A stretch of DNA of 64,000 nt, taken from Paenibacillus ginsengihumi DSM 21568 (GTDB lineage Bacteria; Bacillota; Bacilli; Paenibacillales; NBRC-103111). This document shows positions 1 through 64,000 of the stretch, in pieces. The stretch lies in the NCBI RefSeq assembly GCF_000380965.1, contig NZ_KB905553.1, positions 78,102-142,101 on the forward strand. Reading direction: 5' to 3'. Below the pieces are notes generated by a model. It was not told the DNA's origin and made no database searches. It worked only from the letters and a program-made list of their open reading frames with translations. Position numbers and translations under genes: made by a program. The first letter of the stretch is position 1; every line of letters begins with the position of its first letter.

Positions 1-692
1 TCGCGGGGGCATACGACCCGAACGTGATGGCCGCGCAGAGCAACCATCCGGTCGCGGGGGCATACGACCCGAACGTGATGGCGGCGCAGAGCAACCATCC
101 GGTCGCGGGGGCATACGACCCGAACGTGATGGCCGCGCAGAGCAACTACCCGGTCGCGGGGGCATACGACCCGAACGTAATGGCCGCGCAAAGCAACTAT
201 CCGGTCGGAGGAGCATATGACCCGAACGTGATGGCCGCGCAAAGCAACTATCCGGTCGGAGGAGCATATGACCCGAACGTGATGGCCGCGCAGAGCAATC
301 ACCCGGTAACCGGGGCGTATCAACCGTATGGGTTCGGAGCGCCTTATTATCCCATGGGCGGCTACCCGATGATGAGCGGCCCTTACTACAGCCACTTTAT
401 GCATGCGCCCGGCATGGCGGGCTATCCGTGGGATAACGGATGGGATCATAATTCCTGGGATGGGGACAACAATAGCCGGGGCGATGAAGAAAACCCGGAT
501 ATCGCCAAAATATCCGTTTCCGGCCAACCGTCGGCAAGTTCCGCGGCCAAGCGCAAAACGCCGGCCAAGCGCAGCAAGAAACAGAGGCAGCGAGACGCGG
601 CGAAAGCGGCGATCAACCGTTTGCTTGAGCGCAAAGCAAGCCGCCGCAGCTACAGCTACCCCAAAACAAGCTACCCGTGGATTAACGGTTAA
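1..692 (+). CDS. SafA/ExsA-like spore coat assembly protein, C-terminal part (cut by window start)
   Basis: The reading frame is open at the left edge (codons begin at base 3), so only the C-terminal part is visible. Residues encoded from base 24 are six tandem copies of a 17-residue unit (core AAQSNHPVAGAYDPN) encoded by 51-bp repeats. A Gly/Pro/Tyr/Met-rich stretch, an acidic Asn/Asp patch, and a basic tail with KRKTPAKRSKKQRQR and a YPWING end follow. This build fits the C-terminus of SafA/ExsA coat proteins, whose LysM domain would lie upstream of the window. In B. subtilis safA lies not far from bofC, which supports the guess. The first visible codons are repeat units, not a true start. 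Another repetitive spore surface protein is possible; the family call is inference. Confidence 0.5.
   Translation, partial: AGAYDPNVMAAQSNHPVAGAYDPNVMAAQSNHPVAGAYDPNVMAAQSNYPVAGAYDPNVMAAQSNYPVGGAYDPNVMAAQSNYPVGGAYDPNVMAAQSNHPVTGAYQPYGFGAPYYPMGGYPMMSGPYYSHFMHAPGMAGYPWDNGWDHNSWDGDNNSRGDEENPDIAKISVSGQPSASSAAKRKTPAKRSKKQRQRDAAKAAINRLLERKASRRSYSYPKTSYPWING
3..330 (+). repeat. 51-bp in-frame tandem coding repeats
   Basis: Repeat units start at 24, 75, 126, 177, 228 and 279, each 51 bp, with a partial unit before base 24. The last unit diverges after its first half. Copies differ at a few third positions (gcc/gcg, cat/tac) and in one block (gtcgcggg versus gtcggagg). The array is therefore being edited by duplication while keeping frame. 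Confidence 0.95.
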
Positions 693-713
693 ATAGCGAG
701 AGCGAACCGTAAG

Positions 714-743
714 CAAGGACCGGAGGTCTATCCCCGGTCCTTG
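714..743 (+). terminator. Hairpin after the coat protein gene
   Basis: Perfect 10-bp stem CAAGGACCGG (714-723) with CCGGTCCTTG (734-743) and a 10-base loop, 21 bp after the stop codon. The following T run is weak (ttattg), so it may terminate poorly or protect the 3' end. Confidence 0.6.
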
Positions 744-807
744 GTTATTGCTGTATATTCCTTCAGGAGCGTGGGAAAAATAGAGATAAAAACTAGAGGG
801 GATCGCT

Positions 808-1506
808 ATGAGCATGCTCAGCTTCTGGAACCAGTTGAAAAAGCAATTGAAAAAAAAGCTGCGCTGGCGACGGCGTTGGCTGAATTTGGCTCTTGTGATG
901 CTTGCGGTCGGCATCGCTTCGGGAGGATACGCATGGTATGCCCGAATCGGCGCCGAAAACGAAAGTGAGCCGGCGGAGCGCATGGTGTTAAGCCGGCAAG
1001 TATCGGAACGGACCCAACCGGAGGAAGAAGTATTGCAGATGATTGACCGAATGGAAGGACAAAGGGAAGCTTTTGCCCGGAAAATTTACGTCTGCGGCGA
1101 GGAGATCCAGCATCTCGGCCCCATGAGCGCCGCGGACGTGCTCACTTATTACAGAGAGCATCCGGAATCGACCGTAAGCCTGGGGAATGAAGAGAAAATT
1201 TATTTTACCGAGCACGTGGAAGATCTCTCGCCCCAATGCAAGGAAAATGCTTATTTCGGACTCGACGATCAGGGGAATCTGTCTCTTTTTGAAGGCGTGC
1301 CGGGAACAGAGGGCAACGTCATCCGGACGTTTTTCCAGCTCAATATCGAGTATTTGGAAAGCTCGTTGCCCAGAGATACCGTCCAGCAGCTCTACAGGGG
1401 GATCCGCATCACCGATCTGGCCGAATATAACAGCGTTCTGTCCACTTTCAGCGATTTTGCCATCGAAGAGACGGAGAAAGTGATGAAGGCCTCTCCCGGC
1501 CGCTGA
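808..1506 (+). CDS. bofC: BofC, bypass-of-forespore protein
   Basis: 232 residues. In B. subtilis BofC is a forespore-made protein of the intermembrane space that restrains SpoIVB, the protease that triggers pro-sigma-K processing. The sequence has a short basic cytoplasmic end, one membrane anchor (about 22-46), and the BofC N- and C-terminal regions, including YVCGEEIQHLG and a conserved AYFGLDDQGNLSLFEG block followed by RTFFQLNIEYLESSLP. The ATG at 808 follows an AGAGGGGATC ribosome site. It is monocistronic, with a terminator right after it. No convincing sigma-G promoter was identified by eye. The longer basic N-terminus relative to the B. subtilis protein, as I remember it, is the only difference noted. 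Confidence 0.88.
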   Translation: MSMLSFWNQLKKQLKKKLRWRRRWLNLALVMLAVGIASGGYAWYARIGAENESEPAERMVLSRQVSERTQPEEEVLQMIDRMEGQREAFARKIYVCGEEIQHLGPMSAADVLTYYREHPESTVSLGNEEKIYFTEHVEDLSPQCKENAYFGLDDQGNLSLFEGVPGTEGNVIRTFFQLNIEYLESSLPRDTVQQLYRGIRITDLAEYNSVLSTFSDFAIEETEKVMKASPGR

Positions 1507-1528
1507 CCTTCCATACGGACGAAGCGAA

Positions 1529-1564
1529 ATCCAGATGCGTTCTTTATGCGTCTGGATTTTTTGT
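1529..1564 (+). terminator. bofC intrinsic terminator
   Basis: An ATCCAGATGCG arm pairs with TGCGTCTGGAT (11 pairs, two G-U), followed by seven T bases. Confidence 0.85.
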
Positions 1565-1895
1565 CATTTTTGGGCTCGGTAATGATTGGCGTTCCGCTGG
1601 CCGTGGGCTCACTTTTTGCCGGGCAGACCTTAAGCTAACGCAAGCCACAGAGCTTATTTTACTCGAAACGCTCGATTTGAAATTGTAACGCAAGTGAGCG
1701 GCCTTATTCGGCATTTTGGGCGACAAGAATGGGTGTTTTGGACAAAATAGCGCTACCCAGCCTGCGTTGCATTTTAAAAAAGGGCTCGATTCAGCAAAAT
1801 AGCGTTTGTCACTAGCGTTAGCAATTCGGAAGCTTCGGCAGAAGCGCGGGAAGGGACAGCTCTGGAAGGGGCCGCAACCCCGGTGCTGTTTACAT

Positions 1896-2036
1896 GATTG
1901 ACGCCTATGACGATCGCTTCCTTCGTCATCGGTCGTCACCTGCGGTGTTGAAAATGCAACGTGTGGGTTCACCGCTGAATTTTCAAGATTGACGCCTATG
2001 ACGATCGCTTCTTTCGTCATCGGTCGTCACCTGCGG
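1896..2036 (+). repeat. Two 50-bp hairpin-forming direct repeats
   Basis: Copies at 1896-1945 and 1987-2036 differ at one base. Each begins gattgacgcctatgacga and ends cgtcatcggtcgtcacctg. The arms GACG-CC-ATGACGA and TCGTCAT-GG-CGTC pair with each other around a short loop. A related hairpin follows ruvB at 4977. Confidence 0.9.
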
Positions 2037-2253
2037 CCTATGCCGCTTGCGCTGAACTATCAGAAGATGAGAATGGGCTGCGGACTGTGGGCTATTTTCA
2101 AGAGAGTCGGCAAATGTTGCATTTTGTACAACAAAAACGGTAGGATACCCCCTATCTACGACTTAATATTGTAGAATGTGCAACATTTCAGGCGATGCTC
2201 CCGGGTTTGAAGCTAATTGCGCCCAAATTGTTGTACGAAATACAACATTACCC

Positions 2254-2315
2254 TTTCTATAGGGCGAAGGATACGGAAAATGTTGTATTTTTTGCAGGAT
2301 TCGTCGTCTCATGTG
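2254..2315 (-). repeat. AT-rich dispersed element, minus-strand copy
   Basis: Read on the minus strand it gives GACGAATCCTGCAAAAAA, then TACAACATTTTCCGTATCC, then TTCGCCCTATAG. It aligns over about 50 bases with 32180-32236 and more loosely with 23974-24021. A less complete relative may lie at about 2105-2150. Confidence 0.7.
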
Positions 2316-2340
2316 CCCGAGTGTGCCCGGGTAGGGGCCG

Positions 2341-2604
2341 CGCTAACGCGAAGTTCGAACGATAAGGCGGAGTTTACACGCTAACGCAGATCTTACACGC
2401 TAACGCAGATCTTACACGCTAACGTAGAGCTCGCACGCTAACATAGAGTTCCACCGCTAACGTAGAGCTTGCACGATAAGTAGAGCTCGCACGCTAACGT
2501 AGAGTTCGATCGCTAACGTAGAGTACGCGCGCTAACATAGAGTCCGATCACTAGCGTAGATCTCGCGCGCTAACATAGAGCTCGACCGATATCGCGGAAT
2601 TGAC
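2341..2604 (+). repeat. Array of about 13 degenerate 19-bp repeats
   Basis: Unit is roughly ACGCTAACGTAGAGCTCGC. The clearest copies are at 2378-2396, 2397-2415 and 2416-2434; later copies are 18-20 bp with substitutions. The same core occurs inverted downstream of tcdA (32074-32150). Confidence 0.85.
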
Positions 2605-2709
2605 CAGGCCTGCGGCCGGGTATCCCCGTCGAAAACTTCGCCCGAGCGCACCTGGGCGCGGGATTTTTACGCTCGGAATCTATCATTGATGTTCAATGCC
2701 TTCATATTT

Positions 2710-2718
2710 TGATATAAT
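2710..2718 (+). promoter_or_regulatory. Extended -10 promoter of ruvC
   Basis: TGATATAAT is a perfect extended -10 element. The -35 region is poor (TTGATG at 2686 is too far; TTCAAT at 2692 is 15 bp away), as is usual for extended -10 promoters. It lies 97 bp before the ruvC start. Confidence 0.55.
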
Positions 2719-2814
2719 GTCAGGTAAATACATATGTTCGCTATATTGCGAGGAAGAACGACAGCGGCTCTGTAAGGGAAGAGCGGCGGCGGGATATGAC
2801 GGGAGTGCGGGTAT

Positions 2815-3318
2815 TTGAGAATTTTGGGGATCGACCCCGGGATCGCCATTGTCGGTTTCGGATTGGTCGACAAGCAGGGAAGCAAGATTGTGCCGGTGCA
2901 ATACGGCTCGATTCAGACGGAGGCTCATACGGAGGAAGGGCTGCGGCTGAAGCAAATATACGAGGCCGCCGGGCAGCTCATTGATACATACAAGCCGGAA
3001 GCGCTGGCGATTGAGAAGCTGTTTTTCAACCGGAACGTGACGACGGCGATGACGGTCGGCCAGGCCAGAGGCGTGCTGGTGCTGGCTGCGGTGCAGAAAG
3101 GGCTGACCGTCTCGGAGTATACGCCGATGCAGGTGAAGCAGGCGATCGTCGGGTACGGCAAGGCGGAGAAGAAACAGGTGCAGGAAATGGTCAGAATGGT
3201 GCTCAGGCTGCAGGCTGTGCCGAAGCCGGACGATGTCGCCGACGCCCTGGCTATCGCTGTTTGCCATGCGCATTCTTCCGGTTTTCAACAAAAATTGAAC
3301 GAGGTATTGAAGCGATGA
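2815..3318 (+). CDS. ruvC: RuvC, Holliday junction resolvase
   Basis: 167 residues. RuvC is the dimeric Mg-dependent nuclease that cuts Holliday junctions made mobile by RuvAB. The RNase H-like fold is evident: the first acidic residue in ILGIDPG (D7), the Glu of ALAIEKLFF, and the C-terminal Asp pair in KPDDVADALAIAVCH. The start is TTG at 2815, giving the family-typical MRILGIDPG; nearby ATG and GTG codons are out of frame. The stop overlaps the ruvA start (ATGA at 3315), implying translational coupling. B. subtilis lacks ruvC and uses RecU, so its presence points to Paenibacillaceae rather than Bacillus. Confidence 0.95.
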   Translation: MRILGIDPGIAIVGFGLVDKQGSKIVPVQYGSIQTEAHTEEGLRLKQIYEAAGQLIDTYKPEALAIEKLFFNRNVTTAMTVGQARGVLVLAAVQKGLTVSEYTPMQVKQAIVGYGKAEKKQVQEMVRMVLRLQAVPKPDDVADALAIAVCHAHSSGFQQKLNEVLKR

Positions 3319-3956
3319 TCGACTTTTTGCGAGGACAGCTGGCTCATCGGGAAACCGACTACATCGTCTTGGACGTTCACGGGGTCGGATACCGCGTGTT
3401 TTGCTCCAATCCTTTTGCGGTGCAGCCGAAGGATTCGGAGGAAGTGACGATGTACATTCATTATCATGTGCGCGAGGACGCCCATATGCTGTTCGGGTTC
3501 CCCACCCGCGAGGAGCAGTCGCTGTTTCGGCTGCTGCTGGACGTGACAGGCATCGGGCCTAAGGTAGCGCTGGGCATTCTGGCAGGCGGCCGGCCTGAAG
3601 TGATCATCGGCGCCATTCGCCAGGAGAATCTCGGATTTTTGACCAAGCTGCCGGGGATCGGCAAAAAGACGGCGCAGCGCATCGTGCTCGATCTGAAAGA
3701 CAAGCTCGGCGCCTGGTCGTCTGCGGCAGGGGTGACGGACGATGGCGGCTGGGGGCCTGCCGGCCTCGAGACGCCGGAGCCGGAAGCGGGAGCTTGGGGC
3801 GAGGCGAAAGCGGCCCTGATGGCCTTGGGCTATACGGAAGCGGAAGCGGACCGGGCGGGAGAGACGGTGAGACCGAAGCTGAAGGGCGGCGAGTCGGCCG
3901 ACGCGGTGACCAAGCTGGCGCTGCAGGCGCTGTACCAGCAGTCGCTGGTGAAGTGA
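3315..3956 (+). CDS. ruvA: RuvA, Holliday junction DNA-binding subunit
   Basis: 213 residues. RuvA tetramers bind the four-way junction and load RuvB. It begins MIDFLRGQL, the family start, at the ATG overlapping the ruvC stop; the frame is open further upstream but that part is ruvC shadow. The N-terminal OB fold covers about 1-62. Two helix-hairpin-helix motifs follow (VTGIGPKVALGIL and LPGIGKKTAQRIVLDLKDKL). After a Gly/Pro-rich linker comes the C-terminal UBA-like domain III (AKAALMALGYTEAEA) that contacts RuvB. Confidence 0.96.
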   Translation: MIDFLRGQLAHRETDYIVLDVHGVGYRVFCSNPFAVQPKDSEEVTMYIHYHVREDAHMLFGFPTREEQSLFRLLLDVTGIGPKVALGILAGGRPEVIIGAIRQENLGFLTKLPGIGKKTAQRIVLDLKDKLGAWSSAAGVTDDGGWGPAGLETPEPEAGAWGEAKAALMALGYTEAEADRAGETVRPKLKGGESADAVTKLALQALYQQSLVK

Positions 3957-3971
3957 GAGGAGTAGAGCATC

Positions 3972-4976
3972 ATGGAAGACCGCATTATATCGGCCCATCT
4001 CATGATGGAAGAGCAGGCGATGGAATTAAGCCTGAGACCGAGATATTTGGCCGAATATATCGGCCAGTCGACGGCGAAGGAAAATCTCAAAATATATATT
4101 GAAGCGGCAAAAATGCGCCGGGAGGCGCTCGATCATGTGCTGCTGTACGGCCCCCCCGGGCTCGGCAAAACGACGCTTTCGAACATTATCGCCAATGAGC
4201 TGGGCGTAGGCGTGCGGACGACGTCGGGACCGGCGATCGAACGGCCGGGCGATTTGGCGGCGATTTTGACGAATTTGCAGGAAGGCGATGTCCTGTTCAT
4301 CGACGAAATCCACCGGCTGCACCGGACGGTGGAAGAGGTGCTGTACCCGGCGATGGAGGACTTTGCCCTCGATATCATTATCGGTAAGGGGCCCAGCGCC
4401 CGCTCCGTCCGCCTCGATCTGCCGCCCTTCACGCTGATCGGCGCGACGACGCGCGTCGGGCTGCTGTCGGCGCCGCTGCGCGACCGCTTCGGAGTCGTCA
4501 GCCGGCTCGAATATTATACCGTGGACGAACTGGCCTACATTGTCAGCCGGGCAGCGGAAATTTTGCAGGTGCAGATCGTCGGGGAAGCGTCGCGCGAGAT
4601 CGGCATGCGTTCGCGGGGAACGCCGCGGATCGCCAACCGGCTGCTGAAGCGGGTGCGCGATTTCGCCCAGGTGAAGGGGGACGGCATCATTACGGAAGAG
4701 ATTGCCCGAACCGCCTTGTCGAGCATTCAGGTCGATCCGCTCGGGCTGGACGAGATCGATCATAAAATGCTGCGCGCCATTATCCACCATTTTCAGGGCG
4801 GGCCGGTCGGATTGGACACGATCGCCGCTTCCATCGGGGAAGAGAGCCAGACGATTGAGGATGTGTATGAACCGTATTTGCTGCAGATCGGCTTTTTGCA
4901 GCGGACGCCGCGCGGCCGAATGGCTACCGAATCCGCTTATCGTCATTTAGGCATTCCGATGCCTTCCAAGAATTAG
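3972..4976 (+). CDS. ruvB: RuvB, Holliday junction branch migration ATPase
   Basis: 334 residues. A hexameric AAA+ motor that drives branch migration with RuvA. Walker [10 protein letters not shown] is at 60-68 and Walker B with DEIHRLH at 111-117. Sensor region [18 protein letters not shown] follows, and a C-terminal winged helix ends [17 protein letters not shown]. It starts 15 bp after ruvA behind GTGAGAGGAGTAG. Length matches the family. It closes a tight ruvC-ruvA-ruvB operon. Confidence 0.97.
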
Positions 4977-5022
4977 ACGCCGATGACCAATGACGTTTCG
5001 TCATCGGTCGTCACCTTTTTTT
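4977..5022 (+). terminator. ruvB terminator, related to the 50-bp hairpin repeat
   Basis: GACGCCGATGAC pairs with GTCATCGGTCGTC (one bulge), then CACC and seven T bases. The arms match the direct repeats at 1896 and 1987, so a dispersed hairpin repeat appears to serve as the ruv operon terminator. Confidence 0.75.
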
Positions 5023-5089
5023 CGGCGCTGACACATTGCTGAAGGTCACCGCCTAATGATCAGGATATATTGCGAGAGGAGCAACAGCT

Positions 5090-7276
5090 ATGCATTGGGA
5101 AGAGCGGAACGGCGACAACGGCAGCGGGAGGAAAGCGGGGAATTCCCCGGCCCGCAGACTGCGCAGAACCGCCGTTCTTTTGCTGGCCGGACTGCTGCTT
5201 GGGGCGGCCGGCGTATGGCCGGGGAGCAGTGCAGGCGGCGGCATCGGCACGGCGCGGGCAGAAGTGGTCTCCGTGCCGCATGTGGAGGCGATCCGCGTCG
5301 CCCTGTTTATCGAATCGGGCAAGTACAGCGCCGTCACCCAGGCGGCTACCTTATCGTCCGAGAGCGGCATGACGCTCCGCTTGCGGTCAGCTGCGGGCGG
5401 GCCGCCTGTCTATCAGGCAGCGCCGAAGGAGCCTGTCCGCATCTATGACGCGAACGGCTATTCGGCGCTGCTATTGGAGACGGGCGACGCCGCGCAGGCG
5501 CGGTCGCTCGCGCAGAAGCTGGCCGCCGGCGGGAACGCCGCCCAGCTGATCGAGCGCGAGAAGAGCCGGCAGACGGCCTGGCAAGTGTTCGTCGGTCCTT
5601 ATCCGACGAAGGAAGCGGCCGCCGCGGCGGCCCAGAAGGCGGCGGCAATGACCGGCGGCTGGCCGCCGGTCATTGCCGGCCCGCTGCGGCTGGCCGCCGG
5701 CACGTTCGCCGCGGCGGCCGACGCGGCCAAGCAGGCGGCGGCCATCGCGCAAGCCGGCTTCGACGCGGACGTAGCCGTCGTCGCCGGCCCGGCGGCGCAG
5801 CCGGCTTACGCCGTGCTCGTCGGCGGCGAGGCCGACGAGAGCGCCCTGCAGGCGCTGCGCAGCCGGCTGGCGGCGGCGGTGCCGGGCCTTGCGCTGACGG
5901 CGCACGACCCGTCTGAGGCATACGTCCTGAAGCGGACCGAGCATGCGGTGACCGCGGACGGAACGACCGCCGGCGCAGGACTTGCCATCGGCGGCACGGA
6001 GCCCAAGCTGTGGGCGGAGCCGAACGGGAAGGACGGCGCGATCCAGGTGAAGGAGCGCTTCGGCCGTTCGTACCGCGGCGGCATCGAGCTGACAAAGCTG
6101 AACGGGAAGTTGGCCGTCGTGAACGAGCTGCCGCTCGAGCAGTACGTCGCCTCGGTCGTCGGCTCCGAGCTGATGACAGGCTGGCCCGAGGAAGCGCTCA
6201 AGGCGCAGGCCGTCGCCGCCCGCACCTTCGCGCTGAGGCAGGGAACGAAATATCAGATCGCGCATGTATCCGACACGACGATGGATCAGGTATATAAGGG
6301 CGTGGAAGCGGAAGCTCCGGATATCGTCACAGCGGTTCAGGAAACGGCCGGCGAGGTGCTTGTTCACGGCGGCGGGCTGATCGAGCCGCTGTTCTCCTCC
6401 AGTGCAGGCGGGCGGACGGCGGAGTCGACGGAGGTATGGGGCAATCCGGTGTCCTATTTCAAGAGCATCGAATCGCCGGACGAAGTGGCCGCAGCGTCGA
6501 AGAAGCCTTGGTACCGCATCGTGCTGCCGAACGGCAAGTCGGGATACGTCCATTCCGACTACGCGAGAGATACCGGGGCAACGAACCCGGCCGGGCTGCC
6601 TTACTACGAATCGACAGAGCCGGCGCTCAATGTGCGCCCCGCACCGTACGTCGATAATCAGGGGAATGCGTCGGTATTCCAGCTCGGCCTGACCGACCGG
6701 TTCGTCGTGATCGACAAGGTGACCGAATCGAACCCTTACGAATGGATTCGCGGACCGTTCACCGCCGCGCAGCTCAAGGAAACCATCAACGCAGGCTCGG
6801 AGGTCAAAGTGAACGGCCCGCTGGAGCGGCTGGAGGTGACGAAGCGCGGCCCGTCCGGCCGGGCAATCGAGGTGTCCGCCAACGGCCAGGCGCTGAAGCC
6901 CAAATATCCCGACGCCTATCGGTCGCTGCTGAACGGCCTGCCGAGCACTTTGTTTGAAATTGAAGAAACGGGACGGTATACTATATTAGGTGCAAACGAT
7001 TCCGTAAGGAACCAGTCGCCGTCGATGTCAAGTCCTTATGTGTTATCTGCCAATGCCGACCGCCCTTCGGCGCAAAGCGGAACCTCCTATGTGCTTAGCG
7101 GCGACGGGAAGGTGAGGGCGGTGACAGCGGAGCCGCAGTATGTGTTTCGCGGAACCGGCTTCGGCCACGGACTGGGCATGTCCCAATGGGGGGCAAGAGG
7201 CCTTGCGGAACAGGGCTATGACTACAAAAAAATATTGCAGACCTATTACACTGGAGTCTCAATCCTCAAAGGATGA
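5090..7276 (+). CDS. SpoIID/LytB-domain protein (secreted, amidase-enhancer type)
   Basis: 728 residues. A signal peptide or anchor covers about 24-55 (AVLLLAGLLLGAAGVW followed by ARA). A long Ala-rich region (about 115-275) contains two SPOR-like segments (WQVFVGPYPTKEAA, YAVLVGGEADES). The SpoIID/LytB domain begins at about 325 (LAVVNELPLEQYVASVVGSE, with KAQAVAARTFAL and FSSSAGGRTAES). The C-terminus carries the rest of the domain (TGFGHGLGMSQWGARGLAEQGYDY). SpoIID is a lytic transglycosylase needed for engulfment and LytB stimulates an autolysin; which role applies here cannot be read. The ATG at 5090 follows GAGAGGAGCAAC. The position between ruvB and queA, 10 bp ahead of queA, suggests co-transcription. 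Confidence 0.85.
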   Translation: MHWEERNGDNGSGRKAGNSPARRLRRTAVLLLAGLLLGAAGVWPGSSAGGGIGTARAEVVSVPHVEAIRVALFIESGKYSAVTQAATLSSESGMTLRLRSAAGGPPVYQAAPKEPVRIYDANGYSALLLETGDAAQARSLAQKLAAGGNAAQLIEREKSRQTAWQVFVGPYPTKEAAAAAAQKAAAMTGGWPPVIAGPLRLAAGTFAAAADAAKQAAAIAQAGFDADVAVVAGPAAQPAYAVLVGGEADESALQALRSRLAAAVPGLALTAHDPSEAYVLKRTEHAVTADGTTAGAGLAIGGTEPKLWAEPNGKDGAIQVKERFGRSYRGGIELTKLNGKLAVVNELPLEQYVASVVGSELMTGWPEEALKAQAVAARTFALRQGTKYQIAHVSDTTMDQVYKGVEAEAPDIVTAVQETAGEVLVHGGGLIEPLFSSSAGGRTAESTEVWGNPVSYFKSIESPDEVAAASKKPWYRIVLPNGKSGYVHSDYARDTGATNPAGLPYYESTEPALNVRPAPYVDNQGNASVFQLGLTDRFVVIDKVTESNPYEWIRGPFTAAQLKETINAGSEVKVNGPLERLEVTKRGPSGRAIEVSANGQALKPKYPDAYRSLLNGLPSTLFEIEETGRYTILGANDSVRNQSPSMSSPYVLSANADRPSAQSGTSYVLSGDGKVRAVTAEPQYVFRGTGFGHGLGMSQWGARGLAEQGYDYKKILQTYYTGVSILKG

Positions 7277-7285
7277 TAAGAAACG

Positions 7286-8347
7286 ATGCGGGTCGACGCT
7301 TTTGATTTTCATTTGCCGGAAAGGCTGATCGCCCAGTCGCCTCTAGCCGAACGAACGGCTTCGCGGCTGCTGACGCTGGACAAGCGGACGGGCGAGATCG
7401 GCCATCAACGGTTCGAACAATTGGAGCAGTACTTGAAAGCCGGGGATGTGCTCGTGTTGAACGATACGCGGGTCATTCCAGCCCGGCTTTTTGGCGTGAA
7501 AGCGGACACCGGGGCAAAAGCGGAAATTTTGCTGCTCAAACAGCTGGACGGCGATCGCTGGGAAGCGCTGGTGCGCCCCGGCAAGCGGCTGAAGCCGGGC
7601 GCGACGATTCACTTCGGCTCGGCCTCCGGCGCCGGACAAGAAGCGGATGCGGGGAAACCGCTGCTGAAGGCCGTTGTGGAAGAGGACGGGGGAATGGGAA
7701 GCCGGACGCTTCGTTTCGAGTACGAGGGCGTTTTCCATGAAATATTGGACAGGCTTGGCACGATGCCGCTGCCGCCATATATCAAGGAACAGCTGCAGGA
7801 GAAGGAGCGTTACCAGACCGTCTACGCCCGGCATGAAGGGTCCGCGGCGGCGCCGACGGCCGGCCTGCATTTCACCAGGGAGTTTCTGCATAGGCTGGAA
7901 CAAAAAGGCGTACAATTAGCCTATGTCACTTTGCACGTCGGCCTGGGCACGTTTCGGCCGGTGTCTGCAGAGACGGTCGAGCAGCATGAGATGCACGAGG
8001 AATACTATGTCGTCCCGGAAGCAACCGCGCGGCGGATCAACGAAGCGCGGCAGCGGGGCGCGAGCATCGTTGCAGTCGGCACGACATCCGCGCGCACGCT
8101 CGAATCGGCGGCTGCCGAAGACGGCACGCTGGCGGCCGGGAGCGGCTGGACCGGCATTTTCATCTACCCCGGCTACCGTTTCAAGGTCGTCGATGCGCTG
8201 CTGACCAATTTTCATTTGCCCAAATCCACCCTGCTCATGCTCGTCAGCGCATTGGCAGGCAGGGAGCATATTCTCGCCGCTTATGAAGAGGCTGTTCGCC
8301 GGGAGTACCGGTTTTTCAGCTTCGGGGATGCCATGTTCATTTATTAG
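7286..8347 (+). CDS. queA: QueA, S-adenosylmethionine:tRNA ribosyltransferase-isomerase
   Basis: 353 residues. It transfers and rearranges the ribosyl group of SAM onto preQ1 in tRNA to form epoxyqueuosine. Family blocks are [33 protein letters not shown], the substrate-region [26 protein letters not shown], and a C-terminal [19 protein letters not shown] with [13 protein letters not shown]. Length is normal. It starts 10 bp after the SpoIID-like gene and precedes tgt, the preceding enzyme of the same pathway. Confidence 0.97.
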
Positions 8348-8468
8348 CGGTTATTTCCGTGCGGGTCAGCTCCCCCTGCTCCCCGGACAGGGGCGTCCGC
8401 TAAGGCCGGAGCCCGGCGGGTTCAAGGCGCAGGCGCAAGCGGCGGCAAGTTATTGACGAAAGAAGTGA

Positions 8469-9611
<1,143 letters not shown>

Positions 9612-9653
9612 CCTTAGTTATACATATAACCACGCGTCGAAGGAGGAATCACA

Positions 9654-9974
9654 ATGTTGTTAGCGGCGGCAAGCAATCAGCCGGTAGATGGGCTGCAGGG
9701 CTTAATGTTTACCTACGGACCGCTCGTCTTGATGTTCGTCGTGCTCTATTTCCTGCTGATTCGCCCCCAACAAAAGCGCCAGAAGGAGCGCAACCAGATG
9801 CTTAACGCATTGCAAAAGGGGGATAAAGTTGTGACCATCGGCGGGCTGCACGGCACGATCGTGGAATTGACCGACGATACCGTCGTGCTTCGCGTCAACG
9901 ATGTGACGAAGCTGACCTTTGAGCGGTCGGCGATCAACTCCATCAGCTCTTCTTCGCAAGCCGGAAGCAAATAA
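9654..9974 (+). CDS. yajC: YajC, SecDF-associated translocase subunit
   Basis: 106 residues. A single membrane helix (about 19-40), the RPQQKRQKERNQM family signature on the cytoplasmic side, and a small basic-acidic domain (GDKVVTIGGLHGTIVEL). It associates with SecD/SecF, encoded about 4.4 kb downstream. The start follows GAAGGAGGAATCACA, an excellent ribosome site. An intrinsic terminator lies 33 bp downstream. Confidence 0.95.
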   Translation: MLLAAASNQPVDGLQGLMFTYGPLVLMFVVLYFLLIRPQQKRQKERNQMLNALQKGDKVVTIGGLHGTIVELTDDTVVLRVNDVTKLTFERSAINSISSSSQAGSK

Positions 9975-10007
9975 GAAAAACGTCTATCGATGTCCATTCA
10001 AGGATGA

Positions 10008-10034
10008 GCGACCGCGGTTTTGCGGTCGTTTTTC
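10008..10034 (+). terminator. yajC terminator
   Basis: GCGACCGC pairs with GCGGTCGT around a short loop (last pair weak), followed by TTTTC. Confidence 0.85.
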
Positions 10035-10094
10035 TTGGCACAGAAAGCGCGCTTCGCTTGATCGCTTCAGCAAAGTTAAACTTTCCGTAACGTT

Positions 10095-10119
10095 AAAAAA
10101 AGCCGCGTCAGCATGCGGC
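10095..10119 (-). terminator. Minus-strand terminator facing yrzE
   Basis: On the minus strand GCCGC pairs with GCGGC and is followed by seven T bases. It would stop transcripts reading left from yrzE, whose stop is about 185 bases upstream. Confidence 0.6.
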
Positions 10120-10304
10120 CGAATGCGCAACAAGAACGGGCTCCTTGTGTATGAGGGAGAACGTTCTTTTTTCGTTTAACGCCCCCACAGGCTCCCGTTC
10201 GACGGGGCTCCCAGCGGGTCGATCGAAAGAGGTGCCCAAAGCATCCTGCGGGTACGAGACGGATTTTCGGATGCCCGGAAAATGTTGGACGTCGATACAC
10301 CTCT

Positions 10305-10664
10305 TTATTTTTTCATATTGACTCCAACGATACCGCCGATCGCGCCGAGACCGAGCGCCAGCAGAAGCAAATACAACGTTTGCACGGAAAATCCGGCGTC
10401 GTAGGCAAGAAAACCGACAATCCATACCGTTACGCTGTACAGCAATCCGAGCGTTCCGCCGTAATACCAGCCCTTTTGCCCGCTGCGTTTGCCGGAAATG
10501 AATCCGCCTGCCAGCATGGCCATGCCGTGAATGCAGAACGTCAGCGTCATCCAGGAGCTTTCGGGAATGCTCGTGCCGAGCAATAGCAGCGAGGCCAGCA
10601 GCGTGCCGATCAGCATGTAGAGAATGGAATACATCAGTCCGGATAAAAGCGGGGAAGCGTTCAT
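10305..10664 (-). CDS. TIGR04086-family membrane protein (YrzE-like)
   Basis: 119 residues, four predicted membrane helices, almost no soluble part. The family has no established function. The start was chosen at 10664 because AAGGAGGTG stands 8 bases upstream; the frame extends further but without a better site. In B. subtilis yrzE sits at the same place between yajC (yrbF) and the DUF421 gene yrbG. It is divergent from the DUF421 gene across 204 bp. A long inverted repeat starts at its stop codon (see findings). Confidence 0.8.
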   Translation of the reverse strand: MNASPLLSGLMYSILYMLIGTLLASLLLLGTSIPESSWMTLTFCIHGMAMLAGGFISGKRSGQKGWYYGGTLGLLYSVTVWIVGFLAYDAGFSVQTLYLLLLALGLGAIGGIVGVNMKK

Positions 10665-10868
10665 CGCGCGTTCCACCTCCTTTTCTGCAGCTCGTCTTTT
10701 ATCCCCATTGTATGGGCTCGCAGCGCATTTTAGTACAGGTTGTAGTAGAAACAGGAGCGCTCCAAATGCTTTCGGATTCCTCCAGCCCTTCCAACAATTT
10801 GGCACGAAACCCGTATCATAACTCGGCGGAGCGGGGGCCACAATAGCTTTACAGCTTGCGGGGGAGAG

Positions 10869-11600
10869 ATGGTTATGGAATGGATGACTCTTGTATTTCG
10901 AACGCTGCTGGTCTATTTTTTAGTTTTTGTGACCATGCGGATCATGGGAAAACGGGAGATTGGCAAGCTGTCCGTCTTCGATCTTGTCATCTCCATTATG
11001 ATCGCCGAGATAGCTGTATTTGTGCTGGAAGATTTGAACAAGTCGCTGCTGGAAGGCTTTCTTCCCATGGCTACGCTCGTTGTCGTCCAACTGCTGATCG
11101 CCTGGCTTTCGCTCAAAAGCCAGTGGATTCGCCGCTGGTTTGACGGCAGCCCTTCGCTGCTCATCAACAACGGGAAAATCGACCGCGAGAAGATGAGAAA
11201 GCAGCGCTACAATTTGGACGACCTGCTGCTCCAGCTTAGGGAAAACAAAATCGTGAATGTGGGAGACGTGGAGTTCGCGATTCTTGAGACGTCCGGCAAA
11301 TTGACTGTGGTCGAGAAGCCGAAGGAACCTAAGGAACCTAAAGAATCTAAGGAATCTAAGGAGTCTAAGGAATCGAAAGAATCCGGCCACGTCGAGGGAC
11401 AGGCTTTGGTCCGTTACGAAGGGCTTCCGCTGCCCCTGATTATGGACGGAAAAGTTCAGGACATCAATCTGGAGAAGCTGGGCAAAACGAGATTTTGGTT
11501 AAAATCGCAGCTTCGGGAAAAAGGCATCCACGATTTCAAGGACGTGTTTCTGTGCACGTACGATCATCGCGGCCGTTGGTTTATCGACCGCAAAAAATAG
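10869..11600 (+). CDS. DUF421-family membrane protein (YrbG-like)
   Basis: 243 residues. Three N-terminal membrane helices (about 8-80, with FLVFVTMRIMGKREIGKLS) and a cytoplasmic region typical of DUF421/YetF proteins (SPSLLINNGKIDREKMRKQRYNLDDLLLQLR). A run of KEP/KES triplets (about 152-172) interrupts the cytoplasmic part. The C-terminus is PLPLIMDGKVQDINLEKLGKTRFW. Either ATG 10869 or ATG 10875 may be the start; GGGGGAGAG lies just upstream. In B. subtilis some DUF421 proteins are linked to spore properties; no such role can be read here. Confidence 0.85.
   Translation: MVMEWMTLVFRTLLVYFLVFVTMRIMGKREIGKLSVFDLVISIMIAEIAVFVLEDLNKSLLEGFLPMATLVVVQLLIAWLSLKSQWIRRWFDGSPSLLINNGKIDREKMRKQRYNLDDLLLQLRENKIVNVGDVEFAILETSGKLTVVEKPKEPKEPKESKESKESKESKESGHVEGQALVRYEGLPLPLIMDGKVQDINLEKLGKTRFWLKSQLREKGIHDFKDVFLCTYDHRGRWFIDRKK
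11322..11384 (+). repeat. Seven 9-bp in-frame repeats (KEP/KES)
   Basis: Seven exact-register copies of AAGGAAYCT-type units encode Lys-Glu-Pro or Lys-Glu-Ser triplets within the DUF421 gene. Copy-number change would lengthen the linker without shifting frame. Confidence 0.92.
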
Positions 11601-11616
11601 ACCGAATTGGACCGCC

Positions 11617-11656
11617 GGTGACAAGCGAGTTTTTATGCCATCAGCCGTCACCTTTT
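11617..11656 (+). terminator. Hairpin between convergent DUF421 gene and spoVB
   Basis: GGTGAC (11617-11622) pairs with GTCACC (11647-11652), followed by four T bases. The right arm (GCCATCAGCCGTCACC) resembles the hairpin repeat that ends ruvB, so it may be a decayed member of that family. Confidence 0.5.
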
Positions 11657-11695
11657 CGCCGGACGGGCTTTGTTGAACCTTCAGGGTCGTTCAGA

Positions 11696-13255
11696 TTATT
11701 TGGCAAAACGTTTCACGAGTACAATGAGGCGCGCGACGTCATGCCGGTCGATCAGACGCAGCAGCAGGCATACGATGAGATAAGCCGCAAAACCCGATGC
11801 GGAGGCCATGGCGAAACGAATCAAGCCGATGTCTGTCCATGGCGTGTGCATAACGGCGTAACAGATCGGTGCGGCGCAGCCGACGGCCGCGGCGGCTTTC
11901 AGAAAGTCGGCGGCCGGCATGCGAAACTGAAGCAGTCTCGACAAGGTTCCCCAATGCAGCATCGTGACAAGCACTATGTTGATATTGATGGCGAGAACGG
12001 CGCCAAGGATGCCGAATTCGGGCCGGCTGGCAAGCAGGTAGATGAGCGGCAGCTTGACCAGCGAGCCGGCGACCGTATTCATCAAGGCGCTTCCCGGTCT
12101 TTCCAATGCCTGCAGTGCCGCCTGCAGCGGCCCCTGAAAATAAATGAACAGCGCCACCGGCGCCATCATCCTCAGCATCGTCCCGACTTCCGGCTGATTG
12201 TACAAGTACAGGCAGAGCGGCTCCGCCAATACGAACATGATCATGGCGAACGGCGCGCCTGCAGTCAGGGCAAGCTTGAGCGCCTGCGACAGCCTCATAT
12301 GAATCGTCTTCATATCGTTGCGGGCCGCCGCCTCCGACAAGTTCGGCACAAGCGCGACCGACAGCGAGGTTGTCAGCGCGCCGGGCAATAGCAGAAGCGG
12401 GAAAATCATGCCCTGCAGCGCGCCGTACTGCGCTGTCGCCACGCCTGCCGCAATGCCGGCAACGGCCAGGCTCCGGATAATGATGATCGATTCTATGAAA
12501 TAAGAGAACGACCCGACCAGGCGGCTGCCCGTAACCGGCAGAGCGAGCTTGACGATCCGCGCCAGCTGACTGCGCCGGACGGTGCTTCCCGAACCGATAC
12601 GGCCATGAACGCGCTCCAGCGGCTGACGGTTCTGCACATACTGCAGAGCGAGCACGGTCAGCGCGCAAATTTCGCCGGCGAGCACCCCCGTCATCGCTCC
12701 GGCAGCGGCATACTCGACGCCGCGCGGCAGCATCCACCAGGCAAACACGAGCACGGCTACGATGCGAACCAGCGTTTCCGCGATCTGCGAAACCGCAGTC
12801 GGTATCATGTTGTGCCTTCCCTGAAAGTAACCGCGGAAAACGGAGGAGATGCCTACGATGAGGATGATGGGAGTCATGCACAGAAACGTGTAGTATACCC
12901 GGGCGTCCGTGAGTACGAATGTCGAGATCCAGGGTGCGGCAAGCAGGCTGAGGCCAGAGAAGAAGATGCTGATGACTCCCGAAATGGCCATCGCTGTGCA
13001 AAAGATCGTTCTGACTCTCGCTTCGTTTCCTTCCGCCTCGGCTTCGGCGACCAGCTTGGCGACGGCGATGGGAATGCCTCCCGTCACGAGCGTCAAAATG
13101 ACGCTGAGCAAAGGCCAGCCCATCTGGTACAGGCCGATGCCTTCGGCTCCGATGACCCGCGGAAGCGTAATTCTCGGGATAAAGCCAAGGATGCGGTTGA
13201 CGATACCGGCGGCAAGGAGAATCAGCGTTCCTTGAATAAACGATTGTTTGCTCAC
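11696..13255 (-). CDS. spoVB: SpoVB, polysaccharide-exporter/MurJ-like flippase
   Basis: 519 residues, about 14 membrane helices of the MOP/MVF superfamily. B. subtilis SpoVB is needed for spore cortex synthesis and is thought to flip lipid-linked peptidoglycan precursor. It begins MSKQSFIQGTLILLAAGIVN, close to the family start, at a GTG behind AAGGAC. Further family blocks are ITLPRVIGAEGIGLYQMGWP and RGYFQGRHNMIPTAVSQIAE. In B. subtilis the gene has the same neighbours (yrbG, yrzD/comN). It runs opposite to the flanking genes. Confidence 0.9.
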   Translation of the reverse strand: MSKQSFIQGTLILLAAGIVNRILGFIPRITLPRVIGAEGIGLYQMGWPLLSVILTLVTGGIPIAVAKLVAEAEAEGNEARVRTIFCTAMAISGVISIFFSGLSLLAAPWISTFVLTDARVYYTFLCMTPIILIVGISSVFRGYFQGRHNMIPTAVSQIAETLVRIVAVLVFAWWMLPRGVEYAAAGAMTGVLAGEICALTVLALQYVQNRQPLERVHGRIGSGSTVRRSQLARIVKLALPVTGSRLVGSFSYFIESIIIIRSLAVAGIAAGVATAQYGALQGMIFPLLLLPGALTTSLSVALVPNLSEAAARNDMKTIHMRLSQALKLALTAGAPFAMIMFVLAEPLCLYLYNQPEVGTMLRMMAPVALFIYFQGPLQAALQALERPGSALMNTVAGSLVKLPLIYLLASRPEFGILGAVLAININIVLVTMLHWGTLSRLLQFRMPAADFLKAAAAVGCAAPICYAVMHTPWTDIGLIRFAMASASGFAAYLIVCLLLRLIDRHDVARLIVLVKRFAK

Positions 13256-13430
13256 TTGTCGTCCTTCTTTCTCCTTCCGGGTTTTGTCCGATCATTACAT
13301 GGATATGCAGCCTGTCCCGCGGCATGCAACATTTTTTGGCAGGCGATTTCCGGTTGCCGAAGAAGGAATGCGGGGACCGAACGGCGAATGATTAGGGATT
13401 GACGCTTAATAGCCCGGGAGGGATGGAACG

Positions 13431-14216
13431 ATGAGCGATGAAGGCCGGAAGATCGAGCCGCAAGCGGAGCGGGTCACGGATAACGCGGCCACCCGCAAAC
13501 GGGAGCATGCCGTGGATGAGGCGGACGCCATATGCGAGCTGGTGCGCGCTATAGAAGAGACGGGCGCCGCGGTCGATACGGCGCGCGCTACGGATGAGGC
13601 GGCCGCCACGAGCGATACGGCGCGCACTGCGGATGAGGCGGCCGCCACGAGCGATACGGAGCGCGCTACGGATGAGCCGGACGCTACGAGCGATATGATG
13701 CGCGTTGCAGGAGAGCCGAACGCCGCGGTCGATACGTTGCGCACTGCAGATGAGGCGGATGTCATATGCGAGCTGGTGCGCGCTATAGAAGAGGCGGGAG
13801 GCGCGGCCGATGCGTTGCGCGCTGCAGATGAGCCGGACGCCATGGGCGGAAGAAGGCGCAATCCAGCCGAGGCCGGGAGCTTCGGCGTTTCGGAGCATGC
13901 GACGCATGAGGCGGAGATGGCCGGAGCTTTGGCGGAGCCACCCGGCGGCGAGGGCGCCGGGGAAACGGAGGCGGCGCTGGACGAAGACGATTTGAATTGG
14001 GGCATCGCCGATCTTTGCCGCAGCAAGGCGCAGGAATTTCGCATGCTCGGTTATGAGCACGTCACCGGCGAAGAGATCTGGGAATGCGTCAGCGACAAAT
14101 ACCGCAAGACAGGGACGCCTCCCCTGCACCGGATCGTCAACGATATATTGTCGCTGAAGGTGACCCAGTTTATGAACTGGGTGACGATGAGCATTTATAA
14201 GGAGGGCCGTTTTTGA
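13431..14216 (+). CDS. comN: ComN-like post-transcriptional regulator with a repeat-built N-terminal extension
   Basis: 261 residues. The last 75 or so match the small ComN (YrzD) family: LNWGIADLCRSKAQEFRMLGYEHVT, EEIWECV, PPLHRIVNDILSLK, QFMNWVT. In B. subtilis ComN is a protein of about 100 residues that acts on comE mRNA and sits between spoVB and secDF, as here. The first 185 residues are an acidic Ala/Thr/Asp/Glu-rich region made of 13-residue repeats (TARATDEAAATSD type) and two copies of an ICELVRAIEE block. The start is ATG 13431 behind GGGAGGGATGG; a shorter start just before the ComN domain would be Met-poor. The extension may be a disordered tether; its function is unknown. Confidence 0.72.
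   Translation: MSDEGRKIEPQAERVTDNAATRKREHAVDEADAICELVRAIEETGAAVDTARATDEAAATSDTARTADEAAATSDTERATDEPDATSDMMRVAGEPNAAVDTLRTADEADVICELVRAIEEAGGAADALRAADEPDAMGGRRRNPAEAGSFGVSEHATHEAEMAGALAEPPGGEGAGETEAALDEDDLNWGIADLCRSKAQEFRMLGYEHVTGEEIWECVSDKYRKTGTPPLHRIVNDILSLKVTQFMNWVTMSIYKEGRF
13518..13820 (+). repeat. 39-bp coding repeats and a longer duplication inside comN
   Basis: Units of 39 bp start at 13575, 13614, 13653 and 13692, with a fifth beginning at 13731. They encode variants of DTARATDEAAATS. A block encoding an ICELVRAIEE motif occurs at about 13518-13574 and again at about 13755-13811, so a larger segment was also duplicated. Confidence 0.92.
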
Positions 14217-14256
14217 AGGGGCGCTGCCGTGTCTGCCGCTTTCGGCCTATAGCTGC

Positions 14257-14307
14257 ATAAAGCCCGATAACCGCCTGATGGCGCCGCGGTTTTCGGGCTT
14301 TATTTTG
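14257..14307 (+). terminator. comN terminator
   Basis: An 18-base arm (ATAAAGCCCGATAACCGC) pairs with GCGGTTTTCGGGCTTTAT with a single mismatch, then TTTT. Confidence 0.9.
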
Positions 14308-14331
14308 GCTGCCCACAGCAATTTCGACAAA

Positions 14332-14360
14332 TTGACTCGATTTTGGGCGGTAGGTATAAT
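14332..14360 (+). promoter_or_regulatory. secDF promoter
   Basis: TTGACT, 17-bp spacer, TATAAT: near-consensus sigma-A promoter, 29 bp before the secD start. Confidence 0.85.
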
Positions 14361-14389
14361 AGGGCTATTGAGTACGGAAGGAGAACAGT

Positions 14390-15622
14390 ATGGATATCAA
14401 ACGAATTGTCGCTTTCCTAGGCATCGTTGTGATCGTGTTTGCAACCATCGCTTTTACGAGTCCTTCGCTGGTCAAAAATATCAAGCTGGGACTTGATCTA
14501 AAGGGCGGCTTTGAAATTTTGTACGTCGCCGAGCCGATCGAAGCGGGACAAGCGGTCACCAAGGAATCGCTGCTGGAAACCGCGCGAAGCGTGCAGGAAC
14601 GCGCGGATCGATCGGGCGTCAGCGAGCCTGAGGTGACGACGGAGGGGCAGGACCGCATTCGCGTCCGCATCGCCGGAGTGGCCAATGAAGAAGAAGTGCG
14701 GGCGATTTTGAAAAAGCCGGCCGAACTCACGTTCCGCGGGCCGGACGGCACGAAGGAGATGGTCGGCAGCGATTTCGTGCAAGGCGGAGCGCAAGTGGGC
14801 TTTGACCAGTATAACCGGCCGATCGTGTCCATTAAGGTGAAGGACCCGGAGAAATTCCGGCAGGTGACGCAGAAGCTGCTCGGACAGCCCTTGTCCATTT
14901 ACCTGGATGAAACGCTGCTGTCGTCTCCGGTCGTTCAGCAAGTGCTGTCTGACGGTCAGGCGACGATTACGGGGAGCGCCACGTACGACGAAGCGAAGAA
15001 GCTGGCGGATACGATCAACCTCGGCGCGCTTCCGCTCAAGCTGACGGAGAAATATACGCAGTCGGTCGGCGCTTCGCTCGGACAGCTGTCGCTGCAGCAG
15101 ACGGTTCGGGCCAGCCTCATCGCCTCGGTCGTTATTTTGCTGTTCATGCTGATCGTCTATCGCGTGCCGGGAATCGTGGCCAGCATCTCGATCATCACGT
15201 TTGCCTGGATGACGCTCGGCGTTATGTACCTCATGAACGCTACGCTGACACTGCCGGGCATCGCCGCCTTCGTGCTAGGGGTAGGCATGGCGGTCGACGC
15301 GAACATCATTACTTACGAACGGATCAAAGAGGAGCTGCGCAGCGGCAAGAGCGTTCTGTCGTCGCTCAAGGCCGGGTCGCGCCACTCCTTCCGCACCATT
15401 CTGGACGCGAATCTGACGACGATCATCGCCGGCGCGGTTCTGTATTTTCTCGGGTCGGGAGCCATCCAAGGGTTTGCGCTTACGCTGATCTTCACGATTT
15501 TGGTGAGCATTCTGACGAACGTCCTTTTCTCCAGATGGCTGCTGCACTTGCTGATTCGCAGCAATCTGGTCAAAAAGCCGGGCTATTTCGGAGTAAAGGA
15601 GTCGGAAATCAATGCGCTATAA
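14390..15622 (+). CDS. secD: SecD, protein export accessory subunit
   Basis: 410 residues. SecD with SecF is a proton-driven RND-type protein that helps translocation finish outside the membrane. It has an N-terminal helix, the GLDLKGG signature (LGLDLKGGFEILY), a periplasm-side P1 region shorter than in E. coli, and a six-helix C-terminal bundle with GVGMAVDANIITYERIKEELRSGKS. The start follows GAAGGAGAACAGT. In B. subtilis SecD and SecF are fused; here they are separate genes overlapping by 11 bases. Confidence 0.96.
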   Translation: MDIKRIVAFLGIVVIVFATIAFTSPSLVKNIKLGLDLKGGFEILYVAEPIEAGQAVTKESLLETARSVQERADRSGVSEPEVTTEGQDRIRVRIAGVANEEEVRAILKKPAELTFRGPDGTKEMVGSDFVQGGAQVGFDQYNRPIVSIKVKDPEKFRQVTQKLLGQPLSIYLDETLLSSPVVQQVLSDGQATITGSATYDEAKKLADTINLGALPLKLTEKYTQSVGASLGQLSLQQTVRASLIASVVILLFMLIVYRVPGIVASISIITFAWMTLGVMYLMNATLTLPGIAAFVLGVGMAVDANIITYERIKEELRSGKSVLSSLKAGSRHSFRTILDANLTTIIAGAVLYFLGSGAIQGFALTLIFTILVSILTNVLFSRWLLHLLIRSNLVKKPGYFGVKESEINAL

Positions 15623-16526
15623 ATGGAGCTTCGATGTCGTCAAGCACCGGAAGAAATATTTTACGTTTTCTATCGTCGTTACGATTTTGGGCATTCTCAG
15701 CCTGGCGATCTTCGGCTTGAATCGCGGCGTCGATTTCAAATCCGGGACGACGCTGGACATAACGGCGGCGGGCCAGGCCATCGATCAGGCGAAGGCCGCC
15801 GATCTTATCGGCAAGGCCGGGCTTCAGGCGGCGACGATCGTCGTCGGCGGCGACAATAACGACAGGGTAACCGCCCGATTCGAGCAGGTGCTAAGCCCCG
15901 ACCAGGTCAAATCGATTGAAGAGAGCTTCAAGGCGGTATACGGCGACAATGTTTCCAAAGAGGAGAATACGGTCGATACGGAGCTGGCGGCCGAGCTGGC
16001 GACCAAAGCGACATGGGCCGTGCTGATCGCGAGCGTGTTCATCGCCGCTTATGTCGCTATTCGGTTCGAGTGGCGCTTTGCCGTCGCCGGCATCGTCTCT
16101 CTGCTGCACGATGCATTCATCGTCATCAGCCTGTTCTCGATCTTCCGCTGGGAGGTCAACCTCCCGTTCGTCGCCGCCGTGCTCACGATCATCGGCTACT
16201 CGATCAACGATACGATCGTTATCTTCGACCGCATTCGCGAGAACATGCGCTTCGCCAAGAAGAAGACATTCGACGATTTGGCCAAAATCGTCAACGACAG
16301 CGTGTGGCAGACGATGACCCGTTCGATCAATACGGTCGTCACCGTGCTGATCGCCGCCGTGTTCCTGTTTATTATGGGAAGCCCGGCGATTCGCATGTTC
16401 TCGCTGGCGATCATTATCGGGCTGGCCAGCGGCATGTACTCGTCCATCTTTATTGCAAGCCCCTTGTGGCTGGTCCTCAAGCACAAATGGCCCGGCAAAA
16501 GCGCAGGCAAGAAAGCGGCAGCCTGA
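15612..16526 (+). CDS. secF: SecF, protein export accessory subunit
   Basis: 304 residues. It begins MRYKWSFDVVKHRKKYFTFS and includes LNRGVDFKSGTTLDI and the SecF bundle motif TIIGYSINDTIVIFDRIRENMR. Its start lies inside the end of secD with a GGAGTAAAGGAG ribosome site, giving coupled translation of the two subunits. Confidence 0.96.
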   Translation: MRYKWSFDVVKHRKKYFTFSIVVTILGILSLAIFGLNRGVDFKSGTTLDITAAGQAIDQAKAADLIGKAGLQAATIVVGGDNNDRVTARFEQVLSPDQVKSIEESFKAVYGDNVSKEENTVDTELAAELATKATWAVLIASVFIAAYVAIRFEWRFAVAGIVSLLHDAFIVISLFSIFRWEVNLPFVAAVLTIIGYSINDTIVIFDRIRENMRFAKKKTFDDLAKIVNDSVWQTMTRSINTVVTVLIAAVFLFIMGSPAIRMFSLAIIIGLASGMYSSIFIASPLWLVLKHKWPGKSAGKKAAA

Positions 16527-16612
16527 GCGGGACCGACAAAGCCTCATCGATCATATCGGCCGTGTGAAACGAATGATTCCACGGCCTTATTATGCTTACG
16601 GAGGAATGGCTC

Positions 16613-17563
16613 ATGACGAAGGAACGTTTCAAGCAAGCGGAATTAGGCGCTTGGCTCGGCATCTTCGGCAATATAGCCCTTGCGGTCATGAAGGGAACCG
16701 CCGGTTACTTCTCGGGAAGCAAGGCGCTGATCGCCGATGCGTTCCATTCGGCTTCGGATGTTGCCGGATCGTGCGCAGTGCTTGTCGGCCTGAAAGCGGC
16801 CCAAAGGCCGCCGGATGAAGACCATCCTTACGGTCATGGCAAAGCGGAACCGATCGCTGCTATCGTCGTTTCGGTACTGATGCTCGTTGTCGGCCTGGAG
16901 ATCGCCGTGCAATCGGTCAAAGCGATCTATACCGGCGATCTGGAGCCGCCGAAAGGCTATGCGGTTATTGTGATTGGCATTTCCATCATCGTGAAGGAAG
17001 CGATGTTTCAATACAAATACCGGCTCGGCAAGCGGCTGGGCAGCCAGGCGTTGATCGCCAACGCCTGGGAGCACCGCTCCGACGTGTATTCGTCGGTAGC
17101 CGCGCTGGCGGGCGTCGGCGGGGCTATGGTCGGCCATTACCTGGGAAATACATATTTGTATTATTTGGACCCGCTCGCCGGCCTCGTCGTTGCCGTGCTG
17201 ATCCTGAAGATGGGCTATCGCCTCGCGGCCGAAGCGGTCCACAGCACGATGGATCATGTGCTGCACCAAGAGGATTCGGCCGACCTGCTGGAAACGGTGC
17301 AGCGCATCAAGGGCGTTATCGCCGTCGACGATCTTCGCGCCCGCGAGCATGGGCATTACGTCATCGTCGACGTGAAGATCAGCGTCAACCCGAAAATTAG
17401 CGTTCAGGAAGGGCACGACATTGCCAGAACGGTCAAATATACGCTGATGAAGAAATTCAGCCACGTCTCCGACGTTTTCATTCATGTCAATCCTTACGAT
17501 GCCGGATATCCGTACAAAAATGCCGATTCCGGCCAAGACGATTACCCGACGCTGCTGCACTAG
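16613..17563 (+). CDS. Cation diffusion facilitator family transporter
   Basis: 316 residues. CDF proteins export divalent metals (Zn, Mn, Fe, Co) using the proton gradient. Six membrane helices with metal-site motifs ADAFHSASDV in helix 2 and NAWEHRSDVYSS in helix 5, a loop motif DEDHPYGHGKAEPIA, and a C-terminal cytoplasmic dimer domain (LRAREHGHYVIVDVKISVNP, DVFIHVNP). The start was set at ATG 16613, which has GGAGG 8 bases upstream, rather than ATG 16592. The metal cannot be assigned by eye. Confidence 0.88.
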   Translation: MTKERFKQAELGAWLGIFGNIALAVMKGTAGYFSGSKALIADAFHSASDVAGSCAVLVGLKAAQRPPDEDHPYGHGKAEPIAAIVVSVLMLVVGLEIAVQSVKAIYTGDLEPPKGYAVIVIGISIIVKEAMFQYKYRLGKRLGSQALIANAWEHRSDVYSSVAALAGVGGAMVGHYLGNTYLYYLDPLAGLVVAVLILKMGYRLAAEAVHSTMDHVLHQEDSADLLETVQRIKGVIAVDDLRAREHGHYVIVDVKISVNPKISVQEGHDIARTVKYTLMKKFSHVSDVFIHVNPYDAGYPYKNADSGQDDYPTLLH

Positions 17564-17596
17564 CTCGGCTTGCGGGAAGGAAGGAGTCATGCCCTC

Positions 17597-20065
17597 ATGC
17601 TGCAATCGAAAGGAAGATGGAGCGTCCAGGAAGCGGACGAAGCGGCTTCGGCGAAGCTGGCGGAGGCGCTGGGCATCCCTCTCCTGCTGGCGAGGCTGCT
17701 GACGGTTCGCGGCCTGTCCGATGAGGAACAGGCGGCGGCCTTTTTATTCGGAGGAACGGATCTTATTCACGATCCGTTCCTTTTGGACGGAATGGACCGG
17801 GCGGTCGAACGCATTCGGAGGGCGATAGACAGCGGCGAAAAAATTCGCATATACGGCGATTACGATGCGGACGGGGTCAGCAGCACGAGTCTGATGGTTC
17901 ACCTGCTCCGCCAATTTGAATGCGATTACGATTATTACATTCCGCATCGGATTCAAGAAGGCTACGGCCTCAACGAGGCGGCGGTGGAGCAAGCCGCGGA
18001 ATCCGGCGTTAAGCTGATCGTCACGGTGGATACCGGCATCAGCGCCGTCGAGCAGATTGCTTGCGCCAACCGGCTCGGCATCGACGTCGTTGTGACGGAT
18101 CATCACGAGCCGCCGGAGACGCTGCCCGAAGCTTACGCCCTGGTCAATCCGAAGAAGCCGGGCTGTCCGTACCCGTTCAAGCAGCTTGCCGGCGTCGGCG
18201 TGGCGCTGAAGCTTGCCCAGGCATTGACCGGGCGGTGGCCGGAAGAGCTGCTCGAATATGCGGCGATTGGCACGGTCGCGGATTTGATGCCGCTGGTTGG
18301 AGAAAACCGCATCATCGTCAGGCAGGGGCTGGAGAGGATGCGCTCGACATCCAGCCCCGGGCTGAAGGCGCTGCTCGCCGTCTCCGGCATTCCCGTGGGG
18401 GAAGTGAGCGCGACGCATATCGGTTTTGCCCTGGGGCCGCGGATTAATGCCAGCGGCCGGCTTATTTCCGCCGATTCGGCCGTACGGCTAATGACGACAG
18501 ACCGCCGCGAGGAAGCGGAAGCGCTGGCGCGGGAGCTGGACGAGCTCAACAAGGAGCGCCAGCGCATCGTGGAGGAGATGGCCAGGCAGGCAATATCCAT
18601 GGTCGAGGAGCGCATGGCAGGAGGCGAGCCGCCCAAGGCGATCGTGCTCTCCTGCGAGGATTGGAACGTCGGCGTTATCGGCATCGTCGCTTCCCGCGTC
18701 GTGGAACGGTTCTACCGCCCGACTGTCATTCTCGGCATCGATCCCGAAACCGGAATGGCCAAGGGCTCGGCAAGATCGATCGCCGGCTTTGACATATACC
18801 GTGCGCTGACCCACTGCCACGACCTGATGGACCATTTCGGCGGCCATCAGATGGCGGCCGGCATGACGCTTTCGCGCCAGCATCTGCCCGAGCTGGAGCG
18901 CCGCTTGTGCCGGCTGGCGGAGGAGTGGCTGACGGAGGAGGACTTCGTTCCTCTGCTGACAGCGGATATGGAGTGCTCGCTGGCCGACGTCAGCACGGAA
19001 GCGATCCGCCAGCTGGAGCGGCTCGCCCCGTTCGGCATGGGCAACCCGACGCCGCGCCTTGTCTTTCGCGGGCTGAAGCTTGACGGCATGCGGACGATGG
19101 GCAAGGAGAAGCAGCACTTGAAGCTGGCGCTGAAGCCCCGCGAAGCGGAGGAAGCTGCGGCCATCGACGCCGTCGGCTTCAATAAGGGAGAGCTGGCGGA
19201 TTGGCTCAGCCTCTCTGCCGAGATCGACGTGCTTGGCGAAGTATCGATCAACGAGTGGAACGGCGTGCGCAAGCCGCAGGTGATGATTCGCGATCTGTCC
19301 GTGCCGCATGTGCAGCTGTTCGATTGGCGCGGCAGCGGCCGGCCCGCGGACAAGCTGGCGGAGCTGTGCGGGCGCCTCGGCGGAGCGAAAGGGGCGGGTC
19401 AGCCGGCGGCCGTGCTGCTGTTCGGCGGCAGCGCCGCTTCGCCCCCGCTGCGGCTGCCGGTAGCGCTATGGCGCGTTTCGCCGGCAGGCGTGGCCGAGCC
19501 GCTGAATGAGGCGGCGGCCCGCTATCCGCTGGCGGCGGCGGAAGACATCGTGCTCTATACGATGCCGGACAGCCTGGAGCAGCTGCAAAGCTGTACGGCC
19601 GAGGCGGCGGCGGTCAAGCGCTACTATGCGGTATTTACCGATCTGTCCCGGAGTGGAAGCTCCGCCTCCGTCATGCCGACGCGGGACATGTTCAAGACGG
19701 TGTATCAGATCGCGCTGGCGCTGGAGCGGGGAACAAGCTTGCGGCTGCCGCCTGGCCCGGGCGTTTACGTGCAGGCATTGTCCAAGCGCTCGGGGCTGTC
19801 CCCGGCAATCGTTCAATTCATTCTGGACGTGTTTGCCGAGCTCGGCCTAATGGACAAAGATGCCCAACAGGATACATACCGGATCGTGCCTTCGTCCGTC
19901 AAGAAGGACCTCGGCTCGTCCGCGCTTTACCAAAGCCGAATGAAGCGGGCGGAAGCGGAACAGACGCTGTCCTACTCGTCGGCGAAGGAGCTGGCTGCGC
20001 TGCTGACGCCGCAGAAGCGGCAAACGATCAACAACCGACCCATGATGGAGGGAATCGTATCATGA
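17597..20065 (+). CDS. recJ: RecJ, single-stranded-DNA-specific 5'-3' exonuclease
   Basis: 822 residues. It resects 5' ends in recombination and excision repair. DHH-family motifs: IYGDYDADGVSS (D88, D90, D92), TVDTGIS, VVVTDHHEPPE (D168-H170), GPRINASGRL, and in the DHHA1 part FGGHQMAAGMTL. It is long, like B. subtilis RecJ, with about 250 extra C-terminal residues beyond the E. coli core. The start was set at ATG 17597, 10 bases after AAGGAG; a TTG at 17570 is in frame but less favoured. The stop overlaps the apt start. Confidence 0.93.
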   Translation: MLQSKGRWSVQEADEAASAKLAEALGIPLLLARLLTVRGLSDEEQAAAFLFGGTDLIHDPFLLDGMDRAVERIRRAIDSGEKIRIYGDYDADGVSSTSLMVHLLRQFECDYDYYIPHRIQEGYGLNEAAVEQAAESGVKLIVTVDTGISAVEQIACANRLGIDVVVTDHHEPPETLPEAYALVNPKKPGCPYPFKQLAGVGVALKLAQALTGRWPEELLEYAAIGTVADLMPLVGENRIIVRQGLERMRSTSSPGLKALLAVSGIPVGEVSATHIGFALGPRINASGRLISADSAVRLMTTDRREEAEALARELDELNKERQRIVEEMARQAISMVEERMAGGEPPKAIVLSCEDWNVGVIGIVASRVVERFYRPTVILGIDPETGMAKGSARSIAGFDIYRALTHCHDLMDHFGGHQMAAGMTLSRQHLPELERRLCRLAEEWLTEEDFVPLLTADMECSLADVSTEAIRQLERLAPFGMGNPTPRLVFRGLKLDGMRTMGKEKQHLKLALKPREAEEAAAIDAVGFNKGELADWLSLSAEIDVLGEVSINEWNGVRKPQVMIRDLSVPHVQLFDWRGSGRPADKLAELCGRLGGAKGAGQPAAVLLFGGSAASPPLRLPVALWRVSPAGVAEPLNEAAARYPLAAAEDIVLYTMPDSLEQLQSCTAEAAAVKRYYAVFTDLSRSGSSASVMPTRDMFKTVYQIALALERGTSLRLPPGPGVYVQALSKRSGLSPAIVQFILDVFAELGLMDKDAQQDTYRIVPSSVKKDLGSSALYQSRMKRAEAEQTLSYSSAKELAALLTPQKRQTINNRPMMEGIVS

Positions 20066-20577
20066 TGAATTTTAAAGAGTATATTCGCGTTATCGAAGAT
20101 TATCCGCAGCCGGGCATCAGCTTCAAGGACATTACGACGCTGCTCAAGAACGGCGCCGTATACCGGGAAGTGATCAACGAGCTGACGGAACGCCTGAAGG
20201 GGCGGGAAATCGATCTGGTTGCCGGTCCCGAGGCGCGCGGCTTCGTCATCGGGGCGCCGCTGGCGGTGGCGCTTGGCGTCGGCTTCGTGCCGATCCGCAA
20301 GAGCGGCAAGCTGCCCGGCGAGACGATCGAGGCCGATTATGCGCTGGAGTACGGCAAGGACAAGCTGGCGATGCATAAAGACGCGATTCAGCCTGGCCAA
20401 AAGGTGCTGATTGCCGACGACCTGCTGGCGACAGGCGGGACGATCGCCACATCCGTCAATCTCGTCAGGCAGCTTGGCGGCGAGGTGGTCGGCGCCGCTT
20501 TTCTGATTGAATTGACCGATTTAAGCGGGCGCGACAAGCTTAGCGGCATCGACGTCATGACATTAGTTTCCTATTAA
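20062..20577 (+). CDS. apt: Apt, adenine phosphoribosyltransferase
   Basis: 171 residues. It salvages adenine to AMP using PRPP. The start block NFKEYIRVIEDYPQPGISFKDITTLL and the PRPP loop VLIADDLLATGGT are clear; AGPEARGFVIGAPLA is also family-typical. The ATG at 20062 overlaps the recJ stop (ATGATGA), with GATGGAGGGAATC as ribosome site; ATG 20065 is an alternative. The recJ-apt-rel order is as in B. subtilis. Confidence 0.97.
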   Translation: MMNFKEYIRVIEDYPQPGISFKDITTLLKNGAVYREVINELTERLKGREIDLVAGPEARGFVIGAPLAVALGVGFVPIRKSGKLPGETIEADYALEYGKDKLAMHKDAIQPGQKVLIADDLLATGGTIATSVNLVRQLGGEVVGAAFLIELTDLSGRDKLSGIDVMTLVSY

Positions 20578-20586
20578 ATGGGAACA

Positions 20587-20625
20587 AGACTCGGCTATCC
20601 GATTCGGGGCCGGGTCTGTTTTTTT
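20587..20625 (+). terminator. apt terminator
   Basis: AGACTCGGC pairs with GCCGGGTCT (one G-U), then G and seven T bases. Confidence 0.88.
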
Positions 20626-20729
20626 GCGCAAATTCAGGAGAAATGCGGCCGTCAGCCTGCGAATAGTTGACGGGGCGGCCCGTTCAAGGGCATAATGGTT
20701 AAAAATCGATTTAAGGAATGGATGGACGG

Positions 20730-22928
20730 ATGGGGATCGAAACGCTTCTTGAGAAGGCATCCAGCTACTTGCGCGAACAGGATCTGACACGGATCAAAGA
20801 GGCCTACGAGTTTGCGGATCAGGCGCATGCGGGACAGGTGCGCAAATCGGGCGAGCCTTATATTTTGCACCCGTTGGCCGTGGCGGAAATATTGGTCAAC
20901 ATGCAGATGGACACCACGTCCATCATTGCCGCGCTGCTGCACGACGTGGTGGAGGATACGACAGTCTCGCTCGACACGGTCCGGGACAAGTTCGGCCCAA
21001 CCTGCGCCGCCATTGTGGACGGATTGACCAAGCTCGAGAAGATCAAGTTCAAAAGCAAGGAAGAGCATCAGAACGAGAACTACCGCAAAATGTTCGTGGC
21101 CATGGCTCAGGATATTCGGGTCATCCTCATCAAGCTGGCGGACCGGCTGCACAATATGCGCACCCTGAAATTCCAGTCGGAGGAAAGCCAGCGGCGGATC
21201 GCTTATGAGACGCTCGAAATTTTTTGTCCGATCGCCCATCGGCTTGGCATATCCGCCATCAAGTGGGAGATGGAGGATATCGCGCTTCGCTTCCTGAATC
21301 CGCAGCAGTATTACCGCATCGTTAATCTGATGCAGAAGAAGCGCGCAGAGCGGGAGCAGTATATAAACGACGTAATCGACACCGTTCGGGAGAAGCTGAA
21401 GGAGATGGGCATCGACGGCGACATCTCCGGCAGGCCCAAGCATATCTACAGCATCTACAAAAAAATGACGGTCAAGAGCAAGCAGTTCAACGAAATCTAC
21501 GATCTGCTGGCGCTGCGGATCATCGTCGACAACGTCAAGGACTGCTATGCGACGCTCGGCATCATTCATACGCTCTGGAAGCCGATGCCTGGCCGCTTCA
21601 AGGATTACATCGCAATGCCGAAGCCGAACATGTACCAATCGTTGCATACGACGGTGATCGGACCGAAGGGCGAGCCGCTTGAGGTACAGATTCGCACCTA
21701 CGAAATGCACCGGACGTCCGAGTACGGGGTGGCGGCGCATTGGGCGTACAAGGAAGGCACGGCGGTGCCAAGCGGCAGCTATGAGGACAAGATGAAGTTC
21801 ATCCGCGAAATTCTCGAGCTGCAGAACGAGACGCAGGATGCCCAGGAGTTCGTCGAATCGCTGAAGATGGATTTTTTCTCCGATCTCGTGTTCGTCTTTA
21901 CCCCGAAGGGGGAAGTGATCGAGCTTCCGGCCGGCTCCGTGCCGCTTGACTTCGCCTACCGCATCCATACGGAGGTCGGTAATCGAACGATCGGCGCCAA
22001 GGTGAACGGCCGCATCGTGCCGCTCGATCATCCGCTGAAAACCGGCGACATTGTGGAAATATTAACCTCCAAGCATTCGTACGGGCCGAGTCAGGATTGG
22101 ATCAAAATCGCCCAGTCGTCGCACGCGCGCACGAAAATCAGGCAGTGGTTCAAAAAAGAGAAGCGCGAGGAGAACGTGCTGAAGGGCAAGGAAGCGGTGG
22201 AGCGCGACCTTCGCCGGCTCGGCTACGAGCCGGCGGCCCTGATGAAGGACGACGAGCTGATGGAGGTTGCCAGGAAGTTTAATTTTAACGAGATCGAGGA
22301 TATGTACTCGGCCATCGGCTTCGGAGGCATCACTTCGGCCCAGATCGTCACGCGGCTGACCGAGAAGCTTCGCCGGGAAGCGGAGGAAGCCCAGGCGCAG
22401 GCGATGCAGCTGACGAGCGAGGTCAAGGAAGTGAAGGCGCCGCAGGGCGACAAGGAACGGCGCGGCCGTCCGACGAACGGCGTGCGGGTCAAAGGAGTGG
22501 ACAACCTGCTTGTGCGGTTTGCGCGCTGCTGCAACCCGGTGCCCGGCGATTTGATCGTCGGCTATATTACGAGGGGGCGCGGCGTGTCGGTGCACCGCGC
22601 GGACTGTACCAACATTCCGGCTCCCGACAACGGCGAGGAAGGCAACCGCATCATCGAGGTCGAATGGGTCGATCATATCGAAGCCAACTACAACGTCGAG
22701 ATCGAAATTACCGGACATGACCGCCGCGGCCTGCTGAACGAGGTGCTGCAGGCCGTATCCGAGAGCAAGACGATGATTTCGGCGGTGACGGGACGCTCGG
22801 ACAAGAACAAGATGGCGCTGATTCATATGACGATTCTGATCCGCAACATCGATCACCTGCATTCCGTCGTCGAGAAAATCAAACGGGTGAAGGACGTTTA
22901 CTCCGTTCAGCGCATTATGCAGAGCTGA
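20730..22928 (+). CDS. relA: Rel, bifunctional (p)ppGpp synthetase/hydrolase
   Basis: 732 residues. It makes ppGpp when uncharged tRNA sits in the ribosome and breaks it down otherwise. HD hydrolase domain with HAGQVRKSGEPYILHPL and ALLHDVVEDT; synthetase domain with GRPKHIYSIYKKM, RFKDYIAMPKPNMYQSLHT and EVQIRT; TGS (FVFTPKGEVIELPAGSVPLDFAY); zinc-finger Cys pair (FARCCNPVPGD); C-terminal ACT (HDRRGLLNEVLQAVSE). An intact HDxxED indicates an active hydrolase. The start was put at ATG 20730 (MGIETLLEKAS, the usual start); ATG 20718 is in frame but touches the AAGGA. Confidence 0.95.
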   Translation: MGIETLLEKASSYLREQDLTRIKEAYEFADQAHAGQVRKSGEPYILHPLAVAEILVNMQMDTTSIIAALLHDVVEDTTVSLDTVRDKFGPTCAAIVDGLTKLEKIKFKSKEEHQNENYRKMFVAMAQDIRVILIKLADRLHNMRTLKFQSEESQRRIAYETLEIFCPIAHRLGISAIKWEMEDIALRFLNPQQYYRIVNLMQKKRAEREQYINDVIDTVREKLKEMGIDGDISGRPKHIYSIYKKMTVKSKQFNEIYDLLALRIIVDNVKDCYATLGIIHTLWKPMPGRFKDYIAMPKPNMYQSLHTTVIGPKGEPLEVQIRTYEMHRTSEYGVAAHWAYKEGTAVPSGSYEDKMKFIREILELQNETQDAQEFVESLKMDFFSDLVFVFTPKGEVIELPAGSVPLDFAYRIHTEVGNRTIGAKVNGRIVPLDHPLKTGDIVEILTSKHSYGPSQDWIKIAQSSHARTKIRQWFKKEKREENVLKGKEAVERDLRRLGYEPAALMKDDELMEVARKFNFNEIEDMYSAIGFGGITSAQIVTRLTEKLRREAEEAQAQAMQLTSEVKEVKAPQGDKERRGRPTNGVRVKGVDNLLVRFARCCNPVPGDLIVGYITRGRGVSVHRADCTNIPAPDNGEEGNRIIEVEWVDHIEANYNVEIEITGHDRRGLLNEVLQAVSESKTMISAVTGRSDKNKMALIHMTILIRNIDHLHSVVEKIKRVKDVYSVQRIMQS

Positions 22929-22985
22929 CGATTGCTGTGTCGAACTACCGGCGAAAACATAAATCCGAAGAAGGAATGAACAGGC

Positions 22986-23426
22986 ATGAGAGTGGTCGTT
23001 CAACGAAGCGGTCCTGCGCAGGTGAAGGTCGGGCAGCAGACGGTTGGCCGCATCGAACGCGGGCTCGTGCTGCTGGTCGGCGTGACGCACGACGATACGG
23101 AGCGGGACGCTTCGTTCTTGGCCGAGAAAATTGCCGGCCTGCGCATTTTCGAGGACGAGGAAGGCAAGATGAACCGGTCGGTTCTCGAGGCCGGCGGGCA
23201 AATATTATCCGTATCGCAATTTACGCTTTACGGAGATTGCCGCAAGGGCAGGCGGCCCAACTTTATGGCGGCAGCGCGGCCGGAGCAGGCGGAGCCGCTG
23301 TATGAGCGGTTCAATGAGCTGCTTCGCGGCCTTGGGCTGACCGTCGAGACAGGCACGTTCGGGGCGATGATGGAAGTGTCCCTCGTTAACGACGGCCCGG
23401 TTACGCTTATCGTGGACAGCCGCTGA
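22986..23426 (+). CDS. dtd: D-aminoacyl-tRNA deacylase
   Basis: 146 residues. It removes D-amino acids (and Gly from tRNA-Ala) mischarged on t[11 protein letters not shown] start, the SQFTLYGD active-site block and a C-terminal NDGPVTL cross-subunit motif are present. The ATG follows GAAGAAGGAATGAACAGG. It lies 57 bp after rel, as in B. subtilis (yrvI). Confidence 0.95.
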
Positions 23427-23489
23427 CCCGTTAGCGGGAGCTTGCTCAGCAGCAGGGTCGCGGGTTAAGCGGCGGCTCTTTTGGGAACA

Positions 23490-23705
23490 ATGTCATTCGT
23501 AGACATCAGCCCCAAGGGAGCGACCGCCATGTACCGCAGCCTCAAACAAACGCTAGCCGCCCGGCCGGAGACGCAGCTCGTCCCCGGACAGCTGGCGGAC
23601 CACGCCGCTATCGAGGCGGCCGGATGGATCGGAGCGGAGCTCAGCGGCGAATACACGTCGCAGCAGGAGCAGATGAAGCAAACGCCCCGCAAGCCTCCCA
23701 GATAA
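23490..23705 (+). CDS. Possible small protein, 71 residues
   Basis: Not recognised. The frame from ATG 23490 encodes a soluble, ordinary-looking protein (FVDISPKGATAMYRSLKQTL near the start; QLADHAAIEAAGWIGAELSG in the middle; a Gln/Lys/Pro-rich end). No Shine-Dalgarno stands right before the ATG; a TTG 9 bases earlier is also possible. Third-position G/C is high, like real neighbours, but that also holds for shadows in this genome. It sits alone after dtd. Confidence 0.4.
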   Translation: MSFVDISPKGATAMYRSLKQTLAARPETQLVPGQLADHAAIEAAGWIGAELSGEYTSQQEQMKQTPRKPPR

Positions 23706-24111
23706 TATTCGGTGGTTCCCGGGCTGCCGCCGCGGCAAGCTTCATTGTCGCCTCATTCAATCGGACCGCTTCTGCCGGAAAGGCAGCAGGCGGTCCTTTG
23801 CATAGGGGGCCCTCGGCATATACGGAAAGCGAATCGCCATTCGGACGCGGCTTATGGCTGGCGGCATGACCGTTAACTTTTCTTAAACATTCTGTAAAGC
23901 GTCGTTAACGGCTTCATATTACAATAGAGCTTGTCAGGAAAGGAGCTTCGTTTTTGGCGAGAGTGGGGACATTTGCCGAAATTTGCAACCAATTCCGTTT
24001 CTTTTTCGTATACCTTAGTGGCCTCCGGCGGTTCGCCGTGTGCCGTGTTTCCTCGCGCGGGCCAAATATGCTACACTAGTGTCTAGTTTTTGCGAACGTT
24101 AACGGAGGGAC
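23706..24111. other. 406-bp gap before hemZ
   Basis: No gene seen. It contains evenly spaced TTAAC-like boxes (23873-23909) followed by TACAAT at 23920, one copy of the AT-rich dispersed element (23974-24021), and a TACACT (24071-24076) that could be the hemZ -10. Ribosome site and start of hemZ are at the right edge. Confidence 0.6.
23974..24021 (+). repeat. AT-rich dispersed element, copy near hemZ
   Basis: GCCGAAATTTGCAACC, AATTCCGTTTCTTTTTCG, TATACCTTAG aligns with 32180-32236 and with the reverse strand of 2254-2315. This is the most diverged of the three clear copies. Confidence 0.55.
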
Positions 24112-25647
24112 ATGGCTTTGAAAATATATATCGAGCGAACCGGCGAAACCGGACACGGTAATGAAATGTTCAACATCTGCAGGCTGTTTTTCGACGAGAC
24201 GGAGCTGATCTACGAAGCGGGAGAAGACGCGGCGCTGCGCGTTCGCGTCGATATCGGCGAAGGCTCCGGGCCCGGCCGCGTCATGGCCGAGATCGAGCTG
24301 ACGGAGACGGCCAGCGGCATGACGTTCCGGTCCCGTCACGAGCGGGAGGCAGGCGCGACAGCAGAGGAGCGCAAACGTTCGGTCAAGCGGGCGGCAGGCT
24401 ACGGGCTTTTGCAGGTGCTCAGCCAATATACGGGCCTTGAGCAGCCGTGGGGCATTCTGACCGGCGTCCGGCCGACGAAGCTGCTGCACAACCTGATGAT
24501 GAGCCGCAGCATGGAGCAGTGCAGGCGCATTTTGCGCGAGGAATACCTCGTGTCCGAGCCGAAGGTCGAGCTGCTGACCGACATTGCTGAGCGGCAGCTC
24601 AAGGTTATTCCCGATCTGTTCCGGTTGGACCGGGAGATCAGCCTGTATATCGGGATTCCTTTTTGCCCGACGAAATGCGCGTACTGCACGTTCCCTGCCT
24701 ATGATATCCGCGGCAACAACGGCTCTGTCGAAGCTTTCCTCGCGGGCCTGCACGAGGAGATTCGCGAGATGGGCCGCTGGGTGAAGGAGGCCGGGCTTGG
24801 CGTGACGACCGTCTACTGGGGCGGCGGCACGCCGACGAGCATTACCGCGGCGCAGATGGACGCTTTGTTTCACACCTTGCACGATTCGTTCCCCATGGAC
24901 AAGGTGCGCGAGCTGACTGTGGAAGCGGGGCGCCCCGATACGATTACCGAAGACAAGATCGAAGTGATGAAACGGTGGAAAACCGACCGGATCAGCATTA
25001 ACCCGCAAAGCTTCACCCAGGCGACGCTCGATGCCATCGGCAGGCATCATACGGTGACGGAGACGGTGGAGAAATTCAAGCTGGCCCGGGAGATGGGCAT
25101 GAACAACATCAACATGGATCTGATCATCGGGCTGCCGAACGAAGGAATGGAGCAGCTGGCGAGGACGCTGGAGCAGACGGGCGAGCTGATGCCCGAATCG
25201 CTTACCGTGCATACGCTCTCGTTCAAGCGCGCTTCCCGCATGACGAAGAACAAGGAGCAGTACGAGGTGGCGGAGCGCGATGAAATTGCCGAAATGATTC
25301 GCGCCGCGGCCGAATGGACAAAGCAGCGCGGCTACAAGCCGTATTACATGTACCGTCAAAAAAATATTCTCGGCAACCAGGAGAATGTCGGCTATGCGCT
25401 GGAAGGCCGCGAAAGCTTGTACAACATTTTGATGATGGAGGAGCGCCAGACGGTGATCGGCCTCGGCTGCGGCGCCGTCAGCAAGGTGCTGTTCCCGAAG
25501 ACGGAGCAGGAGGGAAGCTACGAGCAAAAGATCGAACGGTTCCCGAATCCGAAGGAGCCGGCGGTCTACAATCAGTCGTACAAGGAGTATATCGCCAAAA
25601 AAATCAAGCTGCTGAACGAGGCGTATTTCGCCGCGGAGCGTCGGTAA
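24112..25647 (+). CDS. hemZ: HemZ, radical-SAM coproporphyrinogen III oxidase-like
   Basis: 511 residues. The radical SAM cluster site is CPTKCAYC (C185, C189, C192), followed by WGGGTPTS and ETVEKFKLAREMGMNNINMDLIIGLP. A long N-terminal part (1-175, with GVRPTKLLHNLM) and the YYMYRQKNILGNQENVGYA region are typical of Bacillus HemZ (YrvJ-neighbour type), rather than the shorter HemN/HemW. Oxygen-independent haem synthesis is the presumed role, though the exact step of HemZ is debated. The ATG follows AACGGAGGGAC. Confidence 0.88.
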   Translation: MALKIYIERTGETGHGNEMFNICRLFFDETELIYEAGEDAALRVRVDIGEGSGPGRVMAEIELTETASGMTFRSRHEREAGATAEERKRSVKRAAGYGLLQVLSQYTGLEQPWGILTGVRPTKLLHNLMMSRSMEQCRRILREEYLVSEPKVELLTDIAERQLKVIPDLFRLDREISLYIGIPFCPTKCAYCTFPAYDIRGNNGSVEAFLAGLHEEIREMGRWVKEAGLGVTTVYWGGGTPTSITAAQMDALFHTLHDSFPMDKVRELTVEAGRPDTITEDKIEVMKRWKTDRISINPQSFTQATLDAIGRHHTVTETVEKFKLAREMGMNNINMDLIIGLPNEGMEQLARTLEQTGELMPESLTVHTLSFKRASRMTKNKEQYEVAERDEIAEMIRAAAEWTKQRGYKPYYMYRQKNILGNQENVGYALEGRESLYNILMMEERQTVIGLGCGAVSKVLFPKTEQEGSYEQKIERFPNPKEPAVYNQSYKEYIAKKIKLLNEAYFAAERR

Positions 25648-25711
25648 AGCCGCTGCGATGGCGGCAGACGCTGCACGGCAGCCATCATTATGAATTTATT
25701 CGAGGTGTTAC

Positions 25712-27688
25712 ATGTCACAGCAATTGGGGAAATACCGCAATGCCAACGGGAAGGGATACATCCTGCTGATTGCGCTGCTGGTCGCCGTTGCGGCGTTAGG
25801 CGCGCTCGCTTATGGTTGGGCCAGCAAAGGAAAAGTCGGTTCTGTGGGAACGGAGCCGCATGTCGGCAAGCCGCAGGAGCTGAAGCAGGTTCAGACGGTC
25901 CAGGAGCCGAAGGACGCCTACGACCTGATCGTGGTCGGAACCGATCCGGAGGGCGTAGCGGCTGCCGTGTCCGGTGCGCGCAACGGGCTCAAGACGCTGC
26001 TCATCGACGGCCGGGACCGCGAGGTGCTGGGCGGGCTTATGACGCTCGGCTGGCTCAACAGTCTGGATATGAACTATGCGCCGGACCGGGGGCTGCTGCA
26101 GTCGCGTGAAATTTTGAACCAAGGCTTGTTTACGGAATGGTATGCCAAGATCGAGGGCGATTCGTTCGACGTGACGACGGCGGCCAACGCATTCAACGAC
26201 ATGGTTGCCAAGGAAAGCAATATCGATGTCGTGCTCATGGCGAAGAAAATGGAGCCTGTCGTGGATAATAGCGGAGGAGAGGCTGTAATTACCGGGCTGG
26301 CGGTCACGCTGGCGGACGGCAGCGAGCGGACGATATCCGCCAAAGCGGTCATCGACGCGACGCAGGACGCCGACATTGCCGCGGCGGCAGGCGTGCCGTA
26401 TACATACGGCCGCGAGGATCTGGGCGATAAGCAGGCGAGAATGGCCGTCACGCTCGTCTTCCGGCTCAAGAACGTGACGCCGGACGTATGGAAGAAGATG
26501 CAGCAGCGGGCTTGGAACGACAACGACGACGGCACCGGCGCGAATGAAATGAGCATCTGGGGATATAAGGACATGAAGGATTACCCCCCGGCCAATAAGG
26601 AACGCGTCGCCATGCGCGGACTCAACGTCGGGCGGCAGAACAACAACACGATTTTGATCAACGCGCTGCAAATTTTCGGCATCGACGGAACCGATCCCGC
26701 ATCGCGGGCGGAAGCGTTCGAGCTGGCCAAGAAGGAATTGCCGCTCATTGTCCAATACATGAAGGACAAGTATCCGGAGCTGTCCGGGGTTGAACTGGAC
26801 GCAACGGCTCCCGAGCTGTATGTGCGCGAGACGCGGCATATTCAGGGCGAATATCGCCTGACGATGATCGACGTGCTGGAGAACCGCGACCAATGGGATC
26901 GCATCGCCTTCGGCTCTTATCCTGTGGACATTCAGCGGCTGTCCCCGGCGGACACCGGAGCGGTCGTCTCCGTTCCGCAGCAGTACGCCGTCCCGTTCCG
27001 CAGCATCGTCCCGCAGAAGGTGGACGGGCTGCTCGTCGTCGGCCGCTCCGCGAGCTTCGATACGTTGCCGCACGGCAGCGCCCGCGTCATTCCGGTCGGT
27101 ATGGCTACCGCTCAAGCGGCCGGCGCCGCGGCGAAGCTGGCCATGGACAGCGGCATGACGTTCCGCGAGATGTCCGCTTCCAAGGAAACGATCGCCAAGC
27201 TGCAGGATACGCTGAACGCGCAGGGCATGGCGCTGAAGCCGTTCCAGTTGGAGCCTCAGCCGTTCATGAAGCATAAGTCGTACGAAGGGCTCAAGGCGGC
27301 GGTGATGCTGGGTCTGGCCACAGGCGGCTACAACAACGATTTCGCGCTCGACGCCAAGTCGAACGTGCAGCGGATGATGAATCAGCTGAACGGCATGCGC
27401 AAGGCGAAGCCCGAGGTGTTGGCCGGCGACCCGTCCGGGGCCGTTCCCAAGGGCTCCAGTCCGCAGGAGCTCGCCAAGCAGCCGATCGATCTGGAGACGG
27501 CGGCGCGCATGATCGCGCTGGTGTTCCAGGAGGAGGCGCCTCAGCAAGGAACGCTGGACAAGCTGCTGGCCAAAGGCATCATCACGCAGGAGACGACGCG
27601 TCTCATCGCGAACCGGCAGGCGCTGACGAACGGCGACACGTACTTGCTGATCAAGGACGCGTATCATGCGGCGCTTGGCGGCAAATGA
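25712..27688 (+). CDS. Membrane-anchored FAD-dependent oxidoreductase (FAD_oxidored family)
   Basis: 658 residues. N-terminal anchor (about 17-37, GYILLIALLVAVAALGALAYG), then an FAD-binding start DLIVVGTDPEGVAAAVSGARNG with the family's GxDPEG in place of GxGxxG. AKAVIDATQDADIAAAAGVPYTYG and the late FAD contact DGLLVVGRSASFD with PVGMATAQAAGAAAKLA match PF12831-type flavoproteins. The last 150 residues are helical, possibly two short repeat-like segments. Start at ATG 25712 with CGAGGTGTTAC upstream. It lies 64 bp after hemZ, so co-transcription is likely. The catalytic part would face outside if the helix is an uncleaved anchor. Substrate unknown. Confidence 0.8.
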   Translation: MSQQLGKYRNANGKGYILLIALLVAVAALGALAYGWASKGKVGSVGTEPHVGKPQELKQVQTVQEPKDAYDLIVVGTDPEGVAAAVSGARNGLKTLLIDGRDREVLGGLMTLGWLNSLDMNYAPDRGLLQSREILNQGLFTEWYAKIEGDSFDVTTAANAFNDMVAKESNIDVVLMAKKMEPVVDNSGGEAVITGLAVTLADGSERTISAKAVIDATQDADIAAAAGVPYTYGREDLGDKQARMAVTLVFRLKNVTPDVWKKMQQRAWNDNDDGTGANEMSIWGYKDMKDYPPANKERVAMRGLNVGRQNNNTILINALQIFGIDGTDPASRAEAFELAKKELPLIVQYMKDKYPELSGVELDATAPELYVRETRHIQGEYRLTMIDVLENRDQWDRIAFGSYPVDIQRLSPADTGAVVSVPQQYAVPFRSIVPQKVDGLLVVGRSASFDTLPHGSARVIPVGMATAQAAGAAAKLAMDSGMTFREMSASKETIAKLQDTLNAQGMALKPFQLEPQPFMKHKSYEGLKAAVMLGLATGGYNNDFALDAKSNVQRMMNQLNGMRKAKPEVLAGDPSGAVPKGSSPQELAKQPIDLETAARMIALVFQEEAPQQGTLDKLLAKGIITQETTRLIANRQALTNGDTYLLIKDAYHAALGGK

Positions 27689-27741
27689 TGAGCGGATAAG
27701 CCCGGGTTTATTGTAAAATCCGACAAAATGCGCGCATGTGC

Positions 27742-27770
27742 TTGACTTTGGAAATTTTCGATATTAGAAT
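27742..27770 (+). promoter_or_regulatory. hisS leader promoter
   Basis: TTGACT, 17-bp spacer, TAGAAT. It would start RNA near 27777 and include the whole T-box leader. Confidence 0.75.
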
Positions 27771-27799
27771 GAACGTAATTGTACATCCCAGTTCCGATG

Positions 27800-28103
27800 A
27801 TGGGACAAAGTAGTCCGTACGTTGCATAGCCAGAGAGGGAGGACCCGGCTGCAAGCCTCCTTATGCTAAGCGGATGAACAGACCTCCCGGAGGACAATCG
27901 GCGAACCCGTATCAGCCGTGCAGTAGCCGATTGCGTCAGCGGGCGTTAACCGCGCAGAGAGTGAACGGATCGGAGCGGCTATGCATGGTCGCGACGCAAC
28001 GTTCAAATCGTGGGTGGTACCGCGGGAGCTTGGGTTGCCAAATGCATAACGGCAGCGATAACGGCCTCTCGTCCCTGATCGCATCGGGGGCGGGAGGCTT
28101 TTT
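27800..28103 (+). promoter_or_regulatory. T-box riboswitch upstream of hisS-aspS
   Basis: The T-box core GGGTGGTACCGCG (28011-28023) is present, preceded by a long structured leader with a Stem I-like region from about 27830 and AGAGAG-type motifs. The terminator is a 12-bp stem (GCCTCTCGTCCC at 28064 with GGGGCGGGAGGC) then five T bases. Uncharged tRNA would pair its CCA end with the T-box bulge and favour the antiterminator. The specifier codon could not be fixed by eye; His or Asp is expected from the genes. Left edge is approximate. Confidence 0.9.
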
Positions 28104-28136
28104 AGTATGTAACGGAAAGGAAGGAGTGACGCGCTT

Positions 28137-29390
28137 ATGAGTATTCAAAAGCCGGTCGGCACGCAGGATTTGCTGCCGGGCGCCGTGGAGAAGTGGCAGT
28201 ATCTCGAGGGCAAGGCGCGGGAGCTGTGCCGGCGTTTCAATTACCGGGAAATTCGCACCCCCGTCTTCGAGCTGACGGAGCTGTTCCAGCGCGGGGTAGG
28301 CGAGACGACCGACATCGTGGAGAAAGAGATGTATACGTTCCAGGACCGGGGCGATCGCTCGCTCTCGCTGAGGCCGGAAGGAACGGCAGGGGTCGTCAGG
28401 TCCTATGTCGAGAACAAGCTGTACGGCGAGCCGGACATCAGCAAGCTGTATTATATCGGACCGATGTTTCGCTACGAGCGCCCGCAGGCGGGACGCTACC
28501 GGCAGTTTCATCAGTTCGGCGTCGAGGCGTTCGGCTCGGAGGACCCGGCGCTCGATGCGGAGGTGATCGCGCTCGGCTATACGTTCTACCGGGAGATCGG
28601 GCTGAAGGACGTGACCGTGGAGATCAATTCCGTCGGCACGCCGGCCGTTCGCGCCAAGTACCGCGAGCATATCCAGCGCTTCTTCGCTCCGGTCAAGGAT
28701 AAGCTGTGCAAGGACTGCCAGTCCCGCTACGACCGCAATCCGATGCGCCTGTTGGATTGCAAAATCGATCAGGCGTACGGCGAAGGCGCGCCGACGATTT
28801 TGGAGCATCTCGACGAGGAATGCGCAGGACACTTCGAAGCGGTGCAGGCGCATCTGAAGGCGATGGGCATCCCGTTTCGCATCAATCCGCGGCTTGTGCG
28901 CGGACTTGATTATTACACTCACACCGCCTTCGAGTACAAGGCGGCGGGCATCGGCGCGATCGATACGATCGGCGGCGGCGGCCGATATAACGGCCTTGTC
29001 GGCCAAATCGGCGGCAACGATCGTCCCGGCGTCGGTCTCGGCCTCGGCCTGGAGCGCATCTTGCTCGTGCTCGAGGCGCAGGGCGTCGACATGCCGGCGG
29101 AGCCGCCGCTTGACGTGTATGTGATCGGCCTCGGCGAGGCCGCGGAGCGGGAGACGGTGAAGCTGCTGCAGACGCTAAGGCTGCGCGGCCTGAAGGCGGA
29201 GCGGGATTACCTCGGCCGCAAAATCAAGGCGCAGATGAAGTCCGCCGACCGGCTGAACGCCCGCTATGTCGCTATACTCGGCGACGACGAGCTGGCCCGC
29301 GGCGAGATTGCCGTCAAGTCGATGGCGACCGGCGAGCAGGAGACGCTGCCCTTGGCAGGCCTTGCCGAAGCCATCGCGGCGAAGAAATAA
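28137..29390 (+). CDS. hisS: Histidyl-tRNA synthetase
   Basis: 417 residues. Class II synthetase: QKPVGTQDLLPG start, motif 2 region MFRYERPQAGRYRQFHQFGVE, the His-specific RGLDYYTHTAFEY, and a C-terminal anticodon-binding domain (LDVYVIGLGEAA...LRGLKAERDY). The ATG at 28137 follows GAAAGGAAGGAGTGACGC. It is controlled by the T-box leader and shares its transcript with aspS. Confidence 0.97.
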   Translation: MSIQKPVGTQDLLPGAVEKWQYLEGKARELCRRFNYREIRTPVFELTELFQRGVGETTDIVEKEMYTFQDRGDRSLSLRPEGTAGVVRSYVENKLYGEPDISKLYYIGPMFRYERPQAGRYRQFHQFGVEAFGSEDPALDAEVIALGYTFYREIGLKDVTVEINSVGTPAVRAKYREHIQRFFAPVKDKLCKDCQSRYDRNPMRLLDCKIDQAYGEGAPTILEHLDEECAGHFEAVQAHLKAMGIPFRINPRLVRGLDYYTHTAFEYKAAGIGAIDTIGGGGRYNGLVGQIGGNDRPGVGLGLGLERILLVLEAQGVDMPAEPPLDVYVIGLGEAAERETVKLLQTLRLRGLKAERDYLGRKIKAQMKSADRLNARYVAILGDDELARGEIAVKSMATGEQETLPLAGLAEAIAAKK

Positions 29391-29444
29391 TTGACGTTAA
29401 ATGCTGTTCATCCATTTTCCATCACATTGGGAGGTAACTATACT

Positions 29445-31226
29445 ATGCTGCTGAAAACACATCACTGCGGCTCCCTGACAAAAGCGCATGTCGGCGAGAC
29501 CGTCACCTTGAACGGCTGGGTACAGCGCCGCCGCGACCTCGGCGGAGTGCTGTTCATCGACCTGCGCGACCGGAGCGGCATCGTGCAGATCGTATTCAAT
29601 CCGGAGTTTTCCCAGGAGGCGCATGCCATCGCCGACCGCGTTCGCAACGAATACGTGCTCGCTGTTAAGGGCAAAGTCGTCGAGCGCGACCCGGAGACCG
29701 TGAACGAGAACCTGGCGACCGGGGAGATCGAGGTGCGCATCACTGAAATCGAGATTATGAACGCCGCCAAGAACCCGCCGTTCTTCATTGAAGACGGCAT
29801 CGAGATCGACGAATCGCTGCGGCTGAAATACCGCTATCTCGACCTGCGCCGTCCGGAGATGCAGAAGACGCTGATGCTCCGCTCCAAAGCGGCCAAAATT
29901 TTCCGCGATTTCCTCGACGAGAACGGCTTCCTGGAGATCGAGACGCCGATTTTGACGAAGAGCACGCCGGAAGGCGCGCGCGATTATCTCGTGCCGAGCC
30001 GCGTGCATCCGGGCGAATTTTTCGCGCTGCCGCAGTCGCCGCAAATCTTTAAGCAGCTGCTGATGGTCGGCGGCCTGGAGCGCTATTATCAGATCGCTCG
30101 CTGCTTCCGCGACGAGGACTTGCGCGCCGACCGCCAGCCGGAATTTACTCAGGTGGACATCGAGACATCGTTCCTGTCGCAGGATCAATTGCTCGATCTG
30201 ATGGAGCAGCTCGTTGCGCGCCTGTTCAAGGAAACGGTCGGCGTCGACATTCCGCGTCCGTTCCAGCGCATCAGCTATGCCGACGCGATCGGCAAATACG
30301 GCTCCGACAAGCCGGACCTTCGCTTCGGCCTGGAGCTTGTCGACGTGACCGATCTGGTGGAGACATCGGGCGTGAAAGTATTCGCCGACGTGGCGAAGAA
30401 GGGCGGTCAGGTGAAGGCGCTGAACGCCAAAGGCTGCGCGGCGTGGAGCCGCAAGGAGATCGACGATCTGCTGCCTTTCGCCGCCCGCTACGGCGCCAAG
30501 GGCCTGGCCTGGATTCAAGTGAAGGACGGCGAATGGAAGGGGCCGATCGTCAAGTTTTTCAGCGAAGCCGAAATCGCCTCGCTCAAGGAGCGCCTTGGCG
30601 CAGAGGAAGGCGACCTGTTGCTGTTCTCCGCCGACAACAAGAAGGTGGTGGCGGACGTGCTCGGCAACCTGCGGCTGAAGATCGGCCGCGACCTCGGCTT
30701 GATCGACGAGAGCCAGTTCAAGTTCGCCTGGGTGGTGGACTTCCCGTTGCTGAGCTACGACGAGGAAGAGAAGCGCTGGGTCGCCGAACACCATCCGTTC
30801 ACGCGTCCGAAGGAAGAGGATCTCGGCTACTTCGATACGGACCCGGGGCAAATTCGCGCCCAAGCCTACGACCTGGTGCTGAACGGCTATGAGGTAGGCG
30901 GCGGCTCGATGCGGATCTACCAGCGCGAGGTTCAGGAGAAAATGTTCCAAGCGCTCGGCTTCTCCACCGAGGAAGCTTACGAAAAATTCGGCTTCCTGCT
31001 TGAAGCGTTCGAATACGGCACTCCGCCGCACGGCGGCATCGCCTTCGGCTTCGACCGGATCGTCATGCTGCTGGCCGGACGCTCCAACCTGCGCGAGACG
31101 ATCGCCTTCCCGAAGACGGCAAGCGCAACGGACCCGCTGACGGACGCACCGGGGACAGTCGACGACAAGCAGCTTGAGCAGTTGTCGATCCGCCTCGCGC
31201 TCAAACAGCCGGCGGCGAAAGCCTAA
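29445..31226 (+). CDS. aspS: Aspartyl-tRNA synthetase
   Basis: 593 residues, bacterial type. OB anticodon domain ([22 protein letters not shown]), class II motifs including [27 protein letters not shown] and [19 protein letters not shown], the GAD insertion, and motif 3 [12 protein letters not shown]. The start was moved to ATG 29445 (MLLKTHHCG) behind TTGGGAGGTAAC; the longer TTG frame from 29391 runs into the hisS stop. Whether it charges tRNA-Asn as well cannot be decided here. Confidence 0.96.
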
Positions 31227-31253
31227 AACCGGGAGCAAAGGAGTTAACGATAT

Positions 31254-32006
31254 ATGCTGCACCAGTTTTCAAGGACTGAGCTTGCCATCGGCCCGGAAGG
31301 GCTGGAGGTGATGAAGAACAGCACGGTGGCGGTCCTCGGCATCGGCGGCGTCGGTTCGATCGCCGCCGAGGCGCTGGCCCGCACCGGCGTCGGACGGATC
31401 ATTCTGATCGACAAGGACGTCGTCGATATTACGAACGTCAACCGGCAGATTCACGCGCTGACGACAACGGTCGGTCAGCCGAAGGCGGACCTGATGCGGG
31501 ATCGGATCAAGCTGATCAATCCCGATTGCGACGCGGTTTCCTTGCGCATGTTCTATACCGAGGAGACGGCGGAGCAGCTGTTCGCATACCCGCTTGATTA
31601 TGTGCTGGATGCGTCCGATACGATCTCGTACAAAATCCACTTGATCAAGGAATGCTTGCGCCGGAAAATTCCGATCATCTCCAGCATGGGAGCGGCGAAC
31701 AAGATGGACCCGTCCCGCTTTCAGGTCGCCGATATTTCAAAGACGACGGTCGATCCGATTGCCAGGGTGATCCGCACGAAGCTGCGCAAGGAAGGGATCA
31801 AGAAGGGTGTGAAGGTCGTCTTCTCCACCGAGGAGCCGATCAAGCCGCGCACCGACGTCACGCAGCGCATCGTGCCGGAGAACGCCCCGGAAATCCGCAA
31901 GGCGCAGCAGCCGCCCGCAAGCAACGCGTTCGTGCCGCCGGTAGCCGGCCTCATCATGGTCAGCGTCGCCGTGCGGGATTTGCTGGCGAAGGCAGGCTTG
32001 AAATAA
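31254..32006 (+). CDS. tcdA: TcdA, tRNA threonylcarbamoyladenosine dehydratase
   Basis: 250 residues. E1-like ThiF-fold enzyme that cyclises t6A37 to ct6A in ANN-decoding tRNAs using ATP. Visible are the nucleotide loop VLGIGGVGSIAAEALARTG, DKDVVDITNVNRQIHA, and DASDTISYKIHLI; the family insert DPSRFQVADISKTTVDPIARV and C-terminal PVAGLIMVSVAVRDL also match. It starts 27 bp after aspS behind AAAGGAGTTAACG, the position of yrvM in B. subtilis. Confidence 0.92.
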   Translation: MLHQFSRTELAIGPEGLEVMKNSTVAVLGIGGVGSIAAEALARTGVGRIILIDKDVVDITNVNRQIHALTTTVGQPKADLMRDRIKLINPDCDAVSLRMFYTEETAEQLFAYPLDYVLDASDTISYKIHLIKECLRRKIPIISSMGAANKMDPSRFQVADISKTTVDPIARVIRTKLRKEGIKKGVKVVFSTEEPIKPRTDVTQRIVPENAPEIRKAQQPPASNAFVPPVAGLIMVSVAVRDLLAKAGLK

Positions 32007-32024
32007 CGACAGACATACAAGCAC

Positions 32025-32066
32025 AGGCATAGCTGCATCCGGGCTGACGGGCGGCTATGCCTTTTT
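32025..32066 (+). terminator. Terminator of the hisS-aspS-tcdA transcript
   Basis: AGGCATAGC pairs perfectly with GCTATGCCT, followed by TTTT. Confidence 0.88.
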
Positions 32067-32073
32067 ATACTTT

Positions 32074-32150
32074 GCACCCTGCGTTAGCGCTGGAACCCTA
32101 CGTTAGTGCAGGAACCCTGCGTTAGGGCCCGAGCTCTGCATTGGCGTTGC
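32074..32150 (-). repeat. Inverted copies of the 19-bp repeat
   Basis: Read on the minus strand this gives CTAACGCAGGGTTCC, CTAACGTAGGGTTCC and CTAACGCAGGG in 19-bp register, the same core as the array at 2341-2604. Three clear copies and one decayed copy. Confidence 0.75.
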
Positions 32151-32179
32151 CCCACTCCAGGCACACCCGCACATGAGGT

Positions 32180-32236
32180 GACGAATTCCGCAAAAATTGC
32201 AACATTTTCCGTCTCCTTCGTGTTAGAGGAAATCCG
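32180..32236 (+). repeat. AT-rich dispersed element upstream of rarA
   Basis: GACGAATTCCGCAAAAATT, GCAACATTTTCCGTCTCC, TTCGTGTTAGAGG. It aligns well with the reverse strand of 2254-2315 and less well with 23974-24021. Confidence 0.75.
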
Positions 32237-32283
32237 AATCCGCCTCGTACTCGGCAGGATGCTTTTCCAATTTCCTAGCGTGA

Positions 32284-32289
32284 TATAAT
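32284..32289 (+). promoter_or_regulatory. Likely -10 of rarA
   Basis: Perfect TATAAT. No good -35 at the expected distance. Initiation near 32296 would leave a short leader. Confidence 0.4.
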
Positions 32290-32343
32290 AGAGATGATGA
32301 GAGGCCGGAGAGCCCATTTTTGAAAAGTAAGGTTGTGACTGCG

Positions 32344-33669
32344 ATGGATTTGTTTACGCTCGCCGAGGAGCGGAGCCCGTCCGGGAAGCTGCTGGCCGAC
32401 CGGATGCGTCCGGTGACGCTGGAGGAATATATCGGGCAGGAGCATATCGTCGGCCCCGGGAAGCTGCTGCGGAGGGCGATCGAGGCCGATCAGGTGACGT
32501 CGATCCTGCTGTACGGCCCGCCCGGCACGGGCAAGACGACGCTGGCCAATATCATCTCGCACCGGACGTCCGGCATTTTCATCCGGCTGAACGCGGTGGA
32601 CGCCAGCGTGAAGGATGTGCGGGATACGATCGAGCAGGCAAAGCAGAACCGGTCGCTGTATGGCAAGAAGACGATTCTGTTCCTGGACGAGGTGCACCGG
32701 TTCAACACGTCCCGCCAGGATGCGCTGCTGCCGGCGGTGGAGCAGGGCACGATCATCTTCATCGGGGCGACGACCGAGAACCCGTTTCACCACGTAAACG
32801 GGGCGCTCATGTCGCGGTCGACTTTGTTCCAGCTGAAGCCGCTGACGCACGAGCATTCGCTGCTTGCTATGAAGAGAGCGCTGGCGGACAAGGAGCGGGG
32901 CCTCGGCTTTATGGCGTTGGAGGCCGAGGAGGAGGCGCTCGCTCATATCGCCCGCATGGCCGGCGGGGACATTCGCCGCGCGCTCAATGCGCTCGAGCTG
33001 GCTGCGCTCACGACGCCGCCGGACAAGGACGGGATCGTCCGCATTACGCCGGAGGTGGCCGAGGAATCGATTCGCCGCCCGACGGTCAAGGCCGACGAAT
33101 CGACGCAGTACGACGTGCTGTCGGCCTTCCACAAAAGCCTGCGCGGCTCCAGCGACGCTGCGCTGTTCTGGTTCCTGTACGCGGTGGAGAAGCTTGGCAT
33201 GGACCCGATGACATTCCTGCGGCGGCTGATCGTCATGACCGGCGAGGATATCGGGCTGGCCAATCCGCAGGCGATGGTGCAGGCGGTGACGGCGATGGAC
33301 GCGTACCATAAGATCGGCTGGCCGGAATCGAAATATGTGATCGCCCAAGCGATCCTGTTCGCCGTCGAGAGCCCGAAGTCCAACGCGGTCGCCATGGCGA
33401 TCGGCCGGACGATGGACGCCATGGAGCGGCTCCGCTCGGCCGAGGTGCCCCTGCACCTGCGGGACGCGCACTACAAAGGCGCGGAGAAGCTCGGCCATAC
33501 CGGCTACAAATATCCGCACGATTATCCGGGCCATTATGTCGAGCAGCAATATTTGCCCGATCCGATCCGGCACATGCGCTTGTATGAAGCGACCCGCCAA
33601 GGCATGGAGGAGCGCATCAGACAAAACCAGGAGCGGCGGCATAGCCCGGGAGGCGATCCTCCTGCTTAA
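32344..33669 (+). CDS. rarA: RarA, replication-associated recombination AAA+ ATPase
   Basis: 441 residues. RarA (MgsA/YrvN) acts at stalled forks with SSB and recombination proteins. Core starts LLADRMRPVTLEEYIGQEHIVG; Walker A GPPGTGKTT, Walker B FLDEVHRFN, sensor GATTENPFHHVN, and the C-terminal tetramerisation region (DEDIGLANPQAM-type, here GEDIGLANPQAM; GYKYPHDYPGHYVEQQYLP) are all present. Start chosen at ATG 32344; a TTG at 32320 with GGAG 9 bases upstream is a realistic alternative giving 8 more residues. Confidence 0.93.
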   Translation: MDLFTLAEERSPSGKLLADRMRPVTLEEYIGQEHIVGPGKLLRRAIEADQVTSILLYGPPGTGKTTLANIISHRTSGIFIRLNAVDASVKDVRDTIEQAKQNRSLYGKKTILFLDEVHRFNTSRQDALLPAVEQGTIIFIGATTENPFHHVNGALMSRSTLFQLKPLTHEHSLLAMKRALADKERGLGFMALEAEEEALAHIARMAGGDIRRALNALELAALTTPPDKDGIVRITPEVAEESIRRPTVKADESTQYDVLSAFHKSLRGSSDAALFWFLYAVEKLGMDPMTFLRRLIVMTGEDIGLANPQAMVQAVTAMDAYHKIGWPESKYVIAQAILFAVESPKSNAVAMAIGRTMDAMERLRSAEVPLHLRDAHYKGAEKLGHTGYKYPHDYPGHYVEQQYLPDPIRHMRLYEATRQGMEERIRQNQERRHSPGGDPPA

Positions 33670-33757
33670 GCCGGGTCTGTGAATCCGGAGTCGACATCGC
33701 GGCGCAGCCGGGCGATCTCGCCCGGCTGTTCTTCGGCATGACGGGCCATAACTGCAG

Positions 33758-33832
33758 GCCTGCTCTCGTAAGAAGCATGCTTGCTCTCATAAGAAGCATG
33801 CTTGCTTTCGTAAGAAGCATGCCTGCTAACGG
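33758..33832 (+). repeat. 21-bp tandem repeat, three copies plus a part
   Basis: Units at 33758-33778, 33779-33799 and 33800-33820 of GCYTGCTYTCRTAAGAAGC plus AT; a partial fourth unit begins at 33821 and runs into CTAACGGATCG. Confidence 0.95.
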
Positions 33833-33863
33833 ATCGTCTCGCGAATAGCTGGATGGTTGGGAA

Positions 33864-34075
33864 GGAACTCCGTATTAGTCGCCTATAATCACTATCCCGT
33901 TCGCTCAGACAAGGGAGTCGAATCCTTTTTGACCGCGCCTATAGCCACTATCCCGTTCGGTCAGACAAGGGAACGAACTCCGTATTGGTCGTCTATAGTC
34001 ACTATCCCGTTCGGTCAGACAAGGAATCGAACTTCATACTCGTCGCCAATGATCACGATCCCCGTCATTTCGCTT
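33864..34075 (+). repeat. 54-56-bp tandem repeat, about 3.5 copies
   Basis: The core CTATARYCACTATCCCGTTC begins at 33883, 33939 and 33993, each followed by GGTCAGACAAGG-type sequence and CGAACTCCGTATT. A decayed fourth copy follows near 34047. Copies differ by small indels. Confidence 0.9.
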
Positions 34076-34737
34076 GGTTCCAGTCCACATGCTTCTAGAG
34101 CACTCTCCCATTTGCTCAGATGACATTTTAGCAACTGGACATATAGATATATGCAACGCCCACGACGAGTAGGACGATCCTAAAATAACGTTTGAAGCCG
34201 GCAACTGCGAGCTGTCGACACTATAGAATGCCAGCGCCGTTATTATGGATCTGTGTCCTAAAATTCATCTTTTTTTCGTTAATCAATAATTTTCAGAAGC
34301 GAGCTGAGTGATGGAGGGAGCCGCTCGGGTCATGAGCCGGGGGCGGCATGTTCCGCTAATCGGCTGGCTAGTTATTGCCGGACAGCGTCATCAAGCTCGG
34401 TTTTCTGAGTTAAGGGGATAGTGATTATATGAACGAGACAGGGATAGAGTCGGCAGGAGCATGAAGGGGGAGGTGGTTTTTATAAAAAAAAGCACAAAAA
34501 GGAAAAATAAGGAATGATAAACAGAGGATCAGATAAAGAAACAACCAAGGGGAACTAAGTGCAAAAAGAAAAAACCGGAAGACCCGGGAATAACAATTAA
34601 GGGCCCAAAATAAAACGGAAGAACCCGGAAGGACCAAGAAATCGCCCCCTACGTGGCAAATTAACCGTTCTAGCCTGCTCCCGCACCGTATAGTTTATTA
34701 TTGAACGTTTTGCGGTTGTTTCTGTTGAATGGAAACC

Positions 34738-34783
34738 AGGGAGGTGGGCCTGCTTTCCCTCGCGGGGAAACAGGGGAAGATTG
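34738..34783 (+). promoter_or_regulatory. Structured translation start of the first CorC gene: SD, hairpin, TTG
   Basis: Strong Shine-Dalgarno AGGGAGGTGGG (34738-34748), then a hairpin (CCTGCTTTCCC at 34749 with GGGGAAACAGG at 34764), then GGAAGA and the TTG start at 34781. The SD is about 33 bases from the start in linear sequence but close if the hairpin forms. GGGGAAG just before TTG could also serve as a weak SD here. Confidence 0.55.
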
Positions 34784-36133
34784 GGAATAGATCCGGTTCC
34801 ACTGCTGACGAACGTCGGACTGGCGACAGGTCTTTTGCTGCTTAGCGGCTTTTTCGTTGCGGCTGAATACGCCATCATGCGGCTGCGCGGCGGCCGGTTT
34901 GATCCTTCGTCGCTGAAAAAAGAGGGGCGCCGCGCCGCGTTCGCGCGGTCGATTGCTTCCAATCCGGAGGCGTACCAGTCAGCCTGCCGGCTCGGCTGCG
35001 CGCTGTCGGCGATGGGGCTCGGCTGGTTCGGAGCGCAAACCGCTGCCGGGCTGCTCGCTCTGCTGCTTGAACCGCTTCCGCTGCCCGGGTCCGCTGTTCG
35101 GGCCGTTTCTTGGATTGCTGCGGTCGCTTTGACCGCTGTTTTGCTGCTAGCTGTCGGTAGTCAGCTGCCCAAAGCCTACGCAATGCGCAAATCGGAGCAG
35201 GTCGCGAACTTGTCGACCGGTCCGCTCATTTTCTTTTACCGATCGATGTCTCCGGTTATTTGGCTGGCCGACAGGCTGTCCGGCATGCTGTTTCGTTTAA
35301 CCGGTCTTGAAGTGGGAGCGGAACCCATCTACGCGCATACGGAGGATGAGCTTCGCGGGCTCGTCAAGGCGTCGAACCGGAGCGGTTTGATCGACAATAC
35401 GGAAATGGCGCTCGTCGACAGCATTTTCGAATTTTCCGGGACGACCGCCCGGGAAATCATGATTCCTCGTACGGAAATGATCTGTTTATACACGCAGCTG
35501 TCGTTCGAGAAGAACAAGTCGATCGCGGTAGAAGAAATGCACACCCGTTACCCCGTATGCGATCCGGACAAGGACAACATTATCGGCTTTGTGCACATCA
35601 AGGATCTGCTCAGAACGGACGAAGGCATCGACGATATCCGCAAGGTCGTTCGGGCGATCACCAAGGTGCCGGAATCGATGCAGATCAGCGCGCTGCTCAA
35701 GCTGATGCAGAAAAAGAAGATGCAGATGGCTCTGCTCATCGATGAATATGGAGGTACATCGGGGCTCGTGACGTTCGAGGATATTATCGAACAAATCGTC
35801 GGCGAGGTTCAGGACGAATTTGACGAGGAGAGGCCGCAAATCGAACGGCTGGCCGATGGCTCGCATTCCATTGACGGGCGCCTATTGATCGAGGAGGTCA
35901 ACAGCTATTTCGGGCTCGCCATCGCCTCCGACGATTACGATACGATCGGCGGCTGGATTTATTCCCAGGTCGACATTCCGCCGCAAAAAAATCAGTGTAT
36001 TGTCTATGACGACGCCCACGAATTCGTCATCGACGAGACGGACCATCTGCGCGTGACCCGCATCGTCGTGCGGAAACGTAAAGCGTTGGGGGAGGCCGAA
36101 GACGCCGGCGGAATGGGGAATGAGACGTACTGA
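34781..36133 (+). CDS. HlyC/CorC (CNNM-type) family transporter, paralogue 1
   Basis: 450 residues. CorC/CNNM proteins are membrane proteins linked to Mg2+ or Co2+ export. DUF21 membrane domain (about 1-190; LLLLSGFFVAAEYAIMRLR, QLPKAYAMRKSE), a CBS pair (about 205-335; TAREIMIPRTEM, TRYPVCDPDKDNIIGFVHIKDLL, LIDEYGGTSGLVTFEDIIEQIVGE), and the CorC_HlyC domain (YDTIGGWIYSQ, HLRVTRIVVRKRK). The TTG start at 34781 gives MGIDPVPLLTNVGL, parallel to the TTG start of the paralogue at 58017. The DUF21 part is more diverged between paralogues than the CBS part. Confidence 0.88.
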   Translation: MGIDPVPLLTNVGLATGLLLLSGFFVAAEYAIMRLRGGRFDPSSLKKEGRRAAFARSIASNPEAYQSACRLGCALSAMGLGWFGAQTAAGLLALLLEPLPLPGSAVRAVSWIAAVALTAVLLLAVGSQLPKAYAMRKSEQVANLSTGPLIFFYRSMSPVIWLADRLSGMLFRLTGLEVGAEPIYAHTEDELRGLVKASNRSGLIDNTEMALVDSIFEFSGTTAREIMIPRTEMICLYTQLSFEKNKSIAVEEMHTRYPVCDPDKDNIIGFVHIKDLLRTDEGIDDIRKVVRAITKVPESMQISALLKLMQKKKMQMALLIDEYGGTSGLVTFEDIIEQIVGEVQDEFDEERPQIERLADGSHSIDGRLLIEEVNSYFGLAIASDDYDTIGGWIYSQVDIPPQKNQCIVYDDAHEFVIDETDHLRVTRIVVRKRKALGEAEDAGGMGNETY

Positions 36134-36340
36134 GGAACGGATGACGGTAGGGAAGGCGGAATGGGGAATGAAAGGTCCGGACGAAATGGATGACGGAAGT
36201 ACAGAAAATGGCGGCAGGGACGGAAGTATAGGAAATGAAAGCGGCGGCGGTTTAGGGGGGAAAAACGGACGGCGGGCTTGATGGTTCGGCAAGGGCGCCG
36301 GTGCGCCAAGCCCGGCCGTTCTGGCTGGACTCCAAGCGGC

Positions 36341-36393
36341 AAAGGCCGCATGCGCAGGGTATCCGCTCTCGGATGCTTGCGCGTGCGGCCTTT
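36341..36393. terminator. Bidirectional terminator between CorC gene and mnmA
   Basis: AAAGGCCGCATGCGCA pairs with TGCGCGTGCGGCCTTT (16 positions, one G-U or mismatch); the loop holds a second small stem ATCCG/CGGAT. Sited between convergent genes, with T runs of three on each strand. Confidence 0.75.
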
Positions 36394-36427
36394 GCGTTAG
36401 GCATGGCGGAAGCTATCTAAAGTCCGC

Positions 36428-37573
<1,146 letters not shown>

Positions 37574-37725
37574 TTATATAAAAGCTATAGCTTGTATTAT
37601 ACATTAGGATGGCCAAGAAGATAAATAATTCATCAAGCCGACAAGTTTTTTCTCCCATAAGATACCGATTTATGATAACATATTAACGATACACAAATGT
37701 TTGTAATGTAAACGGGGTGCTTTCT

Positions 37726-38145
37726 TTGAAGATATCGACCAAGGGCCGCTACGGACTCACAATCATGATGGAGCTTGCGACTAAATTCGGCGAAGGGCCG
37801 ACCTCTTTGAAAAGCATCGCCGAAAAACATCAGCTTTCCGAACATTACCTGGAGCAGCTTGTCGCTCCGCTTCGGAACGCCGGTCTGGTCAAAAGCGTCC
37901 GCGGAGCCTATGGCGGTTATATATTATCCAAACCTCCGGAGGAGCTGTCTGCGGGAGACGTCATCCGCGTGCTTGAAGGGCCGATCAGTCCGGTCGACTT
38001 TACGGAGGAAGACGATCCTGCGAAGCGGGATCTGTGGATCCGGATTCGCGACAGCATCGCCCAGGTGCTGGATACGACTACATTGTCCGACTTGATTACG
38101 TTTAAAGATTCCGGAGATCGGGACAGCTACATGTTCTATATTTGA
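37726..38145 (+). CDS. cymR: CymR, Rrf2-family regulator of cysteine metabolism
   Basis: 139 residues. CymR with CysK represses sulfur and cysteine genes in Bacilli. It begins MKISTKGRYGLTIMMELA with LSEHYLEQLVAPLRNAGLVKSVRGAYGGY, nearly the B. subtilis sequence as remembered. No Fe-S Cys triad of IscR is present, which supports CymR over IscR. The start was set at TTG 37726 to match the family start, with ACGGGGTG upstream; GTG 37717 is in frame but would be inside the ribosome site. It heads the desulfurase gene. Confidence 0.93.
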   Translation: MKISTKGRYGLTIMMELATKFGEGPTSLKSIAEKHQLSEHYLEQLVAPLRNAGLVKSVRGAYGGYILSKPPEELSAGDVIRVLEGPISPVDFTEEDDPAKRDLWIRIRDSIAQVLDTTTLSDLITFKDSGDRDSYMFYI

Positions 38146-38190
38146 GCTTGGGGCTGCTTGGCCCGAGCTTCATTTTAAGCTGGTGATACG

Positions 38191-39345
38191 ATGAATAACC
38201 GCATTTATTTGGACCATGCCGCGACGACGCCGGTGCGCCCGGAGGTCGTCGAGGCGATGCTTCCTTATATGACCGGCCGGTTCGGCAATGCATCGAGCAC
38301 TCATTGGGCCGGAAGGGAAGCGAAGGCCGCCCTGACGGCGGCGAGAGATGTTATCGCCGGCTTCATCGGTTGCTCTCCCGCTCAGCTTATGTTCACGAGC
38401 GGCGGCACCGAGAGCGACAACACTGCTATTTTCGGCGCTGCAGAAGCGAACGCCCATCGCGGCAAGCATATCATTACGTCACAGATCGAGCATCATGCCG
38501 TGCTTCACGCTTGCGAGAGGCTGGAGAAGCTCGGCTTCGAAGTCACTTATTTGCCGGTCGATGCGTTCGGACAAGTCCGCGCCGCCGATGTGGAGGCGGC
38601 GCTTCGTCCGGACACGATACTGATCAGCATCATGTACGGCAACAATGAAGTAGGCACGCTGCAGCCGATCCGGGAGATCGGCGGCCTCGCCCGCGAACGC
38701 GGCGTGCTGTTTCATGTCGACGCCGTCCAGGCGCTCGGACACGTCCCGATCGATCTGGCCGAACTGCCCGTCGATTTGATGAGTTTCTCCGCGCACAAAT
38801 TGAACGGTCCCAAGGGGATCGGCGCTTTATATATAGCCAAACAAACGCATATTGCTCCTTTGATTTACGGAGGGCAGCAGGAGCGCAAGCGGCGTCCGGG
38901 AACCGAGAACGTCCCGGCGATCGTCGGCTTTGGCAAAGCCGTAGAGCTTTTTGCGCGGGAAAGGTATGAATTGCAACAAAACTTGGAAACAATACGTCAT
39001 GAAATGGTGAGCGGTCTAATATCCCGGCTCGGAGAAGCTGCTGTTGTCGTGAACGGCCATCCGACGGAAAGACTGGCGCACATTTTGAACGTGAGCTTCC
39101 CCGGCATTGCGACAGAAACGATGCTGATGAACCTGGATCTCGAAGGGGTTGCCGCCGCCAGCGGCTCGGCATGCACTTCGGGCTCGCTCGAGGTGTCCCA
39201 TGTGCTTCAGGCGATGAAGCTGCCGCGGGAGGTTACGGCTTCCGCCATCCGGTTCAGCTTTGGTAGAGACACTAATCTTGAACAAATTGTGAAAACTGTA
39301 ACCATCATTGAAACGATCTGCGCCCGTCTACGTAGTAGAGTTTAA
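38191..39345 (+). CDS. Cysteine desulfurase (NifS/IscS family, YrvO-like)
   Basis: 384 residues. A PLP enzyme moving cysteine sulfur to a persulfide. YLDHAATTPVRPEVVEAMLPY, the TSGGTESDN and EHHAVLHACE regions, PLP lysine in SFSAHKLNGPKGIGALY, and the active Cys in AASGSACTSGSLE. In B. subtilis YrvO feeds MnmA; the neighbouring mnmA and cymR support that role. It starts 45 bp after cymR, so co-transcription is likely; the ribosome site (AAGCTGGTGATACG) is weak. Confidence 0.92.
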   Translation: MNNRIYLDHAATTPVRPEVVEAMLPYMTGRFGNASSTHWAGREAKAALTAARDVIAGFIGCSPAQLMFTSGGTESDNTAIFGAAEANAHRGKHIITSQIEHHAVLHACERLEKLGFEVTYLPVDAFGQVRAADVEAALRPDTILISIMYGNNEVGTLQPIREIGGLARERGVLFHVDAVQALGHVPIDLAELPVDLMSFSAHKLNGPKGIGALYIAKQTHIAPLIYGGQQERKRRPGTENVPAIVGFGKAVELFARERYELQQNLETIRHEMVSGLISRLGEAAVVVNGHPTERLAHILNVSFPGIATETMLMNLDLEGVAAASGSACTSGSLEVSHVLQAMKLPREVTASAIRFSFGRDTNLEQIVKTVTIIETICARLRSRV

Positions 39346-39418
39346 GCAAATGTTTATTTAACTGAACCTTGGCACGCCTATTTCGTAAAAATAACATTTG
39401 CCGTAGGAGAGGTTCCGT

Positions 39419-39940
39419 TTGAAACGTGCCCGAGATATCATCGGACTGCCGGTCGTTTGCTCCGCAACAGGCAAACAGGTCGGGACAGCCAAAGATTTGT
39501 TGCTCAGCGAAGAATGGCAGGCCGTTGCTATAGTGCTGGAACCGAAGCAGTGGTTTTCCGGCCCGGCATGCATTTGCTGGGAGCATATACGCGCCATCGG
39601 CGACGATGCGGTCATGATCGGCAAGGAGGAAGCGATCCAGCCGCTCGAAAGCGTGGCGGAAGGAGCGACGCTGCTGGACGGGCCGCGAAAGCTGAGAGGC
39701 TTGCCGGTGCTCACGGCTAACGGAATGCAGCTAGGATTGATCGAAGACGTTTATTTGGAACCCGGAGAGGGTAAACAGGTAATAGGTTTTGAACTGACGG
39801 AGGGTTTTATCTCCGATTTGCGGGAAGGCCGCAAGCGGCTGCCTTTGCCGGATTCGGTGACGATCGGCGAAGATGCGGTAATTGTGCCTGCAGGCTGTGG
39901 CGAACGGTTGGACGAAATCTTCGTATCTAATGAAGAATAG
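39419..39940 (+). CDS. PRC-barrel domain protein (YrrD-like)
   Basis: 173 residues, TTG start behind GTAGGAGAGGTTCCG. Two PRC-barrel-like halves: DIIGLPVVCSATGKQVGTAKDLLL and LRGLPVLTANGMQLGLIEDVYLEP, each followed by beta strands. Function of YrrD is unknown; PRC-barrels bind RNA or protein partners. In B. subtilis yrrD also lies between trmU and alaS. Confidence 0.82.
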   Translation: MKRARDIIGLPVVCSATGKQVGTAKDLLLSEEWQAVAIVLEPKQWFSGPACICWEHIRAIGDDAVMIGKEEAIQPLESVAEGATLLDGPRKLRGLPVLTANGMQLGLIEDVYLEPGEGKQVIGFELTEGFISDLREGRKRLPLPDSVTIGEDAVIVPAGCGERLDEIFVSNEE

Positions 39941-39950
39941 GGTGATCAGG

Positions 39951-40151
39951 ATGTTACGTTGTCCAAACTGCAATTCCAAGGACATTGGCAAAATCGGTTC
40001 CCATCAATTTTATTGCTGGGGATGCTTCATTGAATTGACCGTCAACGGCGAGAAGATGTCCGTCTTTCAAGTAGAGGAGGACGGCACGCTCAGTTCGCTG
40101 GACGATTTGTTCTTCCCCGAAGAAGAAATGCCTCAGGTTCATGCGAACTGA
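39951..40151 (+). CDS. Small zinc-ribbon protein
   Basis: 66 residues. Two Cys pairs, CPNC (4, 7) and CWGC (22, 25), form a zinc ribbon, followed by an acidic tail. The start was set at ATG 39951 behind AGGGTGATCAGG; GTG 39942 and ATG 39930 are in frame and overlap the previous gene. It is tightly linked to the PRC-barrel gene, suggesting a shared transcript. Family known to me only as a small Bacillales protein of unknown role. Confidence 0.78.
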   Translation: MLRCPNCNSKDIGKIGSHQFYCWGCFIELTVNGEKMSVFQVEEDGTLSSLDDLFFPEEEMPQVHAN

Positions 40152-40173
40152 GGGCATGGCTGCAGGCGATATG

Positions 40174-40239
40174 CGGCGCCGCCCCTTCGCGCCCGTGTTC
40201 CGGTAAGGAAACGGGAAGCGAGAGGGGCGGCGCCGTTTT
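40174..40239 (+). terminator. Long terminator after the zinc-ribbon gene
   Basis: CGGCGCCGCCCCTTCGC pairs with GCGAGAGGGGCGGCGCCG (one bulge) and ends in TTTT; an inner stem (CCCGT-TTCC with GGAA-ACGGG) continues it. Confidence 0.88.
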
Positions 40240-40374
40240 GCGTTAGGAGGCGAGAGCGGCGCAGCGAAGGCGGCGGGCATGCCCAGCTGACGAACAGGGT
40301 TAAGACGGACAGGTTGTACATATACTGTAACAAGCAAGTCCGGTAACATTTTCATCTTGAGGGGGTGGGCTTAA

Positions 40375-41445
40375 GTGGACAAATTCACAAAGAGCCGTCT
40401 GTTTATTGGCATGGTCTATACGCTCCTCAGCCTGCTCATCCTGTACATGCTGCTGCAAATTCGGCCGCTGCTTGCCGGCATTTACGGATTTTTAAAGGAA
40501 ATATCGATGCCTTTCCTGATCGCCATGATCATCTCATACGTCCTGAATCCGGTAGTCACGTTGCTGAGCAGGCGGAAAGTGCCGCGCACGGTGTCGGTGC
40601 TCTTGATCTACGCTCTGTTCATCATTTCTTCCGCGGTCATCCTGATGAATTTGATCCCGCTGTTTATGAAGCAGCTGCAGGAATTGAACGAGCATTTGCC
40701 GGCTTTGGCCGTGAAGGCGCAGAGCTTCGTTGACAATATGAATCAACTGAAATTCGTTCCCGACAGCATCCGCACGGCGGTGAATCAATCGCTGGCCAAG
40801 CTGGAGAACGGCATCACGCTGGCGGTTTCGCAATATATCGACGGCATCGGCAGCACGATCAACATGCTGTTCGTCGCTTTTATCGTCCCGTTCGTGGCGT
40901 TTTATATTTTGAAAGATTTTCAGCTTATAGAGAGAACGGCGCTTGCCGTCGTGCCGAAGGAGCATCGCAAGCAGATCGTCAAGCTGCTGGTCGACATCGA
41001 TACGGCGCTCGGCAACTATATTCGCGGGCAGTTTCTCGTCTGCATGATCGTCGGCCTGCTGGCCTACATCGGATATTGGCTGATCGACATGCCCTATGCG
41101 CTGCTGCTGGCCTGCGTCGTGGCCGTATTTAACATCATCCCTTATCTCGGGCCGTTCTTCGGGGCCGCCCCGGCGCTCATCGTCGCCTCGACCATTTCGG
41201 TCAAGCTCGTGCTGCTGGTGCTGCTTGTCAATTTCACGTGCCAGATCCTCGAAGGCAATGTCATTTCGCCGCAGGTCGTCGGGCGCTCGCTGAAGCTGCA
41301 TCCGCTGTTGATCATTTTTGCGCTGCTTGTCGGGGGGGAGCTTGCCGGGGTGCTCGGGCTAATATTGGCCGTGCCTTTCGTTGCGGTAATGAAGGTGATT
41401 TTGCAGCATCTGTTCATGTACTACATTCATCGCAAATCGGTTTAG
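40375..41445 (+). CDS. AI-2E family transporter (YrrI-like permease)
   Basis: 356 residues, GTG start behind TTGAGGGGGTGGGC. About eight membrane helices; signature blocks ISMPFLIAMIISYVLNPVV, FIVPFVAFYILKDF, GNYIRGQFLVCMIVG and YLGPFFGAAPALIVA with LEGNVISPQVVG. The family includes E. coli TqsA and Na+/H+ or K+ related permeases; autoinducer transport should not be assumed. Its place before alaS matches B. subtilis yrrI. Confidence 0.88.
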   Translation: MDKFTKSRLFIGMVYTLLSLLILYMLLQIRPLLAGIYGFLKEISMPFLIAMIISYVLNPVVTLLSRRKVPRTVSVLLIYALFIISSAVILMNLIPLFMKQLQELNEHLPALAVKAQSFVDNMNQLKFVPDSIRTAVNQSLAKLENGITLAVSQYIDGIGSTINMLFVAFIVPFVAFYILKDFQLIERTALAVVPKEHRKQIVKLLVDIDTALGNYIRGQFLVCMIVGLLAYIGYWLIDMPYALLLACVVAVFNIIPYLGPFFGAAPALIVASTISVKLVLLVLLVNFTCQILEGNVISPQVVGRSLKLHPLLIIFALLVGGELAGVLGLILAVPFVAVMKVILQHLFMYYIHRKSV

Positions 41446-41470
41446 CTTCCGGCATGGCGAGGATGCCGCA

Positions 41471-41647
41471 GGTCCGCCGGGCGCGGGCGGCGGAAGGCAT
41501 CGCTGGGCGCTGTCAGGTCCGCCGGCGCGAGCAGCGGGAGGCATCGCTGGGCGCTGTCAGGTCCGCCGGCGCGAGCAGCGGGAGGCATCGCCGGGCGCTG
41601 TCAGATCCGCCGGCGCGAGCAGCGGGAGGCATCGCTGGGCGTTGCCA
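41471..41647 (+). repeat. 44-bp GC-rich tandem repeat, four copies
   Basis: Units at 41471-41515 (45 bp), 41516-41559, 41560-41603 and 41604-41647. Each begins GGTCCGCCGGCGCGAGCAGC and ends GGGCGCTGTCA. Outer copies diverge; the inner two are nearly identical. It fills the gap between the convergent permease and SGNH genes. Confidence 0.95.
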
Positions 41648-41663
41648 GCTCCAGTGTGGCTGT

Positions 41664-42317
41664 TTAGCGGCTCCAGTCGAACCCGATGCCGTTTAGGAAC
41701 GCGCGGGCCAGCGTCATATGGCCGATGGCGTTCGGATGCACGCGGTCCCAGGCCAAGGTGGCCGGATACAAATGCGCGAGCAGCCGGTCGATCGCTTCTT
41801 GCGTGTCGACAAAAACCGTGCCGTGGCGCTCGGCCGTTTCCTTGACGATTTGGCCATAGCTGTCCATCATGCGGCGCATAGCGTCGTTCTTGTTCGGCTC
41901 GATATAAAACGGCGTCATCAGCACGATGCCCTTGACGCGCGGAAGCGTTCGTTCGACCAGCTCGCCCAGCGTTTCGCGGTATTCGTCGGGATACACATGA
42001 ATTTCTGTTTGCAAAGGCTGATCGAATTGGCGCCATACGTCATTGATCCCGATCATGATCGATACCCACTGCGGCTGCAAATCCAGCACATCGGTTTGCC
42101 AGCGGTTTTTCAGATCGCGGACCCGATTGCCCGAAATGCCCATATTGACGACGCGGATGCCGAGCTCCGGATAAAAGGAATGCAGCAGGGAATGAACCTG
42201 GGAGACATAGCCTTTGCCCCAATCCTCGTTTCTGCCTTCGCCGACAGGGTGCTTGCGGCCGCAATCCGTAATGGAGTCGCCGATCATGACCAGCTTGTCG
42301 TTTTGTTCCAGAAGCAT
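41664..42317 (-). CDS. SGNH/GDSL hydrolase
   Basis: 217 residues. Block I MIGDSITDCG (Ser15), block II GISGNRV, block III IGINDVW, and block V DRVHPNAIGH (Asp-His) give the full SGNH catalytic set. No signal peptide, so a cytoplasmic esterase or deacetylase is likely. The start was set at 42317 because GGGGAGGAG precedes it on the minus strand by 11 bases; an ATG 21 bases earlier would sit on that site. Substrate unknown. Confidence 0.88.
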   Translation of the reverse strand: MLLEQNDKLVMIGDSITDCGRKHPVGEGRNEDWGKGYVSQVHSLLHSFYPELGIRVVNMGISGNRVRDLKNRWQTDVLDLQPQWVSIMIGINDVWRQFDQPLQTEIHVYPDEYRETLGELVERTLPRVKGIVLMTPFYIEPNKNDAMRRMMDSYGQIVKETAERHGTVFVDTQEAIDRLLAHLYPATLAWDRVHPNAIGHMTLARAFLNGIGFDWSR

Positions 42318-42503
42318 ATGTACTTTTCTCCTCCCCATTTGTTGTTACCCATTCATTCTAGCAAACGATTTCATTTCCGGCTACAGCCAAACGGAGCTGC
42401 TATTTTAACAACTTGTCGGATCAAGTCGAGAATTGCCCGGGAAATAACAGCGCTGATGGAAGCGAGCCGCTAATTGGGATTCAAGCAGAAGAAGCTGGCG
42501 AAG

Positions 42504-42532
42504 TTGACATCGATGCGGCTGAACGCTATAAT
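42504..42532 (+). promoter_or_regulatory. alaS leader promoter
   Basis: Perfect consensus TTGACA, 17-bp spacer, TATAAT, the strongest promoter in the window. Confidence 0.92.
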
Positions 42533-42539
42533 TTTCTGG

Positions 42540-42836
42540 AATAAGCTTCTTTTGAATAAGACGAGTAAAGCGTCGATGAAATTCAGTAGGTCATAGCCCA
42601 TTATTCAGAGAGAAGGCTCGGGTCCAGTGCGATTCTATAGATTGCGCGGGGCCGGCTGCGAGAGCCTTTATAATGAAGAATGACCGAAGCTCATTTCGGA
42701 GCGCGGACAAAATCCGCCGGCCCCGGACCCGTTATCGTCCGTCTGCAGAGGGATTGCGCCTAGCCAGACAGGGCGCAATAACCAGGGTGGTACCGCGATT
42801 GTCAACAATCGTCCCTGTTTTCGCAGGGGCTTTTTT
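42540..42836 (+). promoter_or_regulatory. T-box riboswitch upstream of alaS
   Basis: T-box core AGGGTGGTACCGCG at 42784-42797. A Stem I-like region begins after 42570; AAGGCTC near 42617 can pair with GAGCCTT near 42660, and GGCTGCG on its 3' side offers an alanine GCU or GCG specifier. The terminator is GTCCCTG with CAGGGGC (42811-42830) then six T bases. Specifier assignment is inference. Confidence 0.92.
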
Positions 42837-42860
42837 ATTTTCAAGGAGGATCGAAAACAG

Positions 42861-45491
42861 ATGAAAGCCAGTGAAATTCGCGCCAAATGGTTGAAGTTCT
42901 TTGAGAGCAAAGGCCACATGATCGAGCCGAGCGCGCCCCTCGTTCCGCACAACGACCCGTCCTTGCTGTGGATCAATGCGGGCATGGCGCCGCTCAAGCC
43001 TTATTTTGACGGGCGCATTGCGCCGGATAACCCGCGGATCGCCAACTCGCAGAAGTGCATACGGACCAACGACATCGAGAACGTCGGCAAGACGCGCCGG
43101 CACCACACGTTCTTCGAGATGCTCGGCAACTTCTCGATCGGCGATTATTTCAAGAAGGAAGCGATCACCTGGGCATGGGAATTTTTGACCAGCCCGGAAT
43201 GGATCGGCTTCGATCCGAACCGCTTGTCTGTCACCGTCTATCCGGAGGATACGGAGGCGGTCGAGCTGTGGAAGAGCGTCGGTCTGCCGGAAGAGCGCAT
43301 CTACAAGCTGCAGGACAATTTCTGGGATATCGGCGAAGGCCCGTGCGGACCGTGTACGGAAATTTTCTACGACCGCGGCGAGAAGTACGGCGATCTGAAC
43401 GACCCGGAATGCTATCCCGGCGGGGAAAACGAGCGTTTCCTGGAGGTATGGAACCTCGTCTTCTCGCAGTTCAACCATAACAAGGACGGCAGCTACACGC
43501 CGCTTCCGCAAAAAAATATCGATACCGGCGCCGGCCTGGAACGGTTCGCTTCCATTCTTCAGGATGTGGACTCCAACTTCGATACGGACTTGTTCCAGCC
43601 GATCATTCAGCGGACGTGCGAGCTGGCTGGCATCGAGTATCACCGCAGCGAAGAGCACGATGTGGCGCTCAAGGTGATCGCCGACCATATTCGCACTGTA
43701 GTCTTCTCCGTCGGCGACGGCGTGATTCCTTCGAACGAAGGCCGCGGCTACGTCATCCGCCGTCTGCTGCGCCGCGCCGTCCGGTACGGCAAATCGATCG
43801 GCATGGAGAAGCCGTTCCTGTATACGCTGACGTCCGTCGTGGGCGACATCATGGGCGTGTACTACCCGGAAATCGTGCTAAAGCGCGAGTTCATCGAGAA
43901 GGTGATTCGCAACGAGGAAGAGAGATTCCACGAGACGCTGTCCGACGGGCTGGCGATTTTGTCCGAGATGGTGGCGAAAGCCCGCGACGCAGGCAGCAGC
44001 CAGATTACCGGGGCGGACGCCTTCAAGCTTTACGATACGTACGGCTTCCCGCTCGATTTGACGGAAGACTTCGCCGCCGAGCAGGGGCTTGCCGTCGACC
44101 GCGAAGGGTTCGACCGCGCTATGCAGGAGCAGCGCGAACGGGCCCGCAAAGCACGGCAGGAGACGGAAAGCATGAAGGTGCAGGGCGGTCCGCTCTCGAA
44201 CCTGACGGTTAAAAGCGAGTTTGTTGGATATAATGAATTGGTAACGAATACTAAAGTGGTCGCCATTATTCACGACAACGAGCTGGTCGATCTCGTCGGC
44301 GTCGGAGAGACGTGCCAGGTCGTGCTCGACCGGACTCCGTTCTATGCGGAAAGCGGCGGTCAGGTCAGCGATCCCGGCGTCATCACCGGCGACCAGCTCG
44401 TGCTGAAGGTCGAGGAAGTGAGCAAGGCTCCGCACGGCCAGCACGTGCACACGGTCGTTGTGGAATCCGGCGTGCTGAGAAACGGCGCCGAGGTGCAGGC
44501 GGCTGTCGCCAAGGATGTGCGTGAGGACATCGTCAAAAATCATACCGCGACGCATCTGCTGCATAAAGCGCTCAAGGAAGTGCTCGGCGAGCATGTCAAT
44601 CAGGCGGGCTCGCTGGTCGCTCCGGAACGGCTGCGCTTCGACTTCTCCCATTTCGGCAGCATCTCGGCCGAGGAGCTGCAGCAGATCGAGCGCCGGGTCA
44701 ACGAGCAGGTGTGGCTTGGCACAGCGCTCGATATATCCTACAAGCCGATTGCCGAAGCGAAAGCAATGGGCGCCATGGCGCTGTTCGGCGAGAAGTACGG
44801 CGACATCGTCCGCGTCGTGCGCGTCGGCGACTACAGCCTCGAGCTGTGCGGCGGCTGCCACGTCGGCAACACTAGCGAGATCGGCCTGTTCAAAATCGTC
44901 GGCGAATCGGGCATCGGCTCCGGCGTTCGCCGCATTGAAGCGGTCACCGGACGCCATGCGTACGAATATTTGGAAAGCCAGCTGCAGCTGCTGAAGGACG
45001 CCTCCGCGCTGCTTAAATCGAATGTTGCCGAGGTGCCGAAGCGGATCGAAGCGCTGTTCGCCCAGCTCAAGGAGGCGCAGCGGGAGAACGAGTCGCTGAA
45101 AGCGAAGCTCGGCAGCATCGAAGCAGGAGCGCTGGCCGATCAGGTGCGCTCCGTGGACGGCGTGAACGTATTGGCGGCGCAGGTCAGCGCGGCGGATATG
45201 GACAGCTTGCGCAATATCGTCGACCAGATGAAGGCGAAGCTGGGCTCCGCGATCATCGTGCTCGGCGCGGCCAGCGAAGGCAAGGTCAACCTTGTCGCCG
45301 CGGTGACGCCGGACCTTACTGCCCGCGGCTATCACGCCGGGAAGCTGGTCAAGGAGGCCGCAGCGATCTGCGGCGGCGGAGGCGGCGGCCGGCCCGACAT
45401 GGCCCAGGCCGGCGGCAAGGAGCCGGGCAAGCTGCAGGAGGCGCTGCAGCAGGTGGAAGCCTTCGTCCGGGCGAAGGCGCCGAACGCTTGA
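42861..45491 (+). CDS. alaS: Alanyl-tRNA synthetase
   Basis: 876 residues. Catalytic core starts [19 protein letters not shown] with GMAPLKPYF and [17 protein letters not shown]; editing domain with [16 protein letters not shown] and [19 protein letters not shown] zinc residues; coiled segment then DHHA1 C-domain ending [18 protein letters not shown] behind AAGGAGGATCG. Length is that of bacterial AlaRS. Controlled by the T-box leader. Confidence 0.97.
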
Positions 45492-45616
45492 CCAAGGCGG
45501 TCAGCCGCAAGCCGGACGGGAGAGAAGGAAATTATTAAGTTTTCCTCGTGTCAACAGGAATTTTCGGGCAGACGGCGAATATGTGAGTAAAGACAGCATT
45601 TGCGGGGGGTGTTGGG

Positions 45617-45880
45617 ATGAGTTCGTTGGATAAAACGATGAAGTTCAACGTCAAAGCTGAGGAGATCGAATCTTCACCCAAAGAGATCATTCTGGCGGTG
45701 TATGATGCGCTGCAGGAGAAGGGCTACAACCCGATCAACCAGATTGTCGGCTATTTGCTGTCCGGCGATCCGGCTTACATTCCGCGGCACAACAACGCAC
45801 GAAGCATCATCCGCAAGCGGGAGCGGGACGAGCTGATCGAGGAACTCGTTCGCGCCTATCTGCAGCAGCACAAATCTTGA
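45617..45880 (+). CDS. ireB: IreB family regulatory phosphoprotein (DUF965)
   Basis: 87 residues. In Enterococcus IreB is a phosphorylation target of the PASTA kinase IreK and affects cephalosporin resistance; the role elsewhere is less clear. Signature region: [43 protein letters not shown] behind GGGGGGTGTTGGG. Sits directly before ruvX, as in most Firmicutes (B. subtilis yrzL-yrrK). Confidence 0.93.
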
Positions 45881-45895
45881 GCCGGGAGAAGCGCG

Positions 45896-46312
45896 ATGCG
45901 GTTAATGGGGTTGGACTACGGGGACAAGACGATCGGCGTCGCCATCAGCGACGAGCTCGGCTGGACCGCCCAAGGGCTGGAGGTCATCCGCCGGAGCAGC
46001 GCCGAGAAGGATCTCGAGCGGCTAAGCGAGATCGTCCGCGATTATGGGGTGACGGAGATCGTCGTCGGGCTGCCGAAAAATATGAACGGCACGATCGGTC
46101 CGCGTGGAGAGATTTGTCAGGCATTTGCCGAAACTTTGCATGAAATACTACATTTGCCGGTACGGCTGTGGGATGAACGGCTGACGACCGTGTCGGCGAA
46201 TCGTACATTGCTGGAGGCCGATGTGAGCCGCAAGAAGCGCAAGCAGGTGATTGACAAGATGGCCGCGGCCCTCATATTGCAAGGATACATGGATTCCCAA
46301 TCGAAGAGGTGA
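45896..46312 (+). CDS. ruvX: RuvX (YqgF), RNase H-fold nuclease
   Basis: 138 residues. [22 protein letters not shown] with the first Asp, [16 protein letters not shown] and WDERLTT carry the other acidic residues; C-terminal [15 protein letters not shown]. Known as putative Holliday junction resolvase and implicated in 16S rRNA 5' maturation (YqgF). Starts 15 bp after ireB. A separate RuvC is encoded at 2815, so the two are not redundant copies of one gene. Confidence 0.94.
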
Positions 46313-46319
46313 AGGGCAC

Positions 46320-46631
46320 ATGTCCAAAGAGGAACAACTGCATGAAGAAGAGCCGGAAATCATTTATATTCCGGACGACGAAGGCAACGAAGAGGAATTT
46401 GAAGTGATCATGAAGTTCGAAGTGGATGGCTCGGACAAAAAGTACATGATGGTTGTTCCGGTCGACGCGGACGAGGAATCCGACGAAGTGTACGCCTTCC
46501 GCTACGAGGAAGATGGCGACGACCTGCAGCTGTATACGATCGACGACGAAGAGGAATGGAATATCGTCGAGGAAACCTTCAACACGCTGATGGACGAAAT
46601 GGACGAGGAAGAGGACGAGGAGTCCAGGTAA
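46320..46631 (+). CDS. DUF1292 protein (YrzB-like)
   Basis: 103 residues, strongly acidic. Begins MSKEEQLHEEEPEIIYIPDDEG; the DUF1292 core is EEFEVIMKFEVDGSDKKYMM to EEEWNIVEETFNTLMDE. Function unknown. The start was set at ATG 46320 (GAGGTGAAGGGCAC upstream), 7 bp after ruvX; the open frame further left is ruvX shadow. Part of the ireB-ruvX-DUF1292 run conserved in Bacilli. Confidence 0.9.
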   Translation: MSKEEQLHEEEPEIIYIPDDEGNEEEFEVIMKFEVDGSDKKYMMVVPVDADEESDEVYAFRYEEDGDDLQLYTIDDEEEWNIVEETFNTLMDEMDEEEDEESR

Positions 46632-46644
46632 GGAGGACCTTGCG

Positions 46645-46953
46645 GTGTACCAGCTTTCGGATGTCCGGCCGACGAACCGGTTGCGCGAAGCATACGGAGA
46701 TGATATTATTTTGTTTGATGAGCGCGAAGAGTCGGTCGTTTATCGGATCTTGTCGGAGTTTATGCTAGGAGAGAACCATTATGCCGTCGTTGAGAAGGGA
46801 GCCCCGGGCCACGACGACGAGCCGGAAATCTACCGTGTCACCGGCGATTCGTCCGGCGAATTGGAGCTGGAGACAATCGAAGACGACGACGAGTGGGAGA
46901 CCGTCTCCGAGTTATACGACGAGATGACTTTTCCGAACGACGGAACGTTGTGA
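46645..46953 (+). CDS. Second DUF1292-like acidic protein
   Basis: 102 residues, GTG start behind TAAGGAGGACC. VVYRILSEFMLGENHYAVVEKG and ELETIEDDDEWETVSELYDEM resemble DUF1292, so it is probably a diverged tandem duplicate of the previous gene. It lies 13 bp after it and ends the operon at a terminator. Confidence 0.8.
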   Translation: MYQLSDVRPTNRLREAYGDDIILFDEREESVVYRILSEFMLGENHYAVVEKGAPGHDDEPEIYRVTGDSSGELELETIEDDDEWETVSELYDEMTFPNDGTL

Positions 46954-46977
46954 CGAACAACTTGAAGCGAAGTTGAC

Positions 46978-47002
46978 GGAGCGGAGCTGATCCGCTCCTT
47001 TT
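46978..47002 (+). terminator. Terminator after the DUF1292 pair
   Basis: GGAGCGG pairs with CCGCTCC around a 7-base loop, followed by TTTTCGTTTT. Confidence 0.85.
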
Positions 47003-47048
47003 CGTTTTGAGCCGCTGTCAATTATGGTTGTCGTGGAGGTAACTGATT

Positions 47049-48158
47049 TTGCACGAGACGATACCGAATCATCCCAATAGAGGCAGAAGAAGGCCGCTGC
47101 TCAAGGCGCTGGCGCTGCTCGTCCTCATCGCGCTGTGCGCTCTGGCGGGCGCCGGCTGGTACGCCTCGCGGCTATTGCTGCCGACGCCGGTGCAGGATAC
47201 GGCCGTTCGCGTATCGCTGCCGCCCGGATCGGGCATCGTCGCCTTGGCCGAGCAGCTGGAGCGGAAAGGAATCATCCGCAGCGCGTCGGCATTTGTCCTG
47301 TACTTGAAATGGAAGAAAGAAGGCGGGCGCTTCCAGGCCGGCGAATACGAGATGAAGCCCGGCATGACGCACGCGCAGATCATCTCGCAGCTGAACCGCG
47401 GAGAGACGGTGAAGAAGGAGATGGTCCGGGTGACGATCCCCGAAGGCTTCACGGCAGACCAGATCGCCGCGAAGCTGGCGGAGATCGGCGTCGATGCCGC
47501 GGCGTTCATCCAGGCGGCCCAGCAGCCGAAGTCCTATACCGCAGGAAGAGCGTCCTCGGTGCCGGCGGACGAAGGGCTGCGGGTGAGGCTCGAAGGCTAT
47601 TTGTTCCCGGAGACGTACGAGTGGGCCAAGGACGATATTCCCGCTCCCGGCAAGATCGTTCAGCGCATGCTCGAGGAGCTGGACCGCAAGCTCGAGTCGC
47701 TGCCGGAAGGCTGGGAAAGCGCGATGGAGGAGAGGGGGCTGACGTTTCACGAGCTGCTGACGGTCGCTTCCCTGATCGAACGGGAGGCGGTGCTGGAGGA
47801 GGAGCGCGCGGTCATCGCCGGCGTTATTTATAACCGTCTGAACCGGGATATGCCGCTGCAGATCGATGCGACGGTGCAATATTTGTTCGAGACGCCGAAG
47901 GAACGGCTGTATCATAAAGATTTGCAGATGGAGAGCCCTTATAATACGTATTTGCATTCCGGGCTGCCGCCAGGGCCGATCGCCAGCCCGGGCTTGAGCG
48001 CGATCCGCGCGGCGCTGTATCCGGCGGATACGCCTTATTTGTTCTATGTCACGAAGAAGGACGGCAGCAACGGCCATTTGTTCGCCGAGACGTACGACCA
48101 GCATTTGAATAATATTGAAGCAAGCAACAAGAACGCCGCCCGGAAGACAGGGCAATGA
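47049..48158 (+). CDS. mltG: MltG, endolytic transglycosylase
   Basis: 369 residues, TTG start behind GTGGAGGTAAC. One membrane helix (about 19-38), a LysM-like region, then the YceG domain: LEGYLFPETYEWAKDD, the catalytic Glu in ASLIEREAVLEEER, and QIDATVQYLFET with YNTYLHSGLPPGPIASPGLSAIRAA. MltG cuts new glycan strands and limits their length. It occupies the yrrL position of B. subtilis; the yrrM methyltransferase found next to it there is absent. Confidence 0.94.
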   Translation: MHETIPNHPNRGRRRPLLKALALLVLIALCALAGAGWYASRLLLPTPVQDTAVRVSLPPGSGIVALAEQLERKGIIRSASAFVLYLKWKKEGGRFQAGEYEMKPGMTHAQIISQLNRGETVKKEMVRVTIPEGFTADQIAAKLAEIGVDAAAFIQAAQQPKSYTAGRASSVPADEGLRVRLEGYLFPETYEWAKDDIPAPGKIVQRMLEELDRKLESLPEGWESAMEERGLTFHELLTVASLIEREAVLEEERAVIAGVIYNRLNRDMPLQIDATVQYLFETPKERLYHKDLQMESPYNTYLHSGLPPGPIASPGLSAIRAALYPADTPYLFYVTKKDGSNGHLFAETYDQHLNNIEASNKNAARKTGQ

Positions 48159-48195
48159 TCCAACGATCGGAATTGGCGAAGGCGGGGGGACACGG

Positions 48196-49143
48196 ATGAA
48201 AAAACCGGAACTTATGATCACCGCAGGCTCGTTCGAGGAAATCAGACGGTATGTGGAAGCGGGGGCGGACGCGGTGCAGGTTGGCGACGCCCGCTTCGGC
48301 ATGAGGCTGCCGGGGGACGTCCTTCCGGAGGCGCTGCGCGAAGCGGTGCCTTGGGCCCACGAACGAGGCGCAAAGGTGTATGTATCGGTCAACAAAATTA
48401 TGGACAATGCGCTGCTTGGCGAGTTGTCTGACTATATTCGCCAGCTGCGCGAAATCGGCGTCGACGCGCTCGTCTTCGGCGATCCGGCGGTTCTGATGGC
48501 CGTCCGGCAGGCGGCCCCGGACATGAGGCTGCACTGGAACGCGGAAATGACGTCGACGAACTATGCGACCGCCTCCTACTGGGCTTCGAAGGGCGCGGCG
48601 CGCGTGGTGCTGGCGCGCGAGCTGAACCTGGACGAAACGCTGGAGATCAAGCGCCGGCTGGAAGGCCGCATGGAAACGCAGGTGCAGGTGCACGGAATGA
48701 CCAACATTTATCATTCCAAGCGGCGGCTGCTGTCCAATTACAAGGAACATCTCGGGCGCGCGGAGGACGCCTGGGTCCATTCCGTCCGCGGCTCCGCGGA
48801 GGACGGGCTGTTCCTGATGGAGCCGGAGCGCCCGAACGAGCGTTTTCCGGTATATGAGGACGCTAACGGAACGCATATGATGAGCGCTGACGACATCTGC
48901 ATGCTCGATTCACTTAACGAGCTCATGGAGGGCGGCATCGACAGTCTGATGATCGAGGCGCTGCTGAAATCTCCGGAATATAACGAGACTGTGCTCAGAT
49001 CGTACCGGAGGGCCATCGACGCGTACGCCGCCGATCCGAGCGCATACGCGTTCGAGGAAGCGTGGCTGGACGATATTCGCCGTCTGCAGGACCCGCGGCG
49101 CGAGCTGTCGTACGGTTTCTTTTACAAAGAGCAGGTTTATTAA
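48196..49143 (+). CDS. trhP1: U32 family protein TrhP1 (tRNA hydroxylation)
   Basis: 315 residues. PELMITAGSFEEIRRYVEAGADAVQVGD starts the U32 barrel. In B. subtilis YrrN and YrrO (TrhP1, TrhP2) act together in prephenate-dependent 5-hydroxylation of U34. It lacks the Cys-rich signature of its partner. The start was put at ATG 48196 after GGGGGGACACGG; the upstream frame overlaps mltG. Older labels call it a peptidase. Confidence 0.85.
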   Translation: MKKPELMITAGSFEEIRRYVEAGADAVQVGDARFGMRLPGDVLPEALREAVPWAHERGAKVYVSVNKIMDNALLGELSDYIRQLREIGVDALVFGDPAVLMAVRQAAPDMRLHWNAEMTSTNYATASYWASKGAARVVLARELNLDETLEIKRRLEGRMETQVQVHGMTNIYHSKRRLLSNYKEHLGRAEDAWVHSVRGSAEDGLFLMEPERPNERFPVYEDANGTHMMSADDICMLDSLNELMEGGIDSLMIEALLKSPEYNETVLRSYRRAIDAYAADPSAYAFEEAWLDDIRRLQDPRRELSYGFFYKEQVY

Positions 49144-49180
49144 TCCTAGCCTATAATAAACAAAAGCGAGGTGTGACCAG

Positions 49181-50476
49181 ATGACATTGCTGTCGAAAGA
49201 AGCGCTGCTCGGCAAGCGCGTGCGACTGGAGAAGCCGGAGCTGCTCGCCCCGGCGGGCAGCCTGGAGAAGCTGAAGTTCGCCGTCCATTACGGAGCCGAT
49301 GCGGTATATATCGGAGGCCAGCAGTACGGGCTTCGCTCGAATGCCGACAACTTTACGTTCGACGAGATGAGGGAAGGCGTCCGGTTCGCGGAGCGGTACG
49401 GTGCGAAGGTGTTCGTCGCCACCAATATTTTCGCGCACAATGAGGATATCGCCGGGCTGGAGGAATATTTGCGCGGCATCGCCGACGCCAAAGTGGCAGC
49501 GATCATCGTCGCCGACCCGGTCATTATCGAGACGTGCCGCCGCGTGGCGCCGGAGCTGGAGATTCATCTCAGCACCCAGCAGTCGACCTTGAACTGGCAG
49601 GCGGTGCAGTTCTGGAAGGAGGAGGGAGTGGACCGCGTCGTGCTGGCCCGGGAAGCGAGCATGCAGGAAATATTGGACATCAAGAAGCATGTTGATGTGG
49701 AGATCGAGGTGTTCGTGCACGGCGCGATGTGCAGCTCGTTCTCCGGCCGCTGCGTCCTGTCGAATCATTTTACGGACCGCGATTCCAACCGTGGCGGATG
49801 CTGCCAATCCTGTCGCTGGAAGTACGATCTGTTCGTCTCCGCGGAGGATGCCAAGGAAGGCATCCGCGAGCTGCCGCTGTTCGAAGACGGGGACCATCCG
49901 TTCTCGATGAGCTCCAAGGATCTGTGCATGATCGAGCACTTGCCGGAGCTGATCCGCTCCGGGGTTGACAGCTTCAAGATCGAAGGGCGGATGAAGAGCG
50001 TCCATTACGTCGCTACGGTCGTCAACGCGTACCGCCAGGCGATCGACGCTTACTTCGCCGACCCGGAAAGCTATACGATGGACCCGCAGTGGTTGTACGA
50101 AATTCAGAAGGCGGCCAACCGCCCGCTGAATACGGGCTTCTTCTATGACATGCCGGGGCACGAAGATCATATCTTCGAGCCCGAGGACAAGGCGGCGCCG
50201 TACGATTTCGTCGGCGTCGTGAAGGAGTATGACGAAGCGGCCGGCACGGCGCTCATTCAGCAGCGCAACCACTTCAAGCCGGGTCAGGAAGTGGAGTTTT
50301 TCGGTCCCGGCGGCACCTTCTTCAAGCAGACGGTCGGCGAGCTGCGCGATGAGGCAGGGCAGCTGCTCGATGCGGCCCGTCACCCGCTGCAGCTGATCCG
50401 CATGAAGGTCGACCAGCCGGTGAAGCCGTTCGATATGATGCGCAAGAAGATCGGACAAAAGCAGAAACAAAAGTAG
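49181..50476 (+). CDS. trhP2: U32 family protein TrhP2 (tRNA hydroxylation)
   Basis: 431 residues. PELLAPAGSLEKLKFAVHYGADAVYIGG, then the U32 signature EVFVHGAMCSSFSGRC and RGGCCQSCRWKY, with four Cys likely holding an Fe-S cluster, and a C-terminal beta domain (YDFVGVVKEYDEAAGTALI). It pairs with TrhP1, 37 bp upstream. ATG behind CGAGGTGTGACC. Confidence 0.88.
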   Translation: MTLLSKEALLGKRVRLEKPELLAPAGSLEKLKFAVHYGADAVYIGGQQYGLRSNADNFTFDEMREGVRFAERYGAKVFVATNIFAHNEDIAGLEEYLRGIADAKVAAIIVADPVIIETCRRVAPELEIHLSTQQSTLNWQAVQFWKEEGVDRVVLAREASMQEILDIKKHVDVEIEVFVHGAMCSSFSGRCVLSNHFTDRDSNRGGCCQSCRWKYDLFVSAEDAKEGIRELPLFEDGDHPFSMSSKDLCMIEHLPELIRSGVDSFKIEGRMKSVHYVATVVNAYRQAIDAYFADPESYTMDPQWLYEIQKAANRPLNTGFFYDMPGHEDHIFEPEDKAAPYDFVGVVKEYDEAAGTALIQQRNHFKPGQEVEFFGPGGTFFKQTVGELRDEAGQLLDAARHPLQLIRMKVDQPVKPFDMMRKKIGQKQKQK

Positions 50477-50535
50477 GAGTAAAGCGGAAATAAGCAGGTT
50501 CGATTAGCAGGATAAACGTGCCGAATCGAAGCAGC

Positions 50536-50601
50536 AAAGCTTCCTTTTCGTCAACCGGACGGCTCTGGCAGGGCCGGACGGAGCGGGAGGAAGCTTTTTT
50601 T
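50536..50601 (+). terminator. trhP2 terminator
   Basis: AAAGCTTCC pairs with GGAAGCTTT and is followed by TTTT; the inner part can pair further (CCGGACGG/GGCCGG region). Confidence 0.8.
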
Positions 50602-50794
50602 AGCTGCTCGGCGCATTTCCCCGAACGATCTGATGCAGCCGCCCCCGTCATTCGTCCCGCCAATGCGGCGGACAGGGAGAATGGCGAAGGACGATAGGCC
50701 TAGGACGACCGCTGACAATAGAGACATAAGCCCCCTATTTGTTATAATTTGAAAAAATTTTTTCGCAATTTTCGTCCAGTAGGTAAAAAGTTGC

Positions 50795-50822
50795 TAATTT
50801 TTTGAGGAATGGCTGTCGATAT
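50795..50822 (+). promoter_or_regulatory. Sigma-D-like promoter of the chemoreceptor gene
   Basis: TAAT, 16-bp spacer, GTCGATAT, close to the motility sigma-D consensus (TAAA, 14-16 bp, GCCGATAT). Confidence 0.6.
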
Positions 50823-50914
50823 AAAAAGGGATAGGACAAAATGTGTCGAACACGATAATTTCCAGGTCCGATATTCCATTTTTTAGAAAAATGCACATGA
50901 GGGTGGTGCTTCCT

Positions 50915-53083
50915 GTGAGGGAACGATGGAAAGCGTTAACATCAAGAATGGCGAGAGCAGGGAGAGCGGTGGCCGGGTTATGGGCTTCCCGTCAAGCGAA
51001 GCCGGAGGGAGCTCCCGGTTCCGGCGGCGGGAAGCTGACGGGGCTTGCTGCTGTCGGCAATCCGATGAAGTCGGTCGGGGGCAAGCTGTTCATTATCTTT
51101 TTTGCGAGCATTTTGTTTTTCGTGCTCACCGTTGGCCTGGCCTCTTACAATATATCGAAGAGCATCATTCAAAACAAGGTGGGCGATGCTTCCGAGCAGA
51201 CGATCGTTCAGGCCGGAGAGAAGATGGATCTGATGTATGCGGTGTACGAGGATTTGTCGCTGCAAATTTTGCTTGACGAGTCGTTGATGACGCTGCTTCG
51301 GGAGAGCGCTGCCGCGACCAAAGGCACATACGATTTTCTGCAGATCAGCCAAAAGATCGTCGAAAAGCTCAATATTTATTCCTATTCGAACAAAACGATC
51401 AGAGCGATCCATGTAATGAGTCCATCCGGAGAGGTGATCGCCTCCAGCGGGGGGACGAGCGGCACGGCCAATGTCAAGGACAAGCCTTGGTTCGGCAAGA
51501 TGCTGGAGGAGAACGGCAGGGTGGTCTGGCTGGAAAGCAGCGCATCCGGTTATACGGAAGATTCTTCTCGCGGAACAGCCGTATTCGGCCTGGGCCGCGC
51601 GCTCAAGAACGGCTTGTCGAACGAAGTTCAGGGCGCGCTGCTGATGGAGATCAACCTGGATTCCATCGCTCAGGAGCTGGAGCGCGTGCAAATGGGAGAT
51701 GGCGGCGAAACGATGATCGTTACGCCGGAGCTGAAGACCATCTATTCCCAACATGCTGAAGCGATTGGCCAGGACAGCGATCTCGGCATTGCCAAGGAGC
51801 AGCTGAGCAGCGAGGCGGGCCGGCTGTTGAACGACCGGCAGGACAAGCAGCTCGTCTATTATCAATCCGCGAAGAACGGATGGTATCTGGTCGGGGCGAT
51901 GAAGGTGGAGGAGCTGGTGAAGGACGCCCGGCTTATCTACATCATGACCTGGGTATTTGCGATCGTTGCGGCGGTGCTGGCCGTCGTCATCGGCTTCTTC
52001 GTGGCGCGCATGATCGGCCGGCCGCTGGGCCAGCTGCGCACGTTGATGAAGCAGGGGGAAGAGGGCGACCTCCGCGTGCGGATGAGCGTCACGCGCCAGG
52101 ACGAGATCGGCCAGCTGGGCCTCAGCTTCAATGAGATGATGGAGAAAATTACGGCGCTTGTTCAGCAAACAAACCATTCCGCCCAGGAAGTGTTGTTAAC
52201 GGCGGCGGAGCTGTCGGACGCATCCAAGCAAACGAAGACGGCGGCCCAGGAGATTGCCGCCGCGACGGAGCAGATCGCCGGAGGAGCGACGAGCCTGGCG
52301 GTCGAAGCGGAACGGGGCAACGAGCTGACGGGTCATATCAGCGTGCAGATGAAAGAGGTCGTCCGCTCGAACGTCGAGATGGGCACAGCCGCGGCCGAAG
52401 TGCAAAAATCGAGCGAGCAGGGCATCGACTACATGTCGGGGCTCATCAGCAAAACCAACGCGACCGAGACGATGACCCGCTCGATGGTAGAGAAGGTCGA
52501 CAAGCTCAAAGAAAGCACAAGGTCGATCCGCAAAATATTGGACATGCTCAACAATATTACGAAGCAGACGAACATCTTGTCGCTGAACGCGACGATCGAG
52601 GCGGCGCGGGCCGGCGCGGCAGGCAAAGGCTTCATGGTTGTCGCCGACGAAATCCGCAAGCTGGCCGATCAATCGCGCCAGTCGATCGAGGTCGTCGGCT
52701 CGATTACCGAGACGATTCAGCGGGAGATCGACGAGACGGTCGAGGTGCTGTCGGAGGCGTATCCGATATTCCAGGAGCAGATCGACTCGGTCAAGGAGAC
52801 CGACCTGATCTTCAAGCAGGTGCAGTCGCAGATGAGCGGCTTTATCGGACGCTTGTCCGAGGTCACGGAATCGATCAGCCAGCTTGAATCGTCGCAGGTC
52901 GTGCTCACCGACGCGATGTCCAACGTCAGCGCGGTTGCCGAGGAATCGTCGGCCACGTCGCAGGAGGTCGCCTCGCTCAGCTCCGAGCAGCTGAACATCA
53001 GCTCCGGGCTGGTCAGGTTGTCCGAGAAGCTGGAGGAGTTGTCGACTTCCTTGAAAGAAACGCTGTCCAAATTCCAGGTGTAG
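50915..53083 (+). CDS. Methyl-accepting chemotaxis protein
   Basis: 722 residues from GTG 50915, chosen because GAGGGTGG lies 8 bases upstream; a GTG at 50843 would add 24 residues. Unusual cytoplasmic stretch of about 50 residues, TM1 (about 55-80), an extracellular dCache-type sensor (ending in WYLVGAMKVEEL), TM2 (about 337-365), HAMP, and a signalling domain with the conserved tip TNILSLNATIEAARAGAAGKGFMVVADEIRKLADQS. It lacks a C-terminal CheR-tether pentapeptide. Ligand unknown. The promoter looks sigma-D-dependent. Confidence 0.9.
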   Translation: MRERWKALTSRMARAGRAVAGLWASRQAKPEGAPGSGGGKLTGLAAVGNPMKSVGGKLFIIFFASILFFVLTVGLASYNISKSIIQNKVGDASEQTIVQAGEKMDLMYAVYEDLSLQILLDESLMTLLRESAAATKGTYDFLQISQKIVEKLNIYSYSNKTIRAIHVMSPSGEVIASSGGTSGTANVKDKPWFGKMLEENGRVVWLESSASGYTEDSSRGTAVFGLGRALKNGLSNEVQGALLMEINLDSIAQELERVQMGDGGETMIVTPELKTIYSQHAEAIGQDSDLGIAKEQLSSEAGRLLNDRQDKQLVYYQSAKNGWYLVGAMKVEELVKDARLIYIMTWVFAIVAAVLAVVIGFFVARMIGRPLGQLRTLMKQGEEGDLRVRMSVTRQDEIGQLGLSFNEMMEKITALVQQTNHSAQEVLLTAAELSDASKQTKTAAQEIAAATEQIAGGATSLAVEAERGNELTGHISVQMKEVVRSNVEMGTAAAEVQKSSEQGIDYMSGLISKTNATETMTRSMVEKVDKLKESTRSIRKILDMLNNITKQTNILSLNATIEAARAGAAGKGFMVVADEIRKLADQSRQSIEVVGSITETIQREIDETVEVLSEAYPIFQEQIDSVKETDLIFKQVQSQMSGFIGRLSEVTESISQLESSQVVLTDAMSNVSAVAEESSATSQEVASLSSEQLNISSGLVRLSEKLEELSTSLKETLSKFQV

Positions 53084-53392
53084 CCGGAACGGCTTATTCT
53101 AATGGATATATCATCGGCTGATACATTACCAGCGAATCCGACCGGACCGCTTGCTGCGCTTCATGCGCGGCAGGCGGTCTTTTTCTCTTGAAGGGAACCA
53201 TACCGCGCTTTTGCGGCAATGGCCGGCTGGCAATGGCCGGTTTGCTGACCGGCATGTGGTTGACCGCCGCCATGCAGCAAACCGGGCGCGCCGGGAGTTG
53301 CGCGTGGCGAAAGGAGAGACCGCGTCCGGACGTTTGCTGCGACCGATCCAGGTCCATACTGAAAGGAAGAAGTCGCAGAGGAGGCATGCATC
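53084..53392. other. Gap between chemoreceptor and penicillin-binding protein genes
   Basis: Contains the chemoreceptor terminator (53145-53184); otherwise nothing clear. An open frame starting at 53188 runs into the next gene in another frame and is a shadow. Confidence 0.65.
53145..53184 (+). terminator. Chemoreceptor gene terminator
   Basis: GACCGCTTGCTGCGC pairs with GCGCGGCAGGCGGTC using two G-U pairs, then five T bases. Confidence 0.9.
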
Positions 53393-55204
53393 ATGAAGGA
53401 AGACAGCCGCGCTATCCAGCAGCGCATCTTTTGGCTGCTGCTGATCATTGCCGCAGTGCTTGCCGCGTGGAATATTCGCCTGTTCTGGGTCCAGGTGGCC
53501 GCATCGCGCAGCTGGACGAGCCGCGAGATCGATCTGGTCGAAAACTCCGTGCTTCAGCGGGGACAAAGCATCGTTGCCGACAGCGGCCGGGGCGATTTCT
53601 ACGATGCGTTAGGCCGCCCGCTGACCGGGGAGACGATCGCGGCCCTTGCGGTCTTTCCTGCCGAGGAAGCGGGGGCGGAGGGCGAAGCAGAGCGGCGGCG
53701 GCAGGCCCGTGCGGTTTCGGCCATACTGGGCATTGCCGAGGAACGATGGCTGGCCTTCGAGGCAGGGCTGCACGGCCCCGGCTTGTGGAGCGAGGCTGGG
53801 CGGCCCGTCGCCTTGACCCCTGACCAGGCGCAGCGCATCGGCTCGCTCGGCTCGAACCGCCTCCGCGTGATCGATTACCGGCTGCGATATGGGCCCAGGC
53901 AGGCGGCCAGCCAGGTGATCGGCTACATCGGGCAAAATCCGGAGCGCATCGCCCGGCAGTTCGCCGACCGCTTCCGGCAGGGCGAGCTTAGGCTGACGAG
54001 CCAAATCGGCAACGCCGGGCTGGAGAAGACGTTCGAGCGATGGCTGGCGGGCATCGGACCGACGACAGCGACGCTGTATACCGACGGTATGAAGCGGACG
54101 CTGCCGGGGCTTGGTTTGCGCTTGAGCGGGCCGGCCAATCCTAACTATCCGGTGAAGGTGATGACGACGCTGGACGCAGACATTCAGCGGCAGGTCGAGC
54201 AGGCGATGGAGCGGCTGCATATTGCAAGCGGCGCGGTCGTCGTGCTGGATGCGCAGACGGCGGATACGATCGCGATGGCGAGCAGGCCTGCCTTTGATCC
54301 GCAGCACGTTCATCTGGAGGACGGAGCCTGGAGCAACCGGGCGCTGAAGGAAGCGGTGCCTGGCTCGATCTTTAAGACGGTCACAGCGGCCGCGGCCTTG
54401 GAGGAGAAGGCGGTGAAGCCGGACGATACGTTCGAGTGCAGCAGCGAGCTGGGACAATACGGCTTTACTTGCTGGAAAGAAGGCGGGCACGGAGTGATTA
54501 CGTTCGCGGAAGGGTTCGCTCAGTCGTGCAATATCGCGTTCGCCGAAGCGGCGCGCCGCTTCGGCGGCGACAAGCTGGAGCAGTATGCGCGCAAGCTCGG
54601 TCTGGCGGCGCAGGTCGGTTGGGTAGGCGACGTGCCGGGCGAGGCGGGCTTCCGGCAGTGGGATGCCGAGGACAGCGGGCAGGTGTACGGCCGCGGCACC
54701 AACCCGGCCGATGACGGCGTGCTCGTGCAGACCTCGATCGGACAACGAGACGTGCGGGTTACGCCTTTGCAGGCGGCCAATCTGGTCGTGACGCTGCTGC
54801 GGGGCGGCGAGGCGGCAGCGCCGCGCATCGTCAAGGAGATCCGCTTCCGCGACGACAGGCTGCTTAAGGGCTTCCCTCCTGCAAAGCTGCAGGGCGCTCC
54901 CGAAGGAATTCGGCCGGCGACGGCCCGATTGCTGCTGGAATGGATGGAAGCGGTCGTCGACCACGGTACCGGCAAGGAGCTGCGAAGCGCCATATGGCAT
55001 ACGGCAGGCAAGTCGGGCACCGCCCAGGTGAAGCTCAAGAATGGCGCGCCCGGCGTCAATGAATGGTTCATCGGCTACGGGCCGACCGAGCACCCGAAAT
55101 ATGCCGTTTCCGTCGTCGTCACTGAGCGGCCGGAGAACGCCTCGGGCCATTTGGCCGTCAAGTTGTTTCGCGAGGTCATGGATGCGCTCGCCCGCGCTCA
55201 ATGA
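53393..55204 (+). CDS. pbpI: Class B penicillin-binding protein (PbpI-like transpeptidase)
   Basis: 603 residues. One membrane helix (about 11-30), a pedestal region with a QRGQSIVAD segment, and a transpeptidase domain with SxxK in PGSIFKT (Ser325, Lys328), SxN as SCN (378-380) and KSGT (539-542). It matches the YrrR/PbpI position after yrrO in B. subtilis, though udk, greA and yrrS of that region are absent. ATG behind AGAGGAGGCATGCATC. Gene symbol rests on family and position. Confidence 0.85.
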   Translation: MKEDSRAIQQRIFWLLLIIAAVLAAWNIRLFWVQVAASRSWTSREIDLVENSVLQRGQSIVADSGRGDFYDALGRPLTGETIAALAVFPAEEAGAEGEAERRRQARAVSAILGIAEERWLAFEAGLHGPGLWSEAGRPVALTPDQAQRIGSLGSNRLRVIDYRLRYGPRQAASQVIGYIGQNPERIARQFADRFRQGELRLTSQIGNAGLEKTFERWLAGIGPTTATLYTDGMKRTLPGLGLRLSGPANPNYPVKVMTTLDADIQRQVEQAMERLHIASGAVVVLDAQTADTIAMASRPAFDPQHVHLEDGAWSNRALKEAVPGSIFKTVTAAAALEEKAVKPDDTFECSSELGQYGFTCWKEGGHGVITFAEGFAQSCNIAFAEAARRFGGDKLEQYARKLGLAAQVGWVGDVPGEAGFRQWDAEDSGQVYGRGTNPADDGVLVQTSIGQRDVRVTPLQAANLVVTLLRGGEAAAPRIVKEIRFRDDRLLKGFPPAKLQGAPEGIRPATARLLLEWMEAVVDHGTGKELRSAIWHTAGKSGTAQVKLKNGAPGVNEWFIGYGPTEHPKYAVSVVVTERPENASGHLAVKLFREVMDALARAQ

Positions 55205-56481
55205 TACGAGCCGCTTTGAACGGAAGGGATCATGATGGAGAAGCACGTTCCTTTGCCGACCTGGCTTGTCACATCGATCCGCCCGTGGAAGGTTTGAATC
55301 GTCCGGTACGTGACCATCATGCCGAGGCCGGTGCCTTTGCCGCGGGTCGTGTAGTATGGCGTGCCGAGACGGCGGATCTCTTCCTCGGTCATGCCGACGC
55401 CCTGGTCGATGATGTCGATACAGACGCTGCGGCTGTGCACGGCGCCGATGACCTTAAGACATCCCCCTCCGGGCATCGCTTCGATGCCGTTGCGACACAG
55501 GTGGACGATGCACTGGATAAACTTCTCCTTGTTGGCATTGATCATCAGCTTCTCGTCCAGCTGTATATCGAGGCTGACGTTGCTCAGGCGGGCGTACGAC
55601 TCCAGCGTCTTAAGCGCCTTCTCAATGAGCGGCTTGGCGTCGAGCCGTTCGACAGCTTCCAGCTGAGGCCTGGCAAACGTCATATAGTCGTTCACGATCG
55701 ACTGCGCCTTGATGAGCTCCTCGAGCACCATCTGGCTATAAATTTTGCGCTTCTCCTCGGGCAGCTCGTTGTGCTTCAGCATTTGCATAAAACCTTTGGC
55801 GACCGTCAGCGGGTTGCGAATCTCGTGCGCGAATGATGCGGCCAGCTCGCCGAGCACGTTCATTTTGTCGGCCCGGTGATAAAGATTTCTGCGCCTTATG
55901 TTTTTCTTGATCTGTTCGATCAGCAGGACAGCGAGGCTCAGCGTGCCGGACAGCAGCAGGCAGAATAGCGGAAAATACACGTAAAATGCCGGGAGCAGCG
56001 GGCTGCCTTCGTACCACCGGATAAACCAGGTAGCAAGCACCGATACCAAAGACAGCGCGCCCCCGAGAATAAACGCTTTTTTCGCCAATTCCCGCTTGTC
56101 CCCGCTCCAGTACCACCGCGACGCTGCGAACAGCAGCAGACAGGTGAGCGGCAGGAGCAATAGCTGAAGATAAGCGCCAGTCCCCCCCAGCACCAGGCGA
56201 TAAAGCGCAATGACTGCCGCTACCCCGAGCGCGTGAAACGTACCGGCGTACAGGAAGCAGATCGTCAGGGGCACGAGCCGAAAGTCGTACTGCAGCCCTT
56301 CGTACAGCTCGAACGGACAAGCCATGCACAGCAGTGAGACAACCATACAGGCAGCGGTAATGATGCGGGCGCTGTGAAACTGGCCCGGATGCTCCTGGCG
56401 GTCGATCCATAACACCTGATAGAGCAAAATCGGGGTTATGACGATCAATGTGTTCAGCAGCAGTTGATTCACAAGACTCAA
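55198..56481 (-). CDS. KinB-like sensor histidine kinase
   Basis: 427 residues. Six membrane helices of the 5TM-5TMR_LYT type in 1-190, then a dimerisation domain with the phospho-acceptor in FAHEIRNPLTVAKGFMQML (His219) and an ATP-binding domain (NGIEAMPGGG, IDQGVGMTEEEIRRLGTPYYTTRGKGTGLGMM). B. subtilis KinB has this layout and feeds the sporulation phosphorelay. No response regulator lies next to it, as expected of orphan phosphorelay kinases. Its end overlaps the pbpI end by 7 bases (convergent). Confidence 0.82.
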   Translation of the reverse strand: MSLVNQLLLNTLIVITPILLYQVLWIDRQEHPGQFHSARIITAACMVVSLLCMACPFELYEGLQYDFRLVPLTICFLYAGTFHALGVAAVIALYRLVLGGTGAYLQLLLLPLTCLLLFAASRWYWSGDKRELAKKAFILGGALSLVSVLATWFIRWYEGSPLLPAFYVYFPLFCLLLSGTLSLAVLLIEQIKKNIRRRNLYHRADKMNVLGELAASFAHEIRNPLTVAKGFMQMLKHNELPEEKRKIYSQMVLEELIKAQSIVNDYMTFARPQLEAVERLDAKPLIEKALKTLESYARLSNVSLDIQLDEKLMINANKEKFIQCIVHLCRNGIEAMPGGGCLKVIGAVHSRSVCIDIIDQGVGMTEEEIRRLGTPYYTTRGKGTGLGMMVTYRTIQTFHGRIDVTSQVGKGTCFSIMIPSVQSGSYH

Positions 56482-56589
56482 AATCGATCACCTTTCAACG
56501 CTTGCATGTCATGTAAACTTCCTTCTCTTAATTCGACAAACTTTGCTACTTTCCTATCGCAGTGATGAAAAATATATCTATGAACGAAA

Positions 56590-56635
56590 CAGGGCTGTCT
56601 CCAAAGTCATGTCGATGGCTTTAGAGACAGCCCTG
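56590..56635 (-). terminator. Strong hairpin after yitT gene
   Basis: CAGGGCTGTCTCCAAAGTCAT pairs with ATGGCTTTAGAGACAGCCCTG almost perfectly over 21 positions, directly after the stop of the YitT gene on the minus strand. GGGCTGTCTC-type ends also occur at insertion sequence termini, but no transposase is present. Confidence 0.8.
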
Positions 56636-56638
56636 CTC

Positions 56639-57523
56639 TTAGTGAATATTCTTTTTCTTGAAGCGGCCGCCCTTGACGTCGTGGATATTGCCGACAGCCA
56701 GAAACGCAGCGGGGTCGAGCTCCTCGACGATCGACTTCAGCTTCGCTTCCTCCAGGCGGTTGATCACGCAGAAGATGACGCGCTTGGAGTCGCCGGTAAA
56801 GGCGCCCTCGCCGTTCAGATAGGTGACGCCGCGCCCGAGTCGCGACATGATCGTATCGCCGATCTCCTTGTGGTTGTCGCTGATGATCCACACCGACTTC
56901 GATTCATCGAAGCCTTCGATGGTGATGTCGATCATTTTATAGGCAATGTAGTAGGCGATCAAGGAGTACATCGCTTGGTTCCATCCAAAGACGAAGCCGG
57001 CGCTCGACAAAATGAACACGTTGATGAACATCACGATTTCGCCGACGGAGAAAGGGGACTTCTTGTTCGCCATAATAGCCACAATCTCGGTCCCGTCGAG
57101 CGAACCGCCGGAGCGAATAACGAGGCCGACGCCGACGCCGAGAATGATGCCCCCGAAGACCGCCGCCAGCAGCGGGTCGATCGTGATTGGATCTACCGGA
57201 TGGAGCAGCGAGGTGCCGACGGACATGACCAGTACGGCGAACAGCGTGGAGACGGCGAACGTCTTGCCGATCTGTTTATAGCCAAGGAACAGGAAGGGCA
57301 GATTCAGTAAGGTAAGAAAAATGCCAAGCGGAATGTTGAACAAGTGAGAAAAAATAATGGAGACGCCGACGATGCCGCCGTCGATAATTTTGTTCGGGAC
57401 TAGAAAAATTTCCAGACCGACCGATACGAGGGCCGCTCCGATCGTCATCAGCAGCACCCGCTTGAGCACTTTGGCGCGGGTCAAGCGCAGGTGCTGTTTA
57501 TTGAGCAGTGCTTCCGGACTCAT
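56639..57523 (-). CDS. YitT family (DUF161/DUF2179) membrane protein
   Basis: 294 residues. Five or six N-terminal helices (VSVGLEIFLVPNKIIDGGIVGVSII, GIILGVGVGLVIRSGGSLDGTEIVA) and a cytoplasmic DUF2179 domain (GRGVTYLNGEGAFTGDSKRVIFCVI, DPAAFLAVGNIHDVKGGRFKKK). Role unknown. The start was set at 57523, with GGAGGAGG 6 bases upstream; ATG 57529 is too close to it. The first bases overlap the end of the small upstream gene by 26 bases. Confidence 0.9.
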   Translation of the reverse strand: MSPEALLNKQHLRLTRAKVLKRVLLMTIGAALVSVGLEIFLVPNKIIDGGIVGVSIIFSHLFNIPLGIFLTLLNLPFLFLGYKQIGKTFAVSTLFAVLVMSVGTSLLHPVDPITIDPLLAAVFGGIILGVGVGLVIRSGGSLDGTEIVAIMANKKSPFSVGEIVMFINVFILSSAGFVFGWNQAMYSLIAYYIAYKMIDITIEGFDESKSVWIISDNHKEIGDTIMSRLGRGVTYLNGEGAFTGDSKRVIFCVINRLEEAKLKSIVEELDPAAFLAVGNIHDVKGGRFKKKNIH

Positions 57524-57719
57524 GCGCATCCTCCTCCTTCAGATCAAATTCCAGGCAAAGCTCTGATATAATCAGATCGATCGCTGCCTTCTGGCCCGCC
57601 AGGAAATGCTGCTGCTCCTTGAATTCGGCAGACGAGCATTGGTGTTGCAGCGTTTTTTTGCGTATGACGAGCCGTTCAAGGAAGTCTTCGATCTTGGCTT
57701 TGCGGTATGTTTCGGCCAT
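57498..57719 (-). CDS. Small soluble protein upstream of the YitT gene
   Basis: 73 residues, not recognised. AETYRKAKIEDFLERLVIRK start, then a helical region (EFKEQQHFLAGQKAAIDLII) and an acidic end. Start at 57719 with GGAGG seven bases upstream; ATG 57725 overlaps it. Helix content and Glu/Lys richness suggest a coiled or dimeric protein. The overlap with yitT implies coupled translation and perhaps a shared role. Confidence 0.65.
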   Translation of the reverse strand: MAETYRKAKIEDFLERLVIRKKTLQHQCSSAEFKEQQHFLAGQKAAIDLIISELCLEFDLKEEDAHESGSTAQ

Positions 57720-57976
57720 AGTCATACCTCCGCGATGATTGGGATATATACTATTGTATTCTTTTGTATACACCAATTCAAGCTATTCAGCAAAAAAAAT
57801 GATATCCGTTCAATATTCGCCGAAATTTCAAAAAATTCCGATTCTTGTCGACTGAGCCGGCCAAAAGCTTCGTTTAGATCGGAAATAGACCATGAGATCC
57901 GGCTTCAACATCTCAATTCCTATCGTATATAATTAAAGATACCTTAATATTTTACAGTCTGAAATTTTATGTCTCG

Positions 57977-58019
57977 AGGAGGTGGGGCCCGTCTGCCGCG
58001 AGGAGACGGGCGTTGCTTG
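57977..58019 (+). promoter_or_regulatory. Structured translation start of the second CorC gene: SD, hairpin, TTG
   Basis: AGGAGGTGG (57977-57985), then a perfect 8-bp hairpin GCCCGTCT (57987-57994) with AGACGGGC (58004-58011), then GTTGC and TTG at 58017. No other SD lies between the hairpin and TTG, so the SD must act across the hairpin if TTG is the start. Confidence 0.65.
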
Positions 58020-59360
58020 AGTGATCCTTTACCGCTAGTGCTGAACGTCGTTTTGATTTTAGCGTTAGTGCTGCTGAACGGTTTTTTTGTAGCGGCGGAA
58101 TTCGCGCTTGTGAAAGTGCGCAACAGCCGGCTGGAAACGCTTGCCCAGGAAGGCCACCGGATGGCGAAGCTGGCCCGGGCGGTGACCGGAAATTTGAACG
58201 CCTACTTGTCGGCCTGCCAGCTCGGCATTACTTTGGCTTCGCTCGGACTCGGATGGGTCGGCGAGCCGGCGATCGCCGATATGCTGAAGCCGCTGTTCGC
58301 GAAGATGGGGCTTGGCGAAGTGTACCTTCATTCGGTGTCCTTCGTCATCGCGTTTACCTTGATCACGTCGCTGCACATTACGCTGGGAGAGCAGTTTCCC
58401 AAAACGTACGCCATACGCAAATCGGAACCGGTCACTCTGTGGTCTGCCGTTCCGCTGCTCGTGTTCTATAAGGTGATGTACCCGTTCATCTGGTTTTTGA
58501 ACGGCGTCTCCAACTGGATGCTGCGCAAGAGCGGCGTCGAGCCGACGAACGAGCACGAGTCCGCGCATACGGAGGAAGAAATACGGCTGATGGTGAAGGA
58601 AAGCCACGAGAGCGGATATATCGATCAGACAGAGATGGCGCTCGTCGACAGCATTTTCGAATTCACCGAGACGATTGCCCGCGAAATTATGATCCCTCGC
58701 ACGGAGATGGAATGTTTGTATGCCCAGCAGCCTTATGCCGACAATATGGAGATCGCCCTGAAAGGCATGCGGACGCGTTATCCCGTCTGCGATCCGGACA
58801 AGGACAACATTATCGGCTTCGTGCACATCAAGGATTTGCTGAAGCCGCGCGAGATGCCGGGCGGCGACACTTTGCGCAGCCTCATCAGGCCGATCATCAA
58901 GGTGCCCGAATCGATGCAGATCAGCCAGCTGCTCAAGCTGATGCAGAAGCGGAAAATACAGATGGCGCTGCTGATCGACGAATACGGCGGCACTTCCGGG
59001 CTGGTGACGCTGGAGGATATTTTGGAGGAAATCGTCGGGGAGATTCACGACGAATTCGACCAGGAACGGCCCCTCATCGAGAAGAAGGACGAGTTGACGT
59101 ATTCCATTGACGGCCGAATGCTGATCGAGGACGTGAACGCCCGGTTCGGACTCGATATCGAGACGCCGGATTATGATACGATCGGCGGCTGGGTGTACGC
59201 GCAGGTCGAGATGCCGCCGCGCAAGCACCAGAAGGTCAGCTACAACGGGCTGTACGATTTCGTCATCGAGGAGACCGAGCATATGCGGATATCCCGCATT
59301 TTGGTCCGCAAGGCGCTGCAGGCGCCGGACTCCAGCTCCAATATCGAAACGGCCGTATAA
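58017..59360 (+). CDS. HlyC/CorC (CNNM-type) family transporter, paralogue 2
   Basis: 447 residues from TTG 58017 (SDPLPLVLNVVLILALVLLNG). Same architecture as the gene at 34781: DUF21 membrane domain, two CBS domains (AREIMIPRTEMECL, IGFVHIKDLLKP, LIDEYGGTSGLVTLEDILEEIVGEIHDEFD), CorC_HlyC (YDTIGGWVYAQVEM). An in-frame ATG at 57969 would add 16 residues but has no ribosome site. The CBS part is highly similar between the paralogues, including RYPVCDPDKDNIIGFVHI. Confidence 0.9.
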   Translation: MSDPLPLVLNVVLILALVLLNGFFVAAEFALVKVRNSRLETLAQEGHRMAKLARAVTGNLNAYLSACQLGITLASLGLGWVGEPAIADMLKPLFAKMGLGEVYLHSVSFVIAFTLITSLHITLGEQFPKTYAIRKSEPVTLWSAVPLLVFYKVMYPFIWFLNGVSNWMLRKSGVEPTNEHESAHTEEEIRLMVKESHESGYIDQTEMALVDSIFEFTETIAREIMIPRTEMECLYAQQPYADNMEIALKGMRTRYPVCDPDKDNIIGFVHIKDLLKPREMPGGDTLRSLIRPIIKVPESMQISQLLKLMQKRKIQMALLIDEYGGTSGLVTLEDILEEIVGEIHDEFDQERPLIEKKDELTYSIDGRMLIEDVNARFGLDIETPDYDTIGGWVYAQVEMPPRKHQKVSYNGLYDFVIEETEHMRISRILVRKALQAPDSSSNIETAV

Positions 59361-59382
59361 GACGCTGCAAGGCGTCTTTTTT
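59360..59382 (+). terminator. CorC paralogue 2 terminator
   Basis: AGACGC pairs with GCGTCT around six bases, then TTTTT. Confidence 0.75.
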
Positions 59383-59489
59383 GCGCTCTACGCGGGAGAG
59401 CGGGCCTTCGCGCCGGTACTAGAGCAAGTTAGTACTATCCGTTCAAGGAGAAAAGATATACATTAGATACAAGGAGAGGTGACGATAGC

Positions 59490-60713
59490 ATGAGCAGAAA
59501 ATGGATCGAGCGCGAAGGTCCGCGCTGGGTGGAAGCGGGAATCGTTACGCCTGAGCAGGTGCGGAGCATCGCCGGATTGTATGACGATAAAAGCCGGGCT
59601 GTCGCGCTGCTGCCGCTGCTTGGCGGCATTTTGCTCGGCGCGGGCATCTTAAGCTTTATAGCCGCCAACTGGGCGAGCATTCCCGCACTGGCGCGGCTTG
59701 TTATGATCATTGCGGCCATGCTTGGCTTCTACGGAGCCGGCGAAAGGGTGCTGCGGCAGGGGCACGACCGGACGGGGATCGCCCTGATCGGACTCGGGTG
59801 GGTGTGCTTCGGCGGAGGCATCATCCTGCTCGGCCAGACGTTCCACCTGATGTCGTACGGAGCCGGCTCCCTGATTCTGTGGGGAGCTGCGGGGCTGGCG
59901 CTCGCCTACGTTTACGCCAGCCGCTACTTGCTGCTGCTGGCGCTGGCGGCATGCCATATTGCGCAGGCTTACAGTCTCGGCGAATTCGAGACGTTCAGCT
60001 ATGCTGCGGCGCTATTGATCGTCGCGGCGGGCTGGCTCGCCTACAAGCGGGGCGATGCGCCGCTGCTGCTGCTGGTCAGCCTGAGCGCGGCAGCGCAGTC
60101 CTTGCTCTGGGTCGCTTCCGGCGAGCTGCGCTTCCTGTGGATGCTCGTGCCGCTGTTCGTGCTGTATGCCGCCGGCGACTGGCTGTCTGACCGCGAGCTC
60201 GGAATCGCGCTGCAAAGCGGCGCGCTCGTATCGGCGTTCCTCTTCGCCGCATGGGCGGTCCTGCTCGCCGGAGACACATGGCTCTTCCGCAACAGCGAGT
60301 GGCTGCGGCCGGAGCCGTGGCCGTATATCGCCGCGCTGGCAGCGCTGCTTGCCGTCTCGGTATGGGGAAAATACCGCCAAGGCCGGACAGCGGAAGCGGC
60401 CGATTGGGTCATTGCCGTCCCGTTCGTGTACTTGCCGACCGGCATGGAGGTGCTGTATATGATCGCCCTGTTCGTCTTCTCCCTGCAGCTGCTGTGGAGA
60501 GGCTATGCCGAGGAATGGCGGGCCAAGATCAACTGGGGAACCGTTCTTTTCCTGCTCAGCACCTTGGTAGCTTACGGGAAGCTGACCTGGGACTTTATGG
60601 ATAAATCGCTGTTCTTTATCCTTGGCGGTGTTTTGATGCTGACGCTGGGATGGTATTTGAACCGGAAACGGTCGCAATTTTTAAAGGACCATAAAGGAGG
60701 AGATCGGCCGTGA
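59490..60713 (+). CDS. DUF2157 membrane protein
   Basis: 407 residues. Soluble N-terminus (SRKWIEREGPRWVEAGIVTPEQV), then about ten or eleven helices starting LLPLLGGILLGAGILSFIAANW, the DUF2157 hallmark. Function unknown. ATG behind AAGGAGAGGTGACGATAGC. The stop overlaps the next start (GTGA), a pairing of DUF2157 with a GDYXXLXY protein that is common in bacteria. Confidence 0.85.
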   Translation: MSRKWIEREGPRWVEAGIVTPEQVRSIAGLYDDKSRAVALLPLLGGILLGAGILSFIAANWASIPALARLVMIIAAMLGFYGAGERVLRQGHDRTGIALIGLGWVCFGGGIILLGQTFHLMSYGAGSLILWGAAGLALAYVYASRYLLLLALAACHIAQAYSLGEFETFSYAAALLIVAAGWLAYKRGDAPLLLLVSLSAAAQSLLWVASGELRFLWMLVPLFVLYAAGDWLSDRELGIALQSGALVSAFLFAAWAVLLAGDTWLFRNSEWLRPEPWPYIAALAALLAVSVWGKYRQGRTAEAADWVIAVPFVYLPTGMEVLYMIALFVFSLQLLWRGYAEEWRAKINWGTVLFLLSTLVAYGKLTWDFMDKSLFFILGGVLMLTLGWYLNRKRSQFLKDHKGGDRP

Positions 60714-61243
60714 CCGCGAATGTGAATACAAGACGGCGAACGCTCGGCATCGCCCTTCTGGCGCTGCTGCAGACGCTGGTGCTGATCTGGCTTGCCGTCA
60801 GCTATTACGCGATCGGCTGGTTCGGCACGGAGATCAAGGTGAAGACCGAGCCGGTCGACCCGCGCGATTTGCTCTATGGCGACTATGTGCGGCTCAGCTA
60901 CGATATCAGCCGAATTCCCGCCGGTCTCTGGAAAGGCGAGGGGGATCTTCCGAAGCGAGGCACCGCGGTGTACGTCGTTCTGTCGCCGGAATCGTCCGGT
61001 ATGATGAGGCCGGAAGCCGTCTATGACAAGAAGCCGGACGCTGCTGAAGGGCAAGTGGTGCTGAAGGGGCGCTCCGCCTATAGCTGGGAGCAGGAAATTT
61101 CCGTCGAATACGGCGTGGAGCGCTACTACGTTCCGGAAGGAACGGGCAAGGAGCTGGAGGAGAAGGCGGACAATCTGATCGCCCGCATGAAGGTGGCCCC
61201 GTGGGGACAGGCGCGAATCGAAAGCCTGGAGGACCCGTCCTGA
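60710..61243 (+). CDS. GDYXXLXY domain protein
   Basis: 177 residues, GTG start overlapping the DUF2157 stop. N-terminal helix (about 13-36) and the defining motif LLYGDYVRLSYDIS; C-terminal AYSWEQEISVEYGVERYYVPEG block is also typical. Outside-facing and probably acting with the DUF2157 protein; role unknown. Confidence 0.88.
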   Translation: MTANVNTRRRTLGIALLALLQTLVLIWLAVSYYAIGWFGTEIKVKTEPVDPRDLLYGDYVRLSYDISRIPAGLWKGEGDLPKRGTAVYVVLSPESSGMMRPEAVYDKKPDAAEGQVVLKGRSAYSWEQEISVEYGVERYYVPEGTGKELEEKADNLIARMKVAPWGQARIESLEDPS

Positions 61244-61333
61244 GCGGCCAGAGCTCCGGTCTGTTCGCAGGCACTGCCGGTCCGTTCCTGAAGTTCCGAC
61301 CGTCAATGCTTATCTAATGTCCTGCCTGGCGGC

Positions 61334-61363
61334 TTGCTTTTTCTCCGGCCGGGTATATACAAT
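61334..61363 (+). promoter_or_regulatory. Probable lipL promoter
   Basis: TTGCTT, 18-bp spacer, TACAAT. It excludes ATG 61362 as start and supports 61389. Confidence 0.4.
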
Positions 61364-61388
61364 GAAAATCAGGCGGGAGGGACGAACG

Positions 61389-62270
61389 ATGGAACGCGAT
61401 GAATATTCAGGCGCAGGGAGCGCCCATACAATAGATGGACAGCCGAAGCTGCCCGGCGGCACGTTGATTTGGGACCGCAGCGGCGAGCTGGAGGAGCACG
61501 ATGTGCTGTACTCCTTCGCGCTGGAGGAGCTGCTGTGCCGACAGACGGGCGAAGGAGCGGCGCCGATCGTGCATCTGTGGCGCCATCCCCGCGGCTTCGT
61601 CATGGGGCTGCGCGACAGCAGGCTGCCGGGCGCGCAGCAAGCCGCCGATTGGCTGGCGGCGCAGGGCTATGCCGTTGGCGTCCGCAATTCCGGCGGCGCC
61701 GCGGTGCCGCTCGATCCCGGCGTCGTGAACGTGTCGCTGATCCTGCCGAAGCGCCAGCAGGGCGACATCGACTTTCGCGACGACTTCGAGCGAATGTACC
61801 TGTTCATTCGCGAGGCGCTGGAGGATGCCGACGTCGCGGTGGACAAGGGAGAAATCGGCGGGGCTTACTGTCCCGGCGATTACGACCTGAGCATCGGCGG
61901 CCGCAAATTTTGCGGTATCGCCCAGCGCAGGCAGGCTCACGCTTACGTCGTGCAAGCATTCGTCGTCGCAGGCGGCTTCGGCAGCGCCCGCGCCGAGCTG
62001 GTGCGGGAATTTTACCGCTTGGCCGCGAAGGGGCAAGACGTCGATCATCCGCGCGTTGCCGCCGCCAGCATGGCCAGCCTCGAAGAGCTGGCCGCCTACG
62101 GCGCGGGCGAAGCGGCGGCGGAGCGGTTCGTCCGCAGCGTGAAGCGGACGGCGAAGCGCTGGATCGGCGAAGGCGCGGCCCTGCCGCCGGTGTTACCCGC
62201 GCGGGAAGAAGTGCTGCGCATGGCCGATTCGCTGCGCAAGCGGTACGGCATTCAGAATAGGCAAGCCTGA
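61389..62270 (+). CDS. lipL: LipL-like octanoyl/lipoyl amidotransferase
   Basis: 293 residues of the biotin/lipoate ligase fold. RHPRGFVMGLRDSRLPGA, VRNSGGAAVPLDPGVVNVSL, and GAYCPGDYDLSIGGRKFCGIAQRR, whose Cys161 matches the catalytic Cys of Bacillus LipL/LipM. LipL moves octanoyl from GcvH to E2 subunits; LipM starts the chain. LipL is favoured by the GAYCPGDYDLS block, but LipM is not excluded. The start was chosen at ATG 61389 behind GGGAGGGAC. The pyruvate dehydrogenase gene lies 1 kb downstream. Confidence 0.7.
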   Translation: MERDEYSGAGSAHTIDGQPKLPGGTLIWDRSGELEEHDVLYSFALEELLCRQTGEGAAPIVHLWRHPRGFVMGLRDSRLPGAQQAADWLAAQGYAVGVRNSGGAAVPLDPGVVNVSLILPKRQQGDIDFRDDFERMYLFIREALEDADVAVDKGEIGGAYCPGDYDLSIGGRKFCGIAQRRQAHAYVVQAFVVAGGFGSARAELVREFYRLAAKGQDVDHPRVAAASMASLEELAAYGAGEAAAERFVRSVKRTAKRWIGEGAALPPVLPAREEVLRMADSLRKRYGIQNRQA

Positions 62271-62358
62271 AGCGATGAACGAGCCTGAAGCTTTGGAGGT
62301 TTATTCGAGCCTCGAAAGCCTGCCCGGTTTACTCGAGCCCGAAAGCTTGCCGACAAGC

Positions 62359-63087
62359 TTATTGCAAAAAATGCTTCATCATGCGGGGCAGCTCGTTTTG
62401 CCAGAAGCCCCACAGGTGCTTGCCGGTTTTTTCTTCATAAGTCAGCTTGCAGCTTCTCGCTTCGAGAAGCTGTTTTGTTTGCCGGTTCGCTTCCAAAAAA
62501 TCGAAGGTGCCGCGCTCCGTTTTCACTTCCGTTTCCTCGGTCCCGATCAGCATGTACAAGCTGAGCCAGGACAGATCGTTCTCGCAGGCCAGCCGCTCCC
62601 GGGTAGATTGTAAAAAAGCGCCCGACAAGGATATAACTTGGCCAAAAAGGCTACGATAATCTAGGGCAAGATGCAGGGAGACGGTGCCGCCAAGCGAATC
62701 GCCGGCTAAAATGCGTTCGGAAGGATCGGTACGGACTGCGTATCGGGCTTCCACGAACGGCAGCAGCTCCTCGGCGAAAAAGCGGCAGTATGCGCCGAAG
62801 CGTTCCCCTTCCGGAGCGTATTCGGATGTGCGCGTCTTGATGTCGACGTCTACGCCGACGATGACGGCCGGCGGCACGTTCTCGTCGTAGATGAGCCGGT
62901 TCATATGCGTGACGATGCGGCCGAAGTTGAAAAACTGCTCCCCGTCCTGACAATAAATGACCGGATAAGAAGCGATCTCCTGATATCCCGGCGGAAGGAA
63001 AATGCGCACCGGGCGTTCCTCCTGCAGGAAGTTGGAGGCGACCCGCTCCTTGACAATCGTTCTTTTATAATACAGCGTATCGTCCAT
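62359..63087 (-). CDS. Esterase D/Fes-type alpha/beta hydrolase
   Basis: 242 residues, no signal peptide. PVRIFLPPGYQEIASYPVIYCQDGEQ is the family opening; nucleophile Ser131 in AGDSLGGTVSLHLAL; C-terminal His in TGKHLWGFWQNELP. Related to YbbA/IroE-like esterases; a siderophore or acyl ester may be the substrate, unproven. ATG at 63087 with AGGAGACGTTATC upstream on the minus strand. Divergent from pdhA. Confidence 0.85.
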   Translation of the reverse strand: MDDTLYYKRTIVKERVASNFLQEERPVRIFLPPGYQEIASYPVIYCQDGEQFFNFGRIVTHMNRLIYDENVPPAVIVGVDVDIKTRTSEYAPEGERFGAYCRFFAEELLPFVEARYAVRTDPSERILAGDSLGGTVSLHLALDYRSLFGQVISLSGAFLQSTRERLACENDLSWLSLYMLIGTEETEVKTERGTFDFLEANRQTKQLLEARSCKLTYEEKTGKHLWGFWQNELPRMMKHFLQ

Positions 63088-63188
63088 GATAACGTCTCCT
63101 TAAATCGCAGTTTTTTCATGTTGCATTTTCATGTTGTATTATAATAGTTGCTTAGGATTCATCTTTCTGTTACATATATTTTCGCCAA

Positions 63189-63280
63189 CTGTTATAGTAA
63201 TATGTACACAACAAAAGCAGATTTTTAGGGTTAGTTATTGTGCAAAGGATATAAACAGGTTTATAATACTACTATAACAG
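63189..63280 (+). promoter_or_regulatory. pdhA control region: -10 and inverted operator-like repeats
   Basis: CTGTTATAGTA (63189-63199) is the exact reverse complement of TACTATAACAG (63270-63280), 70 bp apart. A perfect TATAAT lies at 63262-63267 with TTGTGC 18 bp before it. The right half-site covers the expected start of transcription. Confidence 0.6.
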
Positions 63281-63302
63281 AAACTTAATAAATTTTACAT
63301 GA

Positions 63303-64000
<698 letters not shown>

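Follow-up and report, generated by a model that had tools for sequence, protein, structure and literature searches.

A hairpin between a distant Shine-Dalgarno sequence and a TTG start codon: a candidate bridged ribosome-binding site of CNNM/CorC genes

How does a ribosome start at a TTG codon when the strong Shine-Dalgarno (SD) sequence of the gene lies 34 nucleotides away? The question is raised by a locus in the window, the whole stretch of 64,000 nucleotides of Paenibacillus ginsengihumi DSM 21568 DNA that we analysed (the promoter, SD sequences, hairpins and two CorC genes that we describe in it are all on the plus strand). The SD, AGGAGGTGG, occupies positions 57977-57985 and is followed by a hairpin at 57987-58011 and by the TTG (58017-58019) of a gene of 447 codons plus stop (58017-59360), encoding a CNNM/CBS/CorC_HlyC protein of the MpfA/CorC type (PF01595, PF00571, PF03471). 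MpfA of Staphylococcus aureus, YhdP of Bacillus subtilis, CorC and CorB have the same domain order, CNNM, CBS, CorC_HlyC. By analogy with such relatives, from which the Mg2+ function is known (PMC6711546), the product is probably an MpfA-like Mg2+ exporter.

The stem consists of 8 perfect base pairs, GCCCGTCT (57987-57994) with AGACGGGC (58004-58011), closing a loop of 9 nt (57995-58003) within which RNAfold adds two further pairs. Of 200 shuffles of the 50-nt SD-to-start stretch only one folds at least as well (z -2.87), and collapsing the hairpin shortens the SD-start distance to about 9-10 nt (9 nt in the count used below). A predicted sigma-A-like promoter (TCAACA, 17 nt, TATAAT; 57905-57933), identified only by a 10/12 match to the consensus, would place the start of the leader such that it is probably ~75 nt long, with the hairpin as its main structure. 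A search of this leader for an intrinsic terminator (GC stem plus U run) detected no terminator-like site. The initial annotation had recorded the SD, the perfect hairpin, the TTG and the CNNM/CorC gene correctly, and was mistaken in stating that nothing else SD-like follows the SD: GAGGAG at 58000-58005, spanning loop and 3' arm, lies 11 nt 5' of the TTG. The predicted anti-SD pairing of the distal SD is -16.3 kcal/mol versus -8.8 kcal/mol for this proximal GAGGAG, which is not conserved in relatives and, with the hairpin open, could act only as a mediocre SD.

The window holds a second gene of this kind, a paralogous CNNM/CBS/CorC_HlyC gene with a TTG start (34781-36133). SD, stem and TTG are all present in the same order as at 58017: the distal SD AGGGAGGTGGG at 34738-34748, and at 34749-34774 a bulged stem of 11 bp (CCTG/CAGG, a bulged C, TTTCCCT/GGGGAAA). 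Taken on its own this hairpin has a folding energy typical of its shuffles (z about 0), which could be read as a sign that each hairpin is a chance product of a GC-rich leader. We examined orthologues from 98 genomes of the bacterium's own GTDB family and read their upstream regions. Nearly all display one layout, GGAGGTG, 2 nt, a hairpin, 4-8 nt and TTG, with a GGAGGTG core that is nearly invariant. A covariance model, R1, was built from 63 orthologue elements including both window elements, so the scores of these two are not independent; this holds for the 39.2 bits of the match at 34737-34783, the 34781 element being a training member. R1 found the element in 90/98 family genomes, and its matches there sit at CorC genes, by coordinates or by translation. 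In most of the family genomes without it no close orthologue exists (best E values of about 1e-134 to 1e-147), and one, G001, has an orthologue (L078) with an ordinary SD. Over the whole order the element is present in 223 of 298 genomes and 27 of 48 genera.

To follow the stem, we aligned 69 sequences with MAFFT on sequence only (alignment A1) and scored the 7 basal pairs. The counts of covariation come from A1 and a newly made MAFFT alignment; A2, in which the 3' arm is misplaced in some rows, was left out. Standard pairs make up 94.4% of the basal-pair cells of A1, the covariation score exceeds that of all 500 of 500 shuffles, and both score and percentage paired collapse once the 3' arm is displaced by 1-3 columns. 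Parsimony on an 82-taxon protein tree gave 15 double compensatory changes, 24 single changes that keep the pair and 7 breaks, all 7 of them at the seventh pair from the base, the innermost counted. This conservation, together with the compensatory changes, indicates that the stem structure is kept by selection. The conjecture of the initial annotation that the different stem of the paralogue reflects covariation was right, both elements belonging to one covarying family. Conservation in most genomes of the order, covariation and the fixed geometry described next stand against a single chance hairpin, a reading that is already refuted and has practically no probability left.

The same alignments bear on the nature of the repeat. 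A near-perfect inverted repeat 3' of a promoter-like site might be a transcription-factor operator that came to lie between SD and start by accident. G.U pairs are frequent, however, occurring at pairs 4, 5 and 6 in 13, 10 and 10 of the 82 taxa; they are not expected of a DNA palindrome and point to RNA. The sequence of the arms is also freely variable, whereas the location with respect to SD and start does not change, and we consider a DNA operator very improbable.

Geometry provided the clearest regularity. Measured from GGAGG to the start, 109 distinct elements have a linear distance of 40.1 +/- 5.9 nt (33-71). Excluding the hairpin reduces this to 10.2 +/- 1.5 nt (6-14, mode 10), against a standard deviation of 5.8 (minimum 4.5) for the collapsed distances of shuffled spacers. 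Every one of the 109 spacers folds as a single hairpin, at a mean of -16.8 kcal/mol versus -7.0 kcal/mol for shuffled ones, and the hairpin is predicted to be formed with a median pair probability of 0.97. The start is TTG in 99 of the 109 elements and, in addition, in most hairpin-less homologues, so that weak initiation seems to be a trait of the gene. As to ATG 57969, an alternative start considered in the initial annotation, no SD lies 5' of it, and 49 of the 109 relatives carry an in-frame stop between SD and start; translation in these cannot begin upstream. Relatives retain both the stem and the TTG, the two features whose absence in orthologues the initial annotation had named as evidence against its idea.

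Anatomy, covariation, the fixed collapsed distance, conservation of the TTG and gene specificity are observed directly in the element, and we assign a probability of roughly 0.8 to the reading in which the hairpin places the strong distal SD close enough to act on a weak start codon. In such a bridged ribosome-binding site (RBS) the tail of 16S rRNA would pair with the strong, extended SD at 57977-57985, and the folded hairpin at 57987-58011 would be kept out of the mRNA path, removing about 25 nt. TTG 58017 would then lie 9-10 nt from the SD, within reach of the P site. Were the hairpin absent, that distance would be 34 nt, and initiation would depend on a weak codon together with a proximal SD of poor quality. 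We infer from the sequences both that translation needs the folded hairpin and why the hairpin is retained: the bridge would hold translation of the exporter at a moderate, structure-dependent level, an excess of Mg2+ exporter being probably harmful. Tight limits on the translation of a CNNM exporter are plausible, since in S. aureus a GUG to AUG change of the mpfB start is by itself sufficient to relieve the Mg2+ sensitivity of an mpfA deletion, thereby compensating for the missing mpfA, and overexpression of mpfA retards growth (PMC6711546).

Bridged sites are known from phage T4, where a hairpin between an SD too distant from the start and the start itself likewise shortens the gap, from 22 to 5 nt in gene 38 and from 27 to 11 nt in gene 25; initiation drops when the structure is destabilised, and the structure is conserved in close relatives (PMC3014915). 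As judged from sequence, the 58017 element has every testable feature of the T4 type: a linear distance out of range (34 nt here, 33-71 nt in relatives), a collapsed distance of 9 nt (mean 10.2) and a conserved structure. In contrast to the T4 examples, which are phage genes with AUG starts, it precedes a cellular gene of the Mg2+-exporter type with a TTG start, and its counterparts have stems of unrelated sequence in 13 bacterial families and spans of up to 77 nt. In the split RBS of E. coli thrS a hairpin lies 5' of the SD, separating the SD from a single-stranded ribosome-binding region, and is used by ThrRS for repression. Common to thrS and the proposed bridge is a hairpin accommodated by the 30S subunit without unfolding (PMC3936740), but here it is placed between SD and start. 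No bridging hairpin was found reported for the leaders of MpfA, YhdP, CorC or CorB, or for this gene, in the part of the open literature covered.

The relation between hairpin and spacing extends beyond the order, where R1 matches and orthologues repeat the layout although their stems are unrelated (examples are CTATTTAC/GTAAATAG, CTGTCATTC/GAGTGACAG, TTCCTTAGCG/CGCTAAGGAA and GCCCTTCCCC/GGGGAAGGGC). In 24 representatives, chosen by eye from upstream sequences and drawn from 13 GTDB families (the bacterium's own, f1, with f2, f11, f13, f16, f21, f23, f30, f31, f34, f35, f37 and f46), linear distances of 26-77 nt collapse to 10.7 +/- 1.2 nt; the 6-bp stems of two loci, L284 and L286, could be due to chance. 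About half of the distant homologues fetched have no hairpin, as is the case within the family for L072, L078 and L096, and nine hairpin-less orthologues measured have an SD-start distance of 9.6 +/- 1.5 nt. The agreement of this spacing with the collapsed distance suggests that the SD is either near the start or brought near it by a hairpin. Bridging of the SD-start distance, one part of the interpretation in the initial annotation, is thus strongly supported by a collapsed distance that stays constant while the linear one varies, by the covarying stem and by the normal SD spacing of stemless orthologues.

The hairpin might instead lower translation, by hiding a working proximal AGG(G/A) in its 3' arm, and leave to the distal SD the role of a standby site only. 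Such a weak proximal SD is often carried by the 3' arm and in many Paenibacillus-type elements lies a few nucleotides 5' of the TTG, and the basal CCT/AGG pairs are nearly invariant in elements of this type. The stem base in the window, however, is GCCC/GGGC, and those of other families are CTATTT/AAATAG, CTGTC/GACAG and TTCCTTAG/CTAAGGAA, with a proximal AGG that is absent or poor. Distal pairing is also far stronger in relatives (mean -15.9 versus -8.8 kcal/mol), and a standby site has no need of a fixed collapsed distance. We regard masking as improbable. A different form of occlusion, sequestration of the SD by the loop, was considered as a general mechanism on account of CACCTC in Paenibacillus-type loops, which is complementary to GAGGTG, and rejected: conservation of the loop does not extend to other elements, and in the ensemble the SD pairs with the hairpin at a mean of only 2%. 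Against the bridge itself speak the proximal AGG(G/A), the lack of a hairpin in about half of the distant homologues, and partial pairing of the SD core in short-context folds (mean probability 0.57), with partners that vary among relatives. A search for a conserved outer helix of the SD with the first codons found none, the partners differing from one relative to the next.

The other part of that interpretation was that the hairpin responds to a ligand such as Mg2+. In its general form a switch would have Mg2+, temperature, a helicase or a protein shift the hairpin between a folded, bridged ON state and an open OFF state. In its favour, the gene family has a link to Mg2+ export, and in S. aureus a mutant of the RNA helicase cshB overexpresses mpfA mRNA (PMC6711546). 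The M-box (RF00380), likewise the leader of a Mg2+-transport gene and present in B. subtilis, was not detected in the bacterium's own genome, while the controls scored, so that Mg2+ control there must come from elsewhere. The M-box has a large conserved aptamer, however, and none is found at the 58017 locus or in this genome; Rfam gave no match at the locus at gathering or relaxed thresholds. Loop and stem sequences vary across families, which leaves no aptamer or binding motif. Stabilities range from about -8.5 to -42 kcal/mol, unlike a tuned melting point, and the hairpin is predicted to be folded essentially always. The feature of RNA thermometers such as ROSE and fourU, an SD buried in a melting stem, is likewise absent, the SD lying outside the conserved stem in all elements. 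We consider such a switch unlikely on the whole, and a simple ligand switch is unlikely given the lack of aptamer-like conservation, Rfam match and M-box and the untuned stability, but a response by way of the ribosome or a helicase may exist; a Mg2+ response of the hairpin, as the initial annotation had it, is possible but unsupported. A class-wide variant, in which initiation occurs only with the hairpin folded and Mg2+ sets its frequency directly, via the 30S subunit or via a helicase, we hold to be distinctly unlikely; if it were true, the exporter would be made at high Mg2+ by a regulator defined by geometry alone, without a conserved aptamer.

A gene-blind scan for the commonest form of the element defined its association with CorC. 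This DNA pattern had 62 matches over 84,980 species, all in entries titled Paenibacillus, Cohnella or Paenibacillaceae bacterium. BLASTP places sixty of them directly 5' of a CorC-family frame, and the two others are identical to L029 and L047, elements that both precede CorC; the start codons, where read, are TTG with one GTG. By these matches the element is confined to a single CNNM/CorC (MpfA-like) subfamily. Weak R1 matches elsewhere in the own genome (E 0.2-9) show no recognisable hairpin-bridged start and were judged chance SD-like stretches; a class-level match, G566/L237 (E 6e-4), is not at a CorC gene and was likewise judged to be chance. A crude scan for other bridged genes over about 460 kb and 773 ORFs returned 61 candidates; most of these are internal or shadow starts, and 58017 itself is overlooked because of the internal GAGGAG.

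Bridged sites have so far been described mainly in phage T4, as curiosities. Here one cellular gene subfamily in many families of Bacilli combines free stem sequence, fixed geometry and, nearly always, a weak start. If the hairpin acts as a bridge, the set would amount to an experiment by nature in how SD-start distance is gauged three-dimensionally by the 30S subunit, and would open to testing the way in which the dosage of the Mg2+ exporter is limited; gene finders and RBS calculators that rely on linear spacing will place such starts wrongly or score them too low.

We also noticed several minor features of these loci. In G012:C1 the orthologue L030, just before the frame ISSDPLP, reads GGGAATATTATTAGTAGTGACCC and has no TTG, GTG or ATG at the usual place; its start may be ATT, as in infC. 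L031, L036, L045 and L047 read TTGATG, an in-frame ATG directly following the TTG, which forms a double start at the usual distance. L066 and L070 (G004:C1:1829650-1830900) belong to divergent CorC genes ~1 kb apart, with a bridging hairpin at each. Upstream of the second CorC gene of the window, 34440-34640 is purine-rich, low-complexity intergenic DNA with many AAAGA and GGAA runs, and a short frame at 33857-34123, between an AAA-ATPase gene and that CorC gene, has PFGQTR-like repeated units and is probably a small tandem repeat. Finally, the early CorC codons (in the window, for example, GAC CCG TTA CC within 58020-58040) are very uniform, with Leu encoded by TTA in 97 of 111 relatives, a uniformity that perhaps exceeds what protein identity alone demands.
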